From Stappia sp. TSB10P1A (lineage in GTDB: Bacteria > Pseudomonadota > Alphaproteobacteria > Rhizobiales > Stappiaceae): a DNA stretch of 64,000 nucleotides. Where the stretch lies: NCBI RefSeq assembly GCF_900185725.1, contig NZ_FYAU01000025.1:62001-126000 (forward strand), given 5' to 3'. Below are positions 1-64,000 of this stretch, piece by piece (the stretch's first letter is position 1; every line of letters begins with the position of its first letter). The position numbers and the translations under genes are program-made. Under the pieces are notes generated by a model. It was not told the origin of the DNA, did no database searches, and saw only the letters and a program-made list of their open reading frames with translations.

Positions 1-197
1 AAGTGCCGGATGCCGAGCGCTACGACACGCTCACCCCCGGCGAGGTGCTGGGCCGCGACCTCAAGGTGATGGACGCGACCGCCATCGCGCTGGCGCGCGA
101 CAATGCCATTCCGGTCATCGTCTTCTCGATTCGCACCCCCGGCGCCCTGGTCGAGGTGATGAACGGCTCCGGCCGCTATACGGTGATCTCCGACTAG
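1..197 (+). CDS. pyrH: UMP kinase, C-terminal fragment (cut by window start)
   Basis: Last 64 or so residues of uridylate kinase, which phosphorylates UMP to UDP in the cytoplasm as an early step of pyrimidine nucleotide synthesis. The visible end carries the family tail: a DLKVMDATAIALARDN helix, the IPVIVFSI strand and the GSGRYTVISD end, closing at a TAG at 195-197. The start lies before base 1, so the GTG at base 3 is an internal codon, not an initiator. It is followed by frr 140 bases downstream, the usual bacterial order (tsf-pyrH-frr-uppS-cdsA). Identification of the family is firm despite the truncation. Confidence 0.93.
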   Translation, partial: VPDAERYDTLTPGEVLGRDLKVMDATAIALARDNAIPVIVFSIRTPGALVEVMNGSGRYTVISD

Positions 198-337
198 GAG
201 AGCCGCCGGACGGCGCGGCGTCCCTGCAAAAGCGGCTGTAAGGCCTTGCCTTTGCGGCCACCGTCATGGAAATAAGACGCGACGGTTTCGCGCCCTGAGG
301 ATCCTTCCGGGGCGCCGCTTCAATAAGTGAGGACAAG

Positions 338-901
338 ATGGCGGACCAGGGTATCGATTTTGGCGACCTCGAGCGGCGGATGAGCGGCGCGCTTGGCGTG
401 CTGAAGACGGATCTCGCCGGCCTTCGCACCGGCCGCGCCTCGTCCAGCATGATGGATCCGATCACGGTGAACGCCTACGGCTCCGAAATGCCGATCAACC
501 AGGTGGCGACGGTGAGCGTGCCGGAGCCGCGCATGATCTCCGTGCAGGTCTGGGACAAGTCGATGGTCGGCGCCGTGGAGCGCGCCATCCGCGAATCCAA
601 TCTCGGCCTCAATCCGGTGGTCGATGGCACGACGCTGCGCCTGCCGATCCCGGAGCTCAACGAGGAGCGCCGCAAGGATCTCATCAAGATCGCCCACAAA
701 TACGCCGAACAGTCCAAGGTCGCCGTGCGCCATGTGCGCCGCGACGGCATGGACACGCTGAAGAAGCTGGAGAAGGACGGCGCGATCAGCGAGGACGACA
801 GCCGCGTCCACGCCGACAAGGTGCAGAAGATGACCGACGAGATGATCGCCGAGATCGACTCGATGCTGGCCAAGAAGGAACAAGAAATCTCCCAGATCTG
901 A
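338..901 (+). CDS. frr: Ribosome recycling factor
   Basis: A 187-residue protein, close to the usual 185. With EF-G it splits the post-termination ribosome and frees mRNA and tRNA. Family marks are the [20 protein letters not shown] segment near residues 30-50, the [16 protein letters not shown] stretch, and the long helical bundle with [20 protein letters not shown] and the [16 protein letters not shown] segment. A GAGGA box sits a few bases ahead of the ATG. It lies between pyrH and uppS; the 140-base pyrH-frr gap may hold a separate promoter, but I see no clear one. Confidence 0.97.
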
Positions 902-942
902 TCCGAAGATCGCGGCCCGATCGAAGAGGCGGGGAGCATGAC

Positions 943-1713
943 ATGACGGTGACGGCGGGCCTGGACATGGCCGCCCCGGCCGAGCCTGGGGGGCGGAGCG
1001 GGGTGCCTCGGCATATCGCCGTCATCATGGACGGCAACGGTCGCTGGGCGCTGGCGCGCGGCCTGCCGCGCACCGAGGGCCATCGGGCCGGCGTTTCGGC
1101 GGTGCGGCGCATCGTCCGCCACGCCGCCGCGCGCGGCGTCGAGGTGCTGACGATCTTTTCCTTCTCCTCGGAGAACTGGAGCCGTCCGGCGGCCGAGGTC
1201 GGCTTCCTGATGTCGCTGCTGGAGCGCTTCGTGCGGCGCGACCTTGCCGAGATCCACCGCCAGAACGTGCGGGTGCGGATGATCGGCGAGCGCAGCGGTC
1301 TGGAGCCCTCGATCCTGTCGCTGATCGAGGAGGGCGAGGCGCTGACCCGCGACAACACCGGCATGGTCCTCGTCGTCGCCTTCAATTACGGCGCCCGCAA
1401 CGAGATGGTGCGCGCCATGCGCGGCCTTGCCGAGGACGTCGCTGCCGGCCGTATCGCGCCGCAGGCCATCGACGAGGCGGCGATCGCCGCGCGGCTCGAC
1501 ACGGCGGATCTGCCGGATCCCGATCTCGTCATCCGCACCAGCGGCGAGCAGCGGCTCTCCAACTTCCTGCTGTGGCAGTCCGCCTATAGCGAGTTCTACT
1601 TTCCCGACCTGCACTGGCCGGACTTCGACGAGGCGGCCTTCGACCGCGCGATCGAGGCCTATTCCGCCCGCGACCGCCGGTTCGGCGGCCTCTCGGCGAA
1701 AGTCGCCAGATGA
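943..1713 (+). CDS. uppS: Isoprenyl transferase (undecaprenyl diphosphate synthase)
   Basis: 256 residues. Condenses isopentenyl diphosphate units onto farnesyl diphosphate to make the C55 lipid carrier for peptidoglycan and polysaccharide export. The catalytic Asp is in HIAVIMDGNGRWA (about residue 30); the C-terminal TSGEQRLSNFLLWQSAYSEF segment binds substrate diphosphate. The first 20 or so residues are a variable leader. ATG at 943 follows GGCGGGGAGC; another ATG at 938 is out of frame. Its stop overlaps the cdsA start (ATGA at 1710-1713), so the two are translationally coupled. Confidence 0.96.
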   Translation: MTVTAGLDMAAPAEPGGRSGVPRHIAVIMDGNGRWALARGLPRTEGHRAGVSAVRRIVRHAAARGVEVLTIFSFSSENWSRPAAEVGFLMSLLERFVRRDLAEIHRQNVRVRMIGERSGLEPSILSLIEEGEALTRDNTGMVLVVAFNYGARNEMVRAMRGLAEDVAAGRIAPQAIDEAAIAARLDTADLPDPDLVIRTSGEQRLSNFLLWQSAYSEFYFPDLHWPDFDEAAFDRAIEAYSARDRRFGGLSAKVAR

Positions 1714-2573
1714 GCGAGGGGGCCGCGGGGGGAGGCAGGCCCAGGCCGACGGAATTGAAGCTGCGGGTCGTCTCGGCCCTGCTGCTGGCCCCGGCGGTGC
1801 TGGCGGTCACCTGGTTCGGCGGCTGGGCCTTTGCCGCCGGCGCGGCGCTGTGTTCGGCGATCCTCCTGCAGGAATGGACGGTGATCGTCGGCGCCACCCG
1901 GCGGCGCGTGGCCGTTGCGCTGGCAGCGCTCGGCACCGGCGCCATGCTGCTGGCGGCGGCGCTCGGCCTGGTGCCGCTTGCCGTCGGCCTTGCCTTTGCG
2001 GTCGCCGCGCTGCTCTGGGTCTGGGGGCAGGTGTCGGGGATCGCTGCGATCGGCTGGATGGGGACCGGCGTTCTCTATGCCGGGCTGACCGGCGTCGTGC
2101 TGATCGCCTTCCGGCTCGGCACGGACGGGGTGATCATGATCCTCTTCCTGTTCGCCGTCGTATGGTCGACCGATATCGCCGCCTATTTCGCCGGACGGCG
2201 GATCGGCGGGCCGAAACTGTGGGTGCGGGTGTCGCCGAAGAAGACCTGGAGCGGCGCGCTTGGCGGGCTTGCTGCCGCCCTCGTGGTCGGGGCGGTGACG
2301 GCGGCGCTGGTCGGGCGGGCGCCGGCGGCGCTGTGGATCGTCTCGGCCGGCATCCTTTCGGTGTTCTCGCAGGCCGGCGACCTCTTGGAATCCGCCCTGA
2401 AGCGGCATTTCGGCGTGAAGGATTCCGGCCATATCATTCCCGGCCACGGCGGGGTGATGGACCGGGTCGACGGCCTGACCGGGGCCGGGGTGCTCGGCTA
2501 TCTGGTGGCGGCGGCGGTTGCCGGCTCGCTGGCCGATCCGGTCGGCGCGGTGATCGCGCTGCAGGGGTATTGA
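1710..2573 (+). CDS. cdsA: Phosphatidate cytidylyltransferase (CDP-diglyceride synthase)
   Basis: 287 residues, strongly hydrophobic with several predicted membrane helices. Makes CDP-diacylglycerol from phosphatidic acid and CTP at the inner membrane, the branch point for phospholipids. The family signature lies at about residues 228-254: S-x-x-KRHFGVKD-S-x-x-IPGHGGVMDRVD, with the metal-binding Asp residues. Starts inside the uppS stop (ATGA overlap). Member of the frr-uppS-cdsA-dxr-rseP block. Confidence 0.95.
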   Translation: MSEGAAGGGRPRPTELKLRVVSALLLAPAVLAVTWFGGWAFAAGAALCSAILLQEWTVIVGATRRRVAVALAALGTGAMLLAAALGLVPLAVGLAFAVAALLWVWGQVSGIAAIGWMGTGVLYAGLTGVVLIAFRLGTDGVIMILFLFAVVWSTDIAAYFAGRRIGGPKLWVRVSPKKTWSGALGGLAAALVVGAVTAALVGRAPAALWIVSAGILSVFSQAGDLLESALKRHFGVKDSGHIIPGHGGVMDRVDGLTGAGVLGYLVAAAVAGSLADPVGAVIALQGY

Positions 2574-2577
2574 TGTC

Positions 2578-3807
2578 TTGAAGACAGGCGCGGACAGCAT
2601 CGCGACGACCGGGGCCGGGCCGCAGGCGGGTTTGCCGCCCCTGCGCCTCACCGTGCTCGGCGCGACCGGCTCCATCGGCGGCTCGACGCTCGATCTGGTG
2701 GCCCGCAATCGCGAGCGCTTCCATGTCGTCGCGCTCACCGCCAACGACCGGGCCGAGGACCTGGCGCGCGCCGCCATCGCGGTCGGCGCCGAGCATGCGG
2801 TGGTTGCCGATCCCGCCGCCTATCAGCGGCTGAAGGACGCACTCGCCGGCAGCGGCATCACCGCGGCGGCCGGGCCGCAGGCGGTGCGCGAGGCGGCGGC
2901 GCGGCCGGCCGACATGGTGATCGCGGCCATTGTCGGGGCGGCGGGGCTGGAGCCGACGATCGCGGCGGCGGCGCGCGGCACCACCATCGCCCTTGCCAAC
3001 AAGGAGTGCCTGGTCTGCGCCGGCGATCTGTTCATGGCGGTCGCGCGCGGGGCCTGCGCCACCATCCTGCCGGTCGATTCCGAGCACAATGCCGTGTTCC
3101 AGGTGCTGGAGCGCGGCAATCTCGACCAGGTCGAGAAGCTGACGCTGACCGCCTCCGGCGGGCCGTTCCGCACCCTGTCGCTGGAGGCGATGCGCGGCGT
3201 CACGCCGGAGGCGGCGCTGCGCCATCCCAACTGGAGCATGGGCGCGCGCATTTCCATCGACAGCGCCACGATGATGAACAAGGGCTTCGAGATCATCGAG
3301 GCGTCGCACCTGTTTCCGCTCGGGCCGGAGCAGCTCGAGGTCCTGGTGCATCCGCAGTCCGTGGTGCATGGCATGGTGCAGTATCGCGACGGCTCGCTGC
3401 TCGCCCAGCTCGGCGCGCCGGACATGCGCACGCCCATCGCCCATTGTCTCGCCTGGCCGCGCCGCATGGCGACGCCGGCGCAGCGCCTTGATCTTGCCGC
3501 ATTGGCAACGCTCAGCTTCGAGGCGCCGGATCCGCTGCGGTTTCCGGCCCTGCGCATCGCCCGCGAGGCGATGGTCGCGGGGACGGCCGCGACGGCCGCT
3601 CTCAACGCCGCCGACGAAATCGCCGTCAGGGCCTTCCTGGATCGCGGGATCGGGTTCCTCGATATCGCGGCGACGGCCGAGACCGTGCTGGAGCGGATGG
3701 CGGCCGCCGGCGATCTGGCCGAGCCGGGCTGCGTCGACGACGTACTTGGGATCGACGGAATCGCCCGCGGCCGGGCGCTCGAGGCGATTGCGGCAAGGGT
3801 CGGCTAG
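2578..3807 (+). CDS. dxr: 1-deoxy-D-xylulose 5-phosphate reductoisomerase
   Basis: About 409 residues. First committed enzyme of the MEP isoprenoid pathway: DXP to MEP with NADPH and a divalent metal. The nucleotide fold LTVLGATGSIGGSTLDLV is near the N-terminus; ALANKECLVCAGDLF, the metal site LPVDSEHNAVFQ and SIDSATMMNKGFE (about residues 225-237) follow. The start is uncertain: the only start close to cdsA is TTG at 2578, 4 bases after the cdsA stop, since the ATG at 2573 hits a stop two codons later. A start inside the variable first 20 residues is possible. IspDF of the same pathway is at 59.5 kb. Confidence 0.95.
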   Translation: MKTGADSIATTGAGPQAGLPPLRLTVLGATGSIGGSTLDLVARNRERFHVVALTANDRAEDLARAAIAVGAEHAVVADPAAYQRLKDALAGSGITAAAGPQAVREAAARPADMVIAAIVGAAGLEPTIAAAARGTTIALANKECLVCAGDLFMAVARGACATILPVDSEHNAVFQVLERGNLDQVEKLTLTASGGPFRTLSLEAMRGVTPEAALRHPNWSMGARISIDSATMMNKGFEIIEASHLFPLGPEQLEVLVHPQSVVHGMVQYRDGSLLAQLGAPDMRTPIAHCLAWPRRMATPAQRLDLAALATLSFEAPDPLRFPALRIAREAMVAGTAATAALNAADEIAVRAFLDRGIGFLDIAATAETVLERMAAAGDLAEPGCVDDVLGIDGIARGRALEAIAARVG

Positions 3808-3880
3808 CCGTCATGGATGGTGGCCGGGAACGGGTTGTTAATACGCAGGGACGACACTGCCGACCCGGCAAGGAGATGAC

Positions 3881-5017
3881 ATGGAACTGATCGGATCGCT
3901 GTTCGGGTCTTTCGCGGGCTACGCGCTGCCGTTCCTGTTCGTGCTGACCGTGGTGGTGTTCTTCCACGAGCTCGGCCACTTTCTGGTGGCGCGCTGGTGC
4001 GGGGTGCGGGTGCAGGCGTTCTCGGTCGGCTTCGGCCCGGAACTGTTCGGCCGCACCGACCGGCACGGCACCCGCTGGAAGCTCTCGGTCATCCCGCTCG
4101 GCGGCTATGTCAAGTTCGCGGGCGATGAGAACGAGGCGAGCGTGCCCGACCGGGAGGCGCTTGGCCGCATGAGCGCGGAAGAGCGCGCCGGCGCCTTCCA
4201 GACCAAGCCGGTGTCGCGCCGCGCGGCCATCGTCGCCGCCGGTCCGATCGCCAATTTCCTTCTCGCCATCGCCATTTTCGCCCTGCTGTTCGGCCTGTTC
4301 GGCCGGCCGGAAATCTCGCCGCGCGTCGATGCCGTCCAGCCGGACAGCGCCGCGCAGGAGGCCGGCCTTGCCGAGGGCGACCTGGTCCTGGCCATCGACG
4401 GGCAGCCGATCCAGACCTTCGCCGAGATGCAGCGGATCGTCAGCGTCAGCGCCGGCGAGCAGCTCACCATGCTGGTGGATCGCGGCGGCCAGCAGGTCAC
4501 CGTCGAGGTGACGCCGCAGCGGCGCGAGATCACCGACCGTTTCGGCAATGTCCAGTCGATCGGCCTGCTCGGCGTCAGCCGCAGCGCCAGCCAGGAGGAT
4601 GTGGTGGTGCGCCGCTTCGGCCCGGTGGAGGCCGTCGTCGAGGGCAGCCGCGAGACCTGGTTCGTGGTGACGCGCACCGCCGGCTATCTCGCCGGCATCG
4701 TCACGGGGCGCGAATCCGCCGACCAGCTCGGCGGGCCGATCCGCGTCGCGCAGATTTCCGGGCAGGTGGCGACGCTCGGCTTCGCCGCGCTGCTCAATCT
4801 GACGGCGGTGCTGTCGGTCAGCATCGGCCTGCTCAATCTCCTGCCGATCCCCATGCTCGACGGCGGCCATCTGCTGTTCTACGCGGCCGAGGCGCTGCGC
4901 GGAAAGCCGCTCAGCGAGCGGGCGCAGGAATACGGTTTCCGCATCGGCATCGCGATCGTGCTGTTCCTGATGGTGTTCGCGACATGGAACGACGTGCTCC
5001 ATCTCAGTTCCCTCTAG
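3881..5017 (+). CDS. rseP: RIP metalloprotease RseP (site-2 protease family)
   Basis: 378 residues, inner-membrane zinc protease that cuts membrane-embedded substrates such as anti-sigma factors. HELGH is at residues 29-33 in the first membrane helix. One or more PDZ-type domains follow (the EAGLAEGDLVLAIDGQPI segment is a typical PDZ core). The second active-site motif LLNLLPIPMLDGGH lies near residues 317-330. A strong AAGGAG box precedes the ATG. Placement directly before bamA is widely conserved. Which sigma/anti-sigma pair it serves cannot be read here. Confidence 0.95.
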   Translation: MELIGSLFGSFAGYALPFLFVLTVVVFFHELGHFLVARWCGVRVQAFSVGFGPELFGRTDRHGTRWKLSVIPLGGYVKFAGDENEASVPDREALGRMSAEERAGAFQTKPVSRRAAIVAAGPIANFLLAIAIFALLFGLFGRPEISPRVDAVQPDSAAQEAGLAEGDLVLAIDGQPIQTFAEMQRIVSVSAGEQLTMLVDRGGQQVTVEVTPQRREITDRFGNVQSIGLLGVSRSASQEDVVVRRFGPVEAVVEGSRETWFVVTRTAGYLAGIVTGRESADQLGGPIRVAQISGQVATLGFAALLNLTAVLSVSIGLLNLLPIPMLDGGHLLFYAAEALRGKPLSERAQEYGFRIGIAIVLFLMVFATWNDVLHLSSL

Positions 5018-5210
5018 GCGGGGACAGATACGGGAGCGTGTCGCAGGTGCAACGATCCGGCGGGAAACGGGATTTGCGGACTCTGGGCGGTTGCGTCCGG
5101 TCCAAAAGCCTGTAAAACGACTGACGGATATAGAGAATCTCGACCGCCTTGCCTGTCGCCTCCGGCGACATATCAAGGGCTTGGCGGAAAAGCGAAGGCG
5201 AAGCGTCCTT

Positions 5211-7577
5211 ATGCAGCGTGTGCAGAACCTGACCAGAACGATCCTGGTGGCGGCCGTGATGAGCGGTGTGGCCCCGATCCTGCCATGGAACTTTGCCGGC
5301 CTCGGGGTCGATGAAGCCGCCGCGGCGGTGGTCAACCGGATCGTCGTTCGCGGCAACACCCGTATCGAGGCCTCGACCGTCGAGAGCTACCTGACGATCC
5401 GGCCCGGCCGCGCCTTCGGGCCGGCGGAGATCGACGAGTCGCTGAAGACGCTCTACGCGACCGGCCTGTTCGAGGACGTGTCGATCAACCAGCAGGGCGG
5501 CTCGCTGGTGGTGACGGTGACCGAGAACCCGATGGTCAACCGCATCTCCTTCGAGGGCAATCGCCGTCTCGACGACAAGACGCTGAGCGGCGTGGTGCGG
5601 ACCGAGGAGCGGTCGATGCTGACCCGCGCCAAGGTGCAGTCCGACGTCCAGAACGTGCTGGAGGCCTATCGGCGCTCCGGTCGCTACCGCGCGACCGTCG
5701 AGCCCAAGATCATCAGCCGCTCCAACAACCGCGTCGACCTCGTCTTCGAGATCAACGAGGGCGACCGCACCGGCATCGAGCGCATCACCTTCATCGGCAA
5801 CAGCAAGTTCAGCGACGGCCGCCTGCGCGACGTGATCCGCACCCGCGAAAGCGGGCTGCTGAGCTTCCTGCGCACCACCGACTCCTTCGATCCCGACCGT
5901 CTGGACGCGGATCAGGAGATGCTGCGCCAGTTCTACTATCGCCATGGCTATGCGGACTTCCGCATCATCTCGGCGGTCGCCGACCTCGACCGCGAGGAGA
6001 ACGTCTTCTACGTCACCTTCACGGTGGAAGAGGGCGAGCAGTATACCTATGGCGAGATCGACCTGCAGACCACGCTGAGCGATGTCGATCCGGACGGCCT
6101 GCGCCGCAAGATCCGCACCTCGGAAGGGCGCACCTATTCCTCGCTCGAGGTCGAGAAGACGCTCGAGGACATGACCCTCGACGTCTCGCGCCAGGGCTAC
6201 GCCTTCGCGCAGATCCGTCCGCGCGCCACCCGCGACTACGAGAACCGCAAGATCTCGCTGACCTATTTCGTCGAGGAAGGGCCGCGCGTCTATATCGAGC
6301 GGATCAACATCCGCGGCAACGATCGGACCCGCGAATATGTCATCCGCCGCGAGTTCGACCTCGCCGAGGGCGATGCCTTCAACCGCGTGCTGCTCGACAA
6401 GGCCGAGCGCCGGCTGAAGGATCTGCAGTTCTTCAAGGACGTGCGCATTTCCACCTCGCGCGGCAGCTCGCCGGACCGCATCGTCGTCAATGTCGATGTC
6501 GAGGAGCAGGCGACCGGCGAGATCGGCTTCGGCGTCGGCTATTCCACCTCGGACGGCGTCATCGGCGACATCACGCTGCAGGAGCGCAACTTCCTCGGCC
6601 GCGGCCAGTTCGTGCGCGCCAAGGTCGGCGCCGGCTCCTCCACTCGTTCCTACGAGTTCGCCTTCACCGAGCCGTATTTCCTCGGCCGGCGCATCTCGCT
6701 GTCGCTCGACGTCTATCGCCGCGACTACAAGCAGAACGACTATCGCGCCTATGACAGCAAGACCACCGGCGGCTCTGTCGCCTTCGGTCTGCCGCTGCGC
6801 GACGACGAGCTGCGGCTGAACCTGATCTACCGCGTCTTCGACGAGAACCTGACCTGGGATCAAGTGACGAAAGCGCCGCTGTCCGGCGGTCTGCAGTCCT
6901 CGCTCGGCCGCAACCTGACCTCGTCGATCGGCTACTCGCTGGTCTATGACACCCGCGACAGCAAGCGCGATCCGCGCGACGGCTTCTACGTCGCCTTCGC
7001 GCAGGACTTCGCCGGCGTCGGCGGCGACAGCCGCTACCTGTCGACCACCATCGATGCCCGCGCCTACAAGGAGATCCTGCCCGAGTGGGGCGTGATCGGC
7101 ATCCTGCGCACCGGCGGTGGCTATCTCAACGGCCTCGGCAAGGACCTGCGCTCGTCCGAGCAGTTCCAGCACAGCGACACCTGGCTGCGCGGCTTCGAGA
7201 TGCAGGGCATCGGCCCGCGCGACTCCGTCACCGGCAACTCGCTGGGCGGCCGCTGGTATGTCCATGCCAACGCGGAAGCCGAGTTCCCGATCCTCGGCCT
7301 GCCGCGCGAGCTCGGCCTGTCGGGCGCCGTGTTCACCGATTTCGGCGCCCTGTGGGATGCCGACCGGGCGATCATCGACTGCGTCGCGGCCGGCTGCGGC
7401 CCGGGTCCGGTAGCCACGGTTCAGTCCAACGGCTTCGCGCCGCGCGTGTCGGCCGGTTTCGGCATCAAGTGGGCCTCGCCCTTCGGTCCGATCCGGGCGG
7501 ACTTCGCCTGGCCGATCATCAAGGAAACGGGCGACCGGACGCAGTTCTTCCGCATCGGCGGCGGCACGCGCTTCTGA
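5211..7577 (+). CDS. bamA: Outer membrane protein assembly factor BamA
   Basis: 788 residues from the chosen start. Core beta-barrel of the BAM complex that folds and inserts outer-membrane proteins. Positions about 45-425 hold five POTRA repeats (VVNRIVVRGNTRIE opens the first). From about 435 a 16-strand barrel runs to a terminal aromatic (GGGTRF). I chose ATG 5211 because it opens a signal peptide (MQRVQNLTRTILVAAVMSG, with an Ala-rich cleavage region before VVNRIVV). The frame stays open upstream to a TTG at 5091, but that would add 40 charged residues in front. A 7-bp hairpin (5154-5170) lies in the leader. Confidence 0.96.
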   Translation: MQRVQNLTRTILVAAVMSGVAPILPWNFAGLGVDEAAAAVVNRIVVRGNTRIEASTVESYLTIRPGRAFGPAEIDESLKTLYATGLFEDVSINQQGGSLVVTVTENPMVNRISFEGNRRLDDKTLSGVVRTEERSMLTRAKVQSDVQNVLEAYRRSGRYRATVEPKIISRSNNRVDLVFEINEGDRTGIERITFIGNSKFSDGRLRDVIRTRESGLLSFLRTTDSFDPDRLDADQEMLRQFYYRHGYADFRIISAVADLDREENVFYVTFTVEEGEQYTYGEIDLQTTLSDVDPDGLRRKIRTSEGRTYSSLEVEKTLEDMTLDVSRQGYAFAQIRPRATRDYENRKISLTYFVEEGPRVYIERINIRGNDRTREYVIRREFDLAEGDAFNRVLLDKAERRLKDLQFFKDVRISTSRGSSPDRIVVNVDVEEQATGEIGFGVGYSTSDGVIGDITLQERNFLGRGQFVRAKVGAGSSTRSYEFAFTEPYFLGRRISLSLDVYRRDYKQNDYRAYDSKTTGGSVAFGLPLRDDELRLNLIYRVFDENLTWDQVTKAPLSGGLQSSLGRNLTSSIGYSLVYDTRDSKRDPRDGFYVAFAQDFAGVGGDSRYLSTTIDARAYKEILPEWGVIGILRTGGGYLNGLGKDLRSSEQFQHSDTWLRGFEMQGIGPRDSVTGNSLGGRWYVHANAEAEFPILGLPRELGLSGAVFTDFGALWDADRAIIDCVAAGCGPGPVATVQSNGFAPRVSAGFGIKWASPFGPIRADFAWPIIKETGDRTQFFRIGGGTRF

Positions 7578-7603
7578 TCGCGCCGACGGTCTCGTGTTGA
7601 AAG

Positions 7604-7628
7604 CCGGCCGCCGACATTCGGCGGCCGG
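7604..7628 (+). terminator. 11-bp perfect hairpin without U-tract between bamA and lpxD
   Basis: Inverted repeat CCGGCCGCCGA (7604-7614), loop CAT, TCGGCGGCCGG (7618-7628). It is not followed by a T-run, so it may pause or protect mRNA rather than stop transcription outright. It lies 26 bases after the bamA stop. Confidence 0.45.
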
Positions 7629-7660
7629 ATTCATTGTGGGACCCAAGCATTGGAAAGACG

Positions 7661-8719
7661 ATGAGCGATCCCAGTTTCTTTGCGCCGTTCGAGCCCGTGG
7701 ACCTTGCGAAAGTGGCCGAATGGGTGGCGGGCGACCTGCCGCGCGGCGGCGGGGAGGTGTGGGTGTCCGGCGTCGCGCCGCTTGAGGATGCCTCGGCCGG
7801 CGACATCGTCTTCTTCGACAATCCCAAATATCTGCCGATGCTGGCGCAGACCGTGGCTGCCGCCTGCATCGTCGCGCGTAAACATGCGGACAAGGTGCCG
7901 GACGGCGTCGTGCCGCTGGTTGCCGACCAGCCCTACAAGGCCTGGGGCCTGCTGCTCGCGCGCCTCTATCCCGCTGCCATGCGTCCCGTCGCGCTCGACG
8001 GCACGGGGGCCGGCGTCTCGCCGCATGCGCGCATCGACGCTTCTGCGCGGCTCGAAGACGGCGTCACCGTCGAGGCCGGCGCGGTGGTGGGGCCGGGGGC
8101 CGAGATCGGCTCGGGCACCCGCGTGCAGGCGAATGCGGTGATCGGCGCCGGCGTGCGCATCGGCCGCGACTGCAGCATCGGCGCCAATGCGGTGCTGCAG
8201 CACACGCTGCTCGGCGACCGGGTGATCCTGCATCCGGGCGTGTGCACGGGACAGGACGGCTTCGGCTTCGCGATGGGGCCGGGCGGCCACCTCAAGGTGC
8301 CGCAGATCGGCCGCGTCATCATCCAGAACGACGTCGAGATCGGCGCCAACACCACGGTGGATCGCGGCGCCAATCGCGACACCATCGTCGGCGAGGGAAC
8401 GAAGATCGACAATCAGGTCCAGATCGGCCACAACGTGGTGATCGGCCGCCATTGCGTCATCGTCTCGCAGGTCGGCATTTCCGGCAGCGCGACGCTGGAG
8501 GACTATGTGGCGATCGGCGGGCAGACCGGCGTGCGCGGCCATGTCACCATCGGCATGGGCGCGCAGATCGCCGCCGTCAGCGTGGTCGAGGACGATGTGC
8601 CGGCCGGGGCGCGCTATGGCGGCGTGCCGGCCAAGCCGGTAAAGGTCTGGTTCCGCGAGATGATGACGCTGGCGCGGCTTGCCGAGCGGGGCGGCGCGCC
8701 GGCGCGGGACAAGGGCTGA
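7661..8719 (+). CDS. lpxD: UDP-3-O-(3-hydroxyacyl)glucosamine N-acyltransferase
   Basis: 352 residues. Third step of lipid A synthesis: transfers a hydroxyacyl chain from ACP to the 2-amino group. An N-terminal domain binds the uridine moiety; from about residue 115 the left-handed beta-helix hexapeptide repeats run ([18 protein letters not shown] and onward), with the likely catalytic His in [10 protein letters not shown]. Start ATG 7661 has GGAAAG close upstream; a longer frame from 7634 would put an unlikely leader in front. Begins the lpxD-fabZ-lpxA-lpxI-lpxB series. Confidence 0.96.
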
Positions 8720-8756
8720 AGACTTTGGACAGAAAGAATTGCCTGGGGACGGACGA

Positions 8757-9221
<465 letters not shown>

Positions 9222-9228
9222 GGTGGAC

Positions 9229-10038
9229 ATGATGGCAGCTCACTCCGCAATCCACCCTTCGGCGGTCGTCGAGGACGGCGCCCGGCTCGGCGAGGGCGTG
9301 TCCATCGGGCCGTTCTGCCATGTCGGGCCGCAGGTGGTGCTCGGCGACGGCGTGGTGCTGAAGTCGCATGTGGCGGTCGCCGGGCGGACCACGGTCGGGG
9401 CGCGGACGCAGGTCTTTCCCTTCGCCTCGGTCGGCCACCAGGCGCAGGACCTGAAATATCGCGGCGAGACGGCGAGCCTGACCATCGGCACCGACTGCAT
9501 CGTCCGCGAGGGCGTCACCCTCAATCCGGGGACCGAGGGCGGCGGACTGGAGACGGTGATCGGCAACCGCTGCGCCTTTCTCGCCAATTCCCATGTCGGC
9601 CACGATTCCCGCCTCGGCGACGGGGTGATCCTGTCCAACAACGTGATGATCGCCGGCCATGTCACGGTCGGTAACCATGTCATTTTCGGCGGCGGCGCGG
9701 CGGTGATCCAGTTCACCCGCGTTGGCGACCATGCCTTTGTCGGCGGGCTTGCCGGCCTTGAGAACGACCTCATTCCCTTCGGCATGGTGATGGGCAACCG
9801 CGCCCGGCTCAACGGGCTCAACCTTGTCGGCCTGAAGCGGCACGGCTTTGCCCGCGAGGACATCCATGCCCTGCGCAATGCCTACAAGGACCTGTTCGAG
9901 AGCTCCGAAGGCACGCTGCGCCAGCGCGCCGAGGCCGTCGCCGCCACCTATGAGGGCGTTGCCCTCGTGCGCCGGGTGACCGATTTCATCCTGGTCGAGA
10001 CCGACCGCCGCTTCTGCACGCCGGCCCTGGAAGGGTAG
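9229..10038 (+). CDS. lpxA: Acyl-ACP--UDP-N-acetylglucosamine O-acyltransferase
   Basis: About 269 residues. First step of lipid A synthesis, placing a hydroxyacyl chain on UDP-GlcNAc. Hexapeptide left-handed helix from residue 8 (IHPSAVVEDGARLGEGVSIG), the catalytic-His region NSHVGHDSRLGDGV, and the C-terminal helices with LNLVGLKRHGFAREDIHAL. Two in-frame ATGs are adjacent (9229, 9232). The AGGTGG box at 9221-9226 is better spaced for 9232, so the protein may be one residue shorter. The gene starts 7 bases after the fabZ stop. Confidence 0.96.
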   Translation: MMAAHSAIHPSAVVEDGARLGEGVSIGPFCHVGPQVVLGDGVVLKSHVAVAGRTTVGARTQVFPFASVGHQAQDLKYRGETASLTIGTDCIVREGVTLNPGTEGGGLETVIGNRCAFLANSHVGHDSRLGDGVILSNNVMIAGHVTVGNHVIFGGGAAVIQFTRVGDHAFVGGLAGLENDLIPFGMVMGNRARLNGLNLVGLKRHGFAREDIHALRNAYKDLFESSEGTLRQRAEAVAATYEGVALVRRVTDFILVETDRRFCTPALEG

Positions 10039-10061
10039 CTCCAGCCGGACGGGACCGGACC

Positions 10062-10943
10062 ATGTCAGAGCCGAGCCTGAGCGAGGAGGGGACCGTTGCC
10101 GTCATCTGCGGCGGCGGGCGGTTGCCGGTGGAGGTGATCCGCGCGGCGCGCGAGCGTGGCCGACGGGTCGTTGCCATCGCCATTCGCGGCGAGGCGGATC
10201 CGGCCGTCGACGATTTCGCGCCGCTGCATCTCGGCTGGGGCCAGATCGGCAAGCTGGCGAACCATCTGCAGAGCGAGGGCGTGCGCGAGCTGGTGATGAT
10301 CGGCAGCGTCACCCGCCGGCCGGAGCTGCGCGAGATCCTCGGTGATCTCGGCACCGTGCGCCGGCTGCCGAAAATTCTCGCCTCGCTCGCCGGCGGCGAC
10401 GATTCCCTGCTGAAGAAGGTCATCCGCCTGTTCGAGGACGAGGGGTTCCGCGTCGTCGGGGCGCATGAGGTCGCCCCGCAGCTTCTGGCGACGCCGGGCT
10501 GCATGGCCGGGCCCGAGCCGCGCGGCGATCTGCTGGCCGACCTTCGCCTTGGCGCGGCCGCTGTTGCCGAGCTCGGCCGTCTCGACATCGGCCAGGCCGC
10601 CGTCTGCCTCAACGGGCGCATCATCGCCGTCGAGGGGGCGGAGGGCACCGACGCCATGCTGGAGCGCTGCCGCGACCTGCGGGCGCGCGGCCGGGTGCGC
10701 GGCAAGGGCGGCGTGCTGGTGAAATGCGCCAAGCCGGGCCAGGACCTGCGCGTCGATCTTCCCACCATCGGCCCCGGCACCGTGGAAAAGGTGGTGGAGG
10801 CGGGCCTTGCCGGCATCGCCGTCGAGGCCGGGCGGGTGCTGATCGCCGAGCGGGGCGAGGCGCTGGCGCTGGCGGCGCGCCAGGGCGTGTTCGTCTTCGG
10901 CATTTCCGGCCAGGTGACGGGATCTTCGGAGGATCGGGCATGA
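10062..10943 (+). CDS. lpxI: UDP-2,3-diacylglucosamine pyrophosphatase LpxI
   Basis: 293 residues, DUF1009 family. Hydrolyses UDP-2,3-diacylglucosamine to lipid X and UMP; LpxI is the alphaproteobacterial replacement for the unrelated LpxH of enterics. The N-terminal VAVICGGGRLPVEVIRAA segment is characteristic, as are the QDLRVDLPTIGPGTVEK and VLIAERGEALALA stretches near the C-terminus. The position between lpxA and lpxB, with ATGA overlap with lpxB (10940-10943), agrees with the role. Confidence 0.94.
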   Translation: MSEPSLSEEGTVAVICGGGRLPVEVIRAARERGRRVVAIAIRGEADPAVDDFAPLHLGWGQIGKLANHLQSEGVRELVMIGSVTRRPELREILGDLGTVRRLPKILASLAGGDDSLLKKVIRLFEDEGFRVVGAHEVAPQLLATPGCMAGPEPRGDLLADLRLGAAAVAELGRLDIGQAAVCLNGRIIAVEGAEGTDAMLERCRDLRARGRVRGKGGVLVKCAKPGQDLRVDLPTIGPGTVEKVVEAGLAGIAVEAGRVLIAERGEALALAARQGVFVFGISGQVTGSSEDRA

Positions 10944-12130
10944 GCGAGGGCGCATCGCGGCCGCTGCGGATCTGCATCGTTGCGGGCGAGGAGTCCGGCG
11001 ACCAGCTTGCCGCGCCGATGATGGCGGCGATCGCCGCGCGGGCCGGCGGCCCGGTGGAATTCTTCGGCGTCGGCGGCGAGCGGATGGAAGCGCAGGGGCT
11101 CAACAGCCTGTTTCCCATCGAGGACATCGCCGTCATGGGTCTTTCCGCCGTGCTGGCGCGGCTGCCCTCGATCGTCCGCCGGGTCTACCAGACCGTCGAC
11201 GATGTGGTGGCGAAGGCCCCCGACGCGCTGGTCATCGTCGACAGTCCCGATTTCACCCACAATGTCGCCAAGCGGGTGCGCAAGCGCGCGCCGGCCATTC
11301 CCATCGTCGGCTATGTCTCGCCCTCGGTCTGGGCCTGGCGGCCGGGCCGCGCGCGGCGGATGGCCGCCTATGTCGACCATCTGCTGGCGATCCTTCCCTT
11401 CGAGCCGGCGGTGCATGCAAGGCTCGGTGGGCCGCCGACCAGCTATGTCGGCCATTCCTTGATCGAGCGTGCGGGCGCCTTCCGGCCCGCCCTTGGCGAA
11501 AGGACCGCGCTCGGCGAGGGGCGACCGGTGCTGTTGATGCTGCCGGGCAGCCGGCGCAGCGAGGTGACGCGGCTGTTGCGGGATTTTCGCGGCGCCGTCG
11601 ACATCCTGCGCCAGGCGCATCCCGATCTTGAGGTGGTGCTGCCGGCGGTGGCGCGGCTGCGGCCGCTGATCGAGGAACAGCTCGCCGACTGGCCGACCCC
11701 GCCGCTGCTGGTCACCGGCGAGGCGGAGAAGCTTGCCGCCTTCCGCCGCGCCCATGCGGCGCTCGCCGCCTCCGGCACCGTGTCGCTGGAGCTGGCGATT
11801 TCCGGCGTGCCGATGGTCATCGCCTACAAGCTCGACTGGTTCTTCCGCCGCATCAAGGATCTCAACCGGGTGCTGCCGATCGCCAGCGTCACCTCCATGG
11901 TGCTGCCCAACATCATCCTTGGCGACAATGTCGTGCCGGAGTTTCTCGACGACGACGCCAATCCCCGCGCGCTGGCCGGCGCGGTCGCCCCGCTGCTGAT
12001 CGACAGCCCGGCCCGCCGGCGGCAGGTCGAGGCCTTCGCCCGGCTCGACACGGTCATGCGGCTTGCCGGCGACGAGAGCCAGGCGGGCGCCGCCGCGCGC
12101 ATCGTTCTGGAGGCCGCCCGGCGCGCGTGA
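10940..12130 (+). CDS. lpxB: Lipid-A-disaccharide synthase
   Basis: 396 residues, GT19 glycosyltransferase. Joins lipid X to UDP-2,3-diacylglucosamine to form the disaccharide backbone of lipid A. Seen: IVAGEESGDQLA at the N-terminus, GYVSPSVWAWRPGR, LLMLPGSRRSEVTRL, and ASGTVSLELAISGVPMVIAYK near the donor site. Starts in the lpxI stop codon overlap, last gene of the + strand envelope run. Immediately past the stop the DNA turns into short GTGACGGG repeats. Confidence 0.95.
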   Translation: MSEGASRPLRICIVAGEESGDQLAAPMMAAIAARAGGPVEFFGVGGERMEAQGLNSLFPIEDIAVMGLSAVLARLPSIVRRVYQTVDDVVAKAPDALVIVDSPDFTHNVAKRVRKRAPAIPIVGYVSPSVWAWRPGRARRMAAYVDHLLAILPFEPAVHARLGGPPTSYVGHSLIERAGAFRPALGERTALGEGRPVLLMLPGSRRSEVTRLLRDFRGAVDILRQAHPDLEVVLPAVARLRPLIEEQLADWPTPPLLVTGEAEKLAAFRRAHAALAASGTVSLELAISGVPMVIAYKLDWFFRRIKDLNRVLPIASVTSMVLPNIILGDNVVPEFLDDDANPRALAGAVAPLLIDSPARRRQVEAFARLDTVMRLAGDESQAGAAARIVLEAARRA

Positions 12131-12215
12131 CAGGTGCGTGACGGGCACATGACGGGTGCGCGACCGGCTCGCGATGGGGCTGGTGACGGGTGCGCGACGG
12201 GCTGGTGACGGGCGC
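12131..12215. repeat. Short degenerate direct repeats after lpxB
   Basis: The bases after the lpxB stop are built of a GTGACGGG-rich unit. The 15-mer TGACGGGTGCGCGAC occurs exactly at 12150-12164 and 12184-12198, with further partial copies (GGTGACGGGCGCC). No coding frame is convincing here. Confidence 0.6.
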
Positions 12216-12253
12216 CGCCCCCGCGTCGTGGCCGATGGGCCGGATTTGGCGCG

Positions 12254-12328
12254 ATTGAGACGGCCGTCGCAATTTTGCGCTGAAATTTTGCAAAATCCGT
12301 CTCAATAATTTTATATATATATCAATGG
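12254..12328 (+). promoter_or_regulatory. AT-rich island with promoter-like sequence and inverted repeat
   Basis: ATTGAGACGG (12254-12263) is repeated inverted as CCGTCTCAAT (12297-12306), with the palindrome ATTTTGCAAAAT just before the second arm. On the + strand TTGCAA, a 17-base spacer and TTATAT/TATATA form a plausible promoter pointing at the gltA terminator. No gene follows, so a small RNA start is possible but unproved. Confidence 0.3.
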
Positions 12329-12506
12329 CTTGGCAAAATATTGAGTTTCGCCTCGCAATTTTTCGGAGCCCTTTTCGGCCACTTGTCCCCGCTCTCGCGA
12401 CAGGGATGGTGCTTTCTATCCCCGTTTGCCGCACCGGCGTTGAGAAGCCGCGTCCCGGCCCCGCGCCGGTCCTTCGTTCTCCTGGTCGCCGCACCCTCCG
12501 AGGTCA

Positions 12507-12534
12507 CCCCGGCCAAGCGAAGCGCGAGCCGGGG
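12507..12534. repeat. REP-like GC hairpin
   Basis: CCCCGGC (12507-12513) and GCCGGGG (12528-12534) enclose a 14-base loop (CAAGCGAAGCGCGA). Intergenic palindromes of this general form are common in this bacterial order; only one copy is seen here, so repeat status needs the rest of the genome. Confidence 0.35.
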
Positions 12535-12608
12535 CCTATTCGTTCCCAGAGCGGCGGCGAGGACACGCCCGCGCGAACCCCATCCCTCAGCCTGTCGTCC
12601 CCAACGCA

Positions 12609-12632
12609 AAAGGCCGCCCGGAGGCGGCCTTT
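12609..12632 (-). terminator. Rho-independent terminator of gltA
   Basis: AAAGGCCGCC, loop of 4, GGCGGCCTTT. On the - strand, past the gltA stop, the hairpin ends in a TTTT run followed by GCG. It lies about 25 bases after the gltA stop codon. Confidence 0.8.
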
Positions 12633-12656
12633 CGAACCTGGACTTGTCGATCCCGC

Positions 12657-13949
12657 TCAGCGGCGCTGGGAGACCGGCAGGTAGTCGCGCAGCGCCGCGC
12701 CCGTGTAGAGCTGGCGCGGGCGGCCGATCTTCTGGGACGGATCCTCGACCATTTCCTTCCACTGGGCGATCCAGCCGACGGTGCGGGCCAGCGCGAACAG
12801 CACGGTGAACATGGTGGTCGGGAAGCCGAGCGCCCGCAGGGTGATGCCCGAATAGAAGTCGATGTTCGGATAGAGCTTCTTCTCGATGAAATAGTCGTCG
12901 TTGAGCGCGATCCGCTCCAGTTCCATGGCGACGTCGAGAAGCGGATCGTCCCGGATGCCGAGCTCGGCCAGAACTTCATGCGTGGTCTTCTGCATGATGC
13001 GGGCGCGCGGGTCGTAATTCTTGTAGACCCGGTGGCCGAAGCCCATCAGACGGAACGGATCGTTCTTGTCCTTGGCGCGGGCGATGTATTCCGGGATGCG
13101 GTCGACCGAGCCGATTTCCGACAGCATGTTGAGCGCCGCCTCGTTGGCGCCGCCATGCGCCGGGCCCCACAGGCAGGCGATGCCGGCCGCGATGCAGGCG
13201 AAGGGGTTGGCGCCCGAAGACCCGGCAAGACGCACGGTCGAGGTCGAGGCGTTCTGCTCGTGATCGGCATGGAGGATGAAGATCCGGTCCATGGCACGGG
13301 CGAGAACCGGGTTGACCTTGTATTCCTCGCAAGGCACCGCGAAGCACATATGCAGGAAGTTCGAGGCGTAGTCGAGGTCGTTGCGCGGATACACGAAGGG
13401 CTGGCCGACATGATACTTGTAGGCCATCGCCGCCAGCGTCGGCATCTTGGCGATCATCCGCAGGCTGGCCACCATGCGCTGGTGCGGGTCCGAGATGTCG
13501 GTCGAGTCGTGGTAGAAGGCCGAGAGCGCGCCGACGGTGCCGACCATGATCGCCATCGGGTGGGCGTCGCGGCGGAAGCCGGTGAAGAAGCGGCTCATCT
13601 GCTCGTGGATCATCGTGTGATAGGTCACGCGATGCACGAAGTCGTCCTTCTGGGCCTTGGTCGGAAGCTCGCCGTAGAGCAGCAGGTAGCAGCTCTCCAG
13701 GAAGTCGCCGTGCTCGGCCAGTTGCTCGATCGGATAGCCGCGATACAGCAGCGTGCCTTCGTCGCCGTCGATATAGGTGATGGCGGATTCGCACGAGGCC
13801 GTCGAGGTGAAGCCGGGATCGTAGGTGAAACAGCCGGTCTGTCCGTAGAGAGAGGCGATGTCGACCACGTCGGGGCCGATGGAGCCGGGCCGAACCTTCA
13901 GGTCCCAGGACCTGTCACCGATCGTCAGCTTGGCAGTGTTCTCGCTCAT
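12657..13949 (-). CDS. gltA: Citrate synthase
   Basis: 430 residues, type II hexameric-size citrate synthase. Condenses acetyl-CoA and oxaloacetate, the entry to the TCA cycle, and so uses the product of the PDH complex coded at 50-55 kb. Visible active-site parts: His in [15 protein letters not shown], His in [14 protein letters not shown], and the Asp of [10 protein letters not shown]. The ATG at 13949 has a GGGGGTA box a few bases upstream on the - strand. A 250-base gap separates it from gltX, so it likely has its own promoter, and a clear terminator follows. Confidence 0.97.
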
Positions 13950-14137
13950 TCAGGCTACCCCCTTGTATGAAGCGCGCCGCGGGAAGGTCCGGACCGGCCT
14001 CCAGGAGAGGCTGGAGTGTGCCGGACGCACGGCGGGAGGAAAGGTCGAATGTTGCGTATCCCATTTGTCCGCTCCCCGCAAGCGCGCCTCCCTAACGCTT
14101 TCGTCACAGGGTGACGGGGGATTCATGTGAACCGCGG

Positions 14138-14162
14138 GCGGCGGCCGGGATCGGGCCGCCGC
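14138..14162 (-). terminator. Candidate hairpin downstream of gltX
   Basis: GCGGCGGCC (14138-14146), 7-base loop, GGCCGCCGC (14154-14162): a perfect 9-bp stem about 40 bases past the gltX stop. No U-tract follows, so this is only a candidate terminator or pause site. Confidence 0.4.
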
Positions 14163-14199
14163 GTGGGTGCGGCCGGCGCAGGCGCCGTGCCGGATCGGG

Positions 14200-15630
14200 T
14201 CAGCCGGCCACCTGGTCGGCGATGCGGGCGAGCGAGTCCTCGCGGCCGAGCACGGCCAGCACATCGAAGATGCCGGGCGAGGTGCCGCGGCCGGTCAGCG
14301 CCGCGCGCAGCGGCTGCGCCGCCTTGCCGAGCTTCAGGCCGGTCTCCTCGGCATAGGCGCGCACGGCCGCCTCGGTGGTCTCCGCGTCCCAGCTATCGAG
14401 CGCGGACAGGCGGGCGTGCAGGTCGGCGAGCACCTTGCGCGCCTCGTCCGCCTCCAGCAGCGCGGCCGCCTTCTCGTCCATGGCGAGCGGGCGCTGCACC
14501 CACAGGTATTCGGCGCTGTCGGCGAGCTCGACCAAGGTCTTGGCGCGCTCCTTCAGCCCCGGCAGGGCGGCGCGGAACATCTCGACATGCGCCGGGTCCT
14601 GCAGCCAGTCGCGCAGGCCTTGCGCGTTTTCCGCATGTGGCAGGAAGCTGGTGAAGTCGGCGAGCAGTTCGTCCGTGCCGGCGGCGCGCATGTAGTGGCC
14701 GTTGAGGTTCTCCAGCTTCTTGAAGTCGAAGCGCGAGGGCGACTTGCCGATGGCGTCGAGATCGAACCAGCCGGTCATCTCGTCGGTCGAGAAGATCTCG
14801 GCATCGCCATGGCTCCAGCCGAGGCGGGCGAGATAGTTGCGCATGGCGGCCGGCAGATAGCCCATGGCGCGATAGGCCTCGACGCCGAGGGCGCCGTGGC
14901 GCTTGGAGAGCTTGGCCCCGTCCGGCCCGTGGATCAGCGGGATATGCGCCATCACCGGCACGTCCCAGCCGAGCGCCTGGTAGATCAGCGTCTGGCGGGC
15001 GGCATTGGTCAGGTGGTCGTCGCCGCGGATGATATGGGTGACGCCCATGTCGTGATCGTCGACGACGACGGCCAGCATATAGGTCGGGGTGCCGTCGGAG
15101 CGCAGCAGCACCAGGTCGTCGAGATCCTTGTTCGGGAAGACGACGCGGCCCTGCACCTTGTCCTCGATCACCGTCTCGCCGTCGACCGGCGCCTTGAGGC
15201 GGATCGCCGGCTTGATGCCGGCCGGGGCCTCGGAGGGATCGCGGTCGCGCCAGCGCCCGTCATAGCGCGGCGGCAGGCCGTTGGCGCGCTGCGCCTCGCG
15301 CATCGCCGTCAGCTCTTCCGGCGTTGCGTAGCAGCGATAGGCGAGGCCCTTCTCGACCAGACTCTCGGCCGCCTCGCGGTGGCGGGCGGCGCGGGCGAAC
15401 TGCGAGATCGCCTCGCCCTGCCAGTCGAGACCGAGCCAGGTCAGCCCGTCGAGGATCGCGGCGATCGCCGCGTCGGTGCTGCGCTCGCGGTCGGTGTCCT
15501 CGATCCGCAGCAGCATCTGGCCGCCGAAGCGGCGGGCATAGAGCCAGTTGAACAGCGCCGTACGGGCGCCGCCGATATGCAGATAGCCGGTCGGGGAGGG
15601 CGCAAAGCGCGTGACGACGGGAGAGTTCAT
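14200..15630 (-). CDS. gltX: Glutamyl-tRNA synthetase
   Basis: 476 residues, class I synthetase charging tRNA-Glu. The HIGH motif appears as HIGG at residues 18-21 after [12 protein letters not shown], and KLSKR lies near residue 240 in [14 protein letters not shown]. The C-terminal anticodon-binding half carries the [16 protein letters not shown] motif. Many alphaproteobacteria have two GluRS copies, one acting on tRNA-Gln for the amidotransferase route; which type this is cannot be told by reading. Divergent from comEC. Confidence 0.96.
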
Positions 15631-15725
15631 TCAACAAGGCCTCGTGATCGGTGGCGGAGCCGGTGCGGTGCGTCCGGCCAGCCTTCGGAATTATCGGTGC
15701 CGTTTCGCGTCTTGCGCGAAGGTCG

Positions 15726-15738
15726 GTTGCAATGCAAC
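15726..15738. promoter_or_regulatory. Palindrome in the gltX/comEC divergent region
   Basis: GTTGCA-A-TGCAAC, a perfect 13-base palindrome about 55 bases before the comEC start and 95 before gltX. Operator-like in size, no family assigned. Confidence 0.3.
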
Positions 15739-15792
15739 GCTTCGGTCCTGGCACGGTCGGCGACCGTGTAGCACAGCGGCGGCGCGCCACCA

Positions 15793-18510
15793 ATGCCCGA
15801 GAGATCGGCAGCGCGCGGCCAGGGCGGAGGGGCGGCTGGGGTGTCCCGGGAACGCGAGGGCGACGAGGACAGGCAGGTGCCGCCGGGCGGGCTCCCGGAG
15901 GCACTGCCGGACGCTTTGCCGGAGCGGCAGGGCAGCCGAGGCGGCGGCCGGGGAGACCCGCGCCGCTGGCCTGCGCTTGCCCCGCCGCCGCTCGCGGCCC
16001 TGCTCGCCCGTCGCCGGGCGGCTCGCGCAGGATGGCACGAGGAAGAGGGGGCGGGGACAAGATTTGCCGCCGCCTGCCGCGAAAGCCTGGCGCAGGGGCG
16101 GGGGCTTGCCTTTGCCGCGCTCGCCTTCAGCCTCGGCATTGCCGCCTATTTCCGCCTGCCGGCGGAGCCGCAGGTGCTGGTCGTCGCGCCGGCGACGCTG
16201 CTGGCCTGGGCCGGCTGGCGGCTCGCCGGGCGGCGGGGGGCGGGGGCGCTGCCGCTCTTGGTGCTGGCCCTCGTGCTATCGGGGCTGCTGGCGGGGACAG
16301 CGCGCACCGCGCTGGTCGCAGCCCCGGTGATCGACCGGGCGCGCAGCCTCACGGTGAGCGGTTTCGTCGAGGAGGTCGAGCGCACCGGGCGGGGCGTGCG
16401 GCTGGTGCTGCAAGTGGTGAGTGCCGAGCGGCTGGCGGCCGAGGCGACGCCCCGCCGCGTCCGGGTGTCGCTGCGCGGCGCCGCGCCGCCCGACCTGCCG
16501 CGGGTGGGCGAGGCGGTGACGCTGCGCGCAAGGCTGGCGCCGCCGGCGCCCGCGGTGATGCCCGGCGGCTACGACTTCGCCTTCCGGGCGTTCTTCGACG
16601 GGATCGGCGCCAGCGGCTTTGCCTTCGGCGCGCCGCGCCGCATCGATCTGGGACCGGCGCCGCTCGCCTTGCGGGCGAAGGCCGAGGTCGCCGGCCTGCG
16701 CCAGGCGATTGCCGCGCGCATTCTTGCCGCGCTCGGCGAGACGCCGGCGGCGGCGCTTGCCATCGCGCTGATCACCGGCGACCGCTCGCTGATCCCCGAG
16801 CCGGTGACGGAGGCGCTGAGGACCGCCGGGCTCGCCCATATCCTGGCGATTTCCGGCCTGCACATGGCGCTGTTCGCCGGCTCCGTCTTCTTTGTCGTGC
16901 GCGCCGCGCTGGCGCTGTCGCCCCGCCTTGTCCACGGCGCCCGGATCGAGGCCGTCGCGGCGATCGCCGCGCTCTTGGCGGCGGCCTTCTATCTGACGAT
17001 TTCCGGCGGCTCGATCGCGACGCAGCGGGCGTTCCTGATGATCGCGCTGGTCCTGGCGGGGCGGATCTTCGCCCGGCGGGCCTTGACCCTCAGGAACGTG
17101 GCGATCGCCGTCTTCGTGATCCTCGCGGTCATGCCCGAGGCGCTGCTCGATCCCGGCTTCCAGATGTCCTTTGCCGCCGTCATCGCGCTGGTCGCGGCCT
17201 ATGAGGAGCTGACCCGGCGGCGGCTGGCGCGGGAGCAGCACGCCCTGCCGCGCCGGGGCTTGCTGCCGCGGGCGACGGCGGGCGCGATGGGGTGGATCTG
17301 GGGCCTGCTGCTGACCTCGCTGATCGCCGGCGTGGCGACCGGGGCGATCGGCGCCTATCACTTCCACCGGATCGCGCCGCTGGGGCCGCTCGGCAACCTG
17401 CTGGCGATGCCGGTGGTGACGCTGGTGGTGATGCCCTTCGCGGCGCTGTCGCTGCTGCTGCTGCCCTTCGGGCTGGAGCTCCTGCCGCTGCTGGCGATGG
17501 GGGCCGGCGTCGACCAGGTCGTCGGCATGGCGCAATGGGTGAAGGAACTGACGCCGGAGGACGGGGTGATCGGCGCGCCCTCGCTCGCCGGCACGCTGGC
17601 GGTGGTGGCGGCCGGGCTCACCGCCTGTCTTGCGCCGCGCGGCTATCGCCGCGCCGCGCTGGTCCCGCTCGCCGCTTCCGTGCTGTTCTATGCGGGGCAC
17701 CGGCAGCCGGACATGCTGGTCTCGGCGAATGGCGGGACGCTCGCCCTGCGCGATGCCGCCGGCGTGCTGCGGGTGTCGGGACGGACGAGCGGCTTCCTGC
17801 CGGAGGTCTGGCTGCGGGCGGAAGGGGTCGGCGTGCGCCATCACCGCGAGCGGCGGATCGCGCGCGCGGACATGCGCTGCGACGACACGGCCTGCCTGCT
17901 GCGGGCGCATGGTCCGCCGGGACTGGGCCCACCCGCCGCCCATGCTCCGCCCATACAGACCCCGCACGCACAGGGTCTGCCCAAACGGGACCGGCCAGGG
18001 CAGGCTCCACCGCTGCAGGCCCCGCACGCACAGGGGCAACCGGAGCCGTCGCCCGCCGCGCAGACGTCTGCCGCACAGGTGCCCGCCGCACAGACGTCTG
18101 CCGCACAGACGTCTGTCGCTCAGGTGCCCGGCGCACGGCATGCACCCGCAGACGGGCCAACGGAGGCGGTCGGAAGGCCCGGTCCCGTGGCGCAGGGCCC
18201 GCCGGCGCTGCTGGTCTCGCTGGTGCGGGACGGCGCCGCCTTCGAGGAGGACTGCCGCAAGGTCGATATCATCGTCTCGGCGCTCAACGCCCCGCCCGGG
18301 TGCCGGGCGCGGGTGGTGATCGACGGGGCACGGCTTGCCCGGGAGGGCGCCGTCGCGCTCACTTTCGGTGCGCCGGATATCCCGGTCGCGTCCCGATCAA
18401 CGCCCGCACAGGCACCGTCCGCTGCGCCGTCGCCCTCGAGCGCAGGTGGCGCTCTGGCCGTCGCGGTGCGCCCGAGCTACGGGCTTCGCCGGCCCTGGAC
18501 GCCGAAATGA
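15793..18510 (+). CDS. comEC: ComEC/Rec2-family DNA uptake membrane protein
   Basis: 905 residues. Inner-membrane channel protein of the competence family. After a 70-residue charged, Gly/Arg-rich leader, which makes the start uncertain, come a DUF4131-type hydrophobic and OB-like region (about 95-290) and the multi-helix Competence domain (about 310-620; ALITGDRSLIPEPV and LAHILAISGLHMALFAG are family motifs). The C-terminal part (650-905) resembles the reduced beta-lactamase-like tail of Rhizobiales ComEC: no HxHxDH metal motif is visible. It is split by a 100-residue Pro/Ala/Gln/His low-complexity linker (about 704-805) built of TSAAQ and HAQG repeats. Placement between gltX and lexA is a Rhizobiales trait. 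No other competence gene is here. Confidence 0.9.
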   Translation: MPERSAARGQGGGAAGVSREREGDEDRQVPPGGLPEALPDALPERQGSRGGGRGDPRRWPALAPPPLAALLARRRAARAGWHEEEGAGTRFAAACRESLAQGRGLAFAALAFSLGIAAYFRLPAEPQVLVVAPATLLAWAGWRLAGRRGAGALPLLVLALVLSGLLAGTARTALVAAPVIDRARSLTVSGFVEEVERTGRGVRLVLQVVSAERLAAEATPRRVRVSLRGAAPPDLPRVGEAVTLRARLAPPAPAVMPGGYDFAFRAFFDGIGASGFAFGAPRRIDLGPAPLALRAKAEVAGLRQAIAARILAALGETPAAALAIALITGDRSLIPEPVTEALRTAGLAHILAISGLHMALFAGSVFFVVRAALALSPRLVHGARIEAVAAIAALLAAAFYLTISGGSIATQRAFLMIALVLAGRIFARRALTLRNVAIAVFVILAVMPEALLDPGFQMSFAAVIALVAAYEELTRRRLAREQHALPRRGLLPRATAGAMGWIWGLLLTSLIAGVATGAIGAYHFHRIAPLGPLGNLLAMPVVTLVVMPFAALSLLLLPFGLELLPLLAMGAGVDQVVGMAQWVKELTPEDGVIGAPSLAGTLAVVAAGLTACLAPRGYRRAALVPLAASVLFYAGHRQPDMLVSANGGTLALRDAAGVLRVSGRTSGFLPEVWLRAEGVGVRHHRERRIARADMRCDDTACLLRAHGPPGLGPPAAHAPPIQTPHAQGLPKRDRPGQAPPLQAPHAQGQPEPSPAAQTSAAQVPAAQTSAAQTSVAQVPGARHAPADGPTEAVGRPGPVAQGPPALLVSLVRDGAAFEEDCRKVDIIVSALNAPPGCRARVVIDGARLAREGAVALTFGAPDIPVASRSTPAQAPSAAPSPSSAGGALAVAVRPSYGLRRPWTPK
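18051..18137. repeat. 15-base tandem repeats inside comEC
   Basis: Units based on GCACAGACGTCTGCC recur about four times, partly interleaved with CAGGTGCCC, and code for the Ala/Gln/Thr/Ser linker of ComEC. A related pair built on CCGCACGCACAGGG lies about 100 bases upstream. All copies stay in frame. Confidence 0.7.
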
Positions 18511-18676
18511 CGCCGAAATCACGCCCAACTGCCCCGGCTTCACACCCAACGGGCAATGCCTCATCCGAACCGGGCGCAAGGACCCGGCGCCGAAGGGCTC
18601 TCTCAACGTGGGCCCCAGCCTCGGCCCGTCGAACCTCGGCCCGTTCAGCCGTGGCCCGCCCGCCCTGAGTCCGCCC

Positions 18677-19393
18677 TCAGTAGCGGCGGAACAGCGACAC
18701 CAGCTTGCCCTGGATGCGCACCCGTCCGGGCCCGAAAATGCGGGTCTCATAGGCCGGATTGGCCGCCTCCAGCGCCACGGAGGCGCCCTTCTTGCGCAGG
18801 CGCTTCAAGGTCGCCTCCTCGTCGTCGATCAGGGCGACGACGATGTCGCCGCTGTCGGCGCTGTCGGAGCGGCGGATCACCACCGTGTCGCCGTCGAGAA
18901 TGCCGGCCTCGATCATCGAATCGCCGCGCACTTCCAGCGCATAGTGATCGCCAGTGCCGAGCAGGTCGGCCGGCATGGCGATGGTGTGGCTGTGCGTCTG
19001 GATCGCCTCGATCGGCACGCCGGCGGCGATGCGGCCCATCACCGGGATCTCGACGCTGTCATTGGCCGGCATCGGCTGGGCGGGGGCGGCCTCGACCGGC
19101 GGCAGCTTGCCGCGCGAGCCCTCGATGACGGAGGGTGAGAAGCCCTGGCCGCGCGCCGAGGCAAGGCCGGGGGAGACGGATTCGGGCAGCTTGATGATCT
19201 CCAGCGCCCTGGCGCGGTTCGGCAGGCGGCGGATAAAGCCGCGCTCCTCCAGCGCCGTGATCAGCCGGTGGATGCCCGACTTGGAGCGCAGGTCGAGCGC
19301 GTCCTTCATCTCGTCGAAGGAGGGCGGAACGCCGGTCTCCTTCAGCCGCTCATGGATGAACAGGAGCAATTCGTGCTGCTTGCGCGTCAACAT
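18677..19393 (-). CDS. lexA: SOS repressor LexA
   Basis: 238 residues. Represses DNA-damage genes until RecA* induces self-cleavage. The N-terminal winged helix ([17 protein letters not shown], then [20 protein letters not shown]) is the alphaproteobacterial form. A linker with possible Ala-Gly cleavage site (RIAAGVP) leads to the S24 peptidase half with catalytic Ser in [11 protein letters not shown] and Lys in [10 protein letters not shown]. Last gene of the minus-strand trp-moa-lexA series but set apart by a 447-base gap. An exact GTTC-N7-GTTC operator (19655-19669) and a weaker one (19629-19643) lie 236-276 bases upstream, fitting autoregulation. Confidence 0.96.
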
Positions 19394-19628
19394 GCGCGTG
19401 GGTCCCCCCGTTCCGGTTCAGACGTCTCGGCGCAAGCGCCGCCAATTTCCAAAATCCATGACGTCCTGCGTCGTGTGGTCGAGCGCCTTCGGCTCGGGCC
19501 CTCGGATCATGCCGTCGGCGCGAGCGTTTCCGCCTCCGCCGCCATCTCCGCGCGCACCCCCTTGTTGGTGGCCGTGCAAGGGCATGGAGCACCACCAAGG
19601 GAGCCGCCCATCGCGACTCAAGCCCATG

Positions 19629-19643
19629 TACAAATCATGAACG
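19629..19643. promoter_or_regulatory. Degenerate LexA operator (GTAC-N7-GAAC)
   Basis: On the - strand this reads GTTC-ATGATTT-GTAC, one mismatch from the alphaproteobacterial LexA box, 11 bases nearer lexA than the exact box. It overlaps where a -10 element would lie for a lexA promoter. Confidence 0.5.
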
Positions 19644-19654
19644 CAGTCTAACCG

Positions 19655-19669
19655 TTCCCGCCTTGTTCC
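19655..19669. promoter_or_regulatory. LexA box (GTTC-N7-GTTC)
   Basis: GTTC CCGCCTT GTTC, an exact match to the direct-repeat SOS operator known from alphaproteobacteria. It lies about 262 bases upstream of the lexA start and is the likely autoregulatory site. Confidence 0.75.
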
Positions 19670-19840
19670 ACAAGCGATTCCGCCCGCCAAGGCCGCGCCA
19701 GGTCGAGATGTCCTGCGTCCGGCGAGAGATGACCGGCGCGGACCTCACCCTCGATGCGGCGCAGGCGCGCGGGAAACCGTCCTCTTTTCAAGGGTTTGCG
19801 AGATCGGCTCGGGCCAGGTTCGGGCGCGGTGGCGGCCGCG

Positions 19841-21064
19841 TCAGCCCTGTGGCAGGCGCAGAACCGGCACCGGCGTGCCGGCGGGCGCGGGGGCGGCGTG
19901 GGGCGGGCGCACCACCAGGGCGTCGGCGCGGGCGAGCGTTGCCAGCATCGAGGAATCCTGCCGTTCGAACGGGGCGACGCGCTCCGTGCCGTCGTTCTCG
20001 CGCAGGATGCGGGCCCTCAGATAGTCCTCGCGCTGGTCGTTGCCGCCGATATCGGCGGCCAGCGGCAGCAGCTCGGCGTCGCGCCGGCGCGGCGGGCGGC
20101 CGAGCAGGGCCTCGATCAGCGGCCGCAGGAACAGCAGGCCGCAGACGAGGCTGGAGACGGGATTGCCCGGCAGGCCGAGGACGCGCATGTCCTCGATCCG
20201 GCCGGCCATCAGCGGCTTGCCCGGCCGCATGGCGATGCGCCAGAAGCCGAGGTCCATGCCGGCGGCGGCGAGGACCTCCTGCACCAGGTCGTGGTCGCCG
20301 ACGGAGGCACCGCCGAGGGTGACGAGAATGTCGGCACCGGCCGCCTGCGCCCCGGCGATCTTCTCGGCGATATGCTCGCGCCGGTCGGCGGCGATGCCGA
20401 GCTGCAGCGCCTCGCCGCCGCAATCCTCGACGAGCGCGGCAATGCCGGCATGGTTGGAGGCGATGATCTGGTCCGGTCCCGGCTGCTCGCCCGGCTCGAC
20501 CAGTTCGTCGCCGGTGGCGAGGATCGCGACCTTCGGCCGGCGGCGCAGCTCCAGAGCGGGATGGTTCATGGCGGCGGCCAGCGCAAGCCGGCGATAGTCG
20601 AGCCGCGTTCCGGCGGCGAGCAGCACCTCGCCCTTGGTGAAATCGAGCCCGGCGGGGCGCACGAAACGGCCGAGCGGCGCGCTTTCCAGCGCCGTGACAG
20701 TGTCGCCGTCGCGAGTCGTGTTCTCCTGGATCAGCACCGTGTCGCTGCCTTCGGGAAGCGGCGCGCCGGTAAAGATGCGCACCGTCTCGCCGGCGCGGAT
20801 GGCGCCCGCGAAGGCGCGCCCCGCCGGGGCCTCGCCGATCAGCTTGAGCGTTGCGGGAACGGCGGCGATGTCGGCCGCGCGCACGGCATAGCCGTCCATG
20901 GCGGAGGCGGGAAAGGGCGGCTGGGTGCGGGTCGCGGCAAGGTCGGCGGCGAGCACGCGGCCATTGGCGCTGGCGAGCGGCACGGTCTCTGCTCCGAGCG
21001 GTTTGACGCCGGTGAGTAACCGCGCCAGGGCCTCGTCGACCGAGATCAGCGCCATGTCAGCCAT
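19841..21064 (-). CDS. moeA: Molybdopterin molybdenumtransferase MoeA
   Basis: 407 residues. Inserts molybdate into adenylylated molybdopterin to finish the Mo cofactor. Domain marks in order: PPFPASAMDGYAVRAADI, the beta-barrel region with GAPLPEGSDTVLIQE, the MPT-binding ILVTLGGASVGDHDL, MRPGKPLMAGR, and VLGLPGNPVSSLV, then the C-terminal barrel with LRARILRENDG. A start 3 codons in (ATG 21055) is also possible. 24 bases after moaC, so probably one transcript. Confidence 0.95.
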   Translation of the reverse strand: MADMALISVDEALARLLTGVKPLGAETVPLASANGRVLAADLAATRTQPPFPASAMDGYAVRAADIAAVPATLKLIGEAPAGRAFAGAIRAGETVRIFTGAPLPEGSDTVLIQENTTRDGDTVTALESAPLGRFVRPAGLDFTKGEVLLAAGTRLDYRRLALAAAMNHPALELRRRPKVAILATGDELVEPGEQPGPDQIIASNHAGIAALVEDCGGEALQLGIAADRREHIAEKIAGAQAAGADILVTLGGASVGDHDLVQEVLAAAGMDLGFWRIAMRPGKPLMAGRIEDMRVLGLPGNPVSSLVCGLLFLRPLIEALLGRPPRRRDAELLPLAADIGGNDQREDYLRARILRENDGTERVAPFERQDSSMLATLARADALVVRPPHAAPAPAGTPVPVLRLPQG

Positions 21065-21088
21065 GCCCCATTCTAGCCGGGCCTCATA

Positions 21089-21622
21089 TCAGCCTGGTTG
21101 CGTCTCGCTCGCTGCCGTCCAGTCGCCGGACTTGCCGCCGGACTTGGCGACAACGCGGATGCCGCCGATGGTCATGCCGCGATCGACGGCCTTGGCCATG
21201 TCGTAGATCGTCAGGCACGCGAGCGAACAGGCGGTCAGCGCCTCCATCTCGACGCCGGTCTGGCCCGAAACGCGGGCCATCGCCGTGACGCGCAGGCCCG
21301 GCAGCGCCTCGTCCGGCACGATGTCGACGGCGACCTTGGACAGCAGCAGCGGATGGCAGAGCGGCACCAGGTCGTGGGTGCGCTTGGCGGCCATGATGCC
21401 GGCGATGCGGGCGGTGGCGATGACATCGCCCTTCTTGGCCGAGCCGGAGAGGATCAGCGCCAGCGTTTCCGGCTTCATGCGCACATGGCCTTCGGCCCGC
21501 GCCTCGCGGGAGGTCACGTCCTTGGCCGAGACGTCGACCATGTTGGCCGCGCCGCTCTCGTCCAGATGGGTCAGGCGCGGGGAAGCGTCTCCGGAAGGGT
21601 CGCCAGAAGGGTTGTCGGCCAT
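21089..21622 (-). CDS. moaC: Cyclic pyranopterin monophosphate synthase MoaC
   Basis: 177 residues. Second enzyme of Mo cofactor synthesis, turning the MoaA product into cPMP. Seen: [20 protein letters not shown], the active-site [10 protein letters not shown], and [20 protein letters not shown], followed by the conserved [12 protein letters not shown] end. The first 14 residues ([14 protein letters not shown]) contain a short repeat and are variable. 3 bases after the trpC stop. No moaA, moaD or moaE nearby. Confidence 0.96.
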
Positions 21623-21625
21623 GGC

Positions 21626-22465
21626 CTACTCCGCCGCAAGGTCAGTTCGCGCAAGGCCAGTTTGCGCAAGGCCAGGCCGCGCCAGCAGCGCGCGGGTCGC
21701 GCCGGCGACATCGTCCTGGCGCATCAGGCTCTCGCCGATCAGGAAGGTGGTGATGCCGCAGCGCTCCATCCGGGCAAGGTCCTGCGGGGTGAAGAGGCCC
21801 GATTCGCCGACGACGAGGCGGTCGTCCGGGATCATCCCGGCCAGTGCCTCGCTGGTTTCCAGCCGCGTCTCGAAGGTCTTCAGGTTGCGGTTGTTGATAC
21901 CGATCATCGGCGAGGTAAGGCGCAGCGCGCGCTCCAGCTCGGCCGCGTCATGCACCTCGATGAGCACGTCCATGCCGAGGCCGAGGGCGGTGGCCTCAAG
22001 GTCGGCGGCGAGCGCGTCGTCGACGGCGGCCATGATGATCAGGATGCAGTCGGCGCCCCAGGCGCGGGCCTCGAACACCTGATAGGTGTCGTAGAGGAAA
22101 TCCTTGCGCAGGGCCGGCAGCGCGGTGGCGGCGCGGGCCGCGACCAGGAACTCCGGCGCGCCCTGGAAGGACGGGGTGTCGGTCAACACGGAAAGGCACG
22201 CCGCCCCGCCGGTCTGATAGGCGCGGGCGAGCGCCGGCGGGTCGAAATCGGCACGGATCAGGCCCTTGGAGGGGCTCGCCTTCTTGATCTCGGCAATCAG
22301 GCCGAAGTCGCCGGCCGCCTTGCGGGCGCGCAGCGCCTTGAGAAAGCCGCGCGGAGCATCGGCTGCGGCGGCGCGCCGCTCGATCTCGGCCTGCGGCACG
22401 GCGGCCTTGGCAGCAGTGATCTCCTCGCGCTTGTAGGCGCCGATCTTTTCCAGGATGTCAGTCAT
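21626..22465 (-). CDS. trpC: Indole-3-glycerol phosphate synthase
   Basis: 279 residues, TIM barrel. Closes the indole ring in tryptophan synthesis. Seen: [49 protein letters not shown] and [14 protein letters not shown]. Starts 8 bases inside the end of trpD, so coupled. The last 20 or so residues ([18 protein letters not shown]) are a repeat-born tail: the DNA repeats GCGCAAGGCCAGTT with small changes. Free-standing IGPS, not fused to TrpF. Confidence 0.95.
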
Positions 22466-23486
22466 CGGCGCCGGCCTCGTTCGACACGTCGACGAGGCGG
22501 GCAAGGCGCGCCCGGGCGCTGCCGCTGTCGATGGAGCTCGCGGCCATCGCGACGCCCTCGGCAAGGGAGGCGGCGCGCCCGGCGACCACCAGCGTCGCGC
22601 CGGCATTCATCAGCACGGTGTCGCGATAGGCGGACTTTTCGCCCTCCAGCACCGCCCGCAGGGCCACGGCGTTTTCCGGCGCTTCGCCGCCCTTCAGCTC
22701 GGCGGGATCATGGAACGCCAGGCCGACATCCTGCGGCGAGATCTCGAACAGGCGGATCTCGCCGTTTTCCAGCGCGGCGACGCTGGTCGGGCCGGTCGTG
22801 GTGATCTCGTCGAGACCGTCGGAACCGTGCACCACCCAGGCCGCTTCCGACCCGAGGGCGGCGAGCACATGGGCGATCGGCTCGACCCATTGCCGGGCGA
22901 AGACGCCGACCATCTGCCGCTTGACGCTGGCCGGATTGGACAGCGGGCCGAGCAGGTTGAAGATCGTGCGGGTGCCCAGTTCCGCGCGGGCCGGGCCGAC
23001 ATGCTTCATCGCCGAATGGTGGTTCGGCGCGAACATGAAGCCGAGGCCGGCCTCGCGGATGCAGCGGGAGATCCGCCCGGGGGTGATGTCGATGTTGACG
23101 CCGAGCGCGGCGAGCACGTCGGCGGCACCCGACTTCGACGACAGCGAGCGGTTGCCGTGCTTGGCGACATGGACGCCGCAGCCGGCGACCACGAAGGCCG
23201 AGCAGGTGGAGATGTTGTAGCTGCCCGAGGCGTCGCCCCCGGTGCCGACCACGTCCACCGCATCGGCGGGGGCGACGACCGGGGTCATCTTGGCGCGCAT
23301 CGTCGCGACGGCGCCGGCGATCTCGTCGACGGTCTCGCCGCGCACCCGCAGGGCCATCAGAAAGCCGCCGATCTGCGAGGGGGTCGCGGCGCCCGACATG
23401 ATGATGTCGAAGGCCGCCTCCGCCTCCTTGCGCGAGAGGCTGTGTCCGTCGGCGGCCTTGGCGATCAGGGTCTTGAGGTTGCTCAC
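22458..23486 (-). CDS. trpD: Anthranilate phosphoribosyltransferase
   Basis: 342 residues. Joins anthranilate to PRPP, the second step of the tryptophan branch. Seen: [20 protein letters not shown] (PRPP loop), [28 protein letters not shown], and [17 protein letters not shown]. The start is GTG 23486 ([14 protein letters not shown]), with AAGGA seven bases upstream. The frame stays open further up only because of the short tandem repeats there. trpE and trpG are not in the window. Confidence 0.95.
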
Positions 23487-23506
23487 GGCGTCGTCCTTGC
23501 AAGCGA

Positions 23507-23587
23507 TCCGGCGAAACGGTCCGGCGAAACGGTCGGGCCAAACTGTCCGGCCAAACGGGTCGGACCAATCGGGGCCGGCCAAACGGG
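23507..23587. repeat. Six-unit minisatellite between ppiD and trpD
   Basis: Six adjoining 13-14 base units close to TCCGGCCAAACGGG: 23507, 23520, 23533, 23546, 23560 and 23574. The first two are identical 13-mers (TCCGGCGAAACGG). They fill almost the whole gap upstream of trpD. Confidence 0.75.
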
Positions 23588-23598
23588 ATAGGGAGGTG

Positions 23599-25488
23599 CT
23601 AGCTGCCGCCCTGGCCGATCACCCGGTTGATGTTGGTCTGGTTGATGCGGACGCCGAGCCTTGCCTCGCGCTCGCCGATATACTGGCCGACGATCGAGTT
23701 CTGCAGCGCGTCGGCGAGATGCTGGTCCAGGGCCGCGATCTCGCTCGCCTCGCGGAAGAAGGCGGGGGCGGTCGCCCCGGTGACGCGATAGACGACGCGC
23801 CGGTCGCCGTCGCCGGCGGCCGTGCCCGTCGTGCCGACGGGGCCGGCGAACACGCCGGTGACCGCCTGGGCGGGCAGCGGCAGATCGTTGCCGTTGCGCT
23901 TGATGCCGGAGGCGGAGGCGACCGTCAGGCCGCGCGCTTCGGCAATGTCGGCCAAGGACTTGCCGCCCTCGACCTCTTCGAGGATCTCGGCGGCGAGCGT
24001 GTCGAGACGCTCGCGGCGCTGCTGGGCCGTCCAGGCGTCCGCGACCTGCTGGCGCACTTCCTCAAGCGTGCGGTCGCGAGCCGGAATGACCTCGCGCACC
24101 TCGAACCACAGGAAGCCGTTGCGGCCGAGCTGCAGCATGTCGGCCTCGATGCCGACATCGCTCTCAAAAACGTCGGAGACGAGGTCGTTGACGTCCGGCA
24201 GCGGCACTGCCTTGCCGGCCTCGTCCTTGCCGGCGCTGTCGAAGGCGGCCGGCGTGTCGAGAGACAGGGAGAATCGCTCCGCGATCTCCTGCAGAGTCGC
24301 GCCGCCGGCGCGGGCGTCCTCGATCTCGTCATGCAGGTCGAGCACCTCGCGCTCGGCAAGGCGCAGGGCGATCTCGCGGCGCAGCTGCGGGGCGACGTCC
24401 TCCAGCGGCGACTGGTGCGCCTCGGTGACCTCGGCGACCTTGAGCAGGACCGAGGTGAACCGTCCCTCGACGACGTCGGAGGTCTCGCCTTGCGCCAGCG
24501 AGAAGGCCGCTTCCGCGATCGCCGGGTCGAGCAGGTCGCCGCGGGCCATGTTGCCGAGTTCCACCTGCGCTTCCGTCAGGCCGCGCTCGGCGAGAATGTC
24601 CTCGAAGGTCCGGCCTTCGGCGAGAGCGGTGCGCGCCGCCTCGACCGCGGCCGCGTCGGGCAGCGGGATCTGCAGGATGCGGCGGCGCTCCGGCTCGCCG
24701 AAGCGGCCGCCGGAGGCCTGGTATTCGCGGCGCAGCTCGTCCTCGCCAACCGCGTCCGGGCGGGCGATGCGCTCCGGCGTCAGCGCGAGAAGCGCGACCT
24801 TGCGATATTCGGGGGCGCGGAACCGGGCGCGATTGTCCTCGAAATAGGCGGAGAGCTCGCTGTCGGTCGGGGCGGCGATCTCGCCGGCCTGACCCGCGCC
24901 GAACTCCAGATAGTCGATGCTGCGCTCCTCGTTGGCGTGCTGGTTGAACGCCTCGAGCATGGCCGCAGGCGTCGCAAGGCCGCCGCTGATCGCATCGGCG
25001 ATCTGGCGGCGCTGCTCCAGCAGGCGGCGCTCGGCGACGAAGGCGTCCTCGGTCAGGCCGTTCGCCTGCAGCACGCGGGCGAGCAGGGCGCGGTCGAAGC
25101 CGCCGCCCGGCGCCTGGAAGGCGGGAGCCTCCTGGATCAGGCGGACCAGCTCCTGGTCGGAAACGCCGAGATTGTAGTCCTTCGCGGTCTCGTTCAGCGC
25201 GGCCTCGGCGATGAGGCGGCCGAGAACCTGCGCGGGAATGCCGAAGGCGGCGCCCTCGACGGTCGACAGCGGACGGCCGATGTTGCGGCCGATCGAGTCG
25301 AGCTCGCGCCGGTAGGCATTGTCGAACTCGACGATGGAGATCTTGCGCTCGCCCACGGTCGCGACCTGATCGCCCCCGACATTGAGGAGATCGCCCGAGA
25401 TGCCCCAGATCGCGAAGCTGATCACGAGAAGACCGATCAGGAGTTTGGAAATCCAGGACTTTGCGCCGGCGCGCAGAGTGTCGAGCAT
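23599..25488 (-). CDS. ppiD: PpiD-like periplasmic peptidyl-prolyl isomerase/foldase
   Basis: 629 residues. Inner-membrane anchored folding helper facing the periplasm. A single membrane helix ([20 protein letters not shown], residues 12-31) is followed by a SurA_N/PpiD N-terminal domain ([19 protein letters not shown]) and a parvulin-like region (about 250-380, with [14 protein letters not shown]), then helical C-terminal parts. The parvulin core is degenerate, so isomerase activity is unsure. Divergent from tpiA; upstream of trpD on the same strand, a layout conserved in Rhizobiales. Confidence 0.85.
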
Positions 25489-25733
25489 TGCAGGTTCCGT
25501 CGTTACTGGGGCGTTACCGGGACGTTGCCGGGCAACAGGATATGGCCCGGACTTTGGGTAAAAGCCGAGCTAGAGCGGGCGGATCATAGAGATGCGGGCC
25601 CGCAGGGGCAAGGCGCTGGCAAAGGCTTCGTTCGTATCGTCTTGAACGAGGCGGAAATTCTGCTAGCACCGGCTTTGAACGGGCCGCCGCGCGCGGCCCA
25701 TCGCCGCCTGCCATGCCAGCCGAGGATGCCGAA

Positions 25734-26492
25734 ATGACCGACAGGAACACGCCGCTGATCGCCGGAAACTGGAAGATGAACGGCCTAGCCACGGCGCTCG
25801 GCGAACTGCGGTCGATGGCCGAGGCGGCGGCCGGGGGCCTTGCCGGCTCCGTCGATCTCGCCATCTGCCCGCCGGCGACGCTGCTGGCGGCGGCCGCGGC
25901 GACGGCCGGCGACAGCGGCCTCAGCGTCGGCGGCCAGGACTGCCACACGGCGGCGAGCGGCGCCCATACCGGCGACCTCTCGGCGGAAATGCTGGCCGAT
26001 GCCGGCGCGCGCTGGGTCATCGTCGGCCATTCCGAGCGCCGCGCCGATCACGGCGAGAGCGATGCCCTGGTGCGGGCCAAGGCGGAGGCCGCCTGGCGCG
26101 CCGGGCTCGTCGCCATCGTCTGCGTCGGCGAGACGGAGGCCGAGCGCAAGGCCGGCAAGGCGCTGGAGGTGGTCGGCGCGCAGCTTGCCGGCTCGGTGCC
26201 GGAGGGAGCGGACGGGGCGCGGCTGGTCGTCGCCTACGAGCCGGTCTGGGCCATTGGCACCGGCCTGACGCCGACGGTGGATGACGTCGCCGAGATGCAT
26301 GCCTATATGAGAAGAGAACTGCAGGGACGGTTCGGGCCCTCGGCCGCGTCGATCCGGCTGCTGTACGGCGGGTCGGTGAAGCCGGCCAATGCCGCCGAGC
26401 TGCTGTCGGTCGACAATGTCGACGGCGCGCTGGTCGGCGGCGCCAGCCTGACGGCCTCGGACTTCCTTGCGATCGCGCGAGCCGCCGGCTGA
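25734..26492 (+). CDS. tpiA: Triose-phosphate isomerase
   Basis: 252 residues. Interconverts DHAP and glyceraldehyde 3-phosphate. Catalytic residues are in place: Lys14 in GNWKMNG, His in [10 protein letters not shown] and Glu in [24 protein letters not shown] closes the phosphate site. Start ATG 25734 has GAGGA 8 bases upstream; a start 7 codons earlier (25713) is less well placed. First gene of the tpiA-secG-pyrG run. Confidence 0.96.
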
Positions 26493-26613
26493 TCCGCGCC
26501 ATGCGGGCAGCAGGTGGCAGCCATGAGCGCAGCCGGGATCGATCAAGGGTGGAAACCCCGTCGGCATTGGTGTAGAACCCGCTGCAAATCCGAACACTAA
26601 AGACTGGTTGTCG

Positions 26614-26982
26614 ATGGAAACCGTTATCATCGTTATCCACCTGATGGTCGTGCTCGCGCTCGTCCTCGTGGTTCTCCTGCAGCGGTCCGAGGGCGGCGCG
26701 CTCGGTATCGGCGGCGGAGGCGGCGGCATGATGTCCAGCCGCGGAAGCGCCAATGTGCTGACCCGCACGACGGCGATCCTGGCTGCGGTCTTCTTCGCAA
26801 CGTCGCTGGCCCTTGCCCTGGTCGCCAAGAGCGGCGACCGTCCGGCCTCGATCCTCGATGCCGTCCCCGGGACGCAGACCGCGCCTGTCGGCGAGGGAAC
26901 CTCCGGCTCCGGCAGCGGCATTCTCGACCAGTTGCGTCCGCCCGAGACGCCCTCCGGACCGCAGGTTCCGGCGGCGCAGTAA
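26614..26982 (+). CDS. secG: Preprotein translocase subunit SecG
   Basis: 122 residues. Small SecYEG subunit with two membrane helices: METVIIVIHLMVVLALVLVV at the N-terminus and TRTTAILAAVFFATSLALAL near 50-70. The Gly-rich loop SEGGALGIGGGGGGMMSSRG with family residues separates them. A Pro/Gly/Ser-rich tail follows, as in other alphaproteobacteria. ATG 26614 is preferred over the TTG two codons earlier. A strong terminator follows. Confidence 0.93.
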   Translation: METVIIVIHLMVVLALVLVVLLQRSEGGALGIGGGGGGMMSSRGSANVLTRTTAILAAVFFATSLALALVAKSGDRPASILDAVPGTQTAPVGEGTSGSGSGILDQLRPPETPSGPQVPAAQ

Positions 26983-28731
<1,749 letters not shown>

Positions 28732-28795
28732 TCGGGACCGGGCCGGCCGGTCCGCTCGGGACAGGCCGGACGCAAAGGGGCAGGGGGAGAGGAAG

Positions 28796-29662
28796 ATGAC
28801 CGCACGCGGTTTCGATCACGTGGTCTGGACGGTGCGCGATCTGGCCGCCGCCGCCCGGTTCCTGGAGCGGGCGGGCTTTCGCGTAACGCCGCGCGCCCAC
28901 CATCCCTGGGGCACGGAAAATCATCTCGTCCAGCTCGACGGCTTCTTCATCGAACTGTTGGGGATCGGCGATGCGGCGCTGATTCCCGAAGCCGTGGGCA
29001 ACACCTTCTCCTTCGGCGCGTTCAACCGCGATTTCCTGAAAGCGCGCGAAGGCGCGTCGATGCTGGTGATGGAAAGCCGCGACCCTGCGGCCGACCGTCA
29101 CGACTTCGAACGGGCGGGCCTGCATGTCTATGCGCCGTTCTCCTTTGGCCGCGAGGCGAGGCTGCCGGACGGCGAAATCCGCAAGGTCGGCTTCGACCTC
29201 ACCTTCGTGCGCAACGACAGCGATCCGACGCATGGATTCTTCACCTGCCGCAACCGCTATCCGGAGAACTTCTGGTCGGCGGAATACCAGACCCACCCCA
29301 ATGGGGTGACGGGGCTCGAATCGGTGGTGATCGTCTGCGACGAGCCGGCCGAGCAGCACATCTTCTACGCGGCCCTGACGGGGCAGCGGGAGATGCGGGC
29401 GACCAGCCTCGGCATCACCATCGAGACGCCGCGCGGCCGGCTGCACCTGATGCCTCCGTCAGCCTTCTCCGCGCTCTACGGGAGCGAGGCGCCGGCGATC
29501 GCGCCGGGCGGCTCGGCGATTGCCGCGCTCGGCCTGCGGACCCGTGACCGCGCGCGGGTCGCCCGGATGCTTGGGGAGGCTTCGCTCGATTTCGTCGAGG
29601 CGCCGGAAGGGTTGGTTATGCCTGCCGGAGATCATTTCGGATTGGCGCTTGTCTTTGTTTGA
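28796..29662 (+). CDS. VOC-superfamily protein (glyoxalase-like domain)
   Basis: 288 residues made of two glyoxalase/dioxygenase-type modules: the first opens with FDHVVWTVRDLAAAARFLE and has ENHLVQLDGFFIELLG; the second starts near residue 165 (GLESVVIVCDEPAEQHIFY). The whole-length match is to the glyoxalase_3 type seen across alphaproteobacteria. Metal ligand candidates (His8, Glu residues at strand ends) exist, but the substrate is unknown. GGGGAGAGGAAG precedes the ATG. It stands alone after pyrG. Confidence 0.75.
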   Translation: MTARGFDHVVWTVRDLAAAARFLERAGFRVTPRAHHPWGTENHLVQLDGFFIELLGIGDAALIPEAVGNTFSFGAFNRDFLKAREGASMLVMESRDPAADRHDFERAGLHVYAPFSFGREARLPDGEIRKVGFDLTFVRNDSDPTHGFFTCRNRYPENFWSAEYQTHPNGVTGLESVVIVCDEPAEQHIFYAALTGQREMRATSLGITIETPRGRLHLMPPSAFSALYGSEAPAIAPGGSAIAALGLRTRDRARVARMLGEASLDFVEAPEGLVMPAGDHFGLALVFV

Positions 29663-29784
29663 AGCCCCTGTGTAACCTTGCAAAAGTTGCGGGGCACTCA
29701 AGGGCCGGCGAGCGCGGACGGCGTTATCGCGGCTTCTCATTCACGCAATACACAAGCGCACACGACAGGTTGCGCTTTATATGA

Positions 29785-29797
29785 GTGCACGTTGCAC
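29785..29797. promoter_or_regulatory. Small palindrome upstream of the RND efflux pair
   Basis: GTGCA-CGT-TGCAC, a perfect 5-bp dyad 52 bases before the adaptor start, just after a TTGCGC...TATATG promoter-like stretch (29770-29783). Position suits a repressor site; no regulator gene is adjacent. Confidence 0.3.
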
Positions 29798-29848
29798 GGA
29801 CGTGGTTTGAACGGGGCCGATATCCGTGCCCCGCGGGAGGTGGGTTTC

Positions 29849-30994
29849 ATGCCAGAGTTGCGTCTCATCCTGCGTCGGGGGCTGATTCCGGGGGTCGCCC
29901 TGTTGCTGGCCGGCTGCAATCCGTCCGATGACACGTCTTCCCAGTCGGCTCCTCCGCCCTCCGTCACGGTTGCCGCCGCCGTTTCCAAGGAAGTGCGCCA
30001 GTCGGCCCGCTTCGTCGGGCGCGTCCAGGCGGTCGACGATGTCAACCTGATCGCCCGGGTGTCCGGTTTCCTCGCCTCCAAGAATGTCGAGGACGGCGCG
30101 ACGGTCGAGAGCGGCCAGCTCCTGTTCACCATCGAGCGCGCGCCTTACGAGGCGACCCTTGCCTCGGCCAAGGCGGACGCCGCACGTGCCCAGGCGGATG
30201 CTGCCCTGAAGGCCGCCGATCTGGAGCGCGACAAGGACCTGTTCGACAAGGGGCATGTCTCGCAGGCGAAGTATCAGGCGACGCTGGCGGCTAGGGAACA
30301 GGCGGACGCCGTTGTCGCCGCCGCCAATGCGGCGATCACCCAGGCCGAACTCAATCTTGGCTATACCGATGTCGCCGCGCCTTTCGCCGGTCAGATCGGC
30401 AAGACCAATTTCAGCGTCGGCGATGTGGTGGGGCCGAGCGCCGGGCCGATCGCCCGGCTGGTGCGCACCGATCCGATGTATGTGAACTTCGCGATCAGCG
30501 AGAAGGACTATCTCGACGCGGTGCGCGGCGAGCGTCCGGCGGAAGCGGTCGGCGACAAGGCCGACCTGCCGGGCATCCACATCATCCTGCCGAACGGCAA
30601 GCGCTACGAGCAGGACGGCGAAATCGTCTTCATCGACAATGTGGTCGACCCGAAGACGGGCACGATCTCGGTGCGCGGGCGCTTCGCCAATCCCGATCGC
30701 CTGCTGGTCGCCGGCACCTTTGTCGAAGTGGTGGTCGAAGCCCCCGTGGCGATGAAGGAGATCGTCATTCCGCAGTCGGCGGTGCAGCGCGACCAGCGCG
30801 GCGCCTTCGTGCTGGTGGTGGGCAGCAACGAGACCGTCGAGCAGCGCTATGTCGAGCTCGGCCAGCAGGTCGAGACGGACTTCGCCGTGACGAGCGGGCT
30901 GCAGGAAGGCGAGCGGGTGATCACGCTCGGCCTGCAGAAGGTGAGGCCCGGCGTGCCGGTGAACGCCGCGCTCGCCGCCGGCGCGGCGGAGTAG
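29849..30994 (+). CDS. RND efflux periplasmic adaptor (membrane fusion lipoprotein)
   Basis: 381 residues. Links an inner-membrane RND pump to an outer-membrane channel. Lipoprotein signal with LLLAGC, Cys23 as the lipidated residue. Then the barrel-sandwich hybrid half (VEDGATVESGQLLFTIE), a coiled-coil hairpin (about 105-165), the second sandwich half (YTDVAAPFAGQIGK) and beta-barrel/membrane-proximal parts. A GGGAGGTGGG box precedes ATG 29849. Four bases before the pump gene; AcrA/MexA-like. Substrates unknown. Confidence 0.9.
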   Translation: MPELRLILRRGLIPGVALLLAGCNPSDDTSSQSAPPPSVTVAAAVSKEVRQSARFVGRVQAVDDVNLIARVSGFLASKNVEDGATVESGQLLFTIERAPYEATLASAKADAARAQADAALKAADLERDKDLFDKGHVSQAKYQATLAAREQADAVVAAANAAITQAELNLGYTDVAAPFAGQIGKTNFSVGDVVGPSAGPIARLVRTDPMYVNFAISEKDYLDAVRGERPAEAVGDKADLPGIHIILPNGKRYEQDGEIVFIDNVVDPKTGTISVRGRFANPDRLLVAGTFVEVVVEAPVAMKEIVIPQSAVQRDQRGAFVLVVGSNETVEQRYVELGQQVETDFAVTSGLQEGERVITLGLQKVRPGVPVNAALAAGAAE

Positions 30995-30998
30995 GCCG

Positions 30999-33900
30999 AT
31001 GTTCTCGCGGATCTTCATCAACCGGCCGAAATTCGCGCTGGTCATCTCGATCGTCATCACCATCGCCGGCGCGCTGGGATACCTGTCGCTGCCGGTCGAG
31101 CAGTTTCCCAACATCACCCCGCCGGTGGTGAACGTTTCCGCCAGCTACACAGGCGCCAGCGCGCAGGTGCTGGAGGAGACGGTGGCCGCGCCGATCGAGG
31201 CGGAGGTGAACGGCGTCGACAACATGATCTACATGTCGTCGAACAGTTCCGACAATGGCAGCTATTCGCTCAACATCGTCTTCGAGGTCGGGACCGATCC
31301 GGACATCGCCGCGGTCAACGTGCAGAACCGCGTCTCCCAGGCGACCAGCGTGCTGCCGGCCGAGGTAACGCGCAGCGGCGTCACCGTGCAGAAGGCCAGC
31401 ACCAACATGCTGCTGGTGGTGACGCTGTTCTCGCCCAACCGCACCTATGACGAGCTGTTTCTCGCCAACTACGCATCGATCAACCTCAAGGACGCCCTGG
31501 CGCGGGTGAAGGGCGTCGGCAAGGCCGACGTGCTCACCGACTTCGCCTATGGCATGCGGGTCTGGCTCGATCCGGACCGGATGGCCAGCCTGTCGATGAC
31601 GCCGGGCGATTTCATCGCGGCGATCCAGGACCAGAACCTGCAGGTGGCGGCGGGGCAGATCGGCGCGCCGCCGGCGCCCGAGGGCCAGCAGTTCCAGTAT
31701 ACGGTGCGGGCGCAGGGGCGGCTTTCGACGGCCGAGGAATTCCGCAACATCGTGCTGCGCACCGGCGAGGACGGGGCGCTGGTGCGCGTCGGCGACGTGG
31801 CGCGCGTCGAGCTCGGCTCCCAGTTCTACGGCGCCAACGGCCGTTTCGACGGCAAGCCGGCGACCGTCCTGGCGATCTATCAGGCGCCGGGCGCCAATGC
31901 GCTGGCGGTGGCCGACGGGGTCCGGGCGCGGCTCGAGGAGTTGTCGCGCTCCTTCCCGGAGGATGTTGTCTACGACATTCCCTTCGACACGACGGAGTTC
32001 GTCGAGCGCTCGCTCGACGACGTGGTCGTGACGTTGATGATGACCTTTGGGCTGGTCATCGCGGTCGTCTTCGTGTTCCTGGGCAACTGGCGGGCGACGG
32101 TCATTCCGACCATCGCGATTCCCGTGTCGCTGATCGGCACCTTCGCCGTGCTGCTGCTGGCGGGCATGTCGCTGAACACGATCAGCCTGTTCGCCCTGGT
32201 TCTGGCCATCGGCATCGTCGTCGACGATGCCATCATCGTGGTCGAGAACGTCGAGCGCATCATGGCGGAGGAGGGGCTGTCCGCCAGGGAAGCGACCGAG
32301 AAGGCGATGGGGCAGATCACCACGCCGGTGATCGCGACGACCCTGGTGCTGCTGGCGGTCTTCGTGCCGACGATCTTCATGCCAGGCATCACCGGAAAGC
32401 TCTACTCGCAGTTCGCCGTCACCATCTCGGTGGCGGTGATCATCTCCTCGATCAACGCCCTGACGCTGTCGCCGGCCCTGTGCGGGCTGGTGTTGAAAGC
32501 CCGCTCCGGGCCGCCGCGCGGTGTCATGGCGATGTTCGAACGGGGCATCGGCCATGCTCGCGATGGTTATGTCGGCATCGTCTCGCGCCTGCTGCCGCGC
32601 TCGTTCCTCGGCCTTGCCGGTATCGGCGCGGCGGTCGCGCTGATCGTGGTGATGAGCGGCCGCCTGCCGCAGGGCTTCCTGCCGCTGGAGGACCAGGGCT
32701 ACCTGATGGTCGACGTGCAGTTGCCGGACGGCGCCGCCCTGCCGCGCACCAGCGAGGTGACCGACCGGATGGAGGAGATGCTGGAGGCGATGGACGGCAT
32801 CCAGCATGTCATCATCGTCAACGGCTTCTCGATCCTCAACTCCGGCCTGTCGCCGAACGCGGGCATGGTCATCGTCAAGCTGACGCCCTGGGGCGAGCGC
32901 ACGACGCCGCAGCTCAGCGCCGACGGTATCCTCGCCCAGCTCTGGGCGACCTTCTCGACAATCCCCGGCGCCAACATCATCGCCTTCAACGCCCCCCCGA
33001 TCCCCGGCCTCGGCACCACCGCCGGCGTCGAAATGAAGATTCAGCAGACCGGCGGCGGAACGCCTCAGGACCTCGCCTCCGCTGTCGGCTCGCTTGTCTA
33101 TACGGCCAATCAGCAGCCTTCCATCGCCCAGGCCTATTCGACCTTCCGGGCAAATGTGCCGCAGCTTTTCGTCGATCTCGATCGCGAGCGCGCGCAATTG
33201 CTGGGCGTGCGGGTCAGCGACGTGTTCCAGACGCTGCAGGCCTTTCTCGGCGGCTATTATGTCAACGACTTCAACCTGTTCGGCCGCGTCTACCGGGTGA
33301 TGATCCAGGCGGAGGGGGCGTTCCGCGACCGGGCCGACGACATTGCCCGGCTGCATGTGCGCAACAGCGATGGAGAGATGGTGCCGTTGCGCTCCATCGT
33401 CAATGTGGAGAATGTGCTCGGGCCGCAGCTTCTCAACCGCTACAACATGTTCCGTGCCGCTTCGGTCAACGCGGCGCCCAAGGTCGGAATGTCGACGGGC
33501 GACGCGATCGCGGAAATGGAGAAGGGGGCGGCCGAGGCCTTGCCGGCCGGATATGCCTTCGAGTGGACCGGCACCGCGCAGCAGCAGCAAGGCGCCGGCG
33601 CGATCGTCGTCATCGTCTTGATGCTGTCGATCCTCTTCGCCTATCTGTTCCTCGTCGCCCAGTACGAGAGCTGGTCGATGCCGCTGGCGATCCTGATGTC
33701 GGTGACGGTGGCGCTGCTCGGCGCCTTCGTGGCGGTGGCGGTGACGGGCAGCGACGTCAACCTCTACACGCAGATCGGCATGATCATGCTTGTCGGCCTC
33801 GGGGCGAAGAACGCGATCCTGATCGTCGAGTTCGCGATGGAGGAGCGGGACAAGGGCAAGTCGATCATCGCGGCGGCGCGCGAGGCGGCGCATCTGCGCT

Positions 33901-34148
33901 TCCGGGCGGTGATGATGACCGCGCTCGCCTTCCTGCTCGGCGTCGTGCCGCTGATGACCGCGAGCGGGGCGGGTGCTGCGAGCCAGCAGGCCATCGGCTT
34001 CGCCGTGTTTGGGGGCATGCTGTTCGCCACCTCGCTCGGCGTTATCCTCGTGCCGGTGCTCTATGTGGTCATGCAGATCATCCGCGAGCGCCTCAAAGGC
34101 ATCTATGCCGGCGCGGATGTCCCCAGCGCACGCACGGAGAGCGCGTAA
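30999..34148 (+). CDS. RND multidrug efflux transporter (HAE1/AcrB family)
   Basis: 1049 residues, the standard AcrB length. Proton-driven inner-membrane pump. Twelve membrane helices with two large periplasmic loops; the N-terminus FSRIFINRPKFALVISIVIT, GIVVDDAIIVVENVERIM (helix 4 Asp pair for proton relay), GFLPLEDQGYLMVDVQLPDG and GLGAKNAILIVEFA (helix 10 Lys) are all present. Forms a two-gene unit with the adaptor. No TolC-type channel gene nor TetR-type regulator is adjacent, so the partner must be elsewhere. Confidence 0.94.
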   Translation: MFSRIFINRPKFALVISIVITIAGALGYLSLPVEQFPNITPPVVNVSASYTGASAQVLEETVAAPIEAEVNGVDNMIYMSSNSSDNGSYSLNIVFEVGTDPDIAAVNVQNRVSQATSVLPAEVTRSGVTVQKASTNMLLVVTLFSPNRTYDELFLANYASINLKDALARVKGVGKADVLTDFAYGMRVWLDPDRMASLSMTPGDFIAAIQDQNLQVAAGQIGAPPAPEGQQFQYTVRAQGRLSTAEEFRNIVLRTGEDGALVRVGDVARVELGSQFYGANGRFDGKPATVLAIYQAPGANALAVADGVRARLEELSRSFPEDVVYDIPFDTTEFVERSLDDVVVTLMMTFGLVIAVVFVFLGNWRATVIPTIAIPVSLIGTFAVLLLAGMSLNTISLFALVLAIGIVVDDAIIVVENVERIMAEEGLSAREATEKAMGQITTPVIATTLVLLAVFVPTIFMPGITGKLYSQFAVTISVAVIISSINALTLSPALCGLVLKARSGPPRGVMAMFERGIGHARDGYVGIVSRLLPRSFLGLAGIGAAVALIVVMSGRLPQGFLPLEDQGYLMVDVQLPDGAALPRTSEVTDRMEEMLEAMDGIQHVIIVNGFSILNSGLSPNAGMVIVKLTPWGERTTPQLSADGILAQLWATFSTIPGANIIAFNAPPIPGLGTTAGVEMKIQQTGGGTPQDLASAVGSLVYTANQQPSIAQAYSTFRANVPQLFVDLDRERAQLLGVRVSDVFQTLQAFLGGYYVNDFNLFGRVYRVMIQAEGAFRDRADDIARLHVRNSDGEMVPLRSIVNVENVLGPQLLNRYNMFRAASVNAAPKVGMSTGDAIAEMEKGAAEALPAGYAFEWTGTAQQQQGAGAIVVIVLMLSILFAYLFLVAQYESWSMPLAILMSVTVALLGAFVAVAVTGSDVNLYTQIGMIMLVGLGAKNAILIVEFAMEERDKGKSIIAAAREAAHLRFRAVMMTALAFLLGVVPLMTASGAGAASQQAIGFAVFGGMLFATSLGVILVPVLYVVMQIIRERLKGIYAGADVPSARTESA

Positions 34149-34254
34149 GAGAGGCCGGCGGGCGCGGGCAGGGCATCGGTCCGGGGGCGGTTTTCCACCC
34201 CCGGCCAATTCGCCTCTTGTCACGCCGCGCCCACATTGTTACAGGAACCCGCGT

Positions 34255-34330
34255 GAGCCTGTAGCTCAGTTGGTAGAGCAACTGACTTTTAATCAGTAGG
34301 TCCAGGGTTCGAGCCCCTGCGGGCTCACCA
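34255..34330 (+). tRNA. tRNA-Lys (anticodon UUU)
   Basis: 76 bases including encoded CCA. Acceptor GAGCCTG pairs with CGGGCTC (one G-T pair); D arm GTAGCTCAGTTGGTAGAGC; anticodon stem ACTGA/TCAGT around loop CTTTTAA with TTT at 34288-34290; T arm with GGTTCGAGCC. No duplicate of its 3' end is visible in the window, so there is no sign of an integrated element at this site. Confidence 0.97.
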
Positions 34331-34696
34331 TCAAGATCGCGGCGCTGTCGCAGTGTCCTGCGGTCGGTGAGCGAAGCGCGCTACACCGTGTCGCCTCGGC
34401 CTGCTGCGCCGGCTATCGGTCCAAGACACCGCTCCATTCGTCCAGAGCAATGATGGATCATGGTTTTTTCGCCCGCCGAGAGGCTGCGCCTATCGTTTGA
34501 TCGTCAGGCCAAGTGGAAAACGCTCTGTTCATGATATAGAGTCATGATCACAACCGGTCGGCGCGATCGGCGGGAAGGGGCTGCAACGGCGCAGTTCTTG
34601 ACGAGCGGATCGTGTCTCGACCAGTTCACCAATGCTGTGTACAACTACCGGCAGAGACAGGTGAACCCCACAACGACGGGACGGGCGCACGAGAAG
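34331..34696 (+). other. Gene-free stretch after tRNA-Lys
   Basis: 366 bases with no convincing gene. A TTTTTT run at 34464-34469 follows a weak 5-bp dyad (ATGAT/ATCAT) and could end the tRNA transcript. TCATGAT is repeated around a GATATAG near 34530-34545, possibly a promoter for the next small gene. Confidence 0.4.
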
Positions 34697-34993
34697 ATGT
34701 CTGACACCTCCGGCGGCAACACGACAGGAACGGCAGAATACGAGTTCCTCAGGGGGCATATCGCTGCGACGATGGCGCTGATCCACGGCCTGATCGCGCA
34801 AGGGGCCCTCGACCGCCAGGCTCTCGACGACTATTTCACCGACTATCTCAGCCGGCTGCCGCATACCCGCGAGACGCTGGCCCTGCGCCTCGTCATCGAT
34901 CAGTGGCGTCAGGGCCTGCGCGACGGACAGGACGAGGCGCAATTGCGCCGAAATTTCCTGGAAGTCATCTATGGCGGCAAGGGGCGGGACTGA
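34697..34993 (+). CDS. Small hypothetical protein
   Basis: 98 residues from ATG 34697 (MSDTSGGNTTGTAEYEFLRG). I do not recognise a family. The body is predicted helical and amphipathic (GHIAATMALIHGLIAQGALD, then RLPHTRETLALRLVIDQWRQ), with no signal peptide or membrane helix. The frame stays open back to ATG 34544, which would add 51 poorly ordered residues; GAGAAG abuts the chosen ATG, so the start is uncertain. Codon use looks like the host. Stands alone between tRNA-Lys and ccdA. Confidence 0.5.
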   Translation: MSDTSGGNTTGTAEYEFLRGHIAATMALIHGLIAQGALDRQALDDYFTDYLSRLPHTRETLALRLVIDQWRQGLRDGQDEAQLRRNFLEVIYGGKGRD

Positions 34994-35335
34994 CCTCTCG
35001 CCCGCCCGGTGGTCCGTTCCGTTGGAATAGATTGATTTACATCATGTTTTTCGTTCGCCGCCCTGCGGAAAGCTGCGACCCCTCCTGAGCGAAGACATCG
35101 CGGACCGCCTCCTGCGCCGCTCGCACCCTCCGTCTTCCCGCTCGCCAAAAGGTGAGGCGACTTCTCCGCCTCCGGGGCCTATATCGGGACGGGCCGACCA
35201 CACGCAAAAGCCGAATACGTAGTTGAGGCAAGGGGTCACATTGCCCTGCAGCGTGTATCCGCTAAGCCGAACGGTATCAGGTTCGGCGGCGCAAGAGGCG
35301 GCCGGCCGGTCTTCCGCCTGCAAGCAGGAATGCTC
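34994..35335 (+). other. Gene-free region before ccdA, with inverted repeat
   Basis: About 340 bases without a credible gene. Near its end GCCGAAC (35266-35272) and GTTCGGC (35281-35287) form a 7-bp dyad with 8-base spacing, 48 bases ahead of ccdA: an operator or leader hairpin. Confidence 0.35.
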
Positions 35336-36073
35336 ATGTTTCAGGACGTCACACTCATCGGTGCCTTCTTCGCGGGGCTGCTCTCCTTCGTTTCTCCCTG
35401 CGTGCTGCCGCTGGTCCCGCCCTATCTGGGGTTCCTCGCCGGCGTCTCCCTCGACGAGTTGACGGGAGAGGGGGAAGAAAAGGCCGACCCTTACCGGGTC
35501 TTCTTTGCCTCCCTTACCTTTGTCCTGGGCTTTTCGACGGTCTTTGTCGCCCTCGGCGCCAGCGCCTCCTTGATCGGGCAGGTGGTCACCCAGCATATCC
35601 AGGTGCTCGGCTACATTGCCGGGGCGGCCATCATCGTCATGGGACTGCATTTCCTCGGCGTGTTCCGGATCGGCTTGCTCTACCGCGAGGCTCGGGTGCA
35701 TGTGGAGCGCAAGCCGGCCGGCCTCGTCGGGGCCTATGTGATCGGCCTTGCCTTCGCCTTCGGCTGGACGCCGTGCGTCGGACCGATCCTTGCCGCGATC
35801 CTCTTCGTCGCCGGCAGCGAGGAGTCCGTGTCCCAGGGCGCGATCCTGCTCGGCGCCTATGCGCTGGGGATCGGCGTGCCGTTCCTGGTCGCGGGCCTGT
35901 TCGCCGGCCCGTTCATGCGGTTCATGAGCCGTTTCCGCAGGCACATGGTCACGGTCGAGAGGGCGATGGGTGTCTTTCTCATCGTGACCGGCGTTGCGTT
36001 CATGACCGGCCAGATGGCGCGCCTGTCCTTCTGGCTGCTCGAGACCTTTCCCGCGCTGGCCGTCATCGGCTGA
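35336..36073 (+). CDS. ccdA: Cytochrome c biogenesis protein CcdA
   Basis: About 245 residues with six membrane helices. Carries electrons across the inner membrane from thioredoxin to periplasmic thiol proteins. The redox Cys pair is visible: Cys in SFVSPCVLPLVPPYLGFLAG and in FAFGWTPCVGPILAA. ATG 35336 is preferred to ATG 35330, because the AGGA at 35326-35329 overlaps the earlier one. No periplasmic thioredoxin or ccm gene adjoins, so its client is unknown. Converges with the DMT transporter gene. Confidence 0.88.
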   Translation: MFQDVTLIGAFFAGLLSFVSPCVLPLVPPYLGFLAGVSLDELTGEGEEKADPYRVFFASLTFVLGFSTVFVALGASASLIGQVVTQHIQVLGYIAGAAIIVMGLHFLGVFRIGLLYREARVHVERKPAGLVGAYVIGLAFAFGWTPCVGPILAAILFVAGSEESVSQGAILLGAYALGIGVPFLVAGLFAGPFMRFMSRFRRHMVTVERAMGVFLIVTGVAFMTGQMARLSFWLLETFPALAVIG

Positions 36074-36083
36074 CGGTCCAAAG

Positions 36084-36115
36084 GGGCGGCGCCGAACTTC
36101 GGATCGCTGCCGCCC
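36084..36115. terminator. Candidate bidirectional hairpin between ccdA and DMT gene
   Basis: GGGCGGC (36084-36090) pairs with GCCGCCC (36109-36115), with an inner CCGA/TCGG dyad. It sits in the 55-base convergent gap. There is no U-tract on either side. Confidence 0.35.
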
Positions 36116-36128
36116 GGCAGGTCCACCG

Positions 36129-37109
36129 TCACTCGGCGCCCTGCGCCGGAGCGCGCAAGGGCAGCTTGAGGAGGCCGAGCGGGAGCAGGTCCGCCGCCTT
36201 GCGCCAGAGCGACACCGGCGCTGTCGCCATCACCAGGCCGGACATGATCAGCAGGAATCCGGCAAAGTGATAGGCGTGCAGCTCCTCGCCGAGAAATACC
36301 ACGGCCATGATCACCCCGTAGGGCGGCAACAGATACATGAACAGGCCGGCGGTTGACGGCCCGACCACCGCGATGCCGTGCTGGAAGCAGTAGAAGGCGA
36401 GGACCGAGGCGATCAGCGCCAGCCCGAAGATCGACAGCCAGGCATCCAGCGACGCGGGGAAGTGCCCGGTTTCGACGATTTCAACGAGGGTGAAGGGGGC
36501 GAGCGTGACGACGCCGGCAAAGGCCAGCGCGGCGAACAGCGAGATGGTCGGCACCGCGGCGAGGGTCTTGCGCTTCAACAGCACAGAATAGACCGCCCAA
36601 CTGAGGGCGGCGATCGCGAAGATCACATCGCCGGCGTTGAAGCGCAGGGCGAGGAGCTGTCCAAGCGATCCCTTCACAACGATCGCCACGACACCCAGGA
36701 TCGCCAGAACGATCCCGATGGCTTCGCGGCGGCCGATGGCGCGGCCGCGGAACAGCCATTCCAGCACCAGGATCAGCACCGGAGAGGAGGTGTAGATCAG
36801 GGTGCCATTGGTCGCGGAGGTGTATCTGAGGGCAAAATAGACGCCCGCGCCGCAGAACCACATTCCGAGCAGGCCCATGATGGTGATCAGGCGCCAGTTT
36901 CTCAGGATCTCGTCACGGTGCTGCTTCAGGCCGGGCAGGGCGAAGGGCAGCAGGATCAGGAAGGCGACGAGCCACCGCAGAAAGGCGAGCGTCCACGGCT
37001 CCACCGTCGCGGCGGCGGCACGGCCGATGACGATGTTGGACGCGAAAAACAGCGGCATGACGAGAAGCAGGGCATAGGCCCGCTGCCGGACATTGGTTGG
37101 ATCGAACAT
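36129..37109 (-). CDS. DMT-superfamily transporter (EamA domains)
   Basis: 326 residues, about ten membrane helices arranged as two EamA repeats. The first runs from LLLVMPLFFASNIVIGRAA to VVAIVVKGSLG, the second from DVIFAIAALSWAVYSVLLKR to GFLLIMSGLVMAT; YTSATNGTLIYTSSPVLILV is the family core. Likely a metabolite exporter of the inner membrane; substrate cannot be assigned. Converges on ccdA, and its upstream side faces the SPOR-like gene on the same strand 58 bases away. Confidence 0.85.
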   Translation of the reverse strand: MFDPTNVRQRAYALLLVMPLFFASNIVIGRAAAATVEPWTLAFLRWLVAFLILLPFALPGLKQHRDEILRNWRLITIMGLLGMWFCGAGVYFALRYTSATNGTLIYTSSPVLILVLEWLFRGRAIGRREAIGIVLAILGVVAIVVKGSLGQLLALRFNAGDVIFAIAALSWAVYSVLLKRKTLAAVPTISLFAALAFAGVVTLAPFTLVEIVETGHFPASLDAWLSIFGLALIASVLAFYCFQHGIAVVGPSTAGLFMYLLPPYGVIMAVVFLGEELHAYHFAGFLLIMSGLVMATAPVSLWRKAADLLPLGLLKLPLRAPAQGAE

Positions 37110-37167
37110 ATAAGGCCTGACTTGGGGGCGAAGGCTGTTGCGTCGGCCAGTCGCTCTGATCTCTAGC

Positions 37168-38214
37168 CTACGGTTCTAAGGCACGGACCTGAGGAAAGGG
37201 AACGGGTCGGCACCTGATACCTTCGTCGGAGATGTGGACGCAAGTCATCGCAGCATCCGCGGCATTCGGATAGGGGCCGGCATAGAGGGTCACGCCGTCG
37301 CCTGTCTCTGCTGCCAGAATGTGGCTTTGCAGTTGTTCGGGCAGGTCCTTGCGCGCGCTCCGCAGCTTCGACCATGCGGCCTCGGCATCGGCCTGGGAGG
37401 CGTAGCTGCCGAGATCGACGGCGAAATCGGTTCTCTGGATACGCTCCGCGCTGCCCGGAGCGATATGGCCTGCCGCCTGCGTCACGGCGAGGGAGGGCAG
37501 TGCGGGCGTCGGGTGGGCGTCCTGTCCGGCCGGCGCGGGAATCGATGCCGTGCTGCCGGGCGGTTCGCTTCCCGGCAGTGCGACGATCCGCACCGGCTGA
37601 CGGAGATTGTCCGGCAAGGCCGCACCGATCAGGTCGGCGACCTCCTTGTCGGGCGCAGCGGCGGTCGACGCCGGAACGGTCTTGTCAGGCGCCTTGCGGA
37701 CGTTCGGAGCGGGCAATGTCTCGACGGCGGTCGCACTTCCGGCACGGGCATCGACGGCGGCATCCACATCCTGCTGAAACCCGCTGGCGGCCTGCGCGGC
37801 CTGAACGGAGTTTGCATTCTCGGGGCCGACGGTGCGCTCGGCGAGCATCCTGTTGCGCTCGTTCAAAACGCTGGTGATGCGGCGCAATTCCGCGACCTCG
37901 CGGCGGAGCGTATCCAGTTCGGCCTGCATCATGCGTCGGGCCTGAGCCCCTTCGGTGCCGCCTTCGGACGGGTAGACCTCGATTCCACCGGCCGTGCGGG
38001 AGGTCACCGACGCCGTGGTGCGGACTTCTCCCGGCGGAGGAAGCGGGCCGCTGTCGATCTGCCGGCTGTGAAGGGGGAACTGGGGCGCAAGGAAGACGGA
38101 CGCCGATCCGACGATGGCGAACAGCATCGCCCCGCCGCCCCAAAGTGCGACGGACCGGGTGTCGCCGGAAACCCGTACCGGCTGCTTCCTCTTGCTCGAT
38201 TCCAGCGGTTTCAC
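37168..38214 (-). CDS. Membrane-anchored SPOR-like protein
   Basis: 348 residues. A short basic cytoplasmic N-terminus (ESSKRKQPVRVSG) is followed by one membrane helix (about 24-44), a coiled coil (about 92-128; AELDTLRREVAELRRITSVL), a long Ala/Pro-rich spacer and a C-terminal SPOR-type fold (about 265-340; TDFAVDLGSYASQADAEAAW and VTLYAGPYPNAADA). The topology suits binding denuded peptidoglycan at the septum. Divergent from glmS, whose product feeds peptidoglycan synthesis. The SPOR assignment is by pattern only. Confidence 0.65.
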   Translation of the reverse strand: MKPLESSKRKQPVRVSGDTRSVALWGGGAMLFAIVGSASVFLAPQFPLHSRQIDSGPLPPPGEVRTTASVTSRTAGGIEVYPSEGGTEGAQARRMMQAELDTLRREVAELRRITSVLNERNRMLAERTVGPENANSVQAAQAASGFQQDVDAAVDARAGSATAVETLPAPNVRKAPDKTVPASTAAAPDKEVADLIGAALPDNLRQPVRIVALPGSEPPGSTASIPAPAGQDAHPTPALPSLAVTQAAGHIAPGSAERIQRTDFAVDLGSYASQADAEAAWSKLRSARKDLPEQLQSHILAAETGDGVTLYAGPYPNAADAAMTCVHISDEGIRCRPVPFPQVRALEP

Positions 38215-38482
38215 GCCGCGTATCCCGCGCTTGTCTCGTCTGCGTCCAGAAAACGCCCGACATGGTTAACAAGGCTTGAAGTTTCTGTCGATACAAGGGG
38301 TTTTAGTCACTTTTGCCGAGACTGGCCGATTGGCGTTTCGGCTTTGTTTGCAAATCCATGTCACGAACTGAAACAGGTTTTGATTGTGCGCAGACGGGGC
38401 GCGTTCGCTAAGGGTGTGGCCACACACGAGGCGAGACGTCGGCGCGTCGGCTGCCTCCGCCGAGCTTTGGAGACACTCACAT

Positions 38483-40309
38483 ATGTGCGGAATTGTCGGG
38501 ATCTTGGGGAAGCAGCCGGTTGCCGGCCTGCTCGTCGATGCGCTGAAGCGCCTGGAATACCGAGGCTACGATTCGGCCGGGGTGGCAACGCTCGACGGTG
38601 GCAGGCTGCTCCGCTGCCGGGCGCCCGGCAAGCTCCGCAACCTTCAGGAGAAGCTGGAGCGGGCGCCGATCGCCGGCCTTGCCGGGATCGGTCACACCCG
38701 CTGGGCGACCCATGGCGCGGCGACGGAGGCCAATGCGCATCCGCACTCCGCGCCGGGCGTGGCGGTCGTCCACAACGGCATCATCGAGAACTATCTCGAG
38801 CTGCGCGGCGAGTTGCAGGCGGAGGGTGCGAAACTCTCCAGCGATACCGACACGGAAGTCGTCGCGCATATGGTCTCGCGGGAGCTTGCCCGCGGCGCCA
38901 GCCCGCGCGAGGCGGTGGCCGCGACGCTGCCGAAGCTCAAGGGCGCCTTCGCGCTGGCCTTCCTCTTCGAGGGTGAGGACGACCTGCTGATCGGCGCAAG
39001 ACGGGGTTCGCCGCTCGCCGTCGGCTATGGCGAGGGCGAGATGTTTCTCGGCTCCGATGCCATCGCGCTGTCGCCGTTCACCGACCGCATCTCCTATCTG
39101 GAGGAGGGCGACTGGGTGGTGCTCAACCGCGCGGGCTGCGAGATCATGGATGCGTCCAACGCGCCGGTCGAGCGGCCGGTGATCGCCTCGCAGGCCGTCT
39201 CGCTGACCATCGACAAGGGAAATTACCGGCACTTCATGGCCAAGGAGATCCATGAACAGCCCGAAGTGATCGGCCATACCCTGTCGCGCTATCTCGATCT
39301 CTCCAAGATGCAGACGGTCTTCGCCAATGGCACGTCGATCGACTTCGCGTCGCTCGACCGGCTGATCATCTCGGCCTGCGGCACGGCCTATTATGCGGGT
39401 CTCGTCGCGAAATACTGGTTCGAGCGCTATGCACGGCTGCCAGTCGACATCGATGTCGCCTCCGAGTTCCGCTACCGCGAAATGCCGATCCGCAAGGGTG
39501 ACATGGCCCTGTTCATCTCCCAGTCCGGCGAGACGGCCGACACGCTGGCGGGCCTGCGCTACTGCAAGGCGCAGGGCATCACGGTCGCGGCCGTCGTCAA
39601 CGTGCCGGAATCGACCATCGCCCGGGAGGCCGATCTCGTGTTCCCGACGATTGCCGGTCGCGAAATCGGCGTCGCCTCGACCAAGGCCTTCACCTGTCAG
39701 CTTGCCGTGCTTGCCTCGCTGGCGGTCCATGCCGGCGTGCAGCGCGGGCATCTGTCGGCCGAGGAGGCGGCCGCTCTGGTGCGGGCGCTGGCGGAGGTGC
39801 CTGGCACGGTCAACCGCGCGCTCTCGCTGGAAGCGGAGGTCGAGGCGCTGGCCCAGCCGCTGTCGCGGGCGCGCGACGTGCTCTATCTCGGCCGTGGCAC
39901 CAGCTTTCCGCTGGCCATGGAGGGGGCGCTGAAGCTGAAGGAAATCTCCTATATCCACGCGGAAGGCTACCCGGCGGGCGAACTCAAGCACGGCCCGATC
40001 GCCCTGATCGACGAGGATGTCCCCGTCATCGTCATCGCGCCGTTCGACCCGGTCTTCGAAAAGACGGTGTCGAACATGGAGGAAGTGGCCGCGCGCGGGG
40101 GCAAGGTGGTGCTGATCACCGACGAGAAGGGGGCCGCTGCCTGCGGCGCCCCGACCTGGCGCACCGTCGTCGTGCCGGATGTGCCGGAGTTTATCGCCCC
40201 GATCGTCTTCGCGCTGCCGGTGCAACTGCTCGCCTATCACACGGCCGTCTTCATGGGCACGGACGTGGACCAGCCGCGCAACCTGGCGAAGTCGGTGACG
40301 GTGGAATAG
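38483..40309 (+). CDS. glmS: Glutamine--fructose-6-phosphate aminotransferase (isomerizing)
   Basis: 608 residues. Makes glucosamine 6-phosphate, first step to UDP-GlcNAc for peptidoglycan and lipid A. Cys2 is the glutaminase nucleophile (CGIVGILGK), with the GYDSAGVA and HTRWATHG loops; from about residue 245 two SIS domains bind the sugar (ISACGTAYYAGLVAKYWFE, SQSGETADTLAGLRY, EGYPAGELKHGPIALID). GGAGA sits 9 bases before the ATG. No glmS ribozyme is expected or seen. A strong terminator follows; glmU is not next to it. Confidence 0.97.
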   Translation: MCGIVGILGKQPVAGLLVDALKRLEYRGYDSAGVATLDGGRLLRCRAPGKLRNLQEKLERAPIAGLAGIGHTRWATHGAATEANAHPHSAPGVAVVHNGIIENYLELRGELQAEGAKLSSDTDTEVVAHMVSRELARGASPREAVAATLPKLKGAFALAFLFEGEDDLLIGARRGSPLAVGYGEGEMFLGSDAIALSPFTDRISYLEEGDWVVLNRAGCEIMDASNAPVERPVIASQAVSLTIDKGNYRHFMAKEIHEQPEVIGHTLSRYLDLSKMQTVFANGTSIDFASLDRLIISACGTAYYAGLVAKYWFERYARLPVDIDVASEFRYREMPIRKGDMALFISQSGETADTLAGLRYCKAQGITVAAVVNVPESTIAREADLVFPTIAGREIGVASTKAFTCQLAVLASLAVHAGVQRGHLSAEEAAALVRALAEVPGTVNRALSLEAEVEALAQPLSRARDVLYLGRGTSFPLAMEGALKLKEISYIHAEGYPAGELKHGPIALIDEDVPVIVIAPFDPVFEKTVSNMEEVAARGGKVVLITDEKGAAACGAPTWRTVVVPDVPEFIAPIVFALPVQLLAYHTAVFMGTDVDQPRNLAKSVTVE

Positions 40310-40344
40310 TCCCGCGCACCGCGACAGACAACGGATCGAACACG

Positions 40345-40386
40345 ATGCGGCCGCCCGGAGAGTTCCGGGCGGCCGCATGCGTTTTT
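40345..40386 (+). terminator. Rho-independent terminator of glmS
   Basis: A 15-bp perfect stem (ATGCGGCCGCCCGGA, 40345-40359; TCCGGGCGGCCGCAT, 40364-40378), loop GAGT, followed by GCG and TTTTT (40382-40386). It lies 35 bases past glmS. The opposite gene ends at 40403, and the same hairpin may serve it more weakly. Confidence 0.9.
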
Positions 40387-40402
40387 GTTGGTCGCCATCG
40401 GC

Positions 40403-41989
40403 TCAGTTGGCGCTGTCCTGTTCGGCGGCCTCCGCGTCCTCGACCAGCGCCGGGCACAGCATGCCGAGCGATCCGACCGCGACGCAGGACCGGCACCAGG
40501 TGATGCCCTGGCGCTCCTGCTGCTGCAGCAGGTCTTCCTCGCTCATGCCTTCCGGCGCGGGGATGCAACTGCGGCCGCAAGGCTCCAGCTCCTCCTGTTC
40601 GCCGCGCAGCAGGCTGTAGAGCCGGCCGGTGGCGCACAGGGCCGGGGCCGCCGTGAAAGCTCCGGCAAGCGGCGGCGCCGCGTCCGTCGGCGGGATCTGC
40701 GACCCGGCGTCTGCCGTTGCCGCGTCCCCGTCATCGGAGGCGGAAGCGCCACTTTCGCTCTCTTCCGCCGGATTGCAGGCGGTAAACAGCTTGGCGAGCG
40801 TCTCCGGATCGGTATACGGCGCCTCGCCGCCGCCCAGCCCGCTGTCCTGACGGAAGCTGGTCCAGGCGTCCCGCGTCCGCCGTCCGGTCAAGCCGTCGAC
40901 CGGCCCGGCATCGTAACCGGCGGCATTCAGACAGGCCTGGATCCAGGAGATGTTCTCCTGCGGCGTCGGCGTGGGGCGTTCCGGCGCACAGCCTGCTCCG
41001 AACGGCCGGTATCCTTGCGCGCAGACACAGCGGTTCTGGCTGGAGGAATAGACGAACGGGAAGGTGCAGGCCTGGGTGTCGCGCCGCACGCATTCGCCCC
41101 GATCGACCACATAGCCGCTGGGGCAGATGCAGCCGCCCGCAGCCCGCGAATACTGCCAGGGGGCGATGCAGGCCGGCGGGGTGACGATCGGCGGCACCGG
41201 TACCGGCAGGATGCAGCGGCGCTCGCGGGCGGAATAGATGTAGGGCAGGTGGCAGACCGGAGGACGGTCCGGCAGCACGCAGCGGTCGCCGCGACGCACT
41301 TCCGGCGGGCGGCACACAATCGGGCGCTCGGGCATGACGCAGCGGTCACCGCGACGTACCTGCGGCGGCGGGCAGACGATCGGAGCCGGCATGACGCAGC
41401 GGCCGCCCTGCATGACGCGCGGCGGCAGGCACACGACCGGTAGTTCGGGCATGACGCAGCGGTCACCGCGGCGTACCTGCGGCGGCGGGCAGACGATCGG
41501 AGCCGGCATGACGCAGCGGCCGCCCTGCATGACGCGCGGCGGCAGGCACACGACCGGTAGCTCGGGCATGACGCAGCGGTCGCCGCGGCGCACCTGCGGC
41601 GGCGGGCAGATGATCGGGGCCGGCATGACGCAACGGCCCTCCCGCATGACGCGCGGCGGCAGACAGACCGCCGGACGCTCCGGCATCTCGCAGCGTCCGT
41701 TTCGCATGACGCGCGGCGGTGCGCAAAGAACCGGAATGTCGGGCATCACGCAGCGGCCGTTGCGCATCACTCTTGGAGGAGAGCAGAGAATGGGCCGATC
41801 CGGCAGGATGATCGGCCGGTCGCGATTGAGCTCTATCGGCTGGGCACTGGCCGGCGTCAGCAGGAAGGTCATGGCGGCAAGCGCCATGAGCAAGGGCAGC
41901 ATAACGGCTGTCCAGAACCGGACTGGTGCGGCGGGCGGGTCGGCGCAGGCAGCGCCGTTGGCGGCATATGCTCTGTTGGTCATTGCCAA
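40403..41989 (-). CDS. Secreted cysteine-repeat protein with peptidoglycan-binding domain
   Basis: 528 residues, family not recognised. A long N-region precedes a hydrophobic signal segment (about 24-49) ending PASAQ, so it is exported. Residues 66-242 hold nine 19-20 residue units of the form P-[IV]-x-C-x-PP-x-V-x6-C-x-MP-x, each with two Cys. Units 3-8 alternate two types as a 39-residue super-repeat (CLPPRVMQGGRCVMPA / CPPPQVRRGDRCVMPEL). Degenerate Cys modules follow (about 246-334), then a peptidoglycan-binding-1-like segment (about 346-382: WIQACLNAAGYDAGPVDGLT) and a Cys-rich tail. The Cys number is even within the repeats, suggesting disulfides. No neighbour reveals its task. Upstream lies a CRP-like dyad. 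Confidence 0.85.
   Translation of the reverse strand: MAMTNRAYAANGAACADPPAAPVRFWTAVMLPLLMALAAMTFLLTPASAQPIELNRDRPIILPDRPILCSPPRVMRNGRCVMPDIPVLCAPPRVMRNGRCEMPERPAVCLPPRVMREGRCVMPAPIICPPPQVRRGDRCVMPELPVVCLPPRVMQGGRCVMPAPIVCPPPQVRRGDRCVMPELPVVCLPPRVMQGGRCVMPAPIVCPPPQVRRGDRCVMPERPIVCRPPEVRRGDRCVLPDRPPVCHLPYIYSARERRCILPVPVPPIVTPPACIAPWQYSRAAGGCICPSGYVVDRGECVRRDTQACTFPFVYSSSQNRCVCAQGYRPFGAGCAPERPTPTPQENISWIQACLNAAGYDAGPVDGLTGRRTRDAWTSFRQDSGLGGGEAPYTDPETLAKLFTACNPAEESESGASASDDGDAATADAGSQIPPTDAAPPLAGAFTAAPALCATGRLYSLLRGEQEELEPCGRSCIPAPEGMSEEDLLQQQERQGITWCRSCVAVGSLGMLCPALVEDAEAAEQDSAN
41264..41794 (-). repeat. Tandem repeats coding the cysteine modules
   Basis: DNA coding residues 66-242 of the Cys-repeat protein. 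Within it a 117-base period is clear: copies start at 41333, 41450 and 41567. The first two differ at only 2 of 117 positions; the third is more diverged. The period equals 39 codons, one pair of protein units. Confidence 0.9.
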
Positions 41990-42080
41990 ATCCTCGCATT
42001 CACTGGTTTGACCGCCGGCCTGTCCTTGCGGGATCGGATGACGGGAGGAGGCCAGTTTGAGCCTGCCCGGGGTCGGGTGC

Positions 42081-42096
42081 CGTGACCGGCGTCACA
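42081..42096. promoter_or_regulatory. CRP/FNR-type dyad upstream of the Cys-repeat gene
   Basis: CGTGA-N6-TCACA, one base from the TGTGA-N6-TCACA core of CRP-family sites, about 92 bases before the gene start. Longer flanking pairing (GGGTCG 42070-42075 with CGACCC 42102-42107) means it could instead be an RNA hairpin. Confidence 0.35.
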
Positions 42097-42187
42097 CGCC
42101 GCGACCCGGTGTCGCACCATGGTAAACCAGCCGTGAGCAAACGGCATCCTGCGAGTGGCGACTGCGAGGAGGCCGCCTCCGCCGCAT

Positions 42188-42598
42188 TCAGGCGTCGGGT
42201 TCTGTCCCCGAGGGGCGGGATGCGACATAGGTCGCGCAGGCCATGAGGACGACTGACACGACGACGGCCAGTCGCAGCGAGGGGCTGGCAGAAATCAGAA
42301 AGACCGCATACCCGAACGCCATTCCGCTCAGCGCGGCGATCTTGGCGCGGGGGCGGATGGCCTTTTCGTCACGCCAGGCCCGGATGCCGGGGCCGAAGCG
42401 CGGATGTTCGAGCAGCCAGGCTTCCAGGCTGGGCGAGGAGCGGGCGAAACAGGCTGTCGCACCGATGAAGAAGATGGTCGAGGGGAGCAGCGGCAGAAAC
42501 GCCCCGATCACGCCGATGGCGACGAGAAGCCCGCCCAGCACACGGTAGCCCAGACGCACGGCCCATGCCGCCCTGGGTTCAGATCCCTTCTGGTCCAT
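42188..42598 (-). CDS. DUF454 (YbaN-like) inner membrane protein
   Basis: 136 residues from ATG 42598. The family core is plain: GYRVLGGLLVAIGVIGAFLP, LLPSTIFFIGATACFARSSP, LEHPRFGPGIRAWRDEKAIR, with three or four membrane helices. Function unknown in the family. The frame is open back to GTG 42637 (13 more residues); a GGAGA lies 13 bases before the chosen ATG, slightly far, so either start could be right. Divergent from the DUF502 gene. Confidence 0.85.
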   Translation of the reverse strand: MDQKGSEPRAAWAVRLGYRVLGGLLVAIGVIGAFLPLLPSTIFFIGATACFARSSPSLEAWLLEHPRFGPGIRAWRDEKAIRPRAKIAALSGMAFGYAVFLISASPSLRLAVVVSVVLMACATYVASRPSGTEPDA

Positions 42599-42749
42599 GA
42601 AACCGTTTTGTCTCCATGGCAGCTTGCTCATTCGCACAGGCTGACTATCAAATGTTCGGGCAGGGGGCTAGTTCGGCGCCGCAGCAATGCGGCGGATGCA
42701 GCACACCGAAGGCCGGTTGGCCCATCAGATGGCAGGATATGACGCGACG

Positions 42750-43493
42750 ATGAGCGGAAACACGAACCCGGACGATCTTGAACATATCGCGGCGATCGCG
42801 CGGCCCAGCGCGATGACGCGGTTGCGGAACTATTTCCTGACCGGACTGATCATCGCCGGCCCGCTCGGGATCACGGCCTATCTGACCTGGTCGATCATCC
42901 AGTGGGTCGACGGCTGGATGAAGCCGCTGATCCCGCGCGTCTACAATCCGGACACCTACCTGCCGTTTCCGGTGCCGGGCGTGGGTCTGATCGTCGCGTT
43001 TCTCGCGCTCGTCCTGATCGGCTTCCTGACTGCCAATATCGCCGGCAAGACGCTCGTCTCCTATGGCGAACTCCTGCTCGGGCGCATGCCCGTGGTGCGC
43101 AACCTCTATAGCGGACTGAAGCAGATCTTCGAGACCGTGCTGGCGGAGCGCTCCAACAGCTTCAAGAAGGCGGCCATCATCCCCTATCCACGACCGGGAC
43201 TGTGGGCCATCGTCTTCATCGCCACGGATGCGCGCGGCGAGGTGGCGCATCACCTGGCCAGCAGTGGCAACGACGTCACCGCGGTGTTCCTGCCGACGAC
43301 GCCGAACCCGACATCCGGCTTCCTGCTCTTTGTCCCGAAGAACGAGATCATCGAACTCGACATGTCGGTGGAGGATGCCGCCAAGCTGGTCATATCGGCC
43401 GGGCTCGTCAGTCCCGAATACGACAAGCTGGCGCGACTGGAGGAAGAGGGCCAAAAGGGGAAGCAAGGGGAGGCGAAGGCGTCCCGCGCGTAG
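42750..43493 (+). CDS. DUF502 family membrane protein
   Basis: 247 residues from ATG 42750 (MSGNTNPDDLEHIAAIARPS). Two membrane helices (YFLTGLIIAGPLGITAYLTW; GVGLIVAFLALVLIGFLTAN) enclose a periplasmic loop. A conserved soluble part follows with LGRMPVVRNLYSGLKQIFET and FLPTTPNPTSGFLLFVPK. Function unknown, though the family is widespread and in Rhizobiales is often next to glmS and recG, as here. ATG 42729 and 42687 are upstream alternatives. Converges with recG, 20 bases apart. Confidence 0.88.
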   Translation: MSGNTNPDDLEHIAAIARPSAMTRLRNYFLTGLIIAGPLGITAYLTWSIIQWVDGWMKPLIPRVYNPDTYLPFPVPGVGLIVAFLALVLIGFLTANIAGKTLVSYGELLLGRMPVVRNLYSGLKQIFETVLAERSNSFKKAAIIPYPRPGLWAIVFIATDARGEVAHHLASSGNDVTAVFLPTTPNPTSGFLLFVPKNEIIELDMSVEDAAKLVISAGLVSPEYDKLARLEEEGQKGKQGEAKASRA

Positions 43494-43513
43494 CCCTTTT
43501 TCGTCCGTTCCCG

Positions 43514-45622
43514 TCAACCGGCCCGCAGCAATCGCACGGCCTCATCCCGGCCGAACAGATAGAGCAGCAGGCGCAGCGCAGGGCCGCGCCTGCCGTCGAG
43601 GGCGGGTTCGGTCTCCAGCACCAGACGGGCATCGTCGCGCGCGGTCTCCAGCAGGTCTCCTTGCGTCCCGGCGTCGGCGATGCGGAAGCCGGGCGTGCCC
43701 GACTGGCGTGTTCCCAGGATCTCGCCTTCGCCGCGCAGGCGCAGGTCTTCCTCGGCGATAAGGAACCCGTCATTGGTCTCGCGCATGATCGATAGACGCG
43801 CACGGGCGGTTTCGCCGATCGGGGTCTTGTAGAGCAGCAGGCAGGTCGAGGCCTCGCTGCCGCGCCCGACGCGCCCGCGCAACTGATGCAGTTGCGACAG
43901 GCCGAACCGCTCCGCATGCTCGATGACGATGATCGAGGCCTCCGGTACGTCGACGCCGACCTCGATCACCGTCGTTGCGACGAGAAGCTGGACGGGGCCG
44001 TCCTTGAAGGCGCGCATGGCGGCCTCCTTCTCCTCGCTGCCCTGGCGTCCATGCACCAGGGCGACCCGGGGCCCGAGAAGCTGGGTCAGGACCGCATGGC
44101 GCTCTTCCGCAGCCGCCAGATCGGTTTTCTCCGACTCCTCAACCAGCGGGCAGACCCAGTACGCCTTTTTTCCCTCGCCGAGCGCGGCCCGCAGGCGTCC
44201 GACCACATCGTCGATCCGGTCGAGCGGCACGGCAACCGTGGTGATCGGCTGGCGGCCCGCCGGCTTCTCCGTCAGGCGGGAGACCTCCATGTCGCCGAAA
44301 TAGGTCAGCACCAGCGTACGTGGGATGGGCGTGGCCGTCATCACCAGCATGTCGACGCCCTGGCCCTTCGAGGCGAGCATCAGGCGCTGGTGAACGCCGA
44401 ACCGGTGCTGCTCGTCGACGATGGCAAGGCCGAGATTGTGAAAGACGATGTCAGACTGGAACAGGGCATGGGTGCCGACCAGGAGGTCGATCTCGCCAGC
44501 TTCGAGTGCGGCACGGGTCTCGCGCTTGTGCTTCGCTCCGTCCCGCCCGGTCAGGATGGCAAGACGGAGTCCGGCCGCCTCGCAGAGCGGGGCGAGGGAG
44601 GCATGGTGCTGGCGGGCCAGGATCTCGGTCGGGGCCATCAGCACGGCCTGGGCGCCCGACTCGATGGCAGCGGCTGCCGCGAGCAGTCCGACAACGGTCT
44701 TGCCGGCGCCGACATCGCCCTGCAGCAGCCGCAGCATGCGGACCGGCGAGGCGAGGTCCTCCTCGATCTCCCGGACCGCCTGCGCCTGGCCCTCCGTGAG
44801 GGAATAGGGCAGGGCAGCGAGGATCTTCGCCTTCAGCGTGCCGGCGAAGGTCCGGGCGATGCCGCGGGTTTGGCGCAATGAGCGGCGCACCAGGGCAAGG
44901 GCGAGCTGGTTGGCGAGAAACTCGTCATAGCTCAGTCTTGCCAGCGCGGCACTGTCGTCTCCGTGTTCGGCCAGCCGCGTTTCGTCCGGCTGGTGGAGCG
45001 CGACCAGCGCGTCGCGGAAGGAGGGCCAGTTTCGGCTCTTGCCGTAGGCCGGATCAAGCCAGTCGGGCAGATCGGGTATCCGTTCGAGCCCGGCGGCGAT
45101 GGCCTTTTGCAGCACCTTGCCGGACAGGCCCTGGGTCAGCGGATAGACGGGTTCGACCAGCGGCAGGCTGTCCGCCTCCTCGGCCGGCACCACGTGGTCC
45201 GGGTGAACCATCTGCGGCCGGCCATTGAACCACTCCACGCGGCCCGAGACGACAAGGTCGGCGCCGACGGGCATCAGCTTCTCCAGCCAGCCGGCATTGG
45301 CATGGAAGAAGACGAAGGCGATTTCTCCGGTCTCGTCATGACCGAAGACGCGATAGGGGGCACGGCTGGCGCGGGGCGGCGCCTGGTGCCGGTCGACGCG
45401 CACCTCCAGCGTGACGATGGCGCCCTCCGGCGAGCGCGCGATACCGGGCCGAAGCCGGCGGTCGATCACTCCGCTCGGCATGTGCATCAGGAGATCGACG
45501 ACATGGGGCTCGCGGTCCGGGTCCGTCCCGAGCAGGCCGGCAAGCCGCATCGCCAGCCTGGAGCCGACGCCGGGCAGGGAGGAAACGGGGGCAAACAGCG
45601 GATCGAGGAGCGAGGGACGCAT
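43514..45622 (-). CDS. recG: ATP-dependent DNA helicase RecG
   Basis: 702 residues. Branch-migrating helicase that rescues stalled forks and resolves Holliday junctions. An N-terminal wedge/OB domain (about 50-170) precedes the SF2 motor: Walker A QGDVGAGKTVVGLL, Walker B IVDEQHRFGVHQR, TATPIPRTLVLTYFGDM (motif III region), and the QLRGRVGRGSEAS motif. The ATG at 45622 fits the family N-terminus (MRPSLLDPLFAPVSSLPG); an open frame adds 31 poor residues upstream. Divergent from sdhE-mfd. Confidence 0.96.
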   Translation of the reverse strand: MRPSLLDPLFAPVSSLPGVGSRLAMRLAGLLGTDPDREPHVVDLLMHMPSGVIDRRLRPGIARSPEGAIVTLEVRVDRHQAPPRASRAPYRVFGHDETGEIAFVFFHANAGWLEKLMPVGADLVVSGRVEWFNGRPQMVHPDHVVPAEEADSLPLVEPVYPLTQGLSGKVLQKAIAAGLERIPDLPDWLDPAYGKSRNWPSFRDALVALHQPDETRLAEHGDDSAALARLSYDEFLANQLALALVRRSLRQTRGIARTFAGTLKAKILAALPYSLTEGQAQAVREIEEDLASPVRMLRLLQGDVGAGKTVVGLLAAAAAIESGAQAVLMAPTEILARQHHASLAPLCEAAGLRLAILTGRDGAKHKRETRAALEAGEIDLLVGTHALFQSDIVFHNLGLAIVDEQHRFGVHQRLMLASKGQGVDMLVMTATPIPRTLVLTYFGDMEVSRLTEKPAGRQPITTVAVPLDRIDDVVGRLRAALGEGKKAYWVCPLVEESEKTDLAAAEERHAVLTQLLGPRVALVHGRQGSEEKEAAMRAFKDGPVQLLVATTVIEVGVDVPEASIIVIEHAERFGLSQLHQLRGRVGRGSEASTCLLLYKTPIGETARARLSIMRETNDGFLIAEEDLRLRGEGEILGTRQSGTPGFRIADAGTQGDLLETARDDARLVLETEPALDGRRGPALRLLLYLFGRDEAVRLLRAG

Positions 45623-45822
45623 GGACAGACGGCAGACCGATTGTTCTGGCTGGTTGACATGCTGCCGCGGGCGCGGTTGCTGGAACCGGTGGCAGCCCCG
45701 CGCATTGAGTTTCACGCAAGGACCGCTATAACCCGCGCACGATCAGGGTTCTGTCAAGGCCGTGCCCGCGCGGCCAGGCAGATGCCGCCCGGACGGGAAT
45801 AGGCACAGGCAAAGGAAATCGC

Positions 45823-46119
45823 ATGTCAGACCGCAGGGCCACGACGGGCAGCGCGCGCGATGACGACAGCGCGCGGCGCAAGCGCATACTCTACCGCTGC
45901 CAGCATCGCGGCATGAAGGAAATGGACATTCTCCTTGGCGGGTATGTGGGGGAACACATCGCGACGATGAGCGAGGCGGACCTTGCCACGCTGGAAGTGC
46001 TGATGGACGTTTCCGATCAGGAGTTGTTCTCCTGGATGATCGGGAGCAAGCCGGTGCCGGCGGAACACGACACCGCGCTGTATCGCGCCGTCGCCGCCTA
46101 TCGCAGCAAGAGCAGCTAA
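45823..46119 (+). CDS. sdhE: Succinate dehydrogenase assembly factor SdhE
   Basis: 98 residues, DUF339. Helps attach FAD covalently to SdhA. The hallmark RGMKEMD lies at residues 29-35 inside RCQHRGMKEMDILLGGYV, and the helical bundle ends with SDQELFSWMIGS. AAAGGAAATCGC precedes the ATG. Linkage with recG and mfd is common in alphaproteobacteria. 16 bases separate it from mfd. Confidence 0.94.
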   Translation: MSDRRATTGSARDDDSARRKRILYRCQHRGMKEMDILLGGYVGEHIATMSEADLATLEVLMDVSDQELFSWMIGSKPVPAEHDTALYRAVAAYRSKSS

Positions 46120-46135
46120 ACTCTCCGCCAGCCGC

Positions 46136-49100
46136 ATGGGCGTGGCTGGCCGGGCCGGGAATCGAATCGTGGTCGACAAACTCTCCCTCAAGGCAGGCAA
46201 TGCCGTCGTCACCGGCGTGCCGGACGGCGCCGAAGCCTATGTGCTGGCCAGACTGCTTCAGGAGGCCGGTGCGGGCGTTTCTTGCGTCTTCGTAGCACGA
46301 GATGCCAGCCATGCCCGCAGCGTGCAGGACGCGCTGGCCTATTTCGCGCCCGACTGCGACGTGCTCGACCTGCCGGCCTGGGATTGCCTTCCCTACGACC
46401 GCGTCTCACCAACATCCGCGCTGGTCGCCCGGCGCCTGACCACGCTCAGCCGGCTCGCCGGCGCCGGAGGGGCGTTCGAGCGCCCGACGGTCCTGCTGAC
46501 CACGGCCAACGCCGCCCTGCAACGGCTGCCGGTGCCGGACTTTGCCCGCAGCCAGAGCTGGAGCGCGCGTCCGGGAAACCGGGTCGATCTCGGCGGACTG
46601 ATCTCCTGGCTTGAGACCAACGGCTTCGTGCGCTCCTCCACCGTGCAGGATACCGGCGAATATGCCGTGCGCGGCGGCATCATCGATGTCTTCGCCCCCG
46701 GCATGGCCGCGCCCGTGCGGCTCGACTTCTTCGGCGACACGCTGGAATCACTGCGCACCTTCGACACCGAAACCCAGCGCACGACACGGCAGATCAAGCA
46801 TCTCGATCTCGTCGCGATGAGCGAGGTGGTGCTGACGGAGGAGGCCGTCTCCCGCTTCCGCAAGGGCTATGTCGCCCGTTTCGGCGCGGCCGACCGCGAT
46901 GACATTCTCTATCAGTCGATCAGCGAGGGCCGGCGCTACGCCGGCATGGAGCACTGGCTGCCGTTGTTCCACGAGCGGCTCGCGACCCTCTTCGACTATT
47001 GTCCCGGCGTGCCCTTCGTCCTGTCGGCCTCGATCGACGACGTGCTGCGCGAACGGCAGGAGCAGATCGCCGAGCATCACCAAGCCCGTATGGAAGCACT
47101 GGGGAAGGCGTCCGGGTCCGGCGCCGTTCCCTACAAGCCGCTGGCCCCGGACGCGCTCTATCTGACGGGCGAGGAATGGACGACGTCCCTTGCCGACGGA
47201 GCGAGCCTGCGCCTGTCGCCCTTCGATGTGCCGCCGGGTACCGGACAGCAGGTGGTGGCGCTGGGCGGCCGTCAGGGACGCAGTTTCGCGGCGGAGCGCT
47301 CCGCCGGCGACGTCAATGTCTTCGATGCGCTGGCGACGCATGCGGCGGCCCGGCGCAAGGCCGGCGACCGCATCGTCATCGCCTGCTGGAGCGAGGGCTC
47401 GCGCGAACGCCTGTCGCATGTGCTTGCCGACCATGGCCTCGACCGGGCCGCGCCGGTGGCGGCGGACCGCGACGCGCTGGCCCTGCCGAAGGGCATGGCG
47501 GCGCTTGCCGTGCTCGGCATCGAACAGGGCTTCGAGATCGACGGCCTCACGGTCATCTGCGAACAGGACATTCTCGGCGACCGCTTGGTGCGCCAGCGCC
47601 GGCGCAAGGCCTCCGGCGCCAACGTTCTGACCGAGGCGGCAAGCCTCGCGCAAAACGACCTCGTGGTGCATGTAGACCACGGCATCGGCCGCTTCATCGG
47701 GTTGCGGACCATCGAGGCGGCGGGCGCTCCGCATGACTGCCTGGAGCTGCAATATGCCGGCGGCGACAAGCTGTTCCTGCCGGTCGAGAACATCGAGCTG
47801 CTGACCCGCTACGGCTCGGAAGACATGGAGGCGCAGCTCGACAAGCTGGGCGGCGGCGCCTGGCAGGCCCGCAAGGCCCGGATGAAGCGGCGGATCCTGG
47901 AGATCGCCGACGGGTTGATCAAGACCGCGGCCGCCCGGGCCCTGCGCACCGCGCCGCCGATCATGCCGCCGGAAGGTGTCTATGACGAGTTCGCGACGCG
48001 CTTTCCCTATGACGAGACCGAGGACCAGCTCAACGCCATCGACGCGGTTTTCGAGGATCTCGCGTCGGGCCGGCCGATGGACCGGCTGGTCTGCGGCGAT
48101 GTCGGCTTCGGCAAGACCGAGGTGGCCTTGCGGGCGGCCTTCATCGCCGCGATGACCGGCCGCCAGGTCGCCCTGGTGGTGCCAACGACGCTGCTCGCCC
48201 GCCAGCACTTCAAGACGTTCTCCGAGCGGTTCCAGGGGCTGCCGATCAATGTCGCCCATGCCTCGCGGCTGGTGCCGGCGAAGGACCTTGCCGCCACCAA
48301 GAAGGGGCTGGCGGACGGGTCTGTCGATATCGTCGTCGGCACCCACGCCTTGCTCGGCAAGGGCGTCACGTTCCGCGATCTCGGCCTGCTGATCATCGAC
48401 GAGGAGCAGCATTTCGGCGTCAAGCACAAGGAGAAGCTCAAGGAGCTGAAGTCCGAGGTGCATGTGCTGACGCTGTCGGCGACGCCGATCCCGCGCACGC
48501 TGCAACTTGCGCTGACCGGCGTGCGCGAATTGTCGCTGATCGCGACGCCGCCCGTCGACCGGCTGGCGGTCAGGACCTTCATTTCGCCCTTCGATCCGGT
48601 CGTGGTGCGCGAGGCGCTGCTGCGCGAGCGCTATCGCGGCGGACAGAGCTTCTATGTCTGTCCGCGCGTGTCGGACCTTGCCGAGCAGAAGTCCTTCCTC
48701 GAGGAGAGTGTGCCGGAGGTGAAGATCGCGGTGGCGCATGGCCAGATGGCGCCGAGCGAACTCGAGGACGTGATGAATGCCTTCTACGAGGGCAAATACG
48801 ACGTGCTGCTGTCGACGACCATCGTCGAGTCCGGCCTCGACATCCCGACCGCAAACACGCTGATCGTTCACCGCGCCGACATGTTCGGCCTCGCCCAGCT
48901 CTATCAGTTGCGCGGCCGGGTCGGCCGTTCCAAGACGCGGGCCTATGCGCTGTTCACGGTGCCGGCCAACAAGACGCTGACGACGACCGCCGACCGGCGG
49001 CTCAAGGTGCTGCAGTCGCTCGACAGCCTGGGCGCCGGGTTCCAGCTCGCCAGCCACGATCTCGACATCCGCGGCGCCGGTAACCTGCTCGGCGAGGAGC

Positions 49101-49669
49101 AGTCGGGCCACATCAAGGAAGTCGGCTTCGAGCTCTACCAGCAGATGCTGGAGGAGGCGGTGGCGCAGTTGCGCACCGGCGATGAGGCCGAGACGGAGGA
49201 CACCTGGTCGCCGCAGATCCAGGTCGGCACGCCGGTACTGATTCCGGAGGACTATGTCGCCGACCTGCCGCTGCGCCTGTCGCTCTATCGCCGGCTGGCG
49301 GATCTCTCCACGCCGGAGGAGATCGACGCGTTCGGCGCCGAGCTGATCGACCGGTTCGGCTCCTTGCCGGAGGAGGTGGAGCACCTGTTGAAGATCGTCT
49401 TCATCAAGGGGCTGTGCCGCCGCGCCAATGTGGAGAAGATCGATGCCGGCCCGAAGGGCGTCGTCATCGCCTTCCGCAACAGCTCCTTCGCCAATCCGGC
49501 CGGCCTGGTCTCCTACATTGCCGAGCAGGGCGTTCTGGCGAAGATCCGGCCCGACCAGAAGGTTGTCCTGACGCGCGACTGGGACAGCGCCGAGCAGCGG
49601 CTCAAGGGCTGTGCCGCGGTCCTGCTCAAGCTGGTGCGGCTGGCTGAAGCGGAGAGCGCCGCCGCCTGA
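46136..49669 (+). CDS. mfd: Transcription-repair coupling factor Mfd
   Basis: 1177 residues. Dislodges RNA polymerase stalled at lesions and recruits UvrA. UvrB-homology region at the N-terminus (about 20-270), RNAP-interacting domain near 490-560 (LVVHVDHGIGRFIGLRTIE), then the RecG-like motor: Walker A CGDVGFGKTEVALRAAF near residue 652, LLIIDEEQHFGVKHKEKLK, SATPIPRTLQLALTGVRELS, QLYQLRGRVGRSKTRAYALF, and a C-terminal TRCF domain. ATG 46136 has no strong ribosome site; translation may depend on sdhE. Confidence 0.96.
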   Translation: MGVAGRAGNRIVVDKLSLKAGNAVVTGVPDGAEAYVLARLLQEAGAGVSCVFVARDASHARSVQDALAYFAPDCDVLDLPAWDCLPYDRVSPTSALVARRLTTLSRLAGAGGAFERPTVLLTTANAALQRLPVPDFARSQSWSARPGNRVDLGGLISWLETNGFVRSSTVQDTGEYAVRGGIIDVFAPGMAAPVRLDFFGDTLESLRTFDTETQRTTRQIKHLDLVAMSEVVLTEEAVSRFRKGYVARFGAADRDDILYQSISEGRRYAGMEHWLPLFHERLATLFDYCPGVPFVLSASIDDVLRERQEQIAEHHQARMEALGKASGSGAVPYKPLAPDALYLTGEEWTTSLADGASLRLSPFDVPPGTGQQVVALGGRQGRSFAAERSAGDVNVFDALATHAAARRKAGDRIVIACWSEGSRERLSHVLADHGLDRAAPVAADRDALALPKGMAALAVLGIEQGFEIDGLTVICEQDILGDRLVRQRRRKASGANVLTEAASLAQNDLVVHVDHGIGRFIGLRTIEAAGAPHDCLELQYAGGDKLFLPVENIELLTRYGSEDMEAQLDKLGGGAWQARKARMKRRILEIADGLIKTAAARALRTAPPIMPPEGVYDEFATRFPYDETEDQLNAIDAVFEDLASGRPMDRLVCGDVGFGKTEVALRAAFIAAMTGRQVALVVPTTLLARQHFKTFSERFQGLPINVAHASRLVPAKDLAATKKGLADGSVDIVVGTHALLGKGVTFRDLGLLIIDEEQHFGVKHKEKLKELKSEVHVLTLSATPIPRTLQLALTGVRELSLIATPPVDRLAVRTFISPFDPVVVREALLRERYRGGQSFYVCPRVSDLAEQKSFLEESVPEVKIAVAHGQMAPSELEDVMNAFYEGKYDVLLSTTIVESGLDIPTANTLIVHRADMFGLAQLYQLRGRVGRSKTRAYALFTVPANKTLTTTADRRLKVLQSLDSLGAGFQLASHDLDIRGAGNLLGEEQSGHIKEVGFELYQQMLEEAVAQLRTGDEAETEDTWSPQIQVGTPVLIPEDYVADLPLRLSLYRRLADLSTPEEIDAFGAELIDRFGSLPEEVEHLLKIVFIKGLCRRANVEKIDAGPKGVVIAFRNSSFANPAGLVSYIAEQGVLAKIRPDQKVVLTRDWDSAEQRLKGCAAVLLKLVRLAEAESAAA

Positions 49670-49755
49670 TCCTGTGGTCAGGCGGCAACCATCCATTAAG
49701 GCTGTTGGCCGATAGTGATCCCATCGAACTGTTGGTATCGAGTCGGGTCGCTTCC

Positions 49756-50094
49756 GTGTCGTTCAATTCCACTCGCCATCGCCGCCGCACGCTCCGCCAG
49801 CGCTTCACCGTGCCGGCGATCGCTGTCGGGCTTGTCGCCTACTTTGCCTTTCATGCTCTGAACGGCGAACTCGGCCTCGTCGGCAAGGCCAAGATCGAGC
49901 ACCGCTATGCCGAACTCGAAAAGGAACTCGCCGTGGTGCGCGCGGAGCGGGAGGAGCTGCTGCGGCGGGTGATGCTGCTGCGGCCTGAAAGCCTCGATCC
50001 GGACATGGTCGACGAGCGCGCGCGTGCCAGCCTCAACCTGGTGCATCCGCAGGAGCTGGCGATCCTGCGACCGAGCCGCGCCTCGGCAGAGTAA
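49756..50094 (+). CDS. ftsB: Septum formation protein FtsB (DivIC family)
   Basis: About 112 residues from GTG 49756. Basic N-terminus, one membrane helix (FTVPAIAVGLVAYFAFHALN) and a periplasmic coiled coil (YAELEKELAVVRAEREELLR) followed by the conserved LDPDMVDERARASLNL end. Part of the FtsQLB divisome complex. The frame is open to a TTG at 49705, so the start is unsure. Its position just before pdhA is the rule in alphaproteobacteria. Confidence 0.88.
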   Translation: MSFNSTRHRRRTLRQRFTVPAIAVGLVAYFAFHALNGELGLVGKAKIEHRYAELEKELAVVRAEREELLRRVMLLRPESLDPDMVDERARASLNLVHPQELAILRPSRASAE

Positions 50095-50289
50095 CCTGTT
50101 TCAGGTTCATATCGGAAATTTATCCGAAATTCAGTTAAATAATCTAAATCCTTTTATTTTCAGATATTTAAGTCAATTCAATAGTCTCCATCTTCCGGCT
50201 TTCATTGACTTTTCCCCTCGGGTACCTTCCGCTAGATTGTTGAAGGGGAAACGCCGTCCCACAAGGGACGCAAAACCGAGACGAGGGAT
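50095..50289 (+). promoter_or_regulatory. AT-rich upstream region and leader of pdhA
   Basis: 195 bases, far richer in A+T than the surroundings. TCGGA-N6-TCCGA (50112-50127) is a small dyad. TTGACT near 50208 could be a -35 element. CGTCCC-ACAA-GGGACG (50255-50270) makes a leader hairpin 19 bases before the ATG, with GAGACGAGGGAT as the ribosome site. Confidence 0.5.
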
Positions 50290-51342
50290 ATGGCTGGAAC
50301 GTCTGGCAAGGCTGCCGGTGTACGCTCGAAGAGCGCTGCCCGGTCGAAGGGAGGGGCGGCCAAATCGTCGCCCGCGATCGTTGACTTCACGAAAGAGCAG
50401 GAGCTGCACGCCTATCGGCAGATGCTGCTCATTCGCCGCTTCGAGGAAAAGGCCGGCCAGCTCTATGGCATGGGTCTGATCGGCGGCTTCTGTCACCTCT
50501 ATATCGGCCAGGAAGCGGTCGTCGTCGGCATGCGCATGGCGTCGAAGGACGGCGACCAGATGATCACCGGCTATCGCGACCACGGCCATATGCTCGCCAT
50601 GGACATGGACCCGAAGGGCGTCATGGCCGAGCTGACCGGGCGCCGGGGCGGCTATTCCAAGGGGAAGGGCGGCTCCATGCACATGTTCTCCAAGGAAAAG
50701 CAGTTCTATGGCGGCCACGGCATCGTCGGTGCCCAGGTCTCGCTCGGCACGGGCCTTGGCTTTGCCAACCGCTACCGCGAGAACGGCGCGGTCGCGATGA
50801 CCTTCTTCGGCGACGGTGCCTCCAACCAGGGCCAGGTCTACGAGAGTTTCAACATGGCGCAGCTCTGGAAGCTGCCCGTGGTCTATGTCATCGAGAACAA
50901 CAAGTACGGCATGGGCACCAGCGTCGAACGCGCCTCCGCGACGACGGATCTCTCGCAGCGCGGCGCTTCGTTCGGCATTCCCGGCGAGCAGGTCGACGGC
51001 ATGGACGTGCGCGCCGTCATGGCGGCCAGCGAGAAGGCGCTGGAGCACTGTCGCTCCGGCAAGGGGCCGTACATTCTGGAAATGATCACCTATCGCTATC
51101 GCGGCCACTCCATGTCCGACCCGGCCAAGTACCGGTCGAAGGAGGAGGTCCAGAAGATGCGCACCGAGCACGATCCGATCGAGCAGGTCCGCAAGCGTCT
51201 GCTGGACAACGGATGGGCGAGCGAGGACGACCTCAAGGCCATCGACAAGGAGGTGCGCGAGATCGTGGCGGAGTCCGCCGAATTCGCGCAGACGGATCCG
51301 GAGCCGGACGTTTCCGAGCTCTACACCGACATTCTTCTTTGA
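50290..51342 (+). CDS. pdhA: Pyruvate dehydrogenase E1 component, alpha subunit
   Basis: 350 residues. With PdhB forms the thiamine-dependent E1 that decarboxylates pyruvate. TPP motif from about residue 174: GDGASNQGQVYESFNMA...ENN. The loop YRYRGHSMSDPAKYRSKEE matches the E1-alpha phosphorylation-loop region of mitochondrial homologues. The first 30 residues are Lys/Ala/Ser rich and disordered. First gene of the pdhA-pdhB-pdhC-lpd run; 15 bases from pdhB. Confidence 0.97.
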   Translation: MAGTSGKAAGVRSKSAARSKGGAAKSSPAIVDFTKEQELHAYRQMLLIRRFEEKAGQLYGMGLIGGFCHLYIGQEAVVVGMRMASKDGDQMITGYRDHGHMLAMDMDPKGVMAELTGRRGGYSKGKGGSMHMFSKEKQFYGGHGIVGAQVSLGTGLGFANRYRENGAVAMTFFGDGASNQGQVYESFNMAQLWKLPVVYVIENNKYGMGTSVERASATTDLSQRGASFGIPGEQVDGMDVRAVMAASEKALEHCRSGKGPYILEMITYRYRGHSMSDPAKYRSKEEVQKMRTEHDPIEQVRKRLLDNGWASEDDLKAIDKEVREIVAESAEFAQTDPEPDVSELYTDILL

Positions 51343-51357
51343 GCGCGGGAGCGTACG

Positions 51358-52743
<1,386 letters not shown>

Positions 52744-52758
52744 GGCGGGGAAGAGACG

Positions 52759-54114
52759 ATGCCAATCAAGATTTTGATGCCGGCCCTCTCGCCGACGATG
52801 GAAGAGGGCAATCTCGCCAGGTGGCTGGTCAAGGAGGGTGACACCGTCTCCTCCGGTGATGTCATCGCGGAAATCGAGACCGACAAGGCGACCATGGAAG
52901 TCGAAGCGGTCGACGAGGGCAAGATCGGCAAGATCCTCGTCGCGGAAGGCACCGAAGGCGTGAAGGTCAACGAGGTCATCGCGCTGCTGCTGGAAGAAGG
53001 GGAGGATGCCTCCTCGCTCGACGGCGCCGCGAAGACCGACGCTGCTCCGGCCAAGGCGGAAGCTTCGGCGAAAGCTGAGCCCTCCGCTCCGGCGGCTGCC
53101 GAGCCGGCGGCTCCCGCCAAGGCGCCGCCGGCGCCGGCCGGCGACAAGGGCGAGCGCATCTTTGCCTCGCCGCTCGCGCGCCGGCTTGCTGCGCAGGATG
53201 GTCTCGACCTTGCTGCGATCTCCGGCTCCGGCCCGCATGGCCGCATCGTCAAGCGCGATGTGGACGAGGCGTTGAAGTCCGGCACCGGCCGCAAGGCCGC
53301 CGAAGCTCCGAAGGCGGCCGCGGCACCGGCCGCAGCACCTGCACCGGCGCCGAAGGCCGCCGCGCCGTCCGGCATGGCGGACGCGCAGGTGCTCAAGCTC
53401 TTCGAGGAGGGCAGCTACGAGGTCGTGCCACATGACAACATGCGCAAGACCATCGCCAAGCGGCTGACGGAGTCCAAGCAGACCGTGCCGCATTTCTACC
53501 TGACGGTGGATTGCGAACTCGACGCGCTGCTGGCCCTTCGCGCCCAGCTCAACGATGCGGCGCCGAAGGACAAGGACGGCAAGCCGGCCTACAAGCTCTC
53601 GGTCAACGACATGGTCATCAAGGCGCATGCGCTGGCGCTGAAGGCGGTGCCGGCAGCCAATGCGAGCTGGACCGACGGCGGCATGCTGGTCCACAAGCAC
53701 GCCGATGTCGGCGTTGCGGTGGCCATTGAGGGCGGCCTGATCACGCCGATCATCCGGCGGGCCGAGGAGAAGACCCTGTCCGCGATCTCCAACGAGATGA
53801 AGGACCTGGCCGGCCGCGCCCGCAGCCGCAAGCTGCAGCCGCAGGAATACCAGGGCGGTACCACCTCTGTCTCCAATCTCGGCATGTTCGGGATCAAGGA
53901 CTTTGCTGCCGTGATCAACCCGCCGCACGCGACCATTCTCGCGGTCGGCGCGGGCGAACAGCGCGCGGTGGTCAAGAACGGCGCGCTGGCGATCGCCACC
54001 GTCATGTCGGTGACCCTGTCGACCGACCACCGTGCGGTCGACGGCGCCCTCGGCGCGGAACTGATGGCTGCGTTCCGGCAGTTCATCGAAAACCCGATGA
54101 GCATGCTGGTGTGA
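52759..54114 (+). CDS. pdhC: Dihydrolipoyl acetyltransferase E2 of pyruvate dehydrogenase
   Basis: 451 residues. Core of the complex, moving acetyl from lipoate to CoA. One lipoyl domain (1-80, near identical to that of PdhB), an Ala/Pro linker, the E3/E1-binding domain (about 132-170, [20 protein letters not shown]), a second linker and the catalytic domain (about 220-451) with [15 protein letters not shown], the His/Asp motif. Followed by a long perfect hairpin before lpd. Confidence 0.97.
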
Positions 54115-54117
54115 TCC

Positions 54118-54150
54118 GACGGCCGGCGCCGCATTGCGGCGCCGGCCGTC
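54118..54150 (+). terminator. 15-bp perfect hairpin between pdhC and lpd
   Basis: GACGGCCGGCGCCGC (54118-54132), loop ATT, GCGGCGCCGGCCGTC (54136-54150), 3 bases after the pdhC stop. No U-tract follows. More likely an mRNA-stabilising or partial stop element that sets lpd output than a full terminator. Confidence 0.5.
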
Positions 54151-54220
54151 TCGCCATCAATTCCGTTTCCGCCGGGTGCAGCCTTGCGGCGCGCCCGCCG
54201 TCCGATCTGGAGGACATTTC

Positions 54221-55669
54221 ATGAGCGGCACGTCCTACGACGTCATCATCATCGGTTCGGGTCCGGGAGGCTATGTCACGGCCATCCGTGCGGCGCAGCT
54301 CGGGTTCAAGACCGCGATCGTCGAGCGCGAGCATCTTGGCGGCATCTGCCTCAACTGGGGCTGCATCCCGACCAAGGCGCTGCTCCGGTCGGCGGAGATC
54401 CTCGATCACGCCAACCATGCCAAGAGCTACGGCCTGAAGCTCGAGGGCAAGATGACCGCAGACGTCAAGGACGTGGTCGCCCGCTCGCGCGGCGTCTCGG
54501 CCCGTCTCAACGGCGGCGTCGCCTTCCTGATGAAGAAGAACAAGATCGACGTGATCTGGGGCGAGGCGAAGCTGACCAAGCCCGGCGAGATCAGCGTCGG
54601 CAAGTCGACGAAGCCGGTGGTGGAGCCGCAGAACCCGGTGCCGAAGGGCGTCAAGGGCGAGGGCACCTACACGGCCAAGCACATCATCGTCGCGACCGGC
54701 GCGCGTCCCCGCGCCCTGCCGGGCATCGAGCCGGACGGCAAGCTGATCTGGACCTATTTCGAAGCGATGAAGCCGGACGTCATGCCCAAGTCGCTGGTGG
54801 TGATGGGATCGGGCGCCATCGGCATCGAGTTCGCGTCCTTCTATCGCTCGATGGGCGTCGAGGTGACCGTCGTCGAGGTGATGCCGCAGGTGATGCCGGT
54901 GGAAGACGCCGAGATCTCCGCCTTCGCCCGCAAGCAGCTTGAAAAGCGCGGGCTGAAGATCCTCACCGAGGCCAAGGTGGCGAAGGTCGAGAAGGGGGCG
55001 AATTCCGTCACCGCGCATGTGGAGACCAAGGACGGCAAGGTGGAGAAGATCGCCGCCGACCGGCTGATTTCTGCCGTCGGCGTCCAGGGCAATATCGAGG
55101 GACTCGGCCTCGAGGCGCTCGGTGTGAAGACCGAGCGCGGCTGCATCGTCATCGACGGCTACGGCCGGACCAACGTGCCGGGCCTCTACGCCATCGGCGA
55201 CGTCGCGGGCCCGCCCATGCTCGCCCACAAGGCCGAGCATGAGGGCGTCATCTGCATCGAGAAGATCGCCGGCGTGCCGGGCGTCCATCCGATGGAGAAG
55301 GGCCGCATTCCGGGCTGCACCTATTGCAACCCGCAGGTCGCCTCTGTCGGCCTCACCGAAGCCAAGGCCAAGGAACTGGGCCGCGACATCCGCGTCGGCC
55401 GTTACAGCTTCGCGGCCAACGGCAAGGCGATCGCGCTCGGCGAGGACCAGGGATTGATCAAGACGATCTTCGACAAGAAGACCGGCGAGTTGATCGGGGC
55501 GCATATGGTCGGCGCGGAGGTGACCGAACTGATCCAGGGCTTCGTGGTCGCCATGAACCTGGAGACCACCGAGGAAGAGCTGATGCACACGATCTTCCCG
55601 CATCCGACCCTGTCGGAAATGATGAAGGAGAGCGTGCTCGACGCCTATGGCCGGGTGCTGAACGCCTGA
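54221..55669 (+). CDS. lpdA: Dihydrolipoamide dehydrogenase (E3)
   Basis: 482 residues. FAD enzyme reoxidising dihydrolipoyl groups of PDH. FAD fold YDVIIIGSGPGGYVTAIRAA, redox disulfide Cys43/Cys48 in GGICLNWGCIPTKALL, the NAD fold (SLVVMGSGAIGIEFASFYRS), and the C-terminal His/Glu in HTIFPHPTLSEMMKES. A segment around residues 125-150 (STKPVVEPQNPVPKG) is an insertion typical of the alphaproteobacterial PDH-linked form. GGAGGACATTTC precedes the ATG. Confidence 0.97.
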   Translation: MSGTSYDVIIIGSGPGGYVTAIRAAQLGFKTAIVEREHLGGICLNWGCIPTKALLRSAEILDHANHAKSYGLKLEGKMTADVKDVVARSRGVSARLNGGVAFLMKKNKIDVIWGEAKLTKPGEISVGKSTKPVVEPQNPVPKGVKGEGTYTAKHIIVATGARPRALPGIEPDGKLIWTYFEAMKPDVMPKSLVVMGSGAIGIEFASFYRSMGVEVTVVEVMPQVMPVEDAEISAFARKQLEKRGLKILTEAKVAKVEKGANSVTAHVETKDGKVEKIAADRLISAVGVQGNIEGLGLEALGVKTERGCIVIDGYGRTNVPGLYAIGDVAGPPMLAHKAEHEGVICIEKIAGVPGVHPMEKGRIPGCTYCNPQVASVGLTEAKAKELGRDIRVGRYSFAANGKAIALGEDQGLIKTIFDKKTGELIGAHMVGAEVTELIQGFVVAMNLETTEEELMHTIFPHPTLSEMMKESVLDAYGRVLNA

Positions 55670-55763
55670 GGCAGGTCGACGAGCGGGGCTTTGAGTTGTC
55701 CCGCGAAACGTCTACCCTTGAACGGGGCTCTCGGGCACCTTTACGCAAACGGGGACTTTCGGC

Positions 55764-56012
55764 ATGGACGTCAAGAACATCCTCATCTGGTGCGCCATCG
55801 GTCTCATCGCCGGCTGGCTCGCCAGCCTGGTGATCGGCGGCGGCGGGCTTGTCCGCTATCTCATCACGGGCCTGGTCGGCGCCTTTGTCGGCGGCTTCCT
55901 GTTCAATCTTGCCGGCATCAACATCAATGTCGGCAACGCCTTCGTGAATCAGGTCATCGTCGCGGCGATCGGCGCGATTGTCGTGGTGCTGATCGCGCGG
56001 GTAATCGCCTGA
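55764..56012 (+). CDS. GlsB/YeaQ/YmgE-type small membrane protein (first of pair)
   Basis: 82 residues, three membrane helices with Gly-rich packing (LIWCAIGLIAGWLASLVIGG, LITGLVGAFVGGFLFNLAGI, VAAIGAIVVVLIARVIA). Belongs to the family named transglycosylase-associated, whose function is unsettled and often stress-related. 94 bases after lpd, 58 before a second, diverged member. Confidence 0.85.
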   Translation: MDVKNILIWCAIGLIAGWLASLVIGGGGLVRYLITGLVGAFVGGFLFNLAGININVGNAFVNQVIVAAIGAIVVVLIARVIA

Positions 56013-56070
56013 TCCTTCACAGCGGTTCCGGCGGCCGGGGCGACCCGGCCGCTCAGCCGGCGGAGACATC

Positions 56071-56310
56071 ATGGGTATCTTCCTCTGGATCGTTATCGGT
56101 CTGATCGCGGGCGCGGTCGCGCACCGGGTGCTCAACAGCCGCGGCGGCTTCTTCGGCAGTCTCGTCGTCGGCCTGATCGGGGCACTGGTCGGCGGCAAGC
56201 TCGCGGAAATCCTGAAGCTCAACGTGACTGGCGGGTTCATCGACCAGCTCCTGCTTGCGACGGTCGGCGCGATCCTGCTGCTCTTCATCTGGCGGAAGAT
56301 CCGTGGCTGA
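56071..56310 (+). CDS. GlsB/YeaQ/YmgE-type small membrane protein (second of pair)
   Basis: 79 residues with the same three-helix plan as its neighbour (GIFLWIVIGLIAGAVAHRVL, SLVVGLIGALVGGKLAEILK, LLATVGAILLLFIWRKIRG) but low direct identity, so an old duplication or two separate members. GGCGGAGACATC leads the ATG. Its end overlaps the next gene by 8 bases. Confidence 0.85.
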   Translation: MGIFLWIVIGLIAGAVAHRVLNSRGGFFGSLVVGLIGALVGGKLAEILKLNVTGGFIDQLLLATVGAILLLFIWRKIRG

Positions 56311-56773
56311 CGACCTCGGCGGGCAAGGACAGCGGCGGGGGAGCGACCTTCCTGCTCTCGCGGCGTTCCCGCTGCGGGCGACCGACAAGCTGCGATACGG
56401 CGATACGGACCGGCAGGGGCATGTCAACAACGCCGTCTATTCGACGTTTCTCGAGACCGGCCGGGTCGAGCTTCTGAGCAGCGTCGCCGGCGGCCTTGCC
56501 GAGCCGGGAGCTGCCTTCGTGATCGCCCGGCTCGAGCTCGATTTTCTTGCCGAGGGCCTGTGGCCCGGCGTGGTCGAGATCGGAACGGCGGTCGAGACGG
56601 TCGGGCGCAGTTCCTTCACACTGGAGCAGGTGGTCTGTCAGGACGGGCGGGTGCTTGCGCGGGCGCGCAGCGTCGTCGTGCAGATGAACGAGCAGACCCG
56701 GCGATCCCAGCCGCTTGGCGAGGATGCCGTGGCGCGGCTGAAGAGCTATATCAGACCTGCTGCGACGGAATAG
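56303..56773 (+). CDS. Acyl-CoA thioesterase, hot-dog (4HBT) family
   Basis: 156 residues from GTG 56303. The family motif is RYGDTDRQGHVNNAVYSTFL with the Asp/His/Asn set of 4HBT enzymes; ARLELDFLAEGLWPGVVEIG and an RSSFTLEQVVCQDGRV strand follow. Likely hydrolyses an acyl-CoA in the cytoplasm; substrate not readable. It overlaps the preceding membrane-protein gene, so translation is coupled. Lies before lipA. Confidence 0.82.
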   Translation: MADDLGGQGQRRGSDLPALAAFPLRATDKLRYGDTDRQGHVNNAVYSTFLETGRVELLSSVAGGLAEPGAAFVIARLELDFLAEGLWPGVVEIGTAVETVGRSSFTLEQVVCQDGRVLARARSVVVQMNEQTRRSQPLGEDAVARLKSYIRPAATE

Positions 56774-56827
56774 CAGACCGGCGCGGAACCGCTTGACCTT
56801 TCACACCAACAGCGACACTTAGGGGCC

Positions 56828-57811
56828 ATGGTTACACTCCTCGACACGGTCACCAAGGGCAATGCGCAGGCCGAGCGGCCCCGCCACCCGGAAAAGGCCC
56901 ACCGGCCGGACAATCCGATCCAGCGCAAGCCCGCCTGGATCCGGGTGAAGGCGCCGACGTCCCCGGTCTACCGGGAGACGCAGCAGGTGGTGCGCTCCAA
57001 CAATCTGGTGACCGTCTGCGAGGAAGCAGGCTGCCCGAACATCGGCGAATGCTGGTCGAAGAAGCATGCCAGCTTCATGATCCTCGGCGACACCTGCACC
57101 CGCGCCTGTGCCTTCTGCAATGTGCGCACGGGCATGCCGGGGCCGGTCGACCCGAACGAGCCGACCGGCGTTGCCGAGGCCGTGGCGACCATGGGCCTTG
57201 AGCATGTCGTCATCACGTCGGTCGACCGCGACGACCTTGCCGATGGCGGCGCCGGTCACTTCGCCGAGGTGATCCAGGCGATCCGGGAGCGGGCACCCGC
57301 CACCACCATCGAGGTGCTGACGCCGGATTTCCTGCGCAAGCCTGGCGCCCTGGAGACGGTGGTTCGCGCGCGGCCCGACGTCTTCAACCACAATCTGGAG
57401 ACGGTGCCGTCGAAGTATCTGACCGTGCGCCCCGGCGCCCGCTATTTCCACTCCATCCGTCTGCTGCAGCAGGTCAAGGAGATCGACCCCGGCATGTTCA
57501 CCAAGTCGGGCATCATGGTCGGCCTCGGCGAGGAGCGGAACGAGGTCCTGCAGCTCATGGACGACCTGCGCACCGCCGATGTCGACTTCCTGACCATCGG
57601 CCAGTACCTGCAGCCGAGTTCCAAGCATCATGCGGTTGCCCGTTTCGTGACGCCGGACGAGTTCAAGGCCTTCGAGAAGATCGCCTATGCCAAGGGCTTC
57701 CTGAAGGTTTCCGCCAGCCCGCTGACCCGTTCGTCGCATCATGCGGGCGAGGATTTCGCCGACCTGAAGCGCGCCCGCGCCGCCAGGCTGGGCCAGATCG
57801 CTTCCGCCTGA
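56828..57811 (+). CDS. lipA: Lipoyl synthase
   Basis: 327 residues, radical SAM. Inserts two sulfurs into octanoyl chains on lipoyl domains such as those of PdhB and PdhC. Auxiliary cluster cysteines C64, C69, C75 ([12 protein letters not shown]); radical SAM cluster C90, C94, C97 (CTRACAFC); C-terminal [10 protein letters not shown] supplies the Ser ligand. The neighbourhood with the PDH genes is functional. 24 bases from ratA. Confidence 0.97.
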
Positions 57812-57835
57812 TCGCCAGGTTCAGGACAGCCCGAG

Positions 57836-58291
57836 ATGCCGTCATTTCAGACCGTCCACAAGGTGGGGCACAGCAGCAGCGACATGTTCGCGCTGGTCGC
57901 CGACGTGGAGAAATATCCCGAGTTCGTGCCGCTTTGCGAGAAGCTGAAGGTGAGGGGGCGCAAGGACCTCGGTGACGGCCGCGAGGTGCTGGTTGCCGAC
58001 ATGACGGTCGCCTACAAGCTGTTTCGCGAGACCTTCACCAGCCGTGTGACGCTCAATCCGGGCGAGCAGCGCATCCTGGTCGAATATCTCGATGGCCCGT
58101 TCCGGCATCTGGAGAACGAGTGGACCTTCAAGCCGCTCAGTGAGGGCCAGTGCGAGGTGGGGTTCTTCATCACCTACGAGTTCAAGAGCCGCACGCTGAG
58201 CGCGCTGATGTCGGCGATGTTCGACCGGGCCTTCCGCAAGTTTTCCGATGCCTTCGAAGCGCGAGCCGACGTCGTCTATGGCGCTGGCTAG
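57836..58291 (+). CDS. ratA: RatA/COQ10-type START-like protein
   Basis: 151 residues, polyketide cyclase/START-like fold: VGHSSSDMFALVADVEKYPE, FVPLCEKLKVRGRK and the DGPFRHLENEWTFKPL strand, ending FDRAFRKFSDAFEARADVVY. The family binds ubiquinone-like lipids (Coq10) or, in E. coli, is named a 50S-binding toxin; the former seems the likelier role here. The TAG stop (58289-58291) belongs to the left tip of the palindromic element that follows. Confidence 0.9.
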   Translation: MPSFQTVHKVGHSSSDMFALVADVEKYPEFVPLCEKLKVRGRKDLGDGREVLVADMTVAYKLFRETFTSRVTLNPGEQRILVEYLDGPFRHLENEWTFKPLSEGQCEVGFFITYEFKSRTLSALMSAMFDRAFRKFSDAFEARADVVYGAG

Positions 58292-58409
58292 AGCATATTC
58301 TCGTCGTTCAGATCGAACCGATCTGAACGACGAGAATATGCTCCAGGTATTGAATCTGGAGCGATTTCTTATCGATCAGGTGAGTCCACCTGATCGGAAA
58401 TCGCTCTAG
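58288..58409. repeat. Composite palindromic repeat element (two hairpins, CTAGAGC ends)
   Basis: 122 bases. Hairpin 1: 25-base perfect arms (58291-58315 and 58319-58343) with loop AAC. Hairpin 2: GAGCGATTTC, TTAT bulge, CGATCAGGTG (58359-58382), loop AGTC, then CACCTGATCGGAAATCGCTC (58387-58406). The whole is bounded by CTAGAGC on the left and GCTCTAG on the right. Elements like this are scattered in intergenic DNA of related genomes. No second copy in the window. Confidence 0.85.
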
Positions 58410-58433
58410 CGAGGCGCGCTTCCAGGCCCCGCG

Positions 58434-58886
58434 TCAGCGCGCGTGATAGGAAGAGGTCGGCGTTCCGGAATTGCCGTAGCCCGAGAACATCTGGCGAATG
58501 AAGATGAAGCGCATGCGGCGGTTCACGGCTTCCTCACTGGCACGCATCACCTCGACATTCGAACCGGTCACGCCGATGTCGGCAAGCTTGACCTGCTGGT
58601 CCGGGTTCTCGCAGATCCGATACCAGCCCTTGCCCTGGTTGAATTCCAGACCAACGTCGCGACCTTCCTCGGCCTCGTAATTCATCCAGGCAACCGTGGC
58701 GGCGCGGGCAAAATACGGACGCCCGCACAGCGAGATCGGATAGAGATTCTCGGCGGTGCGGGTGAAGACCTTGTGGCTGGCGCGGAAGGAGCCGTCGTGG
58801 TGCCGCGAGATCATGTGATAGTCGCCGGCTAGCGCCCCGCATGGCAGGGCAACGAGGATCGCGACGGCGAGGCAGGTCTTACGCAT
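58434..58886 (-). CDS. Small secreted hypothetical protein
   Basis: 150 residues from ATG 58886. Clear signal peptide (MRKTCLAVAILVALPCGALA, cleavage before GD), then a mature part of about 130 residues with two Cys (SLCGRPYF and YRICENP), suited to one disulfide. Segments such as ATVAWMNYEAEEGRDVGLEF and VKLADIGVTGSNVEVMRASE do not bring a family to mind. The C-terminal third is basic (RRMRFIFIRQMFSGYG). Lies between the palindrome and cinA; an AT-rich 60 bases upstream may hold its promoter. Confidence 0.65.
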   Translation of the reverse strand: MRKTCLAVAILVALPCGALAGDYHMISRHHDGSFRASHKVFTRTAENLYPISLCGRPYFARAATVAWMNYEAEEGRDVGLEFNQGKGWYRICENPDQQVKLADIGVTGSNVEVMRASEEAVNRRMRFIFIRQMFSGYGNSGTPTSSYHAR

Positions 58887-58968
58887 GTACCATGTCCCTG
58901 TTTGCACGGGACTTTGGGCGTTTTCCCTAGAAAAAACAATTAACCGGGGAAAGACTCTGGTCGACTGG

Positions 58969-59493
58969 TCATCGGCCGGTTGCCCGTTTCGATAAAACTC
59001 TATCGATTGTCTCGGCCAGGACCGCCAGCGCCCGCTCGACGGTGGCGAGCCGGATCTGGCTGCGGCCGGCCTCGCCGAGGCGCAGTTCCTCATGGTGGGT
59101 CGGCAGTCCCCTGGCGGCCAGCGCCATGTGCACGAGACCGACGGGCTTGTCCGCCGAGCCGCCGCCCGGACCGGCAATGCCGGTGACCGCGACGGCCACG
59201 TCGGCACGCGAGGCGGCGAGGGCGCCTTCCGCCATGGCAACGGCGACGTCGCGGCTGACCGCGCCGACGCGGGTGATCAGTTCTGCCGGCACGCCCAGCA
59301 TGTCGGTTTTCGCCTCGTTGGAATAGGTGACGAAGCCCCGGTCGACCGCCGCCGACGAACCGGCGATCTCGGTTAGGGCGCCGGCGATCAGACCGCCGGT
59401 GCAGGATTCCGCCGTGGCCAGCAGCAGGCCGGCGTCGCTCGCCTTGCGGATCACCTGAGCCGCGGCAGCTTCGAGGCTGGCGAGATCGGTCAT
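58969..59493 (-). CDS. cinA: CinA C-terminal family nicotinamide-nucleotide amidase
   Basis: 174 residues, the stand-alone amidase domain (PncC/YgaD type) without the N-terminal MoCF half. Deamidates NMN to NaMN in pyridine nucleotide recycling. Seen: [31 protein letters not shown], and [20 protein letters not shown]. Its start overlaps the end of ispDF by 4 bases. Confidence 0.92.
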
Positions 59494-60755
59494 GGGCAGC
59501 CTCCTTCCGCATCCAGGTTATCGCCGACGGCCGGCAGAAGGACCGTCGCGGTCGCCAGGGCGGCAATGCCTTCCTCGCGGCCGGTAAAGCCGAGCCGTTC
59601 CGAGGTCGTGGCCTTCACCGATACCCGGTGAAGCGGCGTGCCGCAAATGCCGGCGATGCGCGCGCGCATCGCCTCGCGATGCGGTCCGATCTTCGGCCGT
59701 TCGCAGACGATGGTTACGTCGAGATGCGAGATCCGGCCGCCGCGCTGGCGCAACCGCGCCACCGCATAGGCCAGGAACTGATCGGATGCCGCGCCGCGCC
59801 ACTGCGGATCGCTCGGCGGAAAGTGATGGCCGATATCGCCGTCGCAGATGGTTGCCAGCACCGCGTCGGTGAGGGCGTGCAGGACCACGTCGGCGTCGGA
59901 ATGGCCCTTGAGCGCGCGGTCGTGCGGGAGGGTGATGCCGCCGAGGATGACGCCGCTGCCTGCCTCGAACGCATGCACGTCATAGGCAGTGGCGACCCGT
60001 GTTTCCATCTCCATGCGCTGCTCCATGGCCGGGTCCCTGTCGAGACGGCGGAAATCCTCCGCCGTCGTGATCTTGATGTTGCCGGTCTCGCCCGGCGTCA
60101 GGACGACGGCGAGGCCCGCCCATTCGGCGACGGCCGCGTCATCGGTAAAGGACGCAAGACCCTCGGCCGCTGCGCGTTCGTGGGCCGCCAGGATGTCGCT
60201 ATAGCGGAAGGCCTGCGGCGTCTGCGCGGCAAAAAGTCCGTTGCGGTCGATGGTATCGAGGATGGCGCCGCTTGCCGGGTCCGCTCGCTTGAGCGTGTCG
60301 GAAACCGGGATGGCGGTGACGGCCGCCCGGTTGCCGGTCGCGATCGCGTCGATGGAAGCACTGATAACCCCGCGCGAGACGAAGGGGCGGGCGCCGTCAT
60401 GGACGAGAACAATATCCGGCGCCAGATCTGCCAGGGCGCGCAGGCCGTTCAGCACCGTCGCCTGCCGCGTGTCGCCCCCCCGTGCCGGCGCAGTCAGCCT
60501 GGGGTCGTCGAGGCCCTTGAGGCTGTCGGCATAAAGGGCGTCGTCACCCTCCCCGATCACGACGGTGATATTGGACAGGCGGTCGCAAGCAAGGGCGGCC
60601 TCGATGGTGCGGCGCAGCACGGACGTGCCGCCGATCCGCCGGTATTGCTTCGGGATGCCTCCGCCCGCCCGGATCCCGCGGCCGGCGGCGACGATCAGCA
60701 TCGCTGCCCGGCCGGCGGAACAAGGCGAGGAAGGAGCGGTCGGGGTCATCGTCAT
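59490..60755 (-). CDS. ispDF: Bifunctional IspD/IspF enzyme (MEP pathway)
   Basis: 421 residues, fusion typical of alphaproteobacteria. The IspD half (about 1-235; [43 protein letters not shown]) makes CDP-ME. The IspF half (about 255-421; [19 protein letters not shown] with the metal Asp/His, [40 protein letters not shown]) forms MEcPP. Works after Dxr (2.6 kb) and feeds UppS. Overlaps cinA by 4 bases; divergent from dusB. Confidence 0.97.
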
Positions 60756-60850
60756 GTCCGGGGCATGTCAGGTGGTCAATGCAGATGCGGCGGTTTTGAC
60801 CGTTTCCCCGCGTGTCCACAAGGCTTATGTCGGGCGGGCGAATTTCGCAC

Positions 60851-60893
60851 TTGCGGTGAAACTGACAATGTCTATTCTGTAGGCAAAACAGAA
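60851..60893 (+). promoter_or_regulatory. Putative promoter of the dusB-ntrB-ntrC operon
   Basis: TTGCGG (60851-60856), 16 bases, TATTCT (60873-60878), about 27 bases before the first ATG. A TTCTGT/ACAGAA dyad (60875-60880, 60888-60893) overlaps the -10 and start region and could be an operator. Pattern only. Confidence 0.4.
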
Positions 60894-60905
60894 AGTGCAC
60901 ATCAT

Positions 60906-61940
60906 ATGAGCATGAGCGAAGGCGGCACTGGCCGCCGCGGCATCAGGATCGGGACGGTGGACAGCGCGAACCGCGTTTTTCTGGCTCCCATGTCCGGCGT
61001 GACCGATGTGGCTTTCCGGCGCCTGGCGCATCGCTTCGGCGCAGGCCTCGTCGTCTCCGAGATGGTGGCGTGCGAGCAGCTTGCCGAAGGGCATCCCGAA
61101 ACCCGTCTGCGCAGCGAGGGAATCGCCGGCGCGTCGCATGTGGTGCAACTGGCCGGTCGGGAAGCCCGCTGGATGGCGGAGGGCGCGCGTATCGCAGAGG
61201 CCGCCGGCGCCGATGTCATCGATATCAACATGGGGTGCCCGGCCAAGAAGGTCACCTCCGGCTATTCCGGCTCGGCGTTGATGCGCGATCTCGATCATGC
61301 GTTGACGCTGGTCGAGGCGACCGTCGGTGCCGTCAGCGTGCCGGTGACGTTGAAGATGCGCCTTGGCTGGGACCACGAGTCGATGAACGCGCCGGAGCTT
61401 GCCGCCCGCGCCGAGGCCGCAGGCGTCGCTATGATCACCGTGCACGGCCGCACCCGCTGCCAGTTCTACAAGGGCGAGGCGGATTGGGATGCGATCCGCG
61501 CGGTGCGCGAGCGCGTCACCGTGCCCTTGGTCGCCAATGGCGACTGCGCCTCGGCGCAGGACGCGCGCGAGATGATGCGTCGTTCCGGCGCCGACGCGGT
61601 CATGGTCGGACGCGCCGCCTATGGCCGGCCCTGGCTGCCGGGATCGATCGCGGCCGAGCTCGACGGTCTGCCACAGGCGGCGGTGCCGAGCGGTGCCGAA
61701 CTCGGCGAGCTGGTCTGCGAGCATATCGAGATGATGCGCGAGCTTTACGGCCCGCTGAAGGGGCTGCGGCTCGCCCGCAAGCATATCGCCTGGTATCTGG
61801 ATGCCGGAGCGCCGCAAGTGCCGGGTGCCCTGCGCCAGAAGATCCTGACGTCGGAGGATACCGGCTTCGTGACCGCCAGCCTGAGAACCTGCTTCCTGGC
61901 TGTGCCGCAGACCGGCTCGAGCCTGGAGGCCGCCGCATGA
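60906..61940 (+). CDS. dusB: tRNA-dihydrouridine synthase B
   Basis: 344 residues from ATG 60906 (a second ATG at 60912 is also possible). FMN-dependent reduction of uridines in the tRNA D loop. Seen: [20 protein letters not shown], catalytic Cys in [37 protein letters not shown], and [12 protein letters not shown]. Called nifR3 in older work because it precedes ntrBC, as here; overlaps ntrB by ATGA (61937-61940), so the operon is coupled. Confidence 0.96.
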
Positions 61941-63052
61941 GAGGCGCACGCGACGCTGCCGCCGGTCCCGTCCCCGGCACCAACGGTCAGATCCTCGATG
62001 CCCTGCCGCATCCGCTGATCCTGGTCGATCCGCAAGGGCGCATCATCGAGGCGAACATGGCGGCGGAGAGCTTCTTCCGCGCCAGCGCGCAGGTGCTGCG
62101 CCGCCATCCGGTCTCCCACTTCGTGCCGTTCGGCAGCCCGCTGCTGATGCTGATCTCGCAGGTGAGGGAGCGCGGCGCGCCGGTCAACGAATACAAGGTC
62201 GACATCGGGTCCCCCCGGATCGGGGCCGAAAAGATCGTCGACATCATCGCCGCTCCCGTCGCCGACCGCCCCGGCGCCGTCGTCCTGATGCTGCAGGAGC
62301 GCGGCATGGCGGAGAAGATCGACCGCCAGCTTACCTCGCGCGGGGCCGCGCGCACCGTCTCCGGCCTTGCCACGATGCTGGCCCACGAGATCAAGAACCC
62401 GCTGTCCGGCATTCGCGGCGCGGCGCAACTGCTGGAAGCCTCCGCCGCCGAGGACGACCGGCCGCTGACCCGTCTGATCATGGACGAGACCGACCGGATC
62501 GTGAAGCTGGTCGACCGCATGGAGGTCTTCTCCGACGAGCGGCCGGTCGAGCGCGAGCCGGTCAACATTCATGTGGTTCTCGACCATGTACAGCGCCTCG
62601 CCAATTCGGGCTTTGCCCGCAACATTCCGATCAACGTCGAATACGACCCGTCGCTGCCGCTGGTTCTGGCCAATCGCGACCAGCTTGTGCAGGTGTTCCT
62701 CAACCTGGTGAAGAATGCCAGCGAGGCGCTCGCGGGCGAAACGGCGGGCGAGATCACCCTGACCACCGCCTACCGGCCCGGTATCCGCCTGTCGGTGCCC
62801 GGCTCGCGGGAGCGGGTGAGCCTGCCGCTCGAATTCTGCGTGCGCGACAATGGTCCCGGGGTGCCTGAGGACCTGCTGCCGCATCTCTTCGACCCGTTCG
62901 TGACGACCAAGGCCAACGGCTCCGGCCTGGGGCTGGCCCTGGTCGCCAAGATCATCGGCGACCATGGCGGTGTCATCGAGTGTGACAGCCAGCCCGGCCG
63001 TACCGTTTTCCGCATCCTGATGCCCGCCTATGCGACGCAGGACGAGACCTGA
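61937..63052 (+). CDS. ntrB: Nitrogen regulation sensor histidine kinase NtrB
   Basis: 371 residues, cytoplasmic. A PAS domain at the N-terminus ([20 protein letters not shown]), the phospho-acceptor His150 in [20 protein letters not shown], and the ATPase with [29 protein letters not shown] and [13 protein letters not shown]. Phosphorylates NtrC under nitrogen limitation, under PII control. 17 bases from ntrC. Confidence 0.96.
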
Positions 63053-63069
63053 TATCTGGGACACTGACC

Positions 63070-64000
<931 letters not shown>

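What the first reader, a model, noticed from the sequence alone, without database searches (positions are those of the whole stretch)
40403..41989. Exported protein with nine two-cysteine repeats plus a peptidoglycan-binding segment
The repeat P-x-x-C-x-PP-x-V-x6-C-x-MP runs nine times (residues 66-242). It is followed by looser Cys modules, a peptidoglycan-binding-1-like stretch and a Cys-rich tail. I know of no named family with this plan. The regular Cys pairs in an exported chain suggest a disulfide-stapled rod or metal/redox array attached to the cell wall. An orphan CcdA (35.3 kb) that could supply reductant to the periplasm is nearby, but the link is speculative.
Basis: partly seen in the sequence, partly recalled or inferred. 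Interest (0 to 1): 0.75.

Follow-up and report, generated by a model that had tools for sequence, protein, structure and literature searches.

The report
Disulfide-hairpin array protein in Stappia
A bacterium and its close relatives encode what looks like an exported protein whose front end is a chain of small loops, each probably held by its own pair of cysteines, and whose back end combines a wall-binding-type domain with a cysteine domain also found in unusual caspase-like proteins; what it does is untested, and it may be an envelope spacer or linker.

Summary
The gene (window 40403-41983, minus strand, ATG start, 526 aa) has a likely signal peptide and nine C-x-P-P-x-V-x5-C units (the finding wrote x6). 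Then come one longer hairpin, two 4-Cys modules, a PG_binding_1 domain just above Pfam's cut-off, an acidic linker and a 6-Cys domain.

Orthologues occur in 13 of 14 Stappia genomes searched (own included) and 1 of 3 of a sister genus, beside DUF454 in all 14 carriers and beside glmS in 13. Unit number varies (5-12), yet mature cysteines are even in 14 of 14 proteins and none is left over outside the modules. AlphaFold2 draws one beta-hairpin per Cys pair, at low confidence. The array is cationic (+16 to +32). dN/dS is 0.16-0.45.

Two links are new to this work. Hairpin arrays recur in other proteins of the order. The 6-Cys domain is homologous (HHalign 98%) to a domain just upstream of caspase-like domains that lack the catalytic cysteine.

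Best reading: a peptidoglycan-attached, disulfide-stapled cationic arm that spaces or tethers the envelope. Pairing and export are fairly well supported by sequence; tethering is inference. The CcdA link and a metal or redox array are not supported.

The parts
40403..41983 (-). Whole gene, 526 aa, ATG start
   Evidence: ORF; start codon and GAGGA-type site compared across relatives; purifying selection; GC at codon positions 0.70/0.59/0.84
41843..41983 (-). Probable Sec signal peptide, residues 1-47, ending A-S-A|Q
   Evidence: Hydropathy; an A|Q or A|K site found by pattern in 14 of 14 orthologues; helix 19-42 in the low-confidence model. No signal-peptide predictor was available
41279..41785 (-). 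Array of nine C-x10-C hairpin units, residues 67-235; the region from the cleavage site to the next hairpin has net charge +16
   Evidence: one pair of short strands per unit in the model
41213..41254 (-). Longer hairpin C-x12-C with LPYIYS, residues 244-257
   Evidence: Both Cys and LPY invariant in 14 of 14; strands 249-251 and 256-258 in the model
41090..41170 (-). 4-Cys module 1 (C-x12-C-x-C-x10-C), residues 272-298
   Evidence: two predicted hairpins; absent in one orthologue, L030
40988..41068 (-). 4-Cys module 2, residues 306-332
   Evidence: absent in L030
40772..40960 (-). PG_binding_1 domain with its own Cys pair (C351, C403), about residues 342-404
   Evidence: Pfam 24.3 bits, cut-off 23; three helices in the model; second Cys kept in 22 of 22 aligned proteins
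40655..40771 (-). Acidic, variable linker, about residues 405-443
   Evidence: Alignment; net charge -7 to -14 in 14 orthologues, with boundaries set slightly differently
40454..40636 (-). C-terminal 6-Cys domain, residues 450-510, shared with caspase-like proteins of other families
   Evidence: HHalign 98% probability, E 2.4e-13

Best explanation
An exported envelope protein. Sec removes the signal peptide and the periplasmic oxidising system closes each Cys pair locally, one disulfide per beta-hairpin. The result is a chain of about ten small stapled hairpins joined by Pro-rich hinges, followed by two double-hairpin modules. The Cys-stapled PG_binding_1 domain attaches the chain to peptidoglycan. 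The acidic linker and 6-Cys domain form a second folded head. The cationic, Arg-rich arm projects from the wall and probably holds an anionic partner such as outer-membrane LPS, capsule or another wall strand, acting as a spacer or tether. Its length changes by unit duplication and loss. Shown by computation: export-type N-terminus, repeated pair spacing, even gain and loss of cysteines, selection, charge, homology of the tail. Inferred: disulfide state, wall binding, tethering and the partner.
For: Mature cysteines are 24-42 and even in 14 of 14 orthologues, while cysteines before the cleavage site are 0-2. By my count the mature number equals 2n+18, or 2n+10 in L030, which lacks both 4-Cys modules, n being the C-x10-C units found; so no array cysteine is left outside a C-x10-C unit. 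AlphaFold2 places two short strands at the same offset in all nine units, then five more such pairs, and three helices in the wall domain (mean pLDDT 53.6, pTM 0.21). PG_binding_1 passes its cut-off. Array charge is +16 to +32, and linker and tail are acidic, in 14 of 14. dN/dS against the window is 0.16-0.45 for the array (own Nei-Gojobori script; unit-to-unit orthology is set by the alignment). DsbB is in 14 of 14 Stappia genomes. Hairpin arrays with PG_binding_1 recur in L072 and L073 (Pfam for L072 only).
Against: The model is low confidence and no S-S distances could be read. The PG_binding_1 score is marginal (24.3 against 23); in the related short protein L105 it falls below the cut-off (21.2). 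No conserved partner gene was found among the neighbours, and one Stappia genome (G007) lacks the gene, with glmS followed directly by DUF454, so it is dispensable there. The polarity (array outward, wall domain inward) is assumed.
Confidence: 0.42

Rival explanations
1. A secreted or surface binding protein: the hairpins act as a multivalent sticky array (adhesion, host or polymer binding), and the wall domain only anchors it.
For: Change in unit number (5-12), strong positive charge, similar arrays in DUF11 proteins of the order. Tandem cysteine-rich repeat peptides studied so far share high avidity (PMC6262176, abstract and passages seen).
Against: The array is under purifying selection much like the rest of the protein, with no sign in those averages of diversifying selection. 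No secretion signal beyond a Sec-type N-terminus was noticed.
Confidence: 0.22
2. The protein is what remains of a secreted pseudo-orthocaspase: its 4-Cys modules, wall domain and 6-Cys domain are the regulatory half of such proteins, here working without the caspase domain and enlarged at the front by hairpin duplication.
For: L119 carries 4-Cys-like modules, a region aligned to the wall domain with both Cys, the 6-Cys domain and then a caspase domain, in the same order. The tail domains match at 98% probability. Short forms without caspase exist in another family (L105, L120). This is an origin and may hold together with the best explanation.
Against: No tree was built, so the direction of change (loss or gain of the caspase) is not settled. 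The wall domain is degenerate in the caspase forms and Pfam does not report it there.
Confidence: 0.2
3. A metal-binding or thiol redox array in the periplasm.
For: 36 mature cysteines; the tail has C-x3-C and C-x2-C spacings that could hold a metal.
Against: 0-2 His per protein; cysteine numbers are always even and fit paired units; CcdA is not a conserved neighbour; no metal-binding family among the Pfam and NCBIfam matches.
Confidence: 0.08

Closest known systems
PG_binding_1 (PF01471)
   Same: Score over cut-off, GY-x-x-G-x-x-DG motif, three helices in the model
   Different: Carries its own Cys pair and is joined to a 6-Cys domain; score only just above the cut-off
Pseudo-orthocaspases of Rhizobiales (PMC6426788; start of abstract, passages and one section seen)
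   Same: Caspase-like relatives found here share a homologous 6-Cys domain and, in L119, L122, L123 and L126, a region with both wall-domain Cys in front of it
   Different: No caspase domain in the window protein. [quoted passage not shown] the word peptidoglycan does not occur in that paper's main text. Whether my loci are in that paper's set was not checked
CPxG-type hairpin arrays in DUF11/PG_binding_1 proteins of the order (L072, L073)
   Same: Runs of C-x10-C hairpins in a protein with PG_binding_1 (Pfam for L072)
   Different: Those arrays lie at the C-terminus after DUF11 domains; here the array is N-terminal and uses C-x-PP instead of C-P-x-G. Their N-termini were not in the fetched loci
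EB, TIL and EGF-like Cys modules (PF01683, PF01826, fibrillin EGF)
   Same: Small Cys-rich modules; EB is reported for the sister-genus orthologue L015 and fibrillin is a weak profile match (E 0.015)
   Different: The window protein reports no EB or TIL match; each unit has two cysteines, not the larger sets that I recall for these modules
SCREPs, secreted cysteine-rich repeat proteins (PMC6262176; abstract and passages seen)
   Same: Secreted, disulfide-rich, tandem repeated; bacterial candidates are included in that set
   Different: A broad data-mined class motivated by venom peptides; the parts I saw say nothing about wall attachment

Membership tests
PG_binding_1 (PF01471) | Profile score at or above the curated cut-off | tested here: met
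   24.3 bits, cut-off 23
PG_binding_1 (PF01471) | Binds peptidoglycan | not testable with these tools
   Needs a sacculus pull-down
Orthocaspase / Peptidase_C14 (PF00656) | Caspase p20 domain present | tested here: not met
   Not among the matches at E up to 10 for the window protein, though its tail domain is shared with such proteins
EB module (PF01683) | Profile score at cut-off | tested here: not met
   Not reported for the window protein; whole-protein score over cut-off in orthologue L015 (36.8 against 24.3, with no single stretch passing)
EGF-like domains | Six cysteines with 1-3, 2-4, 5-6 pairing (recalled) | tested here: not met
   Array units hold two cysteines; only sub-threshold EGF matches in the 4-Cys modules
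CPxG-type hairpin arrays of the order | Tandem C-x10-C units | tested here: met
   L015 carries both C-P-x-G and C-x-PP units
Disulfide-stapled proteins | Array cysteines paired in the mature protein | tested here: inconclusive
   Even cysteines in 14 of 14 and predicted hairpins; no direct measurement

The most novel reading that the evidence does not exclude
A Cys-stapled PG_binding_1 plus 6-Cys domain is an unnamed envelope module of Hyphomicrobiales. It serves secreted pseudo-orthocaspases in some families. In Stappia it has been freed from the caspase and fitted with a length-variable, cationic rod of disulfide hairpins that bridges the wall and an anionic layer.
Probability: 0.3. Interest if true: 0.65.

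Novelty: new variant of a known kind. Interest (0 to 1): 0.45.

Why it matters
If right, it gives a bacterial example of a length-variable disulfide-hairpin rod attached to the wall. It also picks out a conserved, apparently wall-associated module in front of caspase-like proteins that lack the catalytic cysteine, and offers a natural caspase-free version in which that half can be studied alone.

Tried and rejected
CcdA link: rejected. In L138, L139, L140 and L143 no CcdA lies in the 3.8-4.6 kb beyond EamA, while in the window and in L142 it does. In L141 (G001) the glmS side of the gene is different: neither glmS, EamA nor CcdA is in the 7.7 kb there.

Plasmid homologues: none for the C-terminal 285 aa. 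Solved structures: only weak matches (best E 0.0086). No second array in the window genome at E up to 0.01, with 26 of 54 first-look candidates scored. The window genome's one Peptidase_C14 match (L163) is a different protein with SGHG and DACR motifs and no 6-Cys domain seen. The short relatives L105 and L120 have none of the window's neighbour genes within the 14-15 kb fetched around them (L164, L165).

Spread outside the order: the array profile matched 2 of 289 class genomes, the own genome and L062, a different Cys-rich protein. The 6-Cys profile matched 2 of 289 (the own genome and G287 at 2.2e-4, probably chance) and, in a wider form, 1 of 385 (own genome only). Those draws hold few genomes of the order, and the first look scores only some candidates per genome, so misses are possible.

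Papers: six searches listed nothing that I recognised as this protein or plan. The library lacks most subscription papers.

Not done: no tree, no signal-peptide predictor, no fold search. L132 and L133 gave no frame to my script, and L135-L137 were weak and not examined.

Full report
What is there. The gene lies at 40403-41983 on the minus strand between glmS and a DUF454 gene. The listed TTG start (41989) is probably wrong: an ATG at 41983 follows a GAGGA-type site, and this ATG and the sequence just before it are nearly identical in L004, L008, L028 and L029. The 526-aa product has a hydrophobic segment ending A-S-A|Q, nine C-x10-C units, one C-x12-C hairpin, two 4-Cys modules, a PG_binding_1 domain (24.3 bits, cut-off 23), an acidic linker and a 6-Cys tail. 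The finding's V-x6-C should be V-x5-C. The repeat count is far above chance: 11 observed, mean 1.17 and maximum 6 in 20,000 shuffles. Part of the array is a 117-bp tandem repeat at 90% match.

Who has it. The genus is Stappia, from record titles of L028-L030. At E up to 1e-10, 14 of 61 genomes of the first relatives search match: 13 of the 14 genus genomes, own included, and G029, which is 1 of the 3 genomes of its genus there. In 87 genomes of the family, 79 have some match at E up to 0.001 to the C-terminal 265 aa, but the long matches (E 1.4e-79 or better) are the same 14; the others are weak (best 6.6e-10) and cover mainly the PG_binding_1 part. DUF454 lies beside the gene in all 14 carriers and glmS in 13 of 14; in G001 the glmS side is different (window; others). 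In G007, which lacks the gene, glmS is followed directly by DUF454.

How the array behaves in evolution. Unit number before the LPY hairpin runs from 5 to 12. The units were found by the pattern C-x10-C itself, so the exact spacing is shown by the fact that no array cysteine is left over: mature cysteines number 2n+18, or 2n+10 in L030, which lacks both 4-Cys modules (my count). They are even in 14 of 14 proteins (24 to 42), while cysteines before the cleavage site are 0-2. dN/dS against the window is 0.16-0.45 for the array and 0.17-0.36 for the rest (own script, gapped columns left out, dS up to 1.29). The region from the cleavage site to the LPY hairpin carries +16 to +32 net charge; the linker and tail are acidic; each protein has 0-2 His.

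Structure. AlphaFold2 on four sequences drew 14 pairs of adjacent short strands, read as hairpins: one per unit, one for LPY and two per 4-Cys module, plus three helices in the wall domain. Confidence is low (mean pLDDT 53.6, pTM 0.21; tail mostly under 50). The alignment is shallow, and atom distances were not available. A deeper job on the array could not be run.

Relatives of the parts. A three-unit profile matched 18 of 249 genomes of the order at E up to 0.01; five of these are orthologues, the rest other Cys-hairpin proteins or weak matches. Those read include DUF11 plus PG_binding_1 proteins with C-terminal arrays and a FecR protein. The 4-Cys profile matched 16 of 249, five of them orthologues. 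The 6-Cys profile matched 25 of 249, five of them orthologues, in 13 of 111 genera; the weakest three, at E 3e-4 to 5.6e-4, have a stop in frame and may be chance. The profile already held the stretches of L105 and L101 found.

The caspase connection. Of seven long frames with the 6-Cys domain given to Pfam, six hit Peptidase_C14 (L119, L121, L122, L127, L130, L134) and L125 did not at E up to 0.01. L105 and L120, from another family, have a short plan (hairpins, wall domain, 6-Cys domain) without caspase; PG_binding_1 is below the cut-off in L105 (21.2) and just above it in L120 (23.4). HHalign between separate alignments of the Stappia tails and of 12 caspase-linked domains gives 98% probability, E 2.4e-13. 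In 22 aligned proteins holding both parts, eight Cys columns are invariant; my selection pattern required the first wall-domain Cys and the W-C Cys, and all but required the next one, so only five columns are independent. Seven of 29 proteins were left out: L121 and L125 (cut by the locus edge), L124 (missed by the pattern) and L127, L128, L131 and L134 (no such wall domain seen). Across 15 sequences the tail keeps C, C, C, P, P, W, C, C. In 11 of 13 caspase-like frames my script found the site where the catalytic cysteine is expected, and it held S, E or D in all 11; for L124 and L134 the script failed and I read S by eye. The site was placed by motif, not by structure. Pseudo-orthocaspases of Rhizobiales are already known (PMC6426788).

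Interpretation. Disulfide pairing is the simplest reading of the spacing, the even counts and the hairpins, and DsbB is in 14 of 14 Stappia genomes. A marginal wall-binding domain and a cationic arm suggest a spacer or tether; this is inference. CcdA is not a conserved neighbour. The whole plan has no family in Pfam or NCBIfam, and six paper searches listed no description that I recognised, but each part is of a known general kind, hence a new variant.

Noticed in passing
Several have a modified PG_binding-like region with both cysteines.
   Followed up: partly
window 40310-42187 and loci L144-L151: The gap between glmS and DUF454/DUF502 is a spot of gene turnover: this gene in Stappia, nothing in G007, a protein resembling LysE-type exporters in G019 and G024, and one resembling an acetyltransferase in G014 and G016 (names by eye).
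   Followed up: partly
L141 (G001): The orthologue keeps its DUF454 side but glmS is not in the 7.7 kb on the other side, so the neighbourhood is rearranged there.
   Followed up: partly
L015 (G029): Sister-genus orthologue with 12 units, mixing C-P-x-G and C-x-PP types, a possible intermediate between the order-wide hairpin and the Stappia repeat.
   Followed up: partly
L074: Part of a large protein with about 26 Cys-hairpin-like spacings, many of them near-identical CRPP units.
   Followed up: no
L062 (G240, another family of the class): Very long Cys-rich repeat protein (open frame 1529 aa in the search row) of a different pattern, in a 1.4-Mb genome.
   Followed up: no
L163 (window genome, other contig): A separate orthocaspase-like protein with intact-looking SGHG and DACR motifs.
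   Followed up: no
window 37168-38214: Predicted protein beside glmS that I took for a SPOR-type envelope protein by eye; it was not given to Pfam.
   Followed up: no
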